Shown: in pieces, positions 1 through 40,537 of the stretch
How positions within the stretch are numbered: position 1 is the first letter of the stretch
Layout: every line of letters begins with the position of its first letter
From: Oligoflexales bacterium
GTDB lineage: Bacteria; Bdellovibrionota_B; Oligoflexia; Oligoflexales; JAGOVF01
Direction of reading: 5' to 3'
NCBI GenBank assembly: GCA_018060885.1
Contig: JAGOVF010000016.1
Coordinates: 1 to 40,537 of the forward strand
DNA: 40,537 nucleotides
The notes under the pieces: generated by a model
Told to the model about the DNA's origin: nothing
What the model saw: the letters and a program-made list of their open reading frames with translations, nothing else
The model's database searches: none
Program-made: the position numbers and the translations under genes

Positions 1-3000
1 TTAGTCGATGACAGTGGGATTGCAGAATATATAGCTGAGGAAGGTGATTGTAGCTCTACATCTTATAGTGCATACGGTGGCGGAGGCTCTATAGCTTTGA
101 ATTTAAGCGCTGGCAGCGCTCTAAAAACGGTCTGTTTAAAAGTCCGTGATGCAGCTGGCAATGTGAGCTCTATTGAGACAGATAGTATACAGTTGGATCA
201 AGTAGAACCTAATTCTACGATTGATGCACTTGGTGTGAGTGGATATTTTGGCCCAAATACCACAGTCGGTGCGAATACAACTTTTAGTGGTGCTGCAACA
301 GACAACTTAAGTGGATTGGACGAGATTTTCGTATCCGTGCAAGAAGGGGCAGGGCTGTGTTTGAACCTGGCAAAAACAGCATTCAGCGAGACTTGTCCCG
401 AGTGGATATTGGCGACTGGAACTGCAACTTGGAGTTTTTCAATAGCAGATGCAGAATTTACTGAAGGTGAAACTTATACTGTGAGATCAAAGGCGATTGA
501 TGTTGCAACTGTTGAAGAAACTTCTTTCCCGACTCTGGCCGTTCAATGGCTTGCCGCGGCCCCAAGTGCAGAATTTACAGTCAATAGTGACGATGCAGCG
601 ACCTCTAGCGCATCGGTGAATTTAGTTTTAGATGACGATACAGGCATAAGCGAATACTTCGCAGAAGTTGGCGCTTGTGGCACTCCGGTGTTTGTCGCTT
701 ATTTAGGTGGCGGAAATATAGCGTTTAATTTAACTGCCGGTCAAGGTATAAAAACAGTATGTCTTATAGTGAGAGATAGCGTAGGCAATACCAGCGCGAT
801 AGATACAGATGCGATCACCTTTGATAGTGTTGATCCAAGTGTCAGTATTACGATTGGTCAAAATATCGATGCAGATACGACAGCCGGCGTTAACACAAGC
901 TTTGCAGGAACAGCGAGTGATGTCGCAGGCAGTGGCCTTGATTCTGTCGAAGTCCAAATAAAACGTTTTAGTGATGGTTCTTGTTTAAACACGGCAAAAT
1001 CCGCGTTCAACGAAACATGTCCACACTATGTTGCAGCGACAGGAACCGATAACTGGAGCTTAGATGTCGCGGACGCACTCTTCGGAGATGGTAAATATGA
1101 AGTGACCGCTCGCGCGACCGATATTGCTCAAAATGAAAATAGCGCTAGCCAAATTCAGTTTTGGTTTTCAGAAGATAATCAAATGCGTTTTATTGATGTA
1201 GCCATCGGTGAAAAACATGCTTGCGGGCTTGGCATAAATGGCCTCGCCTATTGTTGGGGGCAAAACACAAATGGTCAGCTTGGAGTTGATGCTGCGACTG
1301 AAGTTGCAATAAACGCCTATGCTTATAAACCTCAATATGCTGTCAATGTGCCTGCTTCAGAGAAGTTTATTGCGCTGACAGCAGGAAGCTTGCATAGCTG
1401 TGGCCTCAATCAAGATGGTAAGATTTTCTGCTGGGGTTCCAACAGCCATGGGCAGATCGGCAACAACGGAGTCGGTGTTGGTAATGACCAAGAAACAGCA
1501 CTGCAGATTAGCTTGGGCGAAGCTCCGAGTGCATATTATTTGCAAGTCAAAGCAGCGGGCCAACATAGTTGCGCTTTACACATCAACGGTAAGGTTTATT
1601 GCTGGGGCAGGGGTGACAGTGGAGAGATCGGCGACGGTGGCACTACGCTTAATAACACATCTCCTGTTGAAACGAACCTACCTGGTGGAGAATTGTTTAT
1701 TAATCTCGCAGTCGGCCAATATCAAAACTGTGCAATGAGCAATAATTCACAAAAATTCTACTGCTGGGGTCGAGATAGTGATGGTGAGGTTGGCGATGGC
1801 ACTCCTGATGATGGCAATAATATTTTAGAAGATCCGATCGCGGTTGACTTAAGCGTGTCACCAAACTCAAAAATGATCCAAGCTGCAGGTAGTCGCTATG
1901 CGACATGTTCGTTATCGGCTGCTGGGCAGATATTTTGTTTCGGAAACGATGCCCAAGGTGCGGTAGGAGATGGCGCTGGGGATAGTGGCGTTGTAAAGTC
2001 TGCAGTGGCAGTCGTGCCAGAGACTGCTGGCAAGCGTTTTAGTGAAATATCTGCGGGATTAGATCATTTTTGTGCACTCAGCAGCGACGCAAAAATATGG
2101 TGCTGGGGCGATAATAGCAAAAATCAAGGCGGAAAAGATGTCGGCACTGAGGCGGATGTGTTTCAACCAAAGTTGGGAGACGACCAAACTAATTTGTTAT
2201 TTAAAAAAGTAGCAAGCGGAGGTTTGACAAGTTGCGGAATAGCTCACAATGGTAGCCTTTACTGTTTTGGATCTGATGATTTTGGTCAAAGAGGTGATGC
2301 GGGAATTGCCGATGCGGCATCGGAAAGTCCTGTGGCTGTTGATGTATCATCACTTGCAACATCGTCAGCCTTTGTTCAGATGGCTAGTGGCCGTTCTCAT
2401 CTCTGTGCGCTTTCAGGCGCTGGCCATGTCTATTGCTGGGGTAGTGACGACTCTGGACAGATAGGTAATGGTTCATCTCAAGATGGTGATCAAGATACAC
2501 CCATGATGGTAGAAGCAAATATGAGCAATGCTGGAGCAGCGGTGAGGTTTCGTTCTATAGCAGCTGCGGGTGACTATAGTTGTGCGCTTGCAACAAACAA
2601 CAAAGCTTATTGTTGGGGCGACAACACCTATGGACAGCTTGGCAATGGACTGTCTGGATCTGGGCAAAAAGCTGAGTATCCTGTTGCGGTTGGTGGAAAT
2701 CTAGAATTCCGATCTTTAGCACCTGGACTCTACCACGTTTGTGGTTTGAGGGCCGACGAAGGCAGTATTTATTGCTGGGGAAAAGGCGATACTGGGGCAA
2801 TTGGAGATGGCAATGATACATTGAGAACAGCTCCCACTCTAGTCAGTGGTGGATATACTTATATCGATCTTGCAGCAGGTAACGGATTTTCCTGTGGTGT
2901 TAGAGACAACCTCGACGCCTATTGCTGGGGGTCAGATTATTACCGCGCTTTAGGCGACGGAGATTCCGATACAAGTGGTAATGACCCAAGTAATGTTGTG

Positions 3001-3495
3001 ACAACAGCTGCCTCAGGGTTTTTAAACATTTCAGCGAAAAATAATCATATATGTGGACTAACAGCTGATCATACAGTCGAGTGTTGGGGACGTGGAAATC
3101 GCGGCCAGCTAGGTAACAATCAGCAAACGATCAAATCAGAATCTACAGTAACGACTTATGCGGGCAATGGCGTTAGAAGCTTAAGCGCTGGTGAAGAACA
3201 TACTTGCTTGAGCGCAGTAGATGGGCGTTTGCACTGCTTTGGGTCGAGTGACAATTATGTTTCTAATGGGGTACAATCTTCGGATGTGGTCAACCCATTT
3301 GATTTCTACGGTTTTGATGTCAATATAGTTAATGCGAAACAGGCAAGTTCGGGCCAAGGCAATACCTGTTTCATAAACGGCCAGGGCCAAATTCGCTGCA
3401 TAGGGCGTGACACCTCAGGTGAAAAAGGCGATGGCTCTAACCTCGATCCAGGTGAATTTGATGCCTTAGATCTGACAGGCCAACTTTGGTATTAG
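1..3495 (+). CDS. Large surface protein, Ig-like modules plus 14 RCC1 repeats (5' partial)
   Basis: The reading frame is open from the first base, so the gene begins upstream of the window; 1164 residues are visible. The first ~390 residues hold tandem Ig-/cadherin-like beta modules: the segment with 'CLKVRDAAGN' near the start recurs as 'CLIVRDSVGN', and 'SETCP' recurs as 'NETCP'. From about base 1190 to the stop there are 14 RCC1-type repeats of ~50-60 residues, each ending in a form of C-W-G-x4-GQLG. Fourteen would fit two seven-bladed propellers. Every repeat carries a cysteine pair about 10 residues apart (for example HSCGL...FCWG), which suggests a disulfide per blade and therefore an exported protein. 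RCC1 folds bind partner proteins or polysaccharide; the ligand here is unknown. A terminator follows at 3593-3624. Confidence 0.9.
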   Translation, partial: LVDDSGIAEYIAEEGDCSSTSYSAYGGGGSIALNLSAGSALKTVCLKVRDAAGNVSSIETDSIQLDQVEPNSTIDALGVSGYFGPNTTVGANTTFSGAATDNLSGLDEIFVSVQEGAGLCLNLAKTAFSETCPEWILATGTATWSFSIADAEFTEGETYTVRSKAIDVATVEETSFPTLAVQWLAAAPSAEFTVNSDDAATSSASVNLVLDDDTGISEYFAEVGACGTPVFVAYLGGGNIAFNLTAGQGIKTVCLIVRDSVGNTSAIDTDAITFDSVDPSVSITIGQNIDADTTAGVNTSFAGTASDVAGSGLDSVEVQIKRFSDGSCLNTAKSAFNETCPHYVAATGTDNWSLDVADALFGDGKYEVTARATDIAQNENSASQIQFWFSEDNQMRFIDVAIGEKHACGLGINGLAYCWGQNTNGQLGVDAATEVAINAYAYKPQYAVNVPASEKFIALTAGSLHSCGLNQDGKIFCWGSNSHGQIGNNGVGVGNDQETALQISLGEAPSAYYLQVKAAGQHSCALHINGKVYCWGRGDSGEIGDGGTTLNNTSPVETNLPGGELFINLAVGQYQNCAMSNNSQKFYCWGRDSDGEVGDGTPDDGNNILEDPIAVDLSVSPNSKMIQAAGSRYATCSLSAAGQIFCFGNDAQGAVGDGAGDSGVVKSAVAVVPETAGKRFSEISAGLDHFCALSSDAKIWCWGDNSKNQGGKDVGTEADVFQPKLGDDQTNLLFKKVASGGLTSCGIAHNGSLYCFGSDDFGQRGDAGIADAASESPVAVDVSSLATSSAFVQMASGRSHLCALSGAGHVYCWGSDDSGQIGNGSSQDGDQDTPMMVEANMSNAGAAVRFRSIAAAGDYSCALATNNKAYCWGDNTYGQLGNGLSGSGQKAEYPVAVGGNLEFRSLAPGLYHVCGLRADEGSIYCWGKGDTGAIGDGNDTLRTAPTLVSGGYTYIDLAAGNGFSCGVRDNLDAYCWGSDYYRALGDGDSDTSGNDPSNVVTTAASGFLNISAKNNHICGLTADHTVECWGRGNRGQLGNNQQTIKSESTVTTYAGNGVRSLSAGEEHTCLSAVDGRLHCFGSSDNYVSNGVQSSDVVNPFDFYGFDVNIVNAKQASSGQGNTCFINGQGQIRCIGRDTSGEKGDGSNLDPGEFDALDLTGQLWY

Positions 3496-3592
3496 GCTCC
3501 TAATAAATTTCCTGTTGCGAATCTCAGTTAGTTAATTTTATATAATTATATAGATGTGAAAAAAAAAATTGGCTAGACTAAGACCCTGGGAA

Positions 3593-3624
3593 CTAGATAG
3601 GTCAGAAGCCTATCGAGTTTTTTT
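3593..3624 (+). terminator. Intrinsic terminator after the RCC1 gene
   Basis: GATAGG (3596-3601) pairs with CCTATC (3609-3614) around a 7-nt loop; with CT/AG outside one mismatch the stem extends to 3593-3617. Seven T residues follow at 3618-3624. It lies about 100 bases after the stop at 3495 and 57 bases before the next start. Confidence 0.7.
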
Positions 3625-3680
3625 ATAGGTCAAAGATGGGTCTTTGGCATAGTTGGTGATTTTTGGAGGTTAGAAAGCGC

Positions 3681-3890
3681 ATGCGTATTTTTCAAGCAAT
3701 CGTAATCAGTGTTTTAGCATCTTTTTTGATGGCGAGTAAATGCTCGAAGAGTGAAGACAAGTCAGAAGAGTCGAGTACTACAGAAATGGCACCTGCCGGT
3801 GAGTCTATGGATGCGCCAGCTTCAGAAGCAGCTCCAGAAACAACCCCCGAAGCAGCTCCAGAAACTGAAGCTCCTGAAACAACAGAATAA
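3681..3890 (+). CDS. Small Glu/Pro/Ala-rich exported protein, possible lipoprotein
   Basis: This encodes 69 residues. I chose the ATG at 3681 because GGAGG lies at 3665-3669; an in-frame TTG at 3663 would overlap that site. The protein has a short hydrophobic N-terminus (MRIFQAIVISVLASFLMAS), a cysteine at residue 21 (ASKC), then a low-complexity acidic tail made of repeats such as 'APET' and 'AAPETE'. The layout is that of a lipoprotein with an extended tether, but lysine at the -1 position of the lipobox is atypical, so lipidation is uncertain. It is monocistronic: terminators lie on both sides (3593-3624 and 3920-3944). I do not recognise a family, and function is unknown. Confidence 0.7.
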   Translation: MRIFQAIVISVLASFLMASKCSKSEDKSEESSTTEMAPAGESMDAPASEAAPETTPEAAPETEAPETTE

Positions 3891-3919
3891 GAATTAAAAA
3901 AGAGTGATAGAATTTAGAA

Positions 3920-3944
3920 GCAAGACCTTGAGTCTTGCTTTTTT
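3920..3944 (+). terminator. Strong intrinsic terminator after the small lipoprotein gene
   Basis: A perfect 7-bp stem GCAAGAC / GTCTTGC (3920-3926 and 3932-3938) with a 5-nt loop is followed by six T (3939-3944). It sits 20 bases before the ATG at 3964, so it also argues against the in-frame GTG at 3904 as the start of the next gene. Confidence 0.85.
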
Positions 3945-3963
3945 CTTTGAGAGAATCAATCAA

Positions 3964-5190
3964 ATGCCTTCCCGCTATTTAAAATTCTTAATTTTTACTT
4001 TGTTAGCTTTATTTGGGCTATTCATTTTGCGTATCTTTATCTCGCATCAAAGTCAGACGGCTATTTATAAAATAAGACCTTTAGCTGAATTTGAAACAAT
4101 AAAAATGATTATGTTAAGTGAATTTTTAGTAAACGATAAAACAGACGGAATAGGTTTTATAAACGCGATACAAAATGCTGGTGCCGAAGTGCTCATGCTG
4201 AAAAATCGTGACAATGAAACTGTAGATACAAATTCAAATGAAAAGCAAAATAAATTTTCTCAAGTTAAAAAATTAGAAAAATTGCATCAGTCAACAATGC
4301 TACATGAAAGCTATTGGCTGCGCGATTTCGGTCCAATACAGCTCGAAGCTCGCAAAAAAAGCGGTGCGAGCGAGCAGTTTGCCGCAAATTTCTTTTATAA
4401 TGGTAATGAACTTGACGATACTCTTCCATTTCAAGCTGCAGTTTATTTTGGTTCATCTGTTTTAAATCTTTCAATCCAGCTCGATGGCGGAAATTTTTTA
4501 AGCAATGGAGAAAGCTGTCTGATGACAGCTGATTATAAATTGAATGATATTAAAGTCGATTTAGCAGATAGGAAACAGAATTTAGATAGACACGCCAATT
4601 TACGTTCATATTTGGCCGAGAATATCGGCTGTAAATATACTATTGTAATAGAATCTTCTCCACATCCACATATCGACATGTTTGCAAAATTTTTAAATAA
4701 AGAAACTCTTTTGATAGCAGATATTCCTGAAAATGCGCTTTATTATTTAAAAGATAAGCTCGGTTCTTACGAAGAAATATTAAAAATAAAAATCCGTCTA
4801 GATGAGATTGCTGAACAATTGTCGCTTGATTTTAAAATAGAGCGTCTGCCGATGCCGATGCCTTATGGAAAGCTCTTTAGAAGTTATACAAATTCTCTGT
4901 TAGTAAATAACACAGCGATCATTCCTAGTTATCGTAAAAACGCTTTGACAGGTGAACGCTATATTGACGATGAACTTCTCGTCGCATTTGAAGTAGATGT
5001 TGAGCATATTTATAGACGTCATGGTTATAATGTTGTTTTTTTGCCAGCGGATGATCTCATTAAAGGTGGTGGAGCATGGCGCTGCGTGAGTATCCCGATC
5101 TTTGAATTGCAAGACAAGATCAACGACTATACTCATAACACAATATTGTCGCGTTTATTTGATGGTAGTCTATCAAAAAGACTATTCTAA
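3964..5190 (+). CDS. Membrane-anchored agmatine/peptidyl-arginine deiminase family protein
   Basis: This 408-residue protein belongs to the guanidino-group-modifying superfamily (PAD_porph/agmatine deiminase, PF04371 type). Seen by eye: WLRDFGP at 118-124, DGGNFL at 174-179, HPHIDMF at 234-240 (catalytic-type H236 and D238), the RSYTNSL stretch with N310, and GGGAWRC with the likely nucleophile C374. Such enzymes hydrolyse the guanidinium group of agmatine or of peptidyl arginine, giving ureido products and ammonia. Unlike cytosolic agmatine deiminase, residues ~5-27 form one transmembrane segment, with Arg/Lys before it, so the enzyme domain is probably periplasmic. The substrate cannot be read from sequence. 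The ATG at 3964 follows a terminator; the in-frame GTG at 3904 precedes it and is rejected. The gene is followed after 22 bases by rimB and then rimK. Confidence 0.8.
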   Translation: MPSRYLKFLIFTLLALFGLFILRIFISHQSQTAIYKIRPLAEFETIKMIMLSEFLVNDKTDGIGFINAIQNAGAEVLMLKNRDNETVDTNSNEKQNKFSQVKKLEKLHQSTMLHESYWLRDFGPIQLEARKKSGASEQFAANFFYNGNELDDTLPFQAAVYFGSSVLNLSIQLDGGNFLSNGESCLMTADYKLNDIKVDLADRKQNLDRHANLRSYLAENIGCKYTIVIESSPHPHIDMFAKFLNKETLLIADIPENALYYLKDKLGSYEEILKIKIRLDEIAEQLSLDFKIERLPMPMPYGKLFRSYTNSLLVNNTAIIPSYRKNALTGERYIDDELLVAFEVDVEHIYRRHGYNVVFLPADDLIKGGGAWRCVSIPIFELQDKINDYTHNTILSRLFDGSLSKRLF

Positions 5191-5212
5191 GAGTGTTTGA
5201 AAGGTTGAGATA

Positions 5213-5674
5213 TTGCTACAAAAGTCTATTACAGCAATTGGATGGAGAGAGTGGCTCTGTTTGCCAGAGCTAGGTGTTGCGACTATTAAAGCTAAAATTG
5301 ATACTGGAGCGCGCACCTCTGCTTTGCATGCATTTGATGTTGAAGAAGTAAAACAAGGCCGTAAAACAGTCGTGCATTTTAAAATTCATCCGTTGCAACG
5401 AAACAACCATAAGATAATTCAAGCCAAGGCGGACCTTTACGATAGACGACCAGTAAAGGACTCGGGGGGACAAGTCACTTTGCGTCCAGTCATTTTAACT
5501 TATATGATTTTGGGTCATTTTATTAAGCCAATTGAGCTCACTTTGGTTAACCGCGATACGATGGGATTTCGAATGTTACTCGGACGGCAAGCGCTCAGGC
5601 CGAATCTTTTGGTGAATCCCGGACGATCATTTATGCTTAAAACACCTAAAAAGAAAAAAATCCAAAGTTTGTAA
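5213..5674 (+). CDS. rimB: RimB-type retropepsin-like protease (ATP-dependent zinc protease family)
   Basis: The 153-residue product matches the family often named 'ATP-dependent zinc protease' (PF05618), which partners RimK; in Pseudomonas RimB is reported to trim glutamate tails added to ribosomal protein S6. The retropepsin-like active-site motif [12 protein letters not shown] starts at residue 29 (Asp30). It also has the family's GG-Q-V-x-RPV segment and the closing MLLGRQAL motif. The start is TTG at 5213, with AAGG at 5201-5204; no in-frame ATG lies near the N-terminus that would keep the DTGA motif. The tail ends in a run of lysines (PKKKKI). Only 11 bases separate its stop from rimK, so the two are probably cotranscribed and translated together. 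Confidence 0.88.
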
Positions 5675-5685
5675 AGAGGTCCAAG

Positions 5686-6591
5686 TTGAAAATTATCATT
5701 TTGTCACGCAACCCTAAGCTTTATTCCACATTGCGTCTGGTAGAAGCTGCAGAACAGCGTGGGCATGAAGTCAGAGTCATTAATTATTTGCGCTGTTATA
5801 TGAATATTACTTCTTTAAAACCAAAGGTCATTTATGGTGGAACAGAACTATCCGAAATAGATGCCGTTATTCCTCGTATTGGAACGACGCATACATTTTA
5901 TGGGACTGCTGTCGTTCGGCAGTTTGAAATGATGGGAAAATTTACTCTGAATCGCTCACAAGCAATTACTCGCTCTAGGGACAAGCTGCGCAGCTTGCAG
6001 CTGTTAGCCAAAAAAGGTGTTGGCCTCCCCATCACGGGCTGTGCTCATTCTACCAAAGACATTGATGGCCTGATAGGCGTTGCTGGTGGGGCACCTTTGG
6101 TGATTAAATTGATCGAAGGCACTCAAGGCATAGGGGTCGTTCTCGCAGAAACAAAAAAAGCAGCTGAGTCGGTTATTGAGGCTTTTCGTGGGCTTAATGC
6201 AAACATTTTAGTGCAAGAGTATATTAAAGAATCAAAAGGTACAGATATAAGATGTTTTGTTGTAGGCGATAAAGTTGTTGCTGCGATGCAAAGAGTTGGC
6301 GCAGAAGGTGAGTTCCGATCAAACATCCACCGTGGTGGTAGTGGCCATAAAATTAAAATCAGCCCAGAAGAACGACACACGGCAATTCGAGCCGCGAATA
6401 TTATGGGCTTAAATGTTGCGGGAGTTGATATCCTGCGTTCTAATCGAGGACCGGTTGTAATTGAAGTAAACTCGTCTCCAGGTTTAGAGGGAATAGAAGC
6501 GAGTACGGGCGTAGACGTTGGAGCAAAAATAATAGAATTTATCGAAAAAAATTCCCTGAAGGGTCATAAGCCGGATAGGCAGCCTGCATAG
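5686..6591 (+). CDS. rimK: RimK, ribosomal S6 alpha-L-glutamate ligase family
   Basis: This is a 301-residue ATP-grasp ligase, the usual length for RimK. RimK uses ATP to add glutamate residues to the C-terminus of ribosomal protein S6. Features seen: N-terminal PreATP-grasp fold (residues 1-95), ATP-binding Lys141 and the GTQGIG loop at 145-150, QEYI at 177-180, the RSNIHRGG loop at 211-218, D248 in VDIL, and the metal-binding [10 protein letters not shown] at 260-269. The start is TTG at 5686 with AAGAGG at 5674-5679. It closes the deiminase-rimB-rimK run; about 220 bases without a gene follow. The family also contains ligases for other peptides and cofactors, but the rimB neighbour favours S6 modification. 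Confidence 0.92.
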
Positions 6592-6810
6592 ATTTAGAAA
6601 AAAACTTGTTTAAAAGTTATTCAGATTGTCGAAGAATTCAATAAATTTCCCTTAATGATTATCCTTGATGTCAGAAAAAAATCAATAAATTCATGGGATT
6701 TATTGTATTTGTCTATCTGGCAAGCAATTTGCAAATATATACCTAGAAACCAAGCGTTCTTAGTATTCATGCTGTGTTGAATTCTCTATCTCTTACTGTG
6801 GAGCTGAGTT

Positions 6811-7494
6811 ATGAAGCCGAATTATTTTTCAAGTTTTAACCTATTAGGAACATTGTTAACAAGTATCTTCTTTAGCCTCGCCGGAAGCTTAGGATTGACA
6901 TCACAAGCTTTCGCTTACGGGCATAGCTATGTAAACGACACGCGTTCAAGTATTAATCATTATGTTTTTGTGTCGCAGTCAGTATCGGGAGAGTATGGAA
7001 AAATGACTGGCAGTGGTGAAGCTCACACAGCCGACGATGGTAAGACCTCTACATTCTCTGCCAATACAAATTGGAAGGGATTTGGCATCAAAACCGCGGC
7101 AGGTTTAGAATTAATGAAATTTTTGCAGTTTGAGCTTGGTCACACATTTATAAATCTCCGCCAGCATGATAGCGGCTTTGAAACGCTTTCAGGCTCACGA
7201 TTTAATGCGGGAGCAAAATTAGTTTTCCGTTCACCGCTTGTGAATCTCGAAGGCGGAATGGGAATGATGGCGACTCGTCTCGACTACCAAAATGGCTACT
7301 TAAATAGCGATTTATTCGGGACGGGTGTTTACTACACAATAGGATTAAATTATTATGTGCATTCAAAATTCTCAGTTCAAGTTTATGGCAAAACCATAAG
7401 CGAGCATTTGGTGCGTAACGGCGGCTCACAAATTGTCAAAGAAATTGATACAAATACAAATTCAGTAGGTGCTGGATTTACCTTGTGGTTGTAA
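6811..7494 (+). CDS. Outer-membrane beta-barrel protein
   Basis: The 227-residue product has a signal peptide ending in SQAFA (cleavage likely after residue 35). The rest alternates polar and hydrophobic residues in strands typical of a small 8-stranded OmpA/OmpW-like barrel. It ends FTLWL with a hydrophobic last residue, in keeping with a BAM-type beta-signal although the terminal residue is not Phe. GTGGAG at 6798-6803 sits 7 bases before the ATG. It is monocistronic, preceded by a 219-base noncoding stretch and facing the tatD gene tail to tail with only 20 bases between. No specific family or ligand is recognised. Confidence 0.75.
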   Translation: MKPNYFSSFNLLGTLLTSIFFSLAGSLGLTSQAFAYGHSYVNDTRSSINHYVFVSQSVSGEYGKMTGSGEAHTADDGKTSTFSANTNWKGFGIKTAAGLELMKFLQFELGHTFINLRQHDSGFETLSGSRFNAGAKLVFRSPLVNLEGGMGMMATRLDYQNGYLNSDLFGTGVYYTIGLNYYVHSKFSVQVYGKTISEHLVRNGGSQIVKEIDTNTNSVGAGFTLWL

Positions 7495-7514
7495 ATTGAA
7501 AGCTTAAAAAGTTT

Positions 7515-8336
7515 CTATTTGTTTTCAAACAGTCTCATATAATTATTCCAAACCAACTCCTGCGCTGCTGCAGGAGTTATTTTTCTGAGCTCAGCAAGAT
7601 AAGAAACTGTTCCCACAACATCACTTGGCTCGCTGCGTTCACCTTTAATAGGTGCAAGGTAAGGACAGTCAGTTTCCGTTAAGATACAATGCAGAGGTAA
7701 GCTGCTTAGCATTTTGGTAAAGGATTCACTATTGCGGGCATTTGCAGGTATAGAAAAACACCAACCAAACTTTTCGGCTGCCGCAATAGCATGCTTAGGC
7801 TTGCCTCCAAAACAATGAAAATCAACTTTTTCAACTTTCTGTTCGGTCAATATCGCGATACTTCTTTGTTCGAGCTTTCTTGTATGTATAATAAGTGGTA
7901 AAGAAAATTCTTTAGCTACTCGAACCAGTTCGCAAAAAACACGTTCTTGTTCCTTAAAAGTTTCTTCTCCAAGCCAATAAGCATCCAGACCACATTCGCC
8001 TATTGCAGTAAGATTCCCGAGCTGAGCCTGAGTACGTATAAATGCTATTTCTGAATCGACATCAAAACGCTTTACTGCGAAAGGCAATTTGCTGGACTCC
8101 GGTATAATAGAGTTCACGGCTTCAATAGGATAGATACCAAGAGCAGCTTTCACTATGGGATAAGTTTTTGCCAATTCAAGAATTTGGCGATTAGATTGAG
8201 GATGTAAGCCATTAACAATTATCTGGCTCAGTCCTTTGATTTCAGCTTTGCGAATAACTTCTGGAAGATCATTTGAAAAACGCTCATGAGTTAAGTGAGC
8301 GTGGACATCAACGTAGCCTATTTTTTTTATTACCAT
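7515..8336 (-). CDS. tatD: TatD-family metal-dependent hydrolase (DNase)
   Basis: This 273-residue protein has the amidohydrolase-type TIM-barrel of the TatD family. Metal-ligand motifs are all present: DVHAHL near residue 10, GECGLD near 114, IIHTR near 150, HCFGG near 175 and TETDCPYL near 220. TatD proteins act as 3'-5' exonucleases on DNA or RNA, with roles in repair or nucleic acid turnover. The family HCFSG motif reads HCFGG here, a mild change. The ATG at 8336 is chosen. The upstream cytochrome-type lipoprotein ends only 18 bases away on the same strand, so the two may be cotranscribed, though no functional link is evident. Confidence 0.9.
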   Translation of the reverse strand: MVIKKIGYVDVHAHLTHERFSNDLPEVIRKAEIKGLSQIIVNGLHPQSNRQILELAKTYPIVKAALGIYPIEAVNSIIPESSKLPFAVKRFDVDSEIAFIRTQAQLGNLTAIGECGLDAYWLGEETFKEQERVFCELVRVAKEFSLPLIIHTRKLEQRSIAILTEQKVEKVDFHCFGGKPKHAIAAAEKFGWCFSIPANARNSESFTKMLSSLPLHCILTETDCPYLAPIKGERSEPSDVVGTVSYLAELRKITPAAAQELVWNNYMRLFENK

Positions 8337-8354
8337 GGGCGAATAAACATTCCT

Positions 8355-9494
8355 TTAATTGCCAAATTCATGTGTCCACCAAACTTGAATCTCCGCACAG
8401 GGGCTACTATTAACTCCACCAGGACATCTATTGCCACCACCGTGGTTAACAATATCGGCAGCTTTGCGGATAAGCCTATTATTGGTGCGGGAACCACCGT
8501 TTGCGGGCAATGCAAGGGCTTCCTTTTGAGTTTCATAAGCAATGCTATGGCACCCCACACAGGATTGCTCTAATTTTGAGCGTAAGGTATTTTCATAATA
8601 TTGTCTGCCTATACTTTGCATTCCACCGATACTAAAATTCATCGGAGAACCAAATAAAATGTGTTCGGCGTTTTCGAAAACGGCTTTAGCTGTGAGCTGA
8701 TAGTTTTTCCCATCTTTATACAGTGACGCAATTTCTGCAGTAAATGCATGGGAACCAGCGGAGTCATTATCAAACGCATCTTGATCTGCAATGACGCTCG
8801 TCATAAGAACTGCTTGTGTAAGATCTCCACCCTCGACATAAAGCTTTATTTCTAATTTCGTTGTTTCATCATTTGCGATAGCTGCCCAACCGCGAATGGC
8901 GCCAGTTTCCGATATTTCGACCAAGCTCCCATTGAGCTCGTATTCGGGGGGGGGATCGGTAGGCGGATCTTCAGGTTTTTTGTTTTTTGTGACATACCAC
9001 CAATCGATAACATTTTTACAAATTTCTGTTTCATTTATCGGTGTATTGCATTGATCTCCGCCAATATGGCTTGAGCCTTCAGAATTGCGGATTTTTTGGT
9101 GGAGTTTATTTACAACTTGAGTATCACCAACAATTAAAAGAGCATGCATATTTGAAAATTCAAAAATTGAGAGTGGCCCTATATTGCCCTCGACATGGCA
9201 AGAACTACATTTTTCTTTGAATGCTGGAACAATGGTTTCAGCAAAAAAAGCTTTTGATTTCGCTAAAGGATCTGGTGTGGGTTGTTCTTCTTCTTCTTCT
9301 TCTTCTTCTTCTTCTTCTTCTTCTTCTTTTTCTTTTGGTTGTTCATCTTTAAGATCGCCATCTTTATCATTTTTACTTTCATCTTTTTGCGCCACGCGAT
9401 TATTTTGATTATTTGATTCAGAGGAACAATTAATAGCGAGTATCAACAGACTTAGGAATAAGAGATTTGCGAGCGTAAAAAATATTCTTTTCAA
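8355..9494 (-). CDS. Lipoprotein with two cytochrome c-like modules and a poly-Glu linker
   Basis: The 379-residue product starts at TTG (9494). A hydrophobic N-terminus ends in LAINC (Cys23), a lipobox with unusual Asn at -1. Residues 24-75 are an acidic linker with 14 consecutive Glu. Two haem c motifs follow: CSSCH at 96-100 and CVGCH at 312-316. Each is followed by the same pattern: a helix, then H-x-GG-x2-C, a second Cys and I-x2-WW (about 143-166 and 351-373), so the protein is an internal duplication. Between the copies, residues ~185-290 form a beta-rich domain. This resembles planctomycete-type and delta-type surface cytochromes; it may carry electrons at the outer or inner membrane, or use haem structurally. 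The partner is unknown. No maturation genes are nearby. Confidence 0.75.
   Translation of the reverse strand: MKRIFFTLANLLFLSLLILAINCSSESNNQNNRVAQKDESKNDKDGDLKDEQPKEKEEEEEEEEEEEEEEQPTPDPLAKSKAFFAETIVPAFKEKCSSCHVEGNIGPLSIFEFSNMHALLIVGDTQVVNKLHQKIRNSEGSSHIGGDQCNTPINETEICKNVIDWWYVTKNKKPEDPPTDPPPEYELNGSLVEISETGAIRGWAAIANDETTKLEIKLYVEGGDLTQAVLMTSVIADQDAFDNDSAGSHAFTAEIASLYKDGKNYQLTAKAVFENAEHILFGSPMNFSIGGMQSIGRQYYENTLRSKLEQSCVGCHSIAYETQKEALALPANGGSRTNNRLIRKAADIVNHGGGNRCPGGVNSSPCAEIQVWWTHEFGN
9285..9326 (-). repeat. Trinucleotide microsatellite, 14 x GAA (poly-Glu)
   Basis: Fourteen perfect TTC units on the + strand read as GAA on the coding strand and encode Glu57-Glu70 of the cytochrome-like lipoprotein. 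Because the unit is three bases, slippage would lengthen or shorten the linker without shifting the frame. Interrupted flanks (KEK) suggest decay of a longer tract. Confidence 0.97.
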
Positions 9495-9507
9495 TTGAGT
9501 TGCCCCA

Positions 9508-9523
9508 CGTTTTAATTAAAACG
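9508..9523. promoter_or_regulatory. Perfect 16-bp palindrome, candidate operator
   Basis: CGTTTTAATTAAAACG is a perfect inverted repeat 14 bases upstream of the cytochrome-lipoprotein start, in the 246-base region divergent from fliG. Its position would suit a repressor of the leftward gene. No known operator consensus is recognised, so the role is inference. Confidence 0.4.
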
Positions 9524-9740
9524 AAACAGTCACCTACCGGTACTCCTCTGGCTCTATCGGATTTTTATATATTTAAATTAAAAATAATTTGTAAACTGCT
9601 TGTGAACTGCAATAAATACATTTATTCCGATAAGTTAGATGTCTTTTGAATCATTGTGGGATCTGCCTGTATTTAGTTGCAAGATGCGGTTCGTGTTAAA
9701 ATTAAAGCAAGAAATAAATCTGCAAATATGAAGGTCTAAC

Positions 9741-10736
9741 GTGGCAACAAATAAGTATTCTGGCGCGCAAAAGGCAGCAATTCTGATGCTTGCATTCGGC
9801 GAAGATATTGCCGCAGAAATCTTTAAGCATATGAGTGATTTTGAAGTTAAGCGAATTGGTACGGCGATGTCACGTCTTGGGCGCTTAGATCAAGAGATCG
9901 TCGACGAAGTCATGGTTGAGTTCTATCAAATACTACAACAAAACAAAAAATTCTTTTATGGAAGTACTGAATTTACTAAGAATGTACTCGGAGCTGCATT
10001 TAAAGGTGGCGATGCTGAAGGTTTAATTGAATCGCTGTCACTTCAAGCTGCAAATCTTGAATCTCTTGAATTGATAGATCCAAGAACTTTGGCAAATTTC
10101 ATCCGCAATGAACACCCACAAACCATTGCGTTGATTTTAGCTCACCTTGATCCCAAAAAATGTGGAGAAACCTTAAAGGTACTGCCAGAAGCTTTGCATA
10201 CAGAGATAATACTACGTATCGCCAATCTCGATGCAGTCGCTCCAGAGATTATCGATGAAATTGATGACGTATTACGAGATGAGATTCAAGCAATGGGATC
10301 TGTTTCTGCAAGTAATTTAGGAGGTGTCCATCCTATAGCCGAGATGCTCAACCTTATTGATAAGGCAACGGAAGAGCAAATTCTCGACAACTTAGAAGAA
10401 AGAGATCCAGACCTTGCGGAACAAATCCGAAACTTGATGTTTGTCTTTGATGATTTGGTCAAGATTGATGGGAGAGGGATACAGGAGCTTATTAAAAATG
10501 TATCAAATGATAAGTGGAAAATAGCTCTCAAAGTAGCGTCGGAAGGTGTTAAAGATCTCGTTTTTGCAAATATGTCGAGCCGAGCTGCAGAGATGTTGCG
10601 CGAAGATATGGAGGCTAGTCCTGCAGTTAAATTGTCAGAGGTAGAAGCTTGTCAATTTGAAATCGTACAGATAGCCCGTAAATTAGAAGAAGAAGGTAAG
10701 TTAATTATAGCTTCTGGAGATGCCTCTTACGTGTAG
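9741..10736 (+). CDS. fliG: Flagellar motor switch protein FliG
   Basis: The 331-residue product is a full-length FliG. FliG couples the FliF MS ring to the C ring and contacts MotA to produce and switch rotation. Features: N domain with KAAILMLAFGEDIAAEIFKH (11-30), the EHPQT motif at 124-128, MFVFDDLV at 233-240, and the torque helix around 264-290 (GVKDLVFANMSSRAAEMLRED) with the conserved charged residues. The start is GTG at 9741 with AAGG at 9731-9734. It stands alone, with no fliF, fliH, fliM or fliN in the window; instead it faces, tail to tail, a two-gene unit that includes a FliF/FliG-like fusion. Confidence 0.97.
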   Translation: MATNKYSGAQKAAILMLAFGEDIAAEIFKHMSDFEVKRIGTAMSRLGRLDQEIVDEVMVEFYQILQQNKKFFYGSTEFTKNVLGAAFKGGDAEGLIESLSLQAANLESLELIDPRTLANFIRNEHPQTIALILAHLDPKKCGETLKVLPEALHTEIILRIANLDAVAPEIIDEIDDVLRDEIQAMGSVSASNLGGVHPIAEMLNLIDKATEEQILDNLEERDPDLAEQIRNLMFVFDDLVKIDGRGIQELIKNVSNDKWKIALKVASEGVKDLVFANMSSRAAEMLREDMEASPAVKLSEVEACQFEIVQIARKLEEEGKLIIASGDASYV

Positions 10737-10750
10737 AATGCTAGGCATCT
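10718..10750. terminator. Hairpin between convergent fliG and NFACT genes (weak)
   Basis: AGATGCCT (10718-10725, inside the fliG 3' end) pairs with AGGCATCT (10743-10750). A T-rich stretch follows on the + strand, but not directly after the stem, so it may act as a terminator or only as an mRNA 3' end hairpin. Confidence 0.35.
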
Positions 10751-10762
10751 TCAAAATATCTT

Positions 10763-12208
10763 TTATTTTTTTAATTTTCTGCCTAAAATTTTCTGAAGAT
10801 CTTCCTCTGAATATCGTACAAACTCAGTCTTTGCTTGGCTGACCTGCCACAAACCGGGTGCAGATCGACGTGGTTTTTTAAGATATTGCTTCTGGGTTAT
10901 GTAAATTTCAGCACTATAGCTTAATTTTGCCTTTGAAAAATGCGCAGCGAGGATTTTAGCTTCTTCGAATAGTTTCTTTTTCTCAAGTTCCGATAGTTTT
11001 TTCATTTCTCGGTATGAAATGATGACATGCGCTCCACTAAGGTTGACTGCATGGAGCCAGAAATCTTCTGATCGAGCAGACTTTGTCAATTGATCGTTAT
11101 CAACAGACCCTTTACCGACATATATGGAAACCCCAGTTTCGGAAAGATAAGTCATATATGCTTGGTGTGAAGCTAACTTAACTTCTTTTTCGATTGCATT
11201 TGAAACTTTGCTGTACTTGATTTGCTTGGACTTAGTCAATTTAAGCGTTAAAGTTTCTATTAAGTCGTGACTCGCATTGCCTAATTCTAAAAGCTCAAGG
11301 TTACTATGCAATTCAACTAGAGAGCTTTTGATTTTTTCGATGTGATCGCGCATCAATAGAGCCGCTCGTTGCAGCTTTTTTAGACGGTGGTAGTAGGAGT
11401 CTAAATTTTGTCCAAAACTAAATTTCGGATTTAAAGGAATAACATAAAGAGAATTTTCTAAATTCGCATTTAGACTTAATTCACTCATCCCTGGAACAAA
11501 GAACTCGGAGTGACTTTTTAATAATTCGGCATATTTACGCGTTTGCGCAATTTCTTCTAAACTAGGAAGCTTTTTCTCGTGTTCACAAAGGCTGCGCTTC
11601 AAATATTTAATCTGTCGTCGCAATTTTTTTTTCAATATTGAAACCTGTTCAAGTGATTGCACTTGATTTTCTGGTGTTTGAATATCTGAATTGCGATTAA
11701 TACCTTGTTGAGTTTGCGACTCTATTTTTAATTTAAAGGGATTTAGTTGCGGTTTGATCGCTTCAACGGAAAATGTTGAATCTTTACGTTTTGTAAAAAC
11801 TCCTTTTGCGCCAAAACGTAGGAGTGATTCGCTTTTCTGATTTAAAATTTCGAAATTCCCACCATCACGTGATGACATTACAAGGTATTTGTCTTCAGAA
11901 GTCTGCGGTTGATACAATCGTACTAAGTACAATAAATTATTTTCAACGCGATGAATCTCACTTATAATTCCACCTAAGATGAGTCGGCGCAAATGTTCTA
12001 AAGCAAAACCGCTACTTTTACAGCTATAAGGTTTCAGATCTAGCAGCTCGACTTTAAAATCTTCAGGGTGTGCCGATATTACAAGAAAACACTTAGTTGC
12101 GTGTTTCTTGGGTGTTTCTTGATTAATTGTTTCTAAATCTAAATTATAGATTTGAGCGCAGTATCTGCGTGAATCCAGGACCCAAATTTTTTGAATGCGG
12201 AATTTCAA
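10763..12208 (-). CDS. NFACT/RqcH-like protein
   Basis: The 481-residue product has the C-terminal NFACT-R domain: ETGVSIYVGKGSVDNDQL then EDFWLHA at 381-387 and GAHVII, the family signature. The middle (about 188-215 and 270-310) is charged and helical like the coiled-coil arms of RqcH. The N domain (1-160) is diverged; where RqcH has the Asp-Arg pair used in alanine tailing, the aligned segment here (EIHRVENNLLYLV) appears to lack it. RqcH family proteins bind stalled 50S subunits and recruit Ala-tRNA; this one may bind ribosomes or RNA without tailing. The start is TTG at 12208 with no clear Shine-Dalgarno, 20 bases after the stop of the FliF/FliG-like fusion, suggesting coupled expression. 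Confidence 0.75.
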   Translation of the reverse strand: MKFRIQKIWVLDSRRYCAQIYNLDLETINQETPKKHATKCFLVISAHPEDFKVELLDLKPYSCKSSGFALEHLRRLILGGIISEIHRVENNLLYLVRLYQPQTSEDKYLVMSSRDGGNFEILNQKSESLLRFGAKGVFTKRKDSTFSVEAIKPQLNPFKLKIESQTQQGINRNSDIQTPENQVQSLEQVSILKKKLRRQIKYLKRSLCEHEKKLPSLEEIAQTRKYAELLKSHSEFFVPGMSELSLNANLENSLYVIPLNPKFSFGQNLDSYYHRLKKLQRAALLMRDHIEKIKSSLVELHSNLELLELGNASHDLIETLTLKLTKSKQIKYSKVSNAIEKEVKLASHQAYMTYLSETGVSIYVGKGSVDNDQLTKSARSEDFWLHAVNLSGAHVIISYREMKKLSELEKKKLFEEAKILAAHFSKAKLSYSAEIYITQKQYLKKPRRSAPGLWQVSQAKTEFVRYSEEDLQKILGRKLKK

Positions 12209-12228
12209 TTGTCTAAATTTCGAAATTG

Positions 12229-14646
12229 TTATGCAACAAAGCGCTCTCTTTGCAGCGGTGCATAATCTTCTGATCCGTCTGCAACCATACTATCAGCAAA
12301 TATCATATCGTTAATCGACATAAGGCTGATCGCACCTTTGCTTGCTAGGGCCCGCACTTTTCCTAGAATTTTTAATTCCACCATACGGTAAAGCTCGTCG
12401 TCAATTCCAGACATATTCATTAAATCTTCTCGCCAGCTTTCAGCAAGTTCTTCTGGAACTTTGCTAAACAGTAAATTGCGTATGTGATCTTTCGTGCCGC
12501 GTAGGAAAGTGACAAGATCTGTGCGTTCTAAGCCAAGTACGAGTTCCAAAACTTGGCCATCGCGAAGATAAGGAATAACTTCCAAGGTAACTAGTTTTAG
12601 TTTGATACCGCGGGCAGCTTCAGGATTGGTTGAATTTAAATTGCGCATCAAGGCCTTTTGCTCTGTTAAATCTGCCTTTTCCAATAAGTCGTATAATATG
12701 TCTGTTGTTCTTAAGTTGTGGGTATCAAATTCTGGTCTTGTGGTTACTTTCTTAGCTAAAGCTTGTGCAACAGTACTTAAATAGTCTTTCGGAAAAGCTT
12801 CCGCTCGGCAAAGTTCTTTCAATAGCTGAACTTTAGATGAACCCTCAAACATATCAAAGACGGCTTTGCGACGCTTATGATCTAATTGGGTTAATACAAT
12901 GCTTTGCACTTGAGGTTTTTCGTCTACTATTAAGTTGTGTAGTTGTCCAGCATCGAGATTAAATACAAAGTCAAAAACTTGCATGGTTTTGCGCGTCAAT
13001 ACCCGTATTTCGTTAGCTGTGACTCTTGTTTTTAGCTTACTCAACAATTCGATTTCTTCGTCTAAGGTGAAATCAAAATGGGTTTTTTGATAGTACTCCG
13101 TCAACTCATATAAATCGCGTTGAAAATTTGGATCGCCGAGCAGTTCAAAAATAACACCTCGACCAAAAATATGCACATATTTGGCTGTCTGTTCTATGCC
13201 TTCGTCTTGAAGAATTCTACCATAAGTTTCCTTCGCCACTTTCGGGTTGTCTAGAAAAAAATCCGAGAGTTCTTCGCGCAATTTTTGAATGCGGATCTTT
13301 TTGCCAAGTTCGTCTTCTGAAACATTCGCTCCAGAATTTTGATTATTTTCTTGGCGATTCGATTCGTTAGAATTTTTATAAATAGAATCATTGCCCGCTT
13401 GTCCAGATTGTAATGGACGGTGCGCATAATCGACCATCATCTGAGCATCTTTGCGTGCGCTATTAAAGCGAGATATTAAAAACAGACCTAATAACAGCAC
13501 AACAAGTGCGCCTAATGCATATACGGTTGTATTTTCTCCTAAAGATCCGAGGAGAGTATTTTGAGAATCAGAGTTTTTTGCCTCAAGGCTTGAGCTACTT
13601 GCCAGCTTTTCGCTAGAGCTAAGTGAGTTGAGTTCCTTTGAATTCAATGATGAATTTGATTGCGAAGTAGAGACGGAAGATTCTCGTGAAATTATTTCTT
13701 TAGTACCGGCGAGATCACGAAAAATTTGTAAAGTTTCGCGCAATTTTCCAAGACCATAAGGATCTTGTTCGCTAAGTTTTTTCTTGTTGTAAGATTCTGG
13801 AAATTCGGACACGACGACATCGAGTCGCACAGGTGTGATCCAGCGTAGGTTTGCCTTCATAATGTTGCTAATTTTATTGCGCTCTTCGATTTCTAAGGAA
13901 CTGTCCATGCTGACTTCAATATCAATGTTTTCAACTTTAAGCAGCCCATCATCTGGGCTGTTATTACGAAATATTTCGGTGTTGCTGTATTGAGTTGCTT
14001 GATCGGGAGATACCAAATTGCCATCTATTCCAACGCGAGAAAGTATGCATTTCTCAGGACAATAAGTGTCGATGATACGATTGATCTTCGAGTCAATTTG
14101 ACTATGAAGAGAATTTTTAATTTGCGACTCTAAAGAAAGTGACTTGCCAATTTGAGGCAGTTCAATGCTTTGCCAGGTTAATTTGACCCGATGTCCCAGC
14201 GTTGAAAGATGATTGGTAAGAATATTTTGGAGTCGCTCTCGGTTTGTTTGTGTGACGCGGCTGTCGATTTGGATAGTAGCAATTATTTCGTCGACAAAAT
14301 AGCTTGTGCCATCACTTCCTTTAACACTTTCAAAGCCTAAATCCATATCTTCTGGCAAAGCTTCATCGAGAGTCACTTCTACTCCTAATAATTGACAGGC
14401 ATCACCGCAATATTGATTTAGGACTTTTTCAATTTTTGTTTTGACCTGTTTGCTGGTCTCTTGATTCATGTATTCGTAATTACCGCTTTGCGGGCTTTGA
14501 GCTGTTGCAGTTGAAGTTACAGCTAAAAAATTTGCAATTAATACAATGTAGAGAAGAAAGTGTAAGTTAATCTGTTTAAGTTGGCTCATACAAGAACAAG
14601 CGAGTTTTCGCTGTTTTTGACTTGCTGAAATTATTTCTATTTTCAT
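12229..14646 (-). CDS. FliF-like/FliG-like fusion membrane protein
   Basis: The 805-residue product looks like a FliF ring protein fused to a FliG. From the N-terminus: a hydrophobic segment at ~29-48; two tandem ~100-residue alpha/beta modules (about 65-164 and 183-283), each resembling the FliF ring-building motif and each with Y-C-x3-C (Cys80/84 and Cys196/200); a Ser/Asn-rich linker (320-372); a transmembrane helix (374-393); a cytoplasmic linker; then LREELSDFFLDNPKVAKE (456-473), which resembles the FliF tail that docks into FliG; and from ~480 to 785 a diverged FliG with EKPQ at 576-579 in place of EHPQ and a FliG-C-like end. GGAGGAGAG precedes the ATG by 4 bases. NFACT follows 20 bases downstream. 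A role in a motor- or ring-like complex is inference from by-eye similarity. Confidence 0.7.
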   Translation of the reverse strand: MKIEIISASQKQRKLACSCMSQLKQINLHFLLYIVLIANFLAVTSTATAQSPQSGNYEYMNQETSKQVKTKIEKVLNQYCGDACQLLGVEVTLDEALPEDMDLGFESVKGSDGTSYFVDEIIATIQIDSRVTQTNRERLQNILTNHLSTLGHRVKLTWQSIELPQIGKSLSLESQIKNSLHSQIDSKINRIIDTYCPEKCILSRVGIDGNLVSPDQATQYSNTEIFRNNSPDDGLLKVENIDIEVSMDSSLEIEERNKISNIMKANLRWITPVRLDVVVSEFPESYNKKKLSEQDPYGLGKLRETLQIFRDLAGTKEIISRESSVSTSQSNSSLNSKELNSLSSSEKLASSSSLEAKNSDSQNTLLGSLGENTTVYALGALVVLLLGLFLISRFNSARKDAQMMVDYAHRPLQSGQAGNDSIYKNSNESNRQENNQNSGANVSEDELGKKIRIQKLREELSDFFLDNPKVAKETYGRILQDEGIEQTAKYVHIFGRGVIFELLGDPNFQRDLYELTEYYQKTHFDFTLDEEIELLSKLKTRVTANEIRVLTRKTMQVFDFVFNLDAGQLHNLIVDEKPQVQSIVLTQLDHKRRKAVFDMFEGSSKVQLLKELCRAEAFPKDYLSTVAQALAKKVTTRPEFDTHNLRTTDILYDLLEKADLTEQKALMRNLNSTNPEAARGIKLKLVTLEVIPYLRDGQVLELVLGLERTDLVTFLRGTKDHIRNLLFSKVPEELAESWREDLMNMSGIDDELYRMVELKILGKVRALASKGAISLMSINDMIFADSMVADGSEDYAPLQRERFVA

Positions 14647-14856
14647 TTAACTCTCCTCCGACACTCAAGGGATTGACTCTTCACTGATACACTATCGGAT
14701 GAGTTATTAAGTGTTTCAGAAGGTAAAAGTTGCCTAGTACGAACTTAATGAAGTAAATGCATCAAATTTCTCATTTTACCTGTAATTTTTGACGGAATGG
14801 AAAAAGCCACATCTATTTTAATATTTTTTCAAAAAAAAAATTATTAATAGATGAAT

Positions 14857-16284
14857 TCATTTATTTAGGGGTACCCGAAGTCTGTAAACTCGACGTGGTT
14901 TCATTGTTGTCGCAATTTCCTGTCTAATTTGATCGTGTGCTTGATGAAGAGTATTTTCATCTACAAATTCTAAGCGGGAATTTATATGTTCAGTAAAGGA
15001 CTTTAATAACGTAGTTCCTATGCCTTGTTCGTTTGTTTCTGAATGATGAAGTTCAAAAAAAACACCATTATCAAAATAAAAAAGATTAAAAAATTTTTCA
15101 TCAGTCACAACAGTAATCGTTGCAGTCAAAGGGGTGCTCTGATTGCTAGCCTTAAGGGTATTCATCAGCAATTCTGTTAATATAAAACCTATGCTACTAA
15201 GTACGGGTGATGGCAATATTAAGTTATCATCATGCAATTTGGGTTGGATACAATTGATAGAAAACAAGTTTTGGTAGGTGAAGGAAAATTTAAATGTATC
15301 GATTAAATTTTGCAAATAAGTACAGGGAGGTATGGCAGAGCTATTATCGACTTGCTGGAGTTGGTTTTGAGCTAACGAGAGTGCGACGATTCTATGTTCG
15401 AGATCAGTGAGTATCTGTTTAGATTCTTTAGTTTGTGCTTCGATTGACATGAGTGAAATGAGTGATTGAATGACTTGAAATGTATTTTTGACGCGGTGGC
15501 TGAGTTCAAGATATAGATTTGAAATTCTTTTTTTTTGTTCGAAAATCGCGCTGACGTCTGTGATTAAAACCACAGCTCCTATTATAGTATTAGCTTGATC
15601 TAGAATTGAAGCAATGGATGCTTGTGCAGATATTTTTTTATTGTCTGTTGCGGTGAGAAATAGTTCCATTTTAAAATGCGATTGCGTTTGCAGGGCTACG
15701 GAATAAGACTGTTGCAATTGAATTTTTTTTTCAACGTCTTCACAATAGTTTAATAAATCACTAAAGGAAGTAAAATCCACTTCAATTTTGAGGAGTTCTG
15801 AAAGTGCTGGGTTTATAAAGGTCAGTTTGCCATTCTGATTAAATAAACATACGCCCTCAGCTAAACTATGAGCAACTCCACTATATAGATCCAGTGTACG
15901 CTGGTGCCTTTTAGTCGCGGAATCTAATTCATTATGTATAATTTTGCTATCAGTAATGTCCAAAGTAATAGCAATTGCTCCACAGATAGCTTGGTTTGAA
16001 TCTAATTTAGGACCCATAATTGTTTTATAACAATGTTGCAGCATCCACACTTCAAATGCGACAGATTCTCCATTTAGAGCCGAACGTAGGCCATCGACGA
16101 TTGGAGTATAGGCAGCGTAATCTTTGAGCACATTTAGACCACGACCGTAATTTGGTCCCAAGTGAAAAAGTTCAAGACCCTGTCCACGTGCTTGGACTAA
16201 TATTCCATGGGTATCCACTTCCCAAATAATGAGAGGTAAGTGGTGTTGGGGTGAGTCGACAATTTTTAGGAGAGATTCGTCCAT
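14857..16284 (-). CDS. Sensor histidine kinase, PAS domains plus HisKA_2/HATPase
   Basis: The 475-residue protein has no transmembrane segment, so it senses in the cytoplasm. Two PAS-like domains are visible (about 18-115, ending AITLDITDSK, and 132-248, ending LITDVSAIFEQ). The phospho-acceptor region is SHRVKNTFQVIQSL at 262-275 with His263, the HisKA_2 form. The ATPase has an N box (ELLMNTLK, 371-378), DNG (405-407) and GIG (421-423). Kinases of this class often feed single-domain or DNA-binding regulators, but no response regulator is encoded in this window, so it is an orphan. Its start is 9 bases after the stop of the upstream L,D-transpeptidase gene, so the two are likely one transcript. 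Confidence 0.88.
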   Translation of the reverse strand: MDESLLKIVDSPQHHLPLIIWEVDTHGILVQARGQGLELFHLGPNYGRGLNVLKDYAAYTPIVDGLRSALNGESVAFEVWMLQHCYKTIMGPKLDSNQAICGAIAITLDITDSKIIHNELDSATKRHQRTLDLYSGVAHSLAEGVCLFNQNGKLTFINPALSELLKIEVDFTSFSDLLNYCEDVEKKIQLQQSYSVALQTQSHFKMELFLTATDNKKISAQASIASILDQANTIIGAVVLITDVSAIFEQKKRISNLYLELSHRVKNTFQVIQSLISLMSIEAQTKESKQILTDLEHRIVALSLAQNQLQQVDNSSAIPPCTYLQNLIDTFKFSFTYQNLFSINCIQPKLHDDNLILPSPVLSSIGFILTELLMNTLKASNQSTPLTATITVVTDEKFFNLFYFDNGVFFELHHSETNEQGIGTTLLKSFTEHINSRLEFVDENTLHQAHDQIRQEIATTMKPRRVYRLRVPLNK

Positions 16285-16293
16285 TATATCTCG

Positions 16294-17292
16294 TTATAAG
16301 CGAGACTGTTTTAATTCTTCAGCTTTTTGTACGCTTAATTGTTCGAGTTGATCAGCGCTTATTTTTTCAAATCGCTTGCGTTGAAAACCTTCGTTAACTA
16401 TGCGATATTCCCCAGAGCTATTTTTTTGCCAATAAAGAACTTTCCTACCTTTTGAAATAAAGCGTTGATCGCCGCGAAAGTCTTGATTCATAATACTAAC
16501 AGCATATTTTGGATGGGTGACAACCCTGATATCATCAATGCGTAGATCCATTACTTTGTAGCTAGCGAAGACTCGTTTTTTATACTCAGAATAAGCACGG
16601 TAATTTTTCCCATCGGTATTAAATGCTTCATGATAATGGTTGATATAATTGGCATGGTCGCGCTTGGCCCAACTCTGTGCCCATTCTTCGGTGTTACGCA
16701 TGAGTTCCGCAACGTCTTCTTGTCGGTTTAATTGATTTTTCTCTCTGGAGATTGCGACAATGCCTTGAAAGGGTTGTAGCCATTTTGATAGATTGGAGAT
16801 GTCCTCGTTGTAAAATGCGACACAGCCTTCGGTGACTTTTGCGGCGCTGATGCGTTGCGCATTTTCAACACCATGCAGCCAAATCCCGTAGCCAGTTTTG
16901 CCTTGAATTTGATCTATAGGATTTGGAAAGTCGATAGGAATAGCAAATGCACCGTATTTCTCTGGCAATGTTTTTCCGTCGATATGATGTTGAGTAAAAT
17001 AGATTCCCTCGGGAGTTCTGTTATCGCCTTGTTTTTCTTTATCTCCGTCCTCTTTGCCGAGAGCAATTTGGAATTTTTTTAATAAACGTGGCAAAGTCCC
17101 GGGACTTGGCAAAGTGCTTAATTCGGCTGTCAAACTGTTCTTTACAACTGATAAAATAACAAGCTCTTGCCCGATAGCGTTCACTAATGTGCTATTGTTG
17201 CTGTTGTCCGAACTGCCTAATAGTTGTGCTTGCGATATAAATCCTATGATGCATGTTGCCATAAGAATAAAAATTTTAAAGGTTTGCCGCAA
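16294..17292 (-). CDS. L,D-transpeptidase (YkuD/YafK type) with C-terminal NTF2-like domain
   Basis: The 332-residue exported protein begins at TTG (17292) behind AGGAGG. It has a signal peptide (about 1-22). The catalytic domain has GDNRTPEG near 89-96, WLHG at 138-141 (His140) and TEGC with nucleophile Cys157; family members usually have S-x-GC, so Thr replaces Ser. Enzymes of this group form or cleave meso-DAP cross-links in peptidoglycan or attach proteins to it. Residues ~198-320 (EEWAQSWAKRD ... LYWQK ... YRIVNEGFQ) form an NTF2/SnoaL-like domain as in Cds6/YafK-like proteins. It is cotranscribed with the histidine kinase downstream. Confidence 0.88.
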   Translation of the reverse strand: MRQTFKIFILMATCIIGFISQAQLLGSSDNSNNSTLVNAIGQELVILSVVKNSLTAELSTLPSPGTLPRLLKKFQIALGKEDGDKEKQGDNRTPEGIYFTQHHIDGKTLPEKYGAFAIPIDFPNPIDQIQGKTGYGIWLHGVENAQRISAAKVTEGCVAFYNEDISNLSKWLQPFQGIVAISREKNQLNRQEDVAELMRNTEEWAQSWAKRDHANYINHYHEAFNTDGKNYRAYSEYKKRVFASYKVMDLRIDDIRVVTHPKYAVSIMNQDFRGDQRFISKGRKVLYWQKNSSGEYRIVNEGFQRKRFEKISADQLEQLSVQKAEELKQSRL

Positions 17293-17428
17293 GCTCCCTC
17301 CTAATAATTGAATCGAATTTATTTAATTATAAACACTTATTAATAATATTCATAGTGTTGCGCTTGATTTTAGAAAAGACTGCTGCTTTTAGAGCTTATG
17401 ACTATCTAAAGAGTAGGGGTAAAACAAC

Positions 17429-18469
17429 TTAGGTTAAACTTGCTAAACGCAGTTGTTCTAAAATTTCTTTAAATATCGCCGGAGCTTCTGCTTTATACTC
17501 AGTCCATTGGCCTGAAATGGGGTGGGTAAATCCTAAAATTTTTGCATGAAGAAGTTGGCCTTTTAGGCGAAAAACGGCCTGGGCCAAGCTTGTCGGGAAG
17601 CTTTGCGGCAACATGCACGGGCCGTGGTATTGCAAATCACCTAATACTGGCAAGGCGAGAGATTTGCTATGTACGCGTATTTGGTGGGTGCGGCCTGTGT
17701 ATAATTTGACTTCTACAAGAGAAAGGCGATTAAAAAATACTTCAAGACGTTTGAATTCAGATTTGGAGTAGCGAAATGCATGTGCAGTCTGCTCTTCCTC
17801 GGTCAGGCGCAAAAATTGAGTTTTTGGTATTGAGAGAAAGCGCATGCGCCGCTGTGGATCTCTGTATAAATAAGTCTCGATAACCGAAGATTGCCAGGGG
17901 CAGACGCCATTTAATATGGCTTCATAAACTCGTAAATTTGTTTTTTTCTGAAATTGCTCCGCGAGAAAAACGTGAGCTGCATTTGTTTTTGCAAAGACCA
18001 TAACTCCGCTAGTATCTCGATCTAAGCGATGTACAACGCCGTCACGTTCGGGTTGTTGGTCATGATAAAGCTTTGAGAGTTGGCCGCAATGTTTTTGGAT
18101 TTGATCGAGCAGGCTAGCTTGATGAGAGCCTGGTGAAGGGTGGACACGGATTCCGCTCGGCTTGTTGACTACTATCAAACATTCATCTTCGTGTAAGATT
18201 TCTAGAGGGTCTTTGTAGAAAAATTCTCCGACTGTTTCGGAACCAACTTTTGCGTTTAAGGCGATTTTTTCCTTTAAAGCCAAAACATCGCCGGGCTGTA
18301 TACGGAGTCCAGGTTTTATGCTGGGTTTGTTTTTATTTAAAATGTGACCCTGGAGAATCAGCTCCTTGACGATGCTTCGGGCCAAAGGTTGGTATTTAGC
18401 AATAAAATTGTCTAAACGTAGACCAGAATCTTCCGCTCCGACCATTATTTCAAAAGGTTCAATCATCAT
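17429..18469 (-). CDS. RluA-family rRNA pseudouridine synthase (RluC/RluD type)
   Basis: The gene encodes 346 residues from the ATG at 18469. An N-terminal S4 RNA-binding domain (LRLDNFIAKYQPLARSIVKEL) is followed by the catalytic domain with HRLDRDTSG at 147-155; Asp150 is the expected nucleophile. The later GRTHQIRVH motif is also present. These enzymes convert specific uridines of 23S rRNA to pseudouridine; RluD modifies helix 69 and RluC other sites, and the sequence alone does not decide which. A longer reading frame starts at 18640, but it would overlap sthA, and its extra 57 residues do not resemble the family, so it is rejected. Confidence 0.88.
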   Translation of the reverse strand: MMIEPFEIMVGAEDSGLRLDNFIAKYQPLARSIVKELILQGHILNKNKPSIKPGLRIQPGDVLALKEKIALNAKVGSETVGEFFYKDPLEILHEDECLIVVNKPSGIRVHPSPGSHQASLLDQIQKHCGQLSKLYHDQQPERDGVVHRLDRDTSGVMVFAKTNAAHVFLAEQFQKKTNLRVYEAILNGVCPWQSSVIETYLYRDPQRRMRFLSIPKTQFLRLTEEEQTAHAFRYSKSEFKRLEVFFNRLSLVEVKLYTGRTHQIRVHSKSLALPVLGDLQYHGPCMLPQSFPTSLAQAVFRLKGQLLHAKILGFTHPISGQWTEYKAEAPAIFKEILEQLRLASLT

Positions 18470-18655
18470 CGTGGAGGCTTTCGCGCTTGTTATATCTAAA
18501 TTATTAAAAAAATTCAGGAAATGCTGAAGTATTAACGCTCTGTCAATTAAATCTTCATTTATCCCACTGTTAGCGCAGTGTGATGCGCCGATATGCTCAG
18601 TACCATGTCCGTTATTAACTTGGCTAGGACTAAATTTCACGGAAAGAGCGTAGCT

Positions 18656-20179
18656 ATGAAAACTAAGTCGACAAGTAAGTTGGAAAATAGCGCAGATTTA
18701 GACGCCTCTAGCAGTTTAAAACATACCTACGACTTAACAGTCATAGGTACGGGGCCTGCGGGGCTTTATGCGGCAGTACAAGGCGCAAAACTCGGGAAAA
18801 AAGTAGCGATAGTTGAGAAAGATCCGCGTCGCTTAGGGGGAGCTTGGATTCATACCGGGACTCTGCCTTCAAAAACGCTTCGCGAAAGCGTGGCGTCAAT
18901 AGCTTCAATTCGCTTTCATGTCGGTGCTGATTGGATGTTGCGGGTCACGAATCAATTAGCTAATGGGAGCATTTTTCAGCGAGCTCAAAGAGTTTCCATG
19001 ACAGAAGAAGAGACTATAAAACGCCACATTGAAAGCAACAAAATAAAATTTATTCAAGGCCAGGCCTACCTCGAAGATCGCTACACTGTTCGTTGTATTC
19101 GGGAAGATGCTACTTGTGAATTGATACATACCGACAAAGTATTTATAGCTACAGGTTCAAGGCCAAGGCGCCCTTCAGATATTCCTTTTGATGGCTGGAG
19201 AGTGATCGATAGCGACGAAATATTAAGTTTGCAATACATTCCGAAAGAAATGCTGATTTTTGGCGCCGGAGTCGTCGGTTGTGAATATGCCTGTATATTT
19301 TCTGCATTAGGCGTCAAAGTCACCTTGGTTGATGCTCGCAGTAAAATTCTACAAATGCTCGATCAAGAAATTGTGCGAGAATTACAAAGATCAATGGAGA
19401 CTTTAGGCGTCAAATTTATTCTCGGCCAACCTTTGGGGCAAATGGCATTTGATGGCCCAAGAGTAGTGGCAGAAATCGGCCAAGAAAAAATTTCAAGCGA
19501 TCTTTTTGTTTATACTGCCGGTCGCGTTTCTAATACAGATCGTCTGGGTCTTGAACGCATCGGTGTAGAGGTTAATGAACGCGGCGCAATTAAGGTCAAT
19601 GATTGTTTTCAAACCGCGGTTCATAGTATTTACGCTGGCGGAGATGCAATTGGACCGCCCGCACTTGCAGCAACTTCTACAGAGCAAGGGCGTTTAGCGA
19701 TCCGTCATGCATTTGGTCTGCATGATAAGAAATTTCCAAGTTTTTTCCCCATAGGTGTCTACACAATCCCTGAGCTTTCCTGTGCTGGAAAAAATGAAGA
19801 AGAACTTATTGCAGAAGGAATTGAATACGTCGTTGGCAAAGCGTTCTTTTCAGAAGTTGCTAGAGGAAATATTCAAGGTGACAACGCTGGTCTATTAAAA
19901 TTACTGGTTGCGCCAAAATCACAAAAGTTATTAGGAATTCATATTGTCGGTGAAGGAGCTTGCAATCTCATTCATATTGGCATGGCTTTTATGCTGAAAG
20001 GTGGGCATGTCCAAGACCTTGTTAATATGATCTTTAATTATCCGACTTTGGCAGAAAGTTACCGAATTGCTGCATTTAATGCGCTTAATAAGATTTTTAA
20101 AGATGGCAATTTTCAAGATCCTGAAACCGAAGTGCTTATAAGTTCACAAAATTCAAAAGAGTTTAAGCGTAGTGCCTAG
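18656..20179 (+). CDS. sthA: Soluble pyridine nucleotide transhydrogenase SthA
   Basis: The 507-residue flavoprotein belongs to the pyridine nucleotide-disulfide oxidoreductase fold. It has an FAD-binding GTGPAG at 31-36, GGAW-x3-GTLPSKTLRE at 61-77, an NAD-binding GAGVVG at 203-208, the FAD Asp in YAGGDAIGPP, and the dimer domain to 480. The redox CxxxxC pair of lipoamide and glutathione reductases is missing, as in SthA, which transfers hydride between NADPH and NAD. The first ~22 residues are a Ser/Thr-rich extension. The ATG at 18656 is chosen because GGAAAGAG lies at 18641-18648; in-frame starts at 18593 and 18605 overlap the divergent gene's longer frame. A terminator follows at 20221. 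Confidence 0.92.
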   Translation: MKTKSTSKLENSADLDASSSLKHTYDLTVIGTGPAGLYAAVQGAKLGKKVAIVEKDPRRLGGAWIHTGTLPSKTLRESVASIASIRFHVGADWMLRVTNQLANGSIFQRAQRVSMTEEETIKRHIESNKIKFIQGQAYLEDRYTVRCIREDATCELIHTDKVFIATGSRPRRPSDIPFDGWRVIDSDEILSLQYIPKEMLIFGAGVVGCEYACIFSALGVKVTLVDARSKILQMLDQEIVRELQRSMETLGVKFILGQPLGQMAFDGPRVVAEIGQEKISSDLFVYTAGRVSNTDRLGLERIGVEVNERGAIKVNDCFQTAVHSIYAGGDAIGPPALAATSTEQGRLAIRHAFGLHDKKFPSFFPIGVYTIPELSCAGKNEEELIAEGIEYVVGKAFFSEVARGNIQGDNAGLLKLLVAPKSQKLLGIHIVGEGACNLIHIGMAFMLKGGHVQDLVNMIFNYPTLAESYRIAAFNALNKIFKDGNFQDPETEVLISSQNSKEFKRSA

Positions 20180-20220
20180 ACATAAATATCTTGTTTTTTA
20201 AAAATCAATCATATATACAT

Positions 20221-20241
20221 ACACCCTGTTGGGTGTTTTTT
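20221..20241 (+). terminator. Intrinsic terminator of sthA
   Basis: ACACCC (20221-20226) and GGGTGT (20231-20236) form a stem with a TGTT loop, followed by five T to 20241. It lies about 40 bases after the sthA stop. Confidence 0.85.
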
Positions 20242-20256
20242 ATTTAATATAGTCAG

Positions 20257-20308
20257 GAGCCAGGGCACGTCGCAACGATCTATGTTGTGAGTTCTGGCTC
20301 TTTTTTTT
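20257..20308 (+). promoter_or_regulatory. Leader hairpin ending in T8 directly before the RBS
   Basis: GAGCCAG (20257-20263) pairs with CTGGCTC (20294-20300); inside, CAC (20266-20268) can pair with GTG (20286-20288). Eight T follow directly (20301-20308) and run into GGAGG at 20309-20313, the ribosome site of the lipoprotein at 20319. The form is that of an intrinsic terminator in a 5' leader, so attenuation is possible. It could also be a second terminator for sthA. Confidence 0.5.
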
Positions 20309-20318
20309 GGAGGTTTGT

Positions 20319-22205
20319 ATGAAGTTAGTGAATGATTTTAAATACGGATTAATAATTGCAACTGCCATTGGCTTGGCAAGTTGTGGAGGCGATCGAAAAT
20401 CTGGTATAGAAGCCAGTGCAGAACTAGCTCAAAGAGAGCCAACTCCAGAAGGTATTCCATTACCACCAGCGAGTACTTCTGCTGGCAGCGGATTTGCTGC
20501 AAGTTCCCTAGCGTCAATCATTCCGGCAGGCACACCCTCTATTCCTCCAGCTGGTAGAACATCTACTAGTAGCAGTGCAAGCACGAGTTCGACGAGCTCG
20601 TATTATCAAACTGTGGTTAACACAAGTTATGTAAATGTTGGAACACGGATGATACACAGTGCAACGCCGTGGGTTGTTGAATATTTTAATAATTATAGCA
20701 ATCCAGTGTCCTATCAACCTGAAATTCTTTCTAATACAAATGCGACAAATTTAAATTTGAATTGGGTAAATGGTTCTCCGGATTGGCGTGTACAAGCTGA
20801 TTATTTTTCATCTCGCTATAGTGGACAAATTTGGGTTCAAGCTCCCGGAATTTTAGAATTCAAAGGTAATAGTGATGACGGTAGTCGTGCTTATTTATAT
20901 AGACTCGATGAACGGACAAGACCTTTTGGCCAAATAAATGTTCTTGATTATGCTTATGCGAGTAATCGCACTGTTTTATGGGATCATTGGTATCGCAAAG
21001 GCTTAAGTAATCCCGAATATAGTAAAACAGTTTCTGTTCAGCCAGGTCTCTATGGAGTTAGTATAGAGTTCTTTGAATATGATGGACAGGCTGCGCTTAA
21101 ATTTACTGCCGCAGAAGCCGCACCCACTCCGCCACCGCCGCCACCCGCTTTGTCGTGTGAAAATTCGAACATGTTCAAAGGTTATTTTTACCGTGGTGAT
21201 TTATATGCAAGTCATGGTTTACAACGACCTGGCCGTCAACCAGATTATCAAAAGTGTTATTTCAACAATACCTGGGAAAACAATCGTCTTGATTTAAATA
21301 TAAATTTTATTAATGGCGATGGACAGCCAGTGTCTTATTTGACGGATGATTATACAGCATATCTAGAAAAAGAATTTGTCGTACAAGCTCACCAAGCTGG
21401 TGATTACCGCTATGAATTTAAAGCTGATGATCGTATGACTGCTTACCTAGTTACCGACGGTGTATATACTCAAGAAATCGGTCAGTACAACTTAAGTAGC
21501 GGAGCTCAGTCGACGTCCGGAGGGGTTTATTTGCGCGCTGGGAGTTATAAAATTGTTTTAAAGTTTAAAGAAAATCTTGGTGATGCTCGCGCAATTTTTT
21601 CATTGTATTCTTTTTCGAACCCAAATCCGAACCCAAATCCGAACCCAAATCCGAACCCAAATCCATCACCGTTGCCAGGTTGTGCGAACGAAGGGTCAAC
21701 ATGGGGTTCGACTTTTTATACGGGAGATTTCCCAGCAGGTTATACGCATTCGGATTCGTCGGGCAGCACTCCTGAACCAAATCCATTTATGTCACTAAAT
21801 TTACCTAATCAACGTCCAGCAGATCGTACCAAAATAATCCTAGACTTTTACCAGGCGCAGACTGCTGTAGCACAGATGCCGGCTGGTCAACCTTTTCACG
21901 CATATTTTTCGACGATTTTTCCAGTCGCGAAAAATGCGAAATATCGTTTGACCTTAGGTGTCGAAGGCAAAGCTAAAGCCGGAGTGAGATTTTTCCAAGG
22001 TAGCAGTGTTCATCGAGATAAAAAATATTCAATTGACAACAAAGATGATAATTCTGTGATGACTTGGATTAAAAAAACAGGAGCAGAAGCTCTAGAATTT
22101 AGTGAATCGGGTTGTTGGCAAGTTATGGTAAAATATGTCGATTTACAGCCAAACCCTAGTGATCCAAGTCGTCGCAATTTGTTTTTTGAAATGATCAAGG
22201 AATAG
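20319..22205 (+). CDS. PA14-domain lipoprotein with Asn-Pro repeat linker
   Basis: The 628-residue product starts at the ATG following GGAGG (20309-20313); an in-frame start at 20307 lacks a site. A canonical lipobox, LASC, places the lipidated Cys at residue 22. A low-complexity Ser/Pro/Thr region follows (to ~105). Residues ~108-265 (PWVVEYFNNY ... GNSDDGSRAYL ... WDHWYRKG) form a PA14-like carbohydrate-binding domain. A proline linker leads to a second beta domain starting at CENSNMFKG, also PA14-like (KADDRMTAYL), then an (Asn-Pro)n linker and a third domain (CANEGSTWG onward). The modules suggest binding of glycans at the cell surface. The gene is monocistronic, with a hairpin leader before it and a terminator after it. 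Confidence 0.8.
   Translation: MKLVNDFKYGLIIATAIGLASCGGDRKSGIEASAELAQREPTPEGIPLPPASTSAGSGFAASSLASIIPAGTPSIPPAGRTSTSSSASTSSTSSYYQTVVNTSYVNVGTRMIHSATPWVVEYFNNYSNPVSYQPEILSNTNATNLNLNWVNGSPDWRVQADYFSSRYSGQIWVQAPGILEFKGNSDDGSRAYLYRLDERTRPFGQINVLDYAYASNRTVLWDHWYRKGLSNPEYSKTVSVQPGLYGVSIEFFEYDGQAALKFTAAEAAPTPPPPPPALSCENSNMFKGYFYRGDLYASHGLQRPGRQPDYQKCYFNNTWENNRLDLNINFINGDGQPVSYLTDDYTAYLEKEFVVQAHQAGDYRYEFKADDRMTAYLVTDGVYTQEIGQYNLSSGAQSTSGGVYLRAGSYKIVLKFKENLGDARAIFSLYSFSNPNPNPNPNPNPNPNPSPLPGCANEGSTWGSTFYTGDFPAGYTHSDSSGSTPEPNPFMSLNLPNQRPADRTKIILDFYQAQTAVAQMPAGQPFHAYFSTIFPVAKNAKYRLTLGVEGKAKAGVRFFQGSSVHRDKKYSIDNKDDNSVMTWIKKTGAEALEFSESGCWQVMVKYVDLQPNPSDPSRRNLFFEMIKE
21617..21664 (+). repeat. 12-bp tandem repeat x4 encoding (Asn-Pro)n
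   Basis: GAACCCAAATCC is repeated four times without change. It encodes Asn-Pro-Asn-Pro units of the linker between two beta domains of the lipoprotein. A 12-base unit keeps the frame, so copy number could vary and alter linker length. Confidence 0.95.
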
Positions 22206-22228
22206 TTACTTTAGGAATAGTTACTTTA
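22199..22228 (+). repeat. 15-bp direct duplication at the lipoprotein stop codon
   Basis: GGAATAGTTACTTTA occurs twice in tandem; the first copy contains the TAG stop at 22203-22205. The duplication supplies a second in-frame GAA-TAG, so a readthrough product would gain only five residues. Confidence 0.9.
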
Positions 22229-22250
22229 AATTAATTTTCAAATCTTCTGC

Positions 22251-22284
22251 AAGAAGGGCCTTTTCACAAGGGCTCTTCTTTTTT
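22251..22284 (+). terminator. Intrinsic terminator of the PA14 lipoprotein gene
   Basis: AAGAAGGGCC (22251-22260) pairs with GGCTCTTCTT (22271-22280) over 10 bp with one G-U pair and a 10-nt loop; four more T follow. It lies in the gap before the convergent gene that ends at 22291, and could serve both. Confidence 0.8.
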
Positions 22285-22290
22285 GTTCAA

Positions 22291-23307
22291 TTAATTTTGT
22301 TTAGTCAAATCTAGGTAATTTAAATCTTCTTGCCTGTTTGGCAATATTCCTGACTTTTCACGGATGTAGCGGAGGAATTCTCTTAAACGTTTTTCGTGAA
22401 AATGAAAGCTTTCTTGGTATAAAGAAAAGTGAAAAGGGTGGAGGTTTTTGCCTGCTTTGCTTGCTGCAAGATGTAGGTCGAACAGAGACTTTAGCCCATC
22501 ATTGCTATGATAATCAAGTGAGGCGGCGTTCACGCCGATTTCAAAGATCCACCCCAACGGTCTATGGATGATTCTTGGTGTATTGGCGAGTTCGTATTTT
22601 ATCCAGCTGGTTTTAATCATTTGGTAAAGTGGGAAAGCCTTTAGTCGGTTTTGCAGTAGCCTAAGATTTGTGTAAGAAAAGTCGTATTTGAAGTTGTGAG
22701 CTATTAATACATCAAGCAAGTCTTTCGACATTAACCATGCACCTGCCATATAACAATTAGATGTTAGCTTAAAATGCTTTTGGAAGAGCTGCTGGCTAGA
22801 CTGTAGAATTTTGTAGAGCTCTGATTTTGAATAATCAGTGATGGGAACTTCATGACCACAAGCTGTGCTTTCGCAGAGCTTCGTATTGATTTTTTGTCCC
22901 CAATAGCTTGTTTTATAGCGCGGAGTGACACCAGAGTGTTGTAGTAAGCCATTCCATGAATGATTGTGTAAACAAATCCTATCTTCTTTTTTAAGCGCAG
23001 AATTTATCAAAAGTTGAATTTTAATTTCATCTGAACCAGAGTGAGTAAAATAGGCTGGATCGATGAAATGTATAATAGGCATATCTGGAAAGTCAGCGCG
23101 GAACTGTTTTATAGATTCCAGATTTTCGAGTTTTAAATGAGAGCCTTCCCAAACCAAACTTAAGTAAACACTGTCTCTTATTTTCGCTTCTGAGTTTCTG
23201 TTTTGAAAAATTAGATCATTTTTTTTACTTTCCAAATTGATTTGAGATATTGCTTGAATATTAGAAATGCTGATTACGAGCAAAAATAAAAATTTTGCAT
23301 TGAGCAT
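22291..23307 (-). CDS. Exported protein, possible NodB-like polysaccharide deacetylase fold
   Basis: The 338-residue product starts with a signal peptide (LFLLVISISNIQA). I do not recognise the family with confidence. Residues 47-120 follow the order of a NodB-type barrel: a beta strand (VYLSLVWEG) where the catalytic Asp-Asp would stand, a strand with HFIDP, and ICLHNHSW with His114 and His116 in the place of the second metal motif. The WEG in place of TFDDG weakens the match, so activity may be absent or different. Later it has paired cysteines (CESTAC) and aromatic-rich C-terminal segments. The ATG at 23307 follows AGGA. It lies 37 bases after the protease gene and probably shares its transcript. 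Confidence 0.55.
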   Translation of the reverse strand: MLNAKFLFLLVISISNIQAISQINLESKKNDLIFQNRNSEAKIRDSVYLSLVWEGSHLKLENLESIKQFRADFPDMPIIHFIDPAYFTHSGSDEIKIQLLINSALKKEDRICLHNHSWNGLLQHSGVTPRYKTSYWGQKINTKLCESTACGHEVPITDYSKSELYKILQSSQQLFQKHFKLTSNCYMAGAWLMSKDLLDVLIAHNFKYDFSYTNLRLLQNRLKAFPLYQMIKTSWIKYELANTPRIIHRPLGWIFEIGVNAASLDYHSNDGLKSLFDLHLAASKAGKNLHPFHFSLYQESFHFHEKRLREFLRYIREKSGILPNRQEDLNYLDLTKQN

Positions 23308-23344
23308 TAAGTTTTTTTCCTAGTTTTAAAAGATGCATAATTAT

Positions 23345-25141
23345 TTAATGATTAGATATAACTTTTTTTGGCATTCTCTTCAAGCTAGCAGAAGACGGAG
23401 AGATCAAAATTAATGGCAGCAAGAGTGACAAAAGTAAATATTTATTTTGTGAGCTACTTTTATTCGCCGAAAATCCACAAAAAGTACCATTGTTAGAAGA
23501 AGATTGTTGTTGAGGTGCGGGTGTTGTAACAGCTCCTGATCTTCCGGTGATCGGAGCAATAGATGTTAGATTTAAACAGTCTATATTTTCAAGAAATGAT
23601 TCAAAGCCACGTGCGTTAAGTTTTTCATAAATAGTACAGGCATTCTCGCCAGCATTTAACTGACGATCAGCTAGAAATAGCGCAAGAACAAAATCCTGTA
23701 GACCGCTATCTTCCAGGAAGAAGCTGCTAGCAGTAAATGTGAGTTGTGCGACTGTTGTAAAATTTAATTCTTGTGCTAAATCCCATAAAACTGCAGATAT
23801 TAATTGACCGCGAAGGTGGGGTGCGCTGATCCAACTTCGGTAAGTTGTATCTAAATAGCTTAAGTCATTTTCAGCACTGCGTAAGCAGCGATCCGGTAAC
23901 CAGCAGGCGCTGCTTCCGCTAGGGCAAATGGATTCACCTAGACACGCATTGCCTGTTTGCATAAAGGTAAAAAGATCTGCCAAACCTTCGTGAAGTACTA
24001 GTGATTCACCAGTTGTGTTCGTGAGGGTGCGAAATAAAATGTGGTGACTAAATTCATGCGAGACGACGTCGTTATCTTTACCTAGATTTTGCAGGATGCT
24101 GCCATCGCCATCACCGACCATAATTTGAGGATACCCTGATGAACTGACAGCTGGCTGATAGAGCGCATTATTAGGGGTTCCTTGGGCGCGGGCATGGACT
24201 AAAATTTTAAGTGGTTTTGGCCCGACCCATTCATAACCGAGTGATTCAAACCAAGAGAGCATGGTATGGGCATGGCTAAAAGTTTGAACTTCTTCGAAAT
24301 GGGGGTTGTCTAATTCATATGAAAATTGATTGGTGGCACTAAATGCATTTTCTCCACTGGCGGATTCTGCTTGGAAATATTCTGAAACAAGCTTTCCGGA
24401 CTCGCTCAGTTCGATATTAAAAATTTTCATTTCTCCATCTACTGGATTGTTTATGAGTGCTTCTATTTCTCCATTAATATCAAAACTAATGGGTATTAAG
24501 CGTTCAACTTTGCTCATGCTAACAAGCGCTCTGTGAACGAGCGAATTTAGGCTGAATACAAAATTCCAAACAAATTCGAGTTGACCTTTTTTATCTAGAA
24601 GGTAACAGGCTTTTTGATCATGTAATAGAAACTTTCTTCCTAGGTGGCGTTGTAACACCAGAGCAGCTTCTGAATTGGAAAAAACTGGACTTTTATGTAC
24701 ACTCACTGCGCTCGTTGGAATTTCTCCCATCATGGCAGTGCTGCCATCAGAAAGAGAGTGCAATGCCACTTGATAGTCGCAAAGTGGGACACCGCTAGTA
24801 GTAATATAAAATCGCTCCTGTAAAGAATTTATACCACCATAAAAGCGCAATGGACTTTGTGAAGATGATTTTCGACGGAGTGAAAAGTTTGGGGCAAGAC
24901 CTTGCTGTTGTAAATTTTTAAAGAGATATTCTTGACCATCACTTTGTGTGGAAAATAATAAATGTGTATTAGACTTTAAGAGCGTGTTGGAGACGGATAT
25001 ATGACCGATATTTTTTTGTAAATACTTTGGTTGGAAAAGAAAGCGATCTTGCCCAGATTTAAGTGTCAAGGCGAAGACGCTAGGTCCTAGGCTAAGACTA
25101 ATAATAATTGTTAGTAATTGATTTATTTTAAAAAAAGTCAT
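23345..25141 (-). CDS. Secreted gluzincin metalloprotease (M4-like) with C-terminal sorting tail
   Basis: The 598-residue product has a signal peptide (ending SVFA near residue 24). The N-terminal ~280 residues resemble the propeptide plus PepSY-like region of thermolysin-type proteases. The zinc site is VVSHEFSHH (HExxH at 362-366), with the third ligand probably Glu385 in LHEGLADLF; thermolysin relatives show the same spacing and pattern. A Cys-rich insert follows (CLGES ... CLRS). The C-terminus has CG at 555-556, a hydrophobic stretch at 568-580 and a basic end (KRMPKK, 588-593), like MYXO-CTERM tails processed by myxosortases. It is predicted to be exported and then cell-surface anchored or released; the substrate is unknown. 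Confidence 0.8.
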   Translation of the reverse strand: MTFFKINQLLTIIISLSLGPSVFALTLKSGQDRFLFQPKYLQKNIGHISVSNTLLKSNTHLLFSTQSDGQEYLFKNLQQQGLAPNFSLRRKSSSQSPLRFYGGINSLQERFYITTSGVPLCDYQVALHSLSDGSTAMMGEIPTSAVSVHKSPVFSNSEAALVLQRHLGRKFLLHDQKACYLLDKKGQLEFVWNFVFSLNSLVHRALVSMSKVERLIPISFDINGEIEALINNPVDGEMKIFNIELSESGKLVSEYFQAESASGENAFSATNQFSYELDNPHFEEVQTFSHAHTMLSWFESLGYEWVGPKPLKILVHARAQGTPNNALYQPAVSSSGYPQIMVGDGDGSILQNLGKDNDVVSHEFSHHILFRTLTNTTGESLVLHEGLADLFTFMQTGNACLGESICPSGSSACWLPDRCLRSAENDLSYLDTTYRSWISAPHLRGQLISAVLWDLAQELNFTTVAQLTFTASSFFLEDSGLQDFVLALFLADRQLNAGENACTIYEKLNARGFESFLENIDCLNLTSIAPITGRSGAVTTPAPQQQSSSNNGTFCGFSANKSSSQNKYLLLSLLLPLILISPSSASLKRMPKKVISNH

Positions 25142-25455
25142 TTATATCATTACCATAATAATCACCTCTTACAAACATAGTATTCGGAATATAATTGATA
25201 TATATTAATTAAAAACATATTATATTTTATAATATTTTAATTTTATTAAGGTATATGTTTGGATTAAAAAATTTGTCTATCCACAGGCTGTGTTAATAAA
25301 TGGCTAGTTTTTGGGGTAGATCTGGCTGGTGAAAAAGACTGTATCGGAACGCCTAACTTTTGAGCAGTCCTCCAAACCTTGCTTTAATTTGTTCATGTCA
25401 AAGAGTAAGATTCGTAACTCTGGTTTTGAAGTTATAAATAGGAAAATTTTTTTAT
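25142..25455. other. AT-rich intergenic region between divergent genes
   Basis: This 314-base gap separates the leftward protease gene from the rightward MBL gene. Bases ~25190-25260 are extremely AT-rich, with runs of ATAT/TTAA. It must hold promoters for both directions; I see no clear hairpin, RNA gene or convincing coding frame. A 64-codon frame (25329-25523) runs into the MBL gene in another frame and is rejected. Confidence 0.6.
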
Positions 25456-26334
25456 ATGGAATTCAAAGTTTCAACTCTAGAAGGAAATCGTCAGTCTTTA
25501 GACGGTGGTGCCATGTTTGGTAATGCACCTCGAACTATGTGGGAGCAATGGATACAGCCAGATGAACTTGGTCGCATTGAATTGGCCTGCCGTTGTCTTT
25601 TGCTGGAGTTCCCGGGCGAAAAAATTCTTTTAGAAACTGGCATCGGCGCCTATATGGATCCCAAGATAGCGGATCGCTATGGTGTGCAGCGCCAAAAGGA
25701 TCATGTTTTATTAGAGAGTTTGAATCGTTTGGGCGTTTCCCCGAAAGAAATAACTACGATTATCCTCTCACATTTACATTTTGATCATGCTGGTGGCTGT
25801 TTGAATGCTTTCCAAGGAGCTGCGTCGCCAATTAGTTTAGCCTTTCCCAGCGCCCGTTTTGTCGTTTCAAGAGGCGCATGGGAGCGAGCTCGCTCTCCCC
25901 ATTTTCGTGATCGTGCTTCTTTTATTCCTGGCTTAACAGAGCTTTTACAAAAAAAAACCTTGATCATTATAGAAGCTGGCCAGACTTCGCATCCCGATCT
26001 CTATCCAGAGTTATTGAATTTTTTTACCAGCGATGGTCATACTCCCGGCCATTTGCATACGGTCATTAATGGCGCAAAAGAAAAAATTGTTTTTTGTGGC
26101 GATCTGGTGCCTGGCTTAGCCTGGTTACATCTACCAATTACTATGGGCTATGACCGTTTTCCCGAGTTAGTCATAGATGAAAAACGCAAATTTTATCAGC
26201 GTGCTCTTGCAGAGTCGTGGCATCTTTTTTATACGCATGACGCCAAAACCGCTATGAGCCAAGTCGCATTGGACGAAAAGCAGCGCTTTGTTTCGAAAGA
26301 TGCTCGTGCTGCGTTGGTGCGTCATGCAGTATAA
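25456..26334 (+). CDS. MBL-fold metallo-hydrolase
   Basis: The 292-residue protein has the metallo-beta-lactamase fold, with HLHFDHAGG at 106-114, a GHTPGHLH motif at 194-201, Asp216 in FCGDLVPG, and a late His in YTHDAK near 259. It resembles the lactonase/YtnP-like branch of the family, which hydrolyses lactones, thioesters or similar esters; the substrate cannot be read. No signal peptide is present, so it is cytoplasmic. The ATG at 25456 has AGGA 12 bases upstream. Its stop overlaps the start of glpK by 11 bases, so the two are translationally coupled. Confidence 0.85.
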   Translation: MEFKVSTLEGNRQSLDGGAMFGNAPRTMWEQWIQPDELGRIELACRCLLLEFPGEKILLETGIGAYMDPKIADRYGVQRQKDHVLLESLNRLGVSPKEITTIILSHLHFDHAGGCLNAFQGAASPISLAFPSARFVVSRGAWERARSPHFRDRASFIPGLTELLQKKTLIIIEAGQTSHPDLYPELLNFFTSDGHTPGHLHTVINGAKEKIVFCGDLVPGLAWLHLPITMGYDRFPELVIDEKRKFYQRALAESWHLFYTHDAKTAMSQVALDEKQRFVSKDARAALVRHAV

Positions 26335-27829
26335 GCATAAATACATAGGTGCAATTGATGCCGGTACAACGAGTGTGCGTTTTATTATTTTTAATAAACA
26401 GGGCGATATCATAGCTTCCGCACAAAAAGAACATCGACAACTACTGCCGCAAGCAGCTTGGGTCGAGCATGATCCTTTGGAGATTTGGCTAAATTGCCAA
26501 TTTGTTATTCAAACAGCCCTGCAAAAAGCTGGAATAAGAAGCGAAGAAATTGCGGCTCTTGGTATCACCAATCAACGCGAAACTGTCGTTGCTTGGAATA
26601 GAAAAACAGGAGCTCCCATCTACAATGCTATTGTTTGGCAAGATACACGCACTGAAATGTTTTGCCAAAAATTACGCACTCAAGGCCATTCCGAAGCCAT
26701 TCAGAAAAAAACCGGCTTGCCTCCAAGTACATATTTCTCCGCATCAAAAATGCATTGGATCCTTGAAAATATTACAGAGGCAAAATCTAGCTTGAATCGG
26801 CAAGAGCTTTTGTTCGGTACGATTGATTCTTGGATAATATGGAATTTAGCTGGTGGCAAGCATTTTACAGACGTCACCAATGCGAGTCGGACTCAGCTCA
26901 TGAACCTAGAAAGTCTTGCTTGGGATGCCGATCTTTTAGAGATATTTTCTATTCCGATAGATACTTTGCCTAAGATAGTCGCAAGTAGCTCGGCTCAGGG
27001 CTTTGGGTCTACTATGAAATCAGGACCTTTTTCTGCAGCACTTCCCATTTGCGGAGTCTTGGGAGATCAGCAAGCCGCACTTTTTGGCCAAGCCTGTTTT
27101 GCTGTCGGTGAATCGAAAAATACCTACGGCACTGGTGCATTTATGTTATTGAATACGGGCAGCAATATTTTTGCGAGTCAACATGGTTTGTTATCAACTC
27201 TAGCCTATCAGCTTGAGAGTGAAGCCCCGGTATATGCTCTAGAGGGTTCTGTGGCATACGCGGGATCCACAATGCAGTGGTTGCGCGATAAAATTGGATT
27301 ATTTCACGATGCTAAAGATAGCGAGGCAATGGCTCTCGCCGTGGCAGATAATGGCGGTTGTTATTTAGTTCCAGCATTCAGCGGTTTGTTTGCTCCCCAT
27401 TGGCGCAGTGATGCGAGAGGGGTTATTGTCGGGCTGACTGGCTATACTAATAAAAATCACCTCGTACGAGCAGCTTTAGAGTCGGTTTGTTTCCAAACTT
27501 TCGATGTTCTAGAAGCGATGACTCACGATAGCAAAAAAAAATTAAAAGTTTTGCGCGTTGATGGCGGTGCTTGTGCGAATAATTTTCTCATGCAGTTTCA
27601 AGCTGATATTTTGCAGATTGAAGTTGCGCGCCCGAAAGTGCTCGAAACTACTTGTTTAGGCGCGGCTTATGCGGCTGGCTTAGCGGTTGGTTTTTGGCCA
27701 GGTCTTGCTTCTTTAAAAGATAATTGGCAACTTGATAGAAAATGGATCCCGTGCATGAACCTTGATGATCGCGAAAAACTCTTGCGGAACTGGCAAAAAG
27801 CATTAAAACGATCTTTGGGTTGGCTCTAA
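26324..27829 (+). CDS. glpK: Glycerol kinase GlpK
   Basis: The 501-residue FGGY-family kinase phosphorylates glycerol to glycerol 3-phosphate. Features: GAIDAGTTSVRFIIF at the N-terminus, WVEHDPLEIW, ITNQRETVVAW, IVWQDTRT (substrate contacts), DVTNASRTQLMNL, YGTGAFMLLNTG (ATP), FSGLFAPHWRSDARG and the closing DGGACANNFLMQF. The start at ATG 26324 lies inside the end of the MBL gene; an upstream in-frame ATG at 26288 would add 12 residues unlike the family. No glpF or glpD lies nearby; instead a flavoprotein gene starts one base after its stop. Confidence 0.95.
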   Translation: MQYKHKYIGAIDAGTTSVRFIIFNKQGDIIASAQKEHRQLLPQAAWVEHDPLEIWLNCQFVIQTALQKAGIRSEEIAALGITNQRETVVAWNRKTGAPIYNAIVWQDTRTEMFCQKLRTQGHSEAIQKKTGLPPSTYFSASKMHWILENITEAKSSLNRQELLFGTIDSWIIWNLAGGKHFTDVTNASRTQLMNLESLAWDADLLEIFSIPIDTLPKIVASSSAQGFGSTMKSGPFSAALPICGVLGDQQAALFGQACFAVGESKNTYGTGAFMLLNTGSNIFASQHGLLSTLAYQLESEAPVYALEGSVAYAGSTMQWLRDKIGLFHDAKDSEAMALAVADNGGCYLVPAFSGLFAPHWRSDARGVIVGLTGYTNKNHLVRAALESVCFQTFDVLEAMTHDSKKKLKVLRVDGGACANNFLMQFQADILQIEVARPKVLETTCLGAAYAAGLAVGFWPGLASLKDNWQLDRKWIPCMNLDDREKLLRNWQKALKRSLGWL

Positions 27830-27830
27830 G

Positions 27831-29462
27831 ATGCCAATTCTTGTTAAAGACTTTATTATCGAAGCGAGTGCGGTTCATTCAGAGTTGGCGCTAAAAAAAG
27901 CTTTAGCAGAGAAATTAGGAACTGCAACATCAGATATTACCAGCATTAAAGTCTTAAAACGTTCTTTAGATGCCAGAAAAAAGCGCAATTTGCTCTACCA
28001 CTATCAAATCGAGTTTTGTGCACTAGATGAAAAAAAATTACTTGATTTGCATCCTCAGTGGCTTGCCCATACCGAACCAAGCAAAACACCGCATCCTCTT
28101 TCGACGTCAAATCAAAAGCGGACTCTAAAAGAGCCAGTAATCATAATCGGATCAGGTCCAGCTGGACAATCGGCAGCTTTTTTGTTTGCAGAAGCGCAGA
28201 TACCAACAATTATTGTTGAACGCGGGCAGCCTGTTGAGCAACGTATTAAAGACGTCGGGCGCTTGCAGCGCCGCGGCGAATTAGACGTAGAGAGCAATTA
28301 TTGTTATGGCGAAGGAGGCGCAGGTACATTTTCTGACGGCAAGCTGACATGTGGTAGGCGTCACCCCTTAATCCGCTATTTGTTTGAAACTTGGGTTCGT
28401 TTTGGCGCACCCGAAGATATTTTGTATGAAGCACATCCACATATTGGCACCGACTACCTTTTAAAAATGACCAAAAACTTGCGGCTTTTTATTGAGCAGC
28501 AAGGTGGGCAATTTCTTTTTGGGAAAAGATTGGTAGATATTGCACCAGGACGCTCGGCAAAAATGGCGGTGACTCTTTCTGATGGCCAGGTTTTAGAATC
28601 AGATCATGTCATTCTCGCAATAGGACATTCTGCCCGCGATACTTATCGGCTTTTGCAAATGCGCAATATAGCCATGCAGCCGAAGCCATTTGCAATGGGT
28701 GTGCGTGTCGAACATCCACAAGAGCTTATCGATGAAATTCAATACGGTACATGTCACCAAGATTTAGGCGTCCACGCAGCCGAATATAAGTTAGTTGCGC
28801 ATACTGAAAGTCGTGGGATTTGGACCTTTTGTATGTGTCCAGGAGGGCACTTATTACCAACCTCAGCACAAGCCGGGCATTTGGCAATCAATGGCATGTC
28901 TTATCATGCGCGTAATAGCGGTTTTGCTAATGCTGCTTTAGTCGTTAATATTTTACGTGAGGATTTTTTTCAAGGTGATGTTTTAGACGGTGTACGTTTT
29001 CAGGAAGACTTGGAAAAAGCAGCTTATAAAATGGGTGGCGGTTCTTATGCCTGCCCGGCGCAACGTTTGGAAGATTTTATAGCAGAGCGGTCTAGCGTGG
29101 GAGAATTGAAATCTACTTATCGCCCAAAAGTAAATCCAGGGCGCCTCGATCAGCTTTTACCTAAATATGTAGTTTCAGCACTTCAAACTGCACTCGTGGA
29201 TTACAACCGGCGGATGCGTGGATTCATTAACTCTCAAGCTTTGATTGTTGGACTTGAATCAAAAACTTCCGCGCCAATCATGATGCCGAGAAACGAGCTT
29301 TTTCAATCCATCTCTCATGCTGGTCTTTACCCCTGTGGAGAAGGAGCTGGGTTTGCCGGCGGTATCGTCAGCGCAGCTCTTGACGGTCTAAGAATCGCCC
29401 AATCCATCGTCGAGCATGAGTTAAGCGAAAATATAACATTAAATGTCTCAATAAAGACCTAA
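27831..29462 (+). CDS. FAD-dependent dehydrogenase, COG2509 family
   Basis: The 543-residue protein starts one base after the glpK stop. Residues 1-95 form an N-terminal alpha/beta domain typical of this family. The FAD-binding motif IIGSGPAGQSAAF follows at about 102-114, with VERGQPVEQR, YGEGGAGTFSDGKL, and the closing FAD segment CGEGAGFAGGIVSAALDG. Proteins of this family are uncharacterised oxidoreductases related to the BaiN/HI0933-like group; the substrate is unknown. Coupling to glpK and the MBL gene suggests a shared pathway, but a glycerol 3-phosphate dehydrogenase role is not supported by family similarity. Its 3' end overlaps the convergent fhs gene by 15 bases. Confidence 0.85.
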   Translation: MPILVKDFIIEASAVHSELALKKALAEKLGTATSDITSIKVLKRSLDARKKRNLLYHYQIEFCALDEKKLLDLHPQWLAHTEPSKTPHPLSTSNQKRTLKEPVIIIGSGPAGQSAAFLFAEAQIPTIIVERGQPVEQRIKDVGRLQRRGELDVESNYCYGEGGAGTFSDGKLTCGRRHPLIRYLFETWVRFGAPEDILYEAHPHIGTDYLLKMTKNLRLFIEQQGGQFLFGKRLVDIAPGRSAKMAVTLSDGQVLESDHVILAIGHSARDTYRLLQMRNIAMQPKPFAMGVRVEHPQELIDEIQYGTCHQDLGVHAAEYKLVAHTESRGIWTFCMCPGGHLLPTSAQAGHLAINGMSYHARNSGFANAALVVNILREDFFQGDVLDGVRFQEDLEKAAYKMGGGSYACPAQRLEDFIAERSSVGELKSTYRPKVNPGRLDQLLPKYVVSALQTALVDYNRRMRGFINSQALIVGLESKTSAPIMMPRNELFQSISHAGLYPCGEGAGFAGGIVSAALDGLRIAQSIVEHELSENITLNVSIKT

Positions 29463-31139
29463 TATATCACCCTTATTATTCATCGAAACCCATTGGGCGA
29501 TGGGTTGAGCTCCGAGACCAGGCATTGTGAATATTGATCCTGAACGTGCAACAATAAATCCAGCTCCTGCTTTAAGCTCAAGGCTATCAACTGGAAAAGT
29601 ATAGTTCTGAGGAATACCAAATGCATCAGCATCATGGCTGAGAGAAAAAGGTGTTTTGGCAATGCAAATAGGTAAATTAGCAAAGCCATTTTCCTGCAAC
29701 CATAACTGTTGTTTTTGTGCTAGCGGACTCAGCTCTACCCCCTTTGCTAGATAGTGGCGTCCAGCAATTTTTGCGATTTTTTGTTCAATGGAATCTTCTA
29801 AGTGATAGAGATGTTCGACGGACACAGGCTCCGGAGTCTGGCGAGTTACTTTTAAAACAGCTTCAGCTAAATCTTGGACACCGTGGCCACCATGAAGAAA
29901 TCCTTGATGTGTCACCGCGTTTTCGGCACCAAAACTGATGGCTAAATCACGCAAACGATTCAGCTCTTCTGCTTGATCGTCCTCGAATTGGTTAATTGCA
30001 ACGACAAGTGGTAAGCCATAGGATTTAACGACTTTTATGTGGTGCTTAAGGAGGGCGGCGCCTTGTTCCAGATATTCGATATTTTTTTCGACTAGAGCGC
30101 TTGCAAGTTCTTTAGCTTTCATCTTTTTGTACTGACCACTGTGGTATTTCATCGCTCTTACAGTAGTAACTAAGACGACACAAGAAGGCCAAGTCGGGTC
30201 TTGTCGGCATTTTATATTTAAATATTTTTCAAAACCAAGGTCGGCGCCAAATCCTGATTCTGTGACACTGTATTCAAATAAACGCTTGGAAACTTGGTCG
30301 GCAATAATAGAGCTACAACCGTGGGCGATATTTGCGAAGGGGCCCATATGCAATAAAACAGGAGTATTATCGGCAGTGCGCATTAAGTTCGGCTGTAATG
30401 CTTTTTTTAGTATGACCAGAGCTGCTCCGTCTGCACGCAAATCTTTAACAGTTATTGGTTTAGAAGATTTTGTCTGGGCAACAACCATATTTTGCAAACG
30501 CGTACGCACGGAAGAAATGACTTCATCTTCAAAATGCCCATTGGCGAGAGCAACAATTGCCATTAATTCACTAGCAGCAGTGATATCAAAGCGAGTTTTA
30601 TAACGACAATTCGGATCTTTTGCATCGCGACCTATTTCAATATCTCGTAGAAAACGGTCATTGACATCGAGAACACGAGGAAAGTTGATAGTCGTTGAAT
30701 CAATGTCTAAAGTATTTTTTTGATAGAGAGAGTGGTCGATAAGGGCGGAAATTTGATTGTGGGCCTGACCAATTGCATGGATATCTCCACTCAGATGTAG
30801 CATGCTTTCTTCTGTGGGCAATATGCGTGCTTTGCCACCGCCGGCACCGCCACCTTTTACACCAAATAAGGGGCCCATCGAGCCTTGGCGCAGAGTGGCA
30901 ACGGCCTTGACACCGAGCTGATTGAGGGCTGCAGATAGGCCAATACTTGTAACAGTTTTGCCTTCGCCCATAGGAGTTGGGTTTGTTGCAGTGACCAATA
31001 TTCTTTTGTGATTGGTATTTTCAGCAAAATGATTAAGCGCGGCGAGTTTAATTTTCGCACAATAGTCGCCATAAAACTCAGCCAAATGTTCTGGCAATTG
31101 AATATCGGCAACCATGGCTCGAAGTGGAGAAGGATTCAT
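29448..31139 (-). CDS. fhs: Formate-tetrahydrofolate ligase (Fhs)
   Basis: The 563-residue protein is full length. It makes 10-formyl-THF from formate, THF and ATP, feeding one-carbon metabolism. Features: the nucleotide loop TPMGEGKT at 55-62, LRQGSMGPLFGVKGGGAGGGKARILP, and the conserved DIHAIGQAHN. It also has FGADLGFEKYLNIKCR and the closing GLGAQPIA region. The ATG at 31139 has AGGA about 9 bases upstream. A 113-base gap separates it from the divergent pdxH start. Its last 15 bases overlap the end of the COG2509 flavoprotein on the other strand. Confidence 0.97.
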   Translation of the reverse strand: MNPSPLRAMVADIQLPEHLAEFYGDYCAKIKLAALNHFAENTNHKRILVTATNPTPMGEGKTVTSIGLSAALNQLGVKAVATLRQGSMGPLFGVKGGGAGGGKARILPTEESMLHLSGDIHAIGQAHNQISALIDHSLYQKNTLDIDSTTINFPRVLDVNDRFLRDIEIGRDAKDPNCRYKTRFDITAASELMAIVALANGHFEDEVISSVRTRLQNMVVAQTKSSKPITVKDLRADGAALVILKKALQPNLMRTADNTPVLLHMGPFANIAHGCSSIIADQVSKRLFEYSVTESGFGADLGFEKYLNIKCRQDPTWPSCVVLVTTVRAMKYHSGQYKKMKAKELASALVEKNIEYLEQGAALLKHHIKVVKSYGLPLVVAINQFEDDQAEELNRLRDLAISFGAENAVTHQGFLHGGHGVQDLAEAVLKVTRQTPEPVSVEHLYHLEDSIEQKIAKIAGRHYLAKGVELSPLAQKQQLWLQENGFANLPICIAKTPFSLSHDADAFGIPQNYTFPVDSLELKAGAGFIVARSGSIFTMPGLGAQPIAQWVSMNNKGDILGLY

Positions 31140-31252
31140 ATAAAGGCATCCTAGTTAATTTGAAAGTTGAAAAAACAACATTTGTAAAAAGGAACAGTCC
31201 TTTATAGATTTTTTTGAATAATTTCGCTATCAAGATTCAGGAGGATCTCTTT

Positions 31253-31840
31253 GTGAGTATCGATTTAGCGACAAATCCTTTTGAATTGTTTACGCAATGG
31301 TTCGCGGAAGCTAAAGCTTCTAGAATCAAAGATCCGACCGCAATGGCATTAGGAACCTCAGATGAGCAAGGTCATGCTGATGTGCGGATGGTATTGCTTA
31401 AGGACCATGGACCAGAAGGTTTTGTCTTCTATACTAATTTGCGCAGCGTCAAAGGTCAGCATTTGGCAAACAAGCCGTGGGCCTCGCTTTGTTTTTATTG
31501 GTGGGATTTGGATAAGCAGGTTAGGATTCGTGGCCCAGTCGAAGCGGTTGATAGCGCAGTGGCTGATGCCTATTTTGCAAGTCGGGCACGTCAGAGTCAA
31601 ATTGGTGCTTGGGCATCGAAACAGTCGGAAGTTTGCGGGCCACTTGATTTAGAAAAGCGCATTGCTCAGTATGTTTTGAAATTTGGAGTCGCAAAGGTGC
31701 CGCGTCCAGAACATTGGTCGGGATTTTGTTTGAAGCCAGAAACCATGGAATTTTGGCATGAACGTCCTTTCCGACTTCATGATCGTGTGCGATTCAATAA
31801 ACAAACTGGACAATGGGTGGGGCAACATCTCTTTCCGTAG
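31253..31840 (+). CDS. pdxH: Pyridoxamine 5'-phosphate oxidase PdxH
   Basis: The 195-residue FMN enzyme oxidises PNP or PMP to pyridoxal 5'-phosphate. The start is GTG at 31253 behind AGGAGG (31239-31244); a TTG at 31214 has no site. Features: DVRMVLLKDHGPEGFVFYTN with the FMN/substrate contacts, SVKGQHLANKPWASLCFYW, QVRIRGPVE, and the C-terminal P-RPEHWSGF ... FWHERPFRLHDRV motif, ending HLFP. It is divergent from fhs and followed after 79 bases by the TauE/SafE gene. Confidence 0.95.
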   Translation: MSIDLATNPFELFTQWFAEAKASRIKDPTAMALGTSDEQGHADVRMVLLKDHGPEGFVFYTNLRSVKGQHLANKPWASLCFYWWDLDKQVRIRGPVEAVDSAVADAYFASRARQSQIGAWASKQSEVCGPLDLEKRIAQYVLKFGVAKVPRPEHWSGFCLKPETMEFWHERPFRLHDRVRFNKQTGQWVGQHLFP

Positions 31841-31919
31841 ATTCTCAAAGGATTTAAAGGGAATCTTGTTCTTAATTTTTATCGAAATGCCTTCTTAATA
31901 TCAGAGTTAGGAATAAAAA

Positions 31920-32651
31920 TTGGAACTTCTTGAATATCTACTCTTAGCAGGTTCTGCTTTTGTTGGATCAGTTATATCTGCAATAGTAGGTATGATCGGC
32001 GGCGTCGTTTTACTTTCTTTAATGACCTTTTTTCTTCCTCTCTCTGTTGTTGTTCCTATACATGGCATAGTTCAGTTAGCTTCGAATTTAAGCCGTCTCA
32101 TCAGCCTTAGGCAACATATCGTTCGTAAAATTATTGCTCCAACTCTGTTAACCTTGCCGATTGGTACCGCATTGGGAACCTTGTTATTAGATAAATTAAT
32201 ACATCAAGAATTATTTTATTTGTTAATTGTGGCTTTGATTTTATACGTTTTATTTAAACCTAAAAAAATGCCATCTCTTCAAATACCTTATTGGGCCTAT
32301 TCGATTCTAGGTCTCTTTGTTGGTGTATTAAATCCCATCATCGGAGCGATTGGCCCAATATATGGGCCTTTTTTACTGCGTGATGATTTAATTAAGGAAG
32401 AAATTATTGCGACTCAAGCCACTCTACAAGCAGTGTCGCATTTAATGAAAATTCCCGCTTTTTTATACCTAGGTTTTAGATATGAAGAACATTTGCTGTT
32501 ATTTATAATCATGATATTAGCGGTCATTTTGGGTACGAAGTACGGAATTCGTTTGTTTAAACGCATTAACGAGGAAAATTTTCGTTTGTTTTATCGAGCC
32601 GCATTACTATTTGCGGCTATACGACTTTTGTATAAAGCAGCTGGGGGATAA
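31920..32651 (+). CDS. TauE/SafE family membrane transporter
   Basis: The 243-residue integral membrane protein has about seven to eight hydrophobic segments. It shows the two-fold family pattern: the N-terminal FVGSVISAIVGMIGGVVLL and the second-half LGLFVGVLNPIIGAIGPIYGP, each the TauE/SafE signature with Gly/Pro-rich loops. Members export sulfite, sulfoacetate or other organic anions; the substrate here is unknown. The start is TTG at 31920 with AGGA at 31909-31912. It is convergent with the methyltransferase gene, 41 bases away. Confidence 0.85.
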   Translation: MELLEYLLLAGSAFVGSVISAIVGMIGGVVLLSLMTFFLPLSVVVPIHGIVQLASNLSRLISLRQHIVRKIIAPTLLTLPIGTALGTLLLDKLIHQELFYLLIVALILYVLFKPKKMPSLQIPYWAYSILGLFVGVLNPIIGAIGPIYGPFLLRDDLIKEEIIATQATLQAVSHLMKIPAFLYLGFRYEEHLLLFIIMILAVILGTKYGIRLFKRINEENFRLFYRAALLFAAIRLLYKAAGG

Positions 32652-32692
32652 ACTAGCCTTGAATCCACTGTGCAAATTTTGAATGATGAAAG

Positions 32693-33385
32693 CTAGCTTT
32701 GTAACAAAATAAGACGACTGTTAATAATTTTTGCTTCAGCAAGTCCCAGAAAATTTGCAAGCCAATAAAATGTTTCTTCTGAATAAAAGCTAACATGCGT
32801 GGGATCTTGCCGATAATACCAATTTTGAAAATCAATTTTTGTAGGCACGAGCAAAGTCATAACAGCTAAAATTGCATTTTCTTTTAGCAACCCATGTAAA
32901 CGAGTAAAATCTCGGCGAGGGTCGTAAAAATGTTCAGCAGTTTCTGTGCAAACAATAAAATCATATTTCGTTTCCAAACTTTCAGGATTCGGAAAGTATA
33001 AGGGGTCGTAGAGGGCAATGTCAAAACCAGCATTACGCAGCAAAAATGCTAGTGCAGAGTCGACTCCGCAGCCGTAATCTAAACCTTTTGCTCCAGGTAT
33101 AAGGCGCGGTTTTACTGCATAAATCAAAGGTCTGAAAAACTCTTGGTAATGAAGGTCTGTGGCGACATTTTGATGTAGGGAGTAATGTTTTGATTCTAGT
33201 TCGAGAGAAAGTTGATGTATTGGATTCAAAAAACGCAAATCGCAGAGATCGCAGTGGTGGTATGTTTTTAGCTCGCGTTTGCAAGTGAAAAATTCTTTTG
33301 CTGGGCTTAAGCACAATGGACATGTTGCATTATAGTTTATCAGCAAAATTCTTTCTAAATTTTTGTAATTTAGGCCCAACGACAT
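32693..33385 (-). CDS. Class I SAM-dependent methyltransferase with N-terminal zinc-ribbon
   Basis: The 230-residue product has CPLC (22-25) and CDLC (45-48), a probable zinc ribbon, then a Methyltransf_23-like domain: LDYGCGVDSALAFLL (SAM motif I, about 102-116), a Asp in LYDPLYFP, and DFIVCTETAEHF (motif II). It closes with DPTHVSFYSEETF, a segment common in this branch. The target is unknown; related proteins act in glycan or lipid modification. The ATG at 33385 overlaps the msrA end by 56 bases; an internal TTG at 33346 would give a 17-base overlap and keep both zinc motifs, so the exact start is uncertain. It is translated with msrA. Confidence 0.75.
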   Translation of the reverse strand: MSLGLNYKNLERILLINYNATCPLCLSPAKEFFTCKRELKTYHHCDLCDLRFLNPIHQLSLELESKHYSLHQNVATDLHYQEFFRPLIYAVKPRLIPGAKGLDYGCGVDSALAFLLRNAGFDIALYDPLYFPNPESLETKYDFIVCTETAEHFYDPRRDFTRLHGLLKENAILAVMTLLVPTKIDFQNWYYRQDPTHVSFYSEETFYWLANFLGLAEAKIINSRLILLQS

Positions 33386-33881
33386 AAGTACAATAACTTT
33401 GCGAAGAGTTTCTTGCGAAGTAATTTTGGTGATATTCTTCAGCTTGGAAAAAAGTTTCCAAAGGCTTTATTTCTGTTACAAATGGATTTGGCCAAGTTCC
33501 AATTTCTTGTTCTCTTGCGAGCGAATTTAGAGCGGATATTTTTTGGGTATCATTGTGATAGAAAATGATCGATCTGTATTGAGGCCCAATGTCGTCTCCT
33601 TGGCGATTTAAGGTCGTGGGATCGTGTATGTGCCAAAAAATGTTCAGTATATCTTCGTAATTAATTATAGACGTATCGAAGTGCACTTGAACGACTTCTG
33701 CATGTCCTGTTGTTTTTGCGCATACTTGTTCGTAAGTTGGGTTTTGAATGTGTCCGCCCGCATAGCCACAAACTACCGAAATCACACCACGAATTTCGCG
33801 AAATATTGCATCGAGGCACCAAAAGCAGCCACCACCTAAAGTTGCGATTTCGATATTTTTTTCGGTCATTTCAGTTGTCAA
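33330..33881 (-). CDS. msrA: Peptide methionine sulfoxide reductase MsrA
   Basis: The 183-residue enzyme reduces methionine-S-sulfoxide in proteins. It has the GGGCFWC motif (catalytic Cys19), GYAGGHIQNPTYEQVC, GHAEVVQVHFD, and DIGPQYRSIIFYH; a further Cys in SYCTYVVGP may resolve the disulfide. The start is TTG at 33881, chosen because CGGAG lies 8 bases upstream; the in-frame ATG at 33869 lacks a site. The gene leads a two-gene unit with the methyltransferase. The repeat cluster at 33906-34103 lies just upstream. Confidence 0.93.
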   Translation of the reverse strand: MTTEMTEKNIEIATLGGGCFWCLDAIFREIRGVISVVCGYAGGHIQNPTYEQVCAKTTGHAEVVQVHFDTSIINYEDILNIFWHIHDPTTLNRQGDDIGPQYRSIIFYHNDTQKISALNSLAREQEIGTWPNPFVTEIKPLETFFQAEEYHQNYFARNSSQSYCTYVVGPKLQKFRKNFADKL

Positions 33882-33905
33882 TTGCTATACTCCGTAAAAT
33901 TAACT

Positions 33906-34103
33906 GTCATCTTGGGCGAAGCGAAAGATCTTCACATTTGGTACCAGTTCCTTCCCCTTCGCTGTGCTCAGGGTCAGGATGACGAAAGTTCCTTCCCCTT
34001 CGCTGTGCTCAGGGTCAGGATGACGAAAGTTCCTTCCCCTTCGCTGTGCTCAGGGTCAGGATGACGCCCCCTTCGCTGTGCTCAGGGTCAGGATGACGAA
34101 AAA
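33906..34103. repeat. 41-bp tandem repeat cluster with inverted left arm
   Basis: Three units of exactly 41 bases begin at 33947, 33988 and 34029. A fourth at 34067 lacks the first 7 bases. The core CTTCGCTGTGCTCAGGGTCA is identical in all copies and each ends AGGATGACG. At 33906-33930 GTCATCTTGGGCGAAGCG reads as a diverged reverse complement of that end, so the unit looks like half of a palindromic intergenic element whose right arm was amplified. It lies between the divergently placed msrA and the convergent terminator of the next gene. No coding role is likely. Confidence 0.9.
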
Positions 34104-34140
34104 AAGCGACCCGGACTTTTTTGAAAAGACTGGGTCGCTT
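34099..34140 (-). terminator. Intrinsic terminator of the secreted-protein gene
   Basis: Read on the minus strand, AAGCGACCC (34140-34132) pairs with GGGTCGCTT (34112-34104), with AGTC/GTC extending the inner stem, followed by a tract of seven T ending at 34099. It lies 45 bases after the stop at 34185 and touches the repeat cluster. Confidence 0.85.
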
Positions 34141-34184
34141 AATTAAATAGAACTTAACTTACACGTCAAACTTCAAGCGGAATA

Positions 34185-34880
34185 CTACGGTTGAACCGGA
34201 GCTTCAACTGGAACTTCGATGTAAGAAGGATCTTTTGCAAGAGTCGTTGGTCTTTTGTCAGCAGTCGTTGTGTCAAAATCTTGACTTGCTTCACCGATGT
34301 ATAAATAGCCAGCATCTACTTTGTAGATGTTGTATTCAGTTGCTGGTCCAGCAAGAGTTGGAACTGGGTAGCCTTGTACAGCGCCAGCAACAACAGTAAC
34401 GTACACGCAAGTTGCGCCAGTTACGTCTTTTGCGTCACCAATTGTCCAATCAGTGTATCCACAAAATTCCATGTCATTTAATTCGGTGATAAATGCTGCA
34501 TAGCCATCAAGAATTTGTTGAGCCTGGCCTTGAGTGTCTTTGCCATCTTTGATGTAGGTTTCTAAATAAGCTACAAGACCTTTATCAAACCAAGTCATTA
34601 AATGTTGGTTGTAAGTTTTGTCGATTGCGTTGTTGCCATTAACAGTAGATTCGCTATATGTGCCAATTAAAGTATTAGTCATTCCAGGAAAGCTGCATTG
34701 TGCGTCATCAAATTCTACTGAACCAACAGTAAAATTGCCCGCTTCATAAATTTCAAAACCTAGAAAAGAACCACCTTGTTGGACTGTTTGGCAGCCAGTT
34801 GACCAAATTTTTTCAATGTCCGAAGCCATAGCTGCGTTACTTAAAAATGCTGCAGTTACAATTGTTCCAAAAATTCTCAT
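34185..34880 (-). CDS. Secreted protein of unknown function, possible APCDD1/lipocalin-like barrel
   Basis: The 231-residue product has a signal peptide (MRIFGTIVTAAFLSNAAMA). The ATG at 34880 is 7 bases after AGGAGG; an in-frame TTG two codons upstream overlaps the site. The first part of the mature protein follows the pattern W-x3-C (IWSTGC), an aromatic beta strand, then D-x2-C (DDAQC) and GTYS, which is reminiscent of APCDD1-like beta barrels; this is by eye only. Four or more cysteines (Cys in STGC, AQCSF, EFCGY, ATCVY) may form disulfides. The C-terminus is Pro/Val-rich. It is monocistronic, with a strong terminator. Confidence 0.7.
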   Translation of the reverse strand: MRIFGTIVTAAFLSNAAMASDIEKIWSTGCQTVQQGGSFLGFEIYEAGNFTVGSVEFDDAQCSFPGMTNTLIGTYSESTVNGNNAIDKTYNQHLMTWFDKGLVAYLETYIKDGKDTQGQAQQILDGYAAFITELNDMEFCGYTDWTIGDAKDVTGATCVYVTVVAGAVQGYPVPTLAGPATEYNIYKVDAGYLYIGEASQDFDTTTADKRPTTLAKDPSYIEVPVEAPVQP

Positions 34881-34933
34881 TCCCAAACCTCCTCTAAATC
34901 GTTGATAAAAAACAAGTAAATAGCATATCTATC

Positions 34934-34961
34934 AATATACTAAAACTGGATGGACGGCCAA
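34934..34961 (-). promoter_or_regulatory. Candidate sigma-70-type promoter of the secreted-protein gene
   Basis: On the minus strand TTGGCC (34961-34956) and TATATT (34939-34934) are separated by 16 bases, about 54 bases upstream of the ATG. The -35 match is partial, so this is a weak call. Confidence 0.35.
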
Positions 34962-35038
34962 CTATATGTGCCAATATGAATGGCGTCAAGCAAGATTTAC
35001 AGTTTTCTAACAATTGCTTTATGGGCTTCCCAGCCTAG

Positions 35039-35090
35039 AGCCTCGCCGATTATCTAGCTTGTTAAGAAATGACTTAATATTCCCGAGGCT
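35039..35090 (+). promoter_or_regulatory. Two-tier leader hairpin before the DnaC-like gene
   Basis: AGCCTCG (35039-35045) pairs with CGAGGCT (35084-35090); inside, TTAAG (35062-35066) pairs with CTTAA (35073-35077). A TTTT stretch follows the outer stem, 44 bases before the start codon. It may be a terminator or a leader structure; no riboswitch class is recognised. Confidence 0.35.
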
Positions 35091-35134
35091 TTTGACTATG
35101 CTGATCCAACTTTGATTTTGGATTGGAAAAAGCC

Positions 35135-36040
35135 ATGGACGGATTACACAGCCGTTTTAAAAAAGGTATACATCAAGAAGATGCGGCGCTTGTGCCTAAT
35201 TTAACCTGCTCACTGGCTTATGCGCGGCCCTGCTGCCAAGGAAAGGGCTATGCATTTAAGACGGGAATAATGTTTGCGCAAGCAAATATTTGTGAATGCG
35301 TTTTGCAGTGCAAAAATTGCCGTGGCCGTTCGCTCAAGGTTGATGATTTTGGGCGGGCAAGAAATTGCGTCGAGCCCGCACCGCAGATGGTCACAAATTT
35401 ATATAACGAAGCAAAAGTTCCAACGCGCTATTTCAGTGCGTCTTTGCAAGGATTTTCCAATTATAGTGGCAATGGACGGGAAGTCCTGGGATTTGTGCAG
35501 AATTGGCTTGAGGCGAGCAAACAAAAACCTTTGCGTGGATTTATACTGAGCGGTGCAGTAGGAGTGGGTAAAACCTTTTTATTAGCCGCTTTGGTTAAGG
35601 CCTTAGTGATTCGGGGTTATTCAGCGGCTTTCGTAGACTTCTTTCAGCTTCTTGCCCGTTTACGCCAAGCCTATGCGGACGATAAGTCTGATGTCAGTTT
35701 ACTTCAACCGCTCTTAGAAGCTGATGTTCTTTTAATCGATGAACTTGGAAAAGGTAGAAACACCGAATGGGAACTGACGATACTCGACCAGTTAGTGATG
35801 GGGCGCTACAACGCCAATAGACCAATAATTGCTTCGACTAATTTTAGCCTAGAAGACAAGCCGATTCATTGGGATTTGAACAAACAGCTCGATGGTGACC
35901 AAGCAATGGGCTCTGGATTTCATGACCTACAATTCGGATTTTTGTCTCAAAGAGTTGGGCCAAGAATCTATTCTAGACTTCAAGAAATGTGCACGTTAGT
36001 TGAATTGCGCGGTGAAAATTTTCGGACTAAGTCATTATGA
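35135..36040 (+). CDS. DnaC/IstB-like AAA+ ATPase, putative helicase loader
   Basis: The 301-residue protein has an N-terminal cysteine-rich region with C25, CC at 33-34 (CCQGKGY) and ICECVLQCKNC at 52-62, likely zinc-binding. The AAA+ part has Walker A GAVGVGKT at 140-147, Walker B VLLIDELG at 198-205, sensor IIASTN at 231-236 and arginines at 277-281 that could be an Arg finger. This is the DnaC/DnaI/IstB class; members load the replicative helicase or assist IS21-type transposases, and as there is no IstA here, helicase loading is more likely. The ATG at 35135 is chosen over an in-frame TTG at 35123. The next gene overlaps by 4 bases. Confidence 0.8.
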   Translation: MDGLHSRFKKGIHQEDAALVPNLTCSLAYARPCCQGKGYAFKTGIMFAQANICECVLQCKNCRGRSLKVDDFGRARNCVEPAPQMVTNLYNEAKVPTRYFSASLQGFSNYSGNGREVLGFVQNWLEASKQKPLRGFILSGAVGVGKTFLLAALVKALVIRGYSAAFVDFFQLLARLRQAYADDKSDVSLLQPLLEADVLLIDELGKGRNTEWELTILDQLVMGRYNANRPIIASTNFSLEDKPIHWDLNKQLDGDQAMGSGFHDLQFGFLSQRVGPRIYSRLQEMCTLVELRGENFRTKSL

Positions 36041-36891
36041 AATGTAACAAATCTTGCAAGCTGATGCAGGCAGCAGTCACAGAGCAAGATGCTATGTTTA
36101 AACTTTCCTGGCTAAGTTTAGAGAAGAGTCAATTTAGCTTACATAAACAAAATATAGATTGCTGCAAAGGTGATTCCGGATATTTTGATGTTGACACTAA
36201 CGTATATGTACACTGTCCTTTGAATGCCAGATGGCAGGTATTACAAGTTCTTTTGGAAAAATCTAAAAAAAATAGTCCGGAACTTTCCTGGCTAAAAATT
36301 TGGAATCATCAGCAGTTATTAAGCACTTTGCCGACCCTTAAGAAAATCATTTACAGTTATGAAAAAAACAGAAGCGTCGTGATTGAATCTACAAGCTCAA
36401 GCAGTCTTATGTTGTTATTAGCAATAGAAGCAATCTGGCTTTATGGTTGTGATGCAGTCCTGATAGACTTTTCGTATGCCAAACGAGTGCAATCTTTTTA
36501 TCAAGAGTTAGACTACCTCACGGCGAATAAAGCTGACTGCCGACCAATTGTTATTCTGAGTCAGATTAAAAAGCTTTGGGATAGCCAAAATGCGACTGAC
36601 TTTGAGGGAATGCTATCTTTTTGTTATCAACATGGTTTTGTTGTGTGGGTCGAATTTGTCAATGAAGGGATTTCTCCGAGTGTAGCAAAGGTAGGTGCAA
36701 GTGATGCCAGGCGCTCAAAGCGCTTATTGGATAGGGTTGAGCAAATTCGTACAAATTCTTTTTACAATTGGCTAACTTCTTCGTGTCGGAGTCAGCTTTC
36801 TGAAATGACTGGTGAGGCCAAATATTTGAAAATTAGTGAAATGCGAACTCGATCAACAAATAAAGAAAATCAATTTTTGAAGGAAGTTTAA
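36037..36891 (+). CDS. Unknown protein, possible degenerate paralogue of the adjacent AAA+ ATPase
   Basis: The 284-residue product has no recognisable full domain. Its start overlaps the loader stop in ATGA. The region 112-156 (VVIESTSSSSLMLLLAIEAIWLYG ..., AVLIDF) lines up by eye with the Walker A region and following strand of its neighbour (FILSG..GKTFLLAALVKALVIRG, AAFVDF), but GKT is replaced by Ser/Leu, so ATP binding is unlikely. Later, RPIVILSQ and RRSKRLLDRV correspond in order to the sensor strand and Arg-rich end. Cysteines at the N-terminus (CNKSC) are unlike the neighbour's. It may be a regulatory partner of the loader. lysK begins one base after its stop. Confidence 0.65.
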   Translation: MKCNKSCKLMQAAVTEQDAMFKLSWLSLEKSQFSLHKQNIDCCKGDSGYFDVDTNVYVHCPLNARWQVLQVLLEKSKKNSPELSWLKIWNHQQLLSTLPTLKKIIYSYEKNRSVVIESTSSSSLMLLLAIEAIWLYGCDAVLIDFSYAKRVQSFYQELDYLTANKADCRPIVILSQIKKLWDSQNATDFEGMLSFCYQHGFVVWVEFVNEGISPSVAKVGASDARRSKRLLDRVEQIRTNSFYNWLTSSCRSQLSEMTGEAKYLKISEMRTRSTNKENQFLKEV

Positions 36892-36892
36892 T

Positions 36893-38500
36893 ATGGAAGA
36901 GTTACAAAAATCATCGCCATTGTCGCCCCTAACTCCACATTGGGCTGATCAAGCTGCTGTTCGCGTCATTGCACAAAAGGGCGAAAAGAATAGCTATACG
37001 GTAGCTAGCGGAATTACACCAAGTGGGGTTGTGCATTTTGGTAATTTTCGAGAAGTCATCACAGTCGACTTCGTAGCTCGCGCATTGCGTGCTCGTGGTA
37101 AAGAAGTTCGATTTATTTATAGCTGGGATAATTTTGATACTTTTCGTAAAGTTCCGAAAAACGTGCCAAATCCCGAGGCTTTTAAGCCCTATTTGCGGCG
37201 ACCGATTGCGCGTATACCTGATCCTTGGGGCCAGGAAAAAAGCTATGCTGCAAGTCGTATCAAGCTTTTCGAAAATGAATTGAAGAGGGTTGGAATTGCA
37301 CCTATCTACTTTTATCAAGAAGAAAAGTACGCAGCCGGTGAATATGCTGAAAATATTAGAAAGACCCTAGAAAATAAGGAAAAGATTGCCGAGATTCTCA
37401 ATCGATTTCGCAAAGAGCCTTTGGCGTCTGACTGGTTGCCCACGGCGATTTATTGTTCAAAATGCCAATCTGATAATACGACTGAGGAAAGATATTTGGG
37501 TGCTTGGGACTATTCTTATAAATGTGCCGAATGTGGCAATAGTGAAACAGTTGATATTCGCAAAAGCTCTAATATAAAACTGGCATGGCGTTGCGACTGG
37601 CCTATGCGCTGGAGCTATGAAAAGGTTGACTTTGAACCAGGTGGCAAAGACCATTCGAGTGAGGGCGGTTCGTACGACACCGCTAAGGACATAGTCAAAA
37701 TCGTCTGGCAGCAAGAGCCTCCAGTCTATTTGCAGTATGACTTTGTCTCTATCAAAGGTGGATCCGGCAAAATGTCCTCTTCTTCCGGAGAGCTCGTGAC
37801 ACTGAGCGAAGTTTTAGAAATTTACACACCACAAATGGTCCGTTGGATCTTTGCGGGTCAAAAACCAAATCGTGATTTCTCAATTGCTTTTGACGAAGAC
37901 GTTATAAAAACCTATGAAGAATTCGACAAGGCAGAGAAAGTTGCGCTTTCAGCACCGCCTGAAAAGTTGGGATCTTGGCCTGTCATTCGGCGAGCCTATG
38001 AATTATCAAATATTGAAGTGGATTTGCCAAAATCGCCACCTTTTCGACCAGCCTTTCGAGATTTGTGTAGTCGACTGCAAATTAGCGGCGGAGATATCAA
38101 TCGCGTCTTCGAACGCTTCTATAGTCATTTAAATCTGAGTGAAAGAGAGAAGAAAATTTTTGATCAGAGGGCTGTTTGTGCCTTGAATTGGCTGAACACC
38201 CATGCACCAGAACAGTTTCGCTACTCTTTGCGGAGAGAGAGAAAAATCTGTGCGGAAAATGAATTGCAGTTGAAGGCGCTACAATTATTAAAATCGATTG
38301 TTTCCGATCCGGGGTTTTCAAAAATGGAAACCGAACAACTGAATCAAGAAATCTATGATAGAATCATTAAAGGGATTCCAATAGATGCAAAAGATTTTTT
38401 CAAATCTGCTTATCAGACTTTAGTCGCGCGCGATCAGGGGCCACGTTTGCCGAGTTTTTTGAAGGAAATAGGTCAAAATAGGCTAATGGAGCTGTTATAA
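36893..38500 (+). CDS. lysK: Class I lysyl-tRNA synthetase LysK
   Basis: The 535-residue enzyme charges tRNA-Lys. It is the class I form, common in archaea, spirochaetes and some proteobacteria, instead of class II LysS. Features: HFGN at 48-51 (HIGH motif), zinc-type cysteines at 188, 191, 211 and 214, the FEPGGKDHSSEGGSYDTAK segment, KMSSS at 293-297, and a C-terminal helical anticodon-binding domain. AAGGAAG lies about 10 bases before the ATG at 36893. Upstream the unknown gene ends one base before it; downstream the LEA14-like gene begins right after its stop. No lysS is in the window. Confidence 0.97.
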   Translation: MEELQKSSPLSPLTPHWADQAAVRVIAQKGEKNSYTVASGITPSGVVHFGNFREVITVDFVARALRARGKEVRFIYSWDNFDTFRKVPKNVPNPEAFKPYLRRPIARIPDPWGQEKSYAASRIKLFENELKRVGIAPIYFYQEEKYAAGEYAENIRKTLENKEKIAEILNRFRKEPLASDWLPTAIYCSKCQSDNTTEERYLGAWDYSYKCAECGNSETVDIRKSSNIKLAWRCDWPMRWSYEKVDFEPGGKDHSSEGGSYDTAKDIVKIVWQQEPPVYLQYDFVSIKGGSGKMSSSSGELVTLSEVLEIYTPQMVRWIFAGQKPNRDFSIAFDEDVIKTYEEFDKAEKVALSAPPEKLGSWPVIRRAYELSNIEVDLPKSPPFRPAFRDLCSRLQISGGDINRVFERFYSHLNLSEREKKIFDQRAVCALNWLNTHAPEQFRYSLRRERKICAENELQLKALQLLKSIVSDPGFSKMETEQLNQEIYDRIIKGIPIDAKDFFKSAYQTLVARDQGPRLPSFLKEIGQNRLMELL

Positions 38501-38989
38501 TTGTTTAAGAACAAAATCTACTCTCTTATTTTTATGCTGCTTTTTTTAAGCGGGACTTTCTCGTGTCAATTTATTAAAGGTGTTTTTGGACTAACTCCGG
38601 AAAAGCCAAAAATTAAACTTGAATTAGTGAAACTAAAAAAAGTTTCTTTGGTGAAAGTTGAACTCGAAATTCAATTGAAGATTGAAAATCCAAATAGTTT
38701 TGATTTGACAATTAGTTCGATGGACTATCGCCTTGAAAATGATGCCAAGTTACTTGCATCCGGGCAGAATACGATTCCAATAAAATTGACTTCTCGCTCA
38801 TCAACAGCGGTCAATCTACCACTTAGCTTGGAAACGCAGCAGGCATTAAAAGTCATACAAGGCTACATATTAAATCAAATGACTTCAATTGCGGAAATTT
38901 ATGTCTCTGCAGTTGTAAAAACCACTGTGGCAACTTTTCCAATAGAATATTATGACAAAAAGCCATTTTCTGAATTGATAAAACGATAG
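38501..38989 (+). CDS. LEA14-like (LEA type 2) lipoprotein
   Basis: The 162-residue product begins with TTG right after the lysK stop, behind GGAG at 38488-38491. A hydrophobic N-terminus ends in GTFSC (Cys22), a relaxed lipobox. The remainder is a single beta sandwich of the LEA14/WHy type: LVKVELEIQLKIENPNSFDLTISSMDYRLENDAKLLASGQN is the family's N-P-N-x-F motif region. LEA14-like lipoproteins are common in Bdellovibrio-like and other proteobacteria, and functions are mostly unknown, with suggested roles in stress tolerance or envelope stability. It is probably cotranscribed with lysK. Confidence 0.85.
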   Translation: MFKNKIYSLIFMLLFLSGTFSCQFIKGVFGLTPEKPKIKLELVKLKKVSLVKVELEIQLKIENPNSFDLTISSMDYRLENDAKLLASGQNTIPIKLTSRSSTAVNLPLSLETQQALKVIQGYILNQMTSIAEIYVSAVVKTTVATFPIEYYDKKPFSELIKR

Positions 38990-39151
38990 TCCATCACTAA
39001 GAATGTCCGCAAATATTCGCGAACTTCGGTCATCTATAATACTTTCATTTAGAAAGCGTCGCTAAGGCCTGGTCCTCTGGCAGGCTATACAAGGCTTCAG
39101 CTATAGACTTAACGAAAATCAATTAAATGGGTGTAAAGGAGTAATTGCAAA

Positions 39152-40336
39152 TTAAGGCAAGGTCTCAACTTTTATATTGTCAAAGTGCTTGCTGCCCAAG
39201 CCATTTGTCCAAATGCCTACTGTTCCCATGCGAATACGATCGGCAGCTGCATCTACGCAATCAATCTGCCATTCTGTCGGCTGAGTAGTTCCACGGACCC
39301 AAATTTTAGCTTTAATGCGAGTTTCGGTACCTGTATCCGAAACTTCGATGATAACGCGGTACCAAGTATTTGCAGCAGGAATAACGCTACTGTTAGTAAC
39401 GCCACTTGTCATTGTCTTGCCGTTTGGATGTGGAACAATGTTAAAACTTCCAGAACCTAAACGACGTAGGCGGTAATATTTATCCTTGCTTTTATCGCTC
39501 GCAAGCGTGGCTGTGCCGTCGTATTTACTCAGAAAAGTTAATCCAATACCACCACCTACGTCGCTTATTCTCAGATCTGCGGTATAACGGTAGTTTTTCC
39601 ATGAGCTACTTGTAGGCGTCACCACATGTGAATGTATATTGTTTAAGGTGCTAGATGTTGCGAAATATTTAGCGGTACCTGCTGTTGCAGTGAGAAACAA
39701 AGAATTGTTTATTGTATTTGCATTTTCTAAGTCGGTATTTATCCAATAGAGTGGATTTAAATTTGGTTCATAGGACTCAAAATTTTCTGAATAGATGGTG
39801 AAGTCGACTTGCACAAAACTTGCTGTAATCGTTGTGGTTGCTGCGACGATAGTAAATTCGCCGCTAGCCTGAGTATTGACTAAATCTCCCGTAAATCCTA
39901 CGAAGCTCCACTGCGTGACAGGACTTGCTGTTAGGAGCAGAGTGTCTCCGATATAGTATTTGTCTTTTTGGGGAACTATGGAAACGCTACCTTGGCCAAT
40001 TATTGATATGTTCAAATGGCTTTCAACGGGTTGAGGTGTGTCGCCTGTTGGCGGCGGAATTTCGTCCGCTGGAGGCGGATCTTCATCTGCAGGGGGAGGG
40101 TCATCCGGCGTTGGGTCAGGAAGATCTTCAGGAGGTGGTAGATCTGGTAAATCTTTGGGAGGAGGAATTTTGGGGTCTTTTTCAGAATCTAAATCTTTTT
40201 CTTTTTGTTCTTCATTTAAGTTTTTTTCCGATCCAGTTACAAAAGTGTTTTGGGGCTTATCTGGTTGCGAGCAAGCTAGGGTGCCTAAGGCAAAAAATGT
40301 AATAGCGATTTTATATATCGTTTTCATGAGATTCAT
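39152..40336 (-). CDS. Lipoprotein with Pro/Asp-rich spacer, Flg_new-like and lectin-like domains
   Basis: The 394-residue product starts at the ATG at 40336 behind AAGG; an in-frame start at 40372 lacks a site. GTLAC gives lipid Cys22 in a relaxed lipobox. Residues ~25-105 are charged, then Pro/Asp-rich (PPPADEDPPPADE). Residues ~108-178 (NISIIGQGSVSIVP ... WSFVGFTGDL ... TTITASF) match the Flg_new/InlB B-repeat-like bacterial repeat. The rest (ENFESYEPNLNPLYW ... YRYTADLRISDVGGGIGLTF ... HFDNIKVETLP) is a jelly-roll concanavalin A-like domain as in glycan-binding lectins and family-16-like proteins. It probably binds carbohydrate at the cell surface. It is convergent with the LEA14-like gene. 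Confidence 0.8.
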   Translation of the reverse strand: MNLMKTIYKIAITFFALGTLACSQPDKPQNTFVTGSEKNLNEEQKEKDLDSEKDPKIPPPKDLPDLPPPEDLPDPTPDDPPPADEDPPPADEIPPPTGDTPQPVESHLNISIIGQGSVSIVPQKDKYYIGDTLLLTASPVTQWSFVGFTGDLVNTQASGEFTIVAATTTITASFVQVDFTIYSENFESYEPNLNPLYWINTDLENANTINNSLFLTATAGTAKYFATSSTLNNIHSHVVTPTSSSWKNYRYTADLRISDVGGGIGLTFLSKYDGTATLASDKSKDKYYRLRRLGSGSFNIVPHPNGKTMTSGVTNSSVIPAANTWYRVIIEVSDTGTETRIKAKIWVRGTTQPTEWQIDCVDAAADRIRMGTVGIWTNGLGSKHFDNIKVETLP

Positions 40337-40537
40337 ATCGGCCTTAGGCAGGGGAATATATAGCCGAAACAATAATGTTCTAATATAACTGCTAAATTTC
40401 TAATAAAATCACGAGTTGGTTCATTAGAAGTGTTACCAAGGATTGGAAAGGAAAATCAAATCGCTATGTTAGTTTAGGCTTGAAAAAGTGGCCTATCCAC
40501 CTGATTGTTTTAATAACAACAAAAAAACAATTAAACA

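Follow-up and report, generated by a model that had tools for sequence, protein, structure and literature searches.

A natural single-chain protein of FliF-like ring modules and FliG in flagellated Oligoflexia, and its MotAB-linked relatives

Results

A fusion gene and a conventional fliG on the same contig

The stretch of DNA that we analysed (the window) has 40,537 nucleotides and forms contig C76 in the draft genome (3.65 Mb) of an Oligoflexales bacterium. On its reverse strand, at positions 12229–14646, lies an intact open reading frame with an ATG start, which encodes an 805-amino-acid fusion protein with the domain order RBM-RBM-TM-FliG. We call this protein and its homologs family A. 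The single open frame is kept in 25 other full-length homologs, which are 27–49% identical to the window protein, and its presence in all 26 full-length members rules out a pseudogene or an artefact of fused reading frames. In the 26-row alignment of these sequences (A1), the N-terminus is mostly hydrophobic and the cytoplasmic half is conserved; by hydropathy, most members carry one N-terminal hydrophobic segment, and the family has one transmembrane helix.

In the window protein, the N-terminal hydrophobic segment (amino acids 25–49; 14500–14574, reverse strand as for all parts of this gene) is either a signal peptide or a first transmembrane helix. Two RBM-like modules with an α-β-β-α-β topology follow, the first at amino acids 54–161 (14164–14487) with invariant C80 and C84, and the second, homologous to the first, at amino acids 168–280 (13807–14145) with invariant C196 and C200. 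The alignment then delineates an invariant-rich segment, DPxGLxKL..IF..A.TKEII (amino acids 295–318; 13693–13764), and a Ser/Asn-rich linker of variable length (amino acids 319–370; 13537–13692), which leads into the transmembrane helix predicted by hydropathy (amino acids 371–397; 13456–13536). The cytoplasmic part consists of an all-helical region that is FliG_N-like by fold only (amino acids 443–555; 12982–13320), a FliG middle domain recognized by Pfam in which EKPQ stands for EHPQ (amino acids 568–636; 12739–12945), and a FliG C-terminal domain in which the charges at positions 281 and 297 of the E. coli numbering are reversed (amino acids 669–775; 12322–12642). That the window protein is a natural chain of two RBM modules, a transmembrane helix, and a diverged FliG is thus well supported.

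A conventional flagellar fliG of 331 amino acids, identified by Pfam and NCBIfam models, is a separate gene at 9741–10736 on the forward strand. The earlier note on this DNA had drawn attention to its vicinity; the gene is there, but its nearness is not conserved, since in relatives 29 kb or 124 kb separate the two genes, or they are found on different contigs. A second, diverged standalone FliG is encoded elsewhere in the window genome (contig C138, 2145–3146, reverse strand, locus L034), and many of the relatives likewise carry a pair. The gene immediately downstream of the fusion codes for an NFACT-family protein (10763–12208, reverse strand), which is also found downstream in a genome of the same family (L035) and nearby in two other loci (L038, L044). 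Elsewhere in the window are a 1132-amino-acid protein that contains numerous RCC1 repeats and weakly matches Big_13 (97–3495, forward strand) and a lipoprotein-like, weakly cytochrome-like protein with a long glutamate run and CxxCH motifs (8355–9494, reverse strand).

The N-terminal half consists of two FliF-like modules

An AlphaFold2 model of the N-terminal half, built on the 26-row alignment, comprises two α-β-β-α-β modules with a mean pLDDT of 86.5. Its best matches among PDB folds are two structures of Salmonella FliF, one from the basal body (7bk0, E=4e-7) and one of the 33-mer ring (6scn, E=2e-5); YscD is the fifth best, and OsmC-like and other proteins follow with weaker E-values. TM-scores over the whole half are low (0.24–0.29, with a large rmsd), which we attribute to a different placement of the two modules, and the likeness to FliF therefore concerns the modules and not their overall arrangement. 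The two repeats of family A share homology (E=1.7e-16, with shuffled sequences scoring far lower), and each holds an invariant C-x3-C motif formed by the cysteine pairs given above.

Sequence comparison reaches FliF by a longer route. The window protein has no match to Pfam YscJ_FliF or YscJ_FliF_C at E<=1, its N-terminal half has no match in the PDB by sequence, and a direct profile comparison of this half with FliF gives none either (probability 1%). The family A repeats do match the RBM of a second family, family B, which is described below (E about 1e-7 and 1.5e-6), and the family B RBM in turn matches RBM3 of FliF (probability 92, E=7e-7) with a score of 43.2, against a maximum of 17.5 for shuffled controls on filled columns and an outlier of 127.9 in an earlier shuffle. 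The FliF homology of the N-terminal half is, as such, visible by fold and by a profile chain through family B, not by a direct sequence match. The same note had read the segment DNPKVAKE as a helix resembling the C-terminal FliG-binding tail of FliF. This reading is unsupported, as the segment scores 2.5 against that helix, below shuffled controls.

The C-terminal half is a FliG with an altered motor face

Both FliG domains of the window protein score above the Pfam cut-offs (FliG_M at 568–636, E=3e-9; FliG_C at 669–775, E=1.5e-12), and a profile-profile comparison of the C-terminal half, anticipated in the earlier note, matches FliG with E=8e-14 over 229 columns, in which only the middle and C domains are aligned. 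The AlphaFold2 model of this half is all-helical (pLDDT 83.6). All thirteen of its PDB matches at E<=0.001 are FliG structures, the top one being full-length FliG (3hjl, E=8e-8, 322 columns), and single-domain superpositions normalised by the target give TM-scores of 0.83 for the C domain (1qc7) and 0.86 for the middle domain (4fq0). The match to 3hjl also spans the FliG N domain, which is undetected in family A by sequence profile. The presence of the middle and C domains in the fusion is therefore certain, and that of the N domain is suggested by the modelled fold only. Taken with the N-terminal half, this fold and profile evidence bears out the proposal that FliF-like ring modules, a transmembrane helix, and FliG are joined in one natural chain.

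This FliG is diverged. The window protein scores 54 bits with the NCBIfam fliG equivalog model TIGR00207, far under the cut-off of 226.7. The FliM-binding motif of FliG, EHPQ, reads EKP(Q) in the family A alignment, and the substitution had been correctly spotted in the window protein beforehand. In the flagellar motor, MotA drives FliG at the charged stator-contact residues K264, R281, D288, D289, and R297. For the numbering we used E. coli FliG and MotA sequences whose named residues agree with the known ones. At the position of R281, all 26 family A rows carry E or D; at that of R297, D or E is found in 22 of 22 rows, the other four being gapped; and the position of K264 is basic in only two of the 26. 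D288 and D289 stay acidic in most rows. Canonical FliG proteins from genomes of the same clade retain all five kinds of charge (K/R, E, D/E, K). We read the family A pattern, from sequence, as a probable loss or inversion of the usual contact with MotA.

Family A occurs in flagellated genomes

Family A was found in 28 of the 58 genomes of the window's GTDB class and phylum that we searched, so that the survey of other genomes proposed in the earlier note did recover the same architecture. The named records belong to Oligoflexales (including Pseudobacteriovorax) and some Silvanigrellales. A single-protein query of wider genome contigs returned no relatives; an alignment-based query then gave 23, all compatible with Oligoflexales or Silvanigrellales or derived from vaguely labelled MAGs, although its search patterns were narrow and may miss other phyla. 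In a search of plasmids for family A, only an ordinary FliG matched. In a tree of the FliG M+C region, which contains long branches, family A forms one clade with support of 99/99.

When genomes with FliF and/or FlhA are counted as flagellated and those with neither as non-flagellated, family A occurs in 27 of the 48 flagellated genomes and in none of the eight non-flagellated ones (n=56; Fisher p=0.005, uncorrected for relatedness), and part of this association may reflect shared ancestry. It was never found without flagellar genes: FliF and/or FlhA always accompany it in the genome, and its hosts retain separate fliF and/or flhA, fliM/N, and fliG, with gaps that may stem from incomplete assembly. 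The window genome itself encodes ordinary FliF, FlhA, and FliM/N as well as the conventional FliG. Flagella are in turn independent of family A, since 21 flagellated genomes lack the gene.

The gene order around family A is conserved in many relatives and includes a ParA-like ATPase, DnaJ/HTH_25, RluD, a YkuD L,D-transpeptidase, a DsbA-like thioredoxin, a cNMP-binding protein, a PALP-CBS enzyme, and PilMNOP. The window retains YkuD (16294–17292, reverse strand) and the RluD-type pseudouridine synthase (17429–18640, reverse strand), and a PAS/HWE kinase stands where relatives have DsbA. The DsbA-like neighbour and the invariant cysteine pairs hint at disulfides in the periplasmic modules, and the family A RBMs would fit a disulfide-stabilised ring. 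The conserved neighbours include no flagellar genes, and neither motA/motB nor export genes were found in the neighbourhoods examined.

A homologous family is linked to MotA and MotB

Long ORFs that match FliG_C but do not belong to family A brought us to family B. Its proteins have about 550–815 amino acids, an N-terminus that is hydrophobic in most of them, a single RBM-like region, a transmembrane helix, and a FliG-like end. The two families align over 595 columns (hhalign probability 99, E=1.7e-18), and in a profile comparison family B matches FliG with the N domain included (E=2.6e-14). Of the 28 loci with a long family B gene, 21 also have genes for MotA and MotB at a distance of up to about 5 kb, usually directly adjacent, and often a TPR protein. 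The survey of nearby motA/motB envisaged in the earlier note thus found none beside family A but located them beside its homologs. For one family B MotA, the closest structures are PomA/MotA, and its partner MotB has plug and OmpA domains and the conserved channel aspartate. Position 281 of family B is R or K in 10 of 19 sequences, and position 289 is acidic in 16 of 19.

Three genomes combine an RBM-TM-FliG protein, MotA, and MotB with no match to FlhA, FliF, or FliM/N: G006 (locus L239), which is 84% complete and has a divergent family B member, and G010 (L187) and G023 (L188), which are 93–96% complete. The window genome has a family B operon of its own (contig C149, 7520–11394, reverse strand, locus L186), which encodes a 573-amino-acid RBM-TM-FliG-like protein, MotA, MotB, and a TPR protein and is a candidate second motor of this organism; the genome contains eight MotA/ExbB matches. 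Judged by their gene content, family B loci look like self-contained non-flagellar rotary motors.

Two further observations concern loci of this kind. RBM-TM-FliG-like proteins of 579–581 amino acids with a cysteine-bearing RBM occur in large clusters with MotA and MotB (L056, 1994–14659, and L055) in two genomes without family A, G020 and G017. Several family B operons also contain a protein with a weak SpoIIE-phosphatase match (L190, 9993–11768, forward strand, and clustered genes in L194, L198, L202, and L204), which suggests signalling control.

Discussion

Starting from the observed domain order, homology, and distribution of the fusion protein, from its charge reversal, and from the operon linkage of its relatives, we propose the following model. 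The fusion would be a subunit of an inner-membrane ring. Its two periplasmic RBM modules may, by their fold, build a collar akin to the MS-ring, the transmembrane helix would cross the membrane with the presumed orientation, and the FliG-like part would form a cytoplasmic ring in a fixed 1:1 ratio. Working beside a complete ordinary flagellar motor, such an assembly would most likely be an accessory ring that belongs to the base of the flagellum or to the flagellated pole of the cell, where it might serve as a scaffold, as a partner of the stator or the C-ring, or as a spacer. The fusion shares its ancestry with the wider RBM-TM-FliG family, members of which carry their own MotAB and are probably compact one-chain rotors. 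We favor an accessory ring over a torque-bearing rotor because the residues driven by MotA are charge-reversed. Several observations speak against this model: FliF is not matched directly by sequence profile, FliG_N goes undetected by sequence, 21 flagellated genomes lack the gene, and its neighbours are not flagellar, with no DsbA gene at this site in the window genome. The chances that the fusion is indeed a ring in the membrane that serves the flagellum in an accessory role, its motor face being altered and bearing no torque, appear evenly balanced to us; its role and its partner are what we infer from the above.

A second reading, in which the fusion is the rotor of another ion-driven motor that is turned by MotAB encoded elsewhere and drives a load other than a filament, is possible but rather unlikely. 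It draws on the whole-length homology to MotAB-linked family B, on the three family B genomes without flagellar matches, and on the multiple MotA/ExbB matches of the window genome. Furthermore, the FliG_C model resembles MotAB-bound FliG (8ucs_H, TM-score 0.74 by target) but with an E-value of about 1. Against it stand the absence of motA/motB from the family A neighbourhoods examined, the reversed charges at positions 281 and 297, and the strict co-occurrence of family A with flagellar genes.

The known system closest in layout is FliF of Chlamydiaceae, a natural fusion of FliF with FliG(M), in which a pair of RBM-type periplasmic modules, a transmembrane helix, and a FliG domain make up one chain (Bergeron 2016, PMC4768692). 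As this fusion is already published, the architecture as such is not new, contrary to the supposition in the earlier note that no natural example was known. Chlamydiaceae FliF has about 330 amino acids and only the middle domain of FliG, and its hosts are not thought to be flagellated, whereas family A, at 805 amino acids in the window protein, has both the M and C domains, RBMs with cysteine pairs, a long Ser-rich linker, and flagellated hosts with a separate FliF. The shared broad order, together with the place of YscD among the five best folds of the N-terminal half, would also fit an injectisome-kind secretion platform, a supporting ring for the export gate of a type III system, which has been discussed in the case of the Chlamydia fusion. 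We consider this improbable for family A: its genomes carry essentially one FlhA/SctV-type gene, export genes are absent from the neighbourhoods examined, and the chlamydial FliF model of NCBIfam (NF004606/PRK05934) has no match to the window protein at E<=1.

That the fusion replaces FliF and FliG as the working flagellar rotor is very improbable, even though both functions lie in one chain and an engineered FliF-FliG fusion is reported to be functional in Salmonella and another to assemble in Vibrio (PMC11481574), because the window genome has ordinary FliF, FliG, FliM/N, and FlhA, 21 flagellated genomes do without the fusion, and its stator-facing charges are reversed. The engineered proteins (PDB 8z4d) likewise place both rotor rings in one chain; they are man-made joins of true FliF and FliG, whereas family A is natural and diverged. 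On the strength of the separate conventional proteins, the window protein is not the flagellar rotor itself, as the earlier note had surmised, and its suggestion of a second ring or motor platform fits the existence of the homologous, MotAB-linked family B.

Family A has both likenesses to the flagellar proteins and departures from them. It resembles flagellar FliF in the best-matching fold of its N-terminal half and in the hydrophobic segment and transmembrane helix that flank the periplasmic region, and differs in having two modules with invariant cysteine pairs and a FliG cytoplasmic part instead of the FliF tail. Its middle and C domains resemble those of flagellar FliG whether judged by Pfam, by profile, or by fold, and it differs in being tethered to the membrane, in the altered EHPQ motif, and in residues 281 and 297, which are acidic instead of basic throughout the family.

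The rotor of FliF and FliG and the stator of MotAB are known as the flagellar motor. In the sections drawn on here, a 2025 FIT/GIT survey of MotAB and its non-flagellar relatives has a single mention of FliG, in its role of flagellar rotor, and contains no FliG-bearing non-flagellar operon (PMC12505986). Family B does share features with these MotAB relatives: the structures nearest to one of its MotA proteins are those of flagellar MotA/PomA, and the partner MotB carries plug and OmpA domains. We found no description of a non-flagellar FliG-bearing motor in the open-access literature, and of all parts of this work, the MotAB-linked relatives in non-flagellated genomes are the likeliest to be new. 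Oligoflexia may possess a self-contained non-flagellar motor, driven by ions, that combines a single-chain RBM-TM-FliG rotor with a dedicated MotAB stator and a TPR protein as partner and that occurs also without flagellar export and C-ring genes; the window protein would be a branch of this rotor superfamily that has become specialised and associated with the flagellum. We hold this view with no greater confidence in its truth than in its opposite.

The window protein is a natural 1:1 fusion of an MS-ring-like part and FliG, and it bears on the old puzzle of the symmetry mismatch between those rings. If the proposal is true, natural one-chain FliF-FliG-like rotors with their own stators, in genomes without export gate and C-ring genes, would constitute a new class of rotary machine, and the origin of the flagellar rotor and its function without a secretion apparatus would become directly testable questions.
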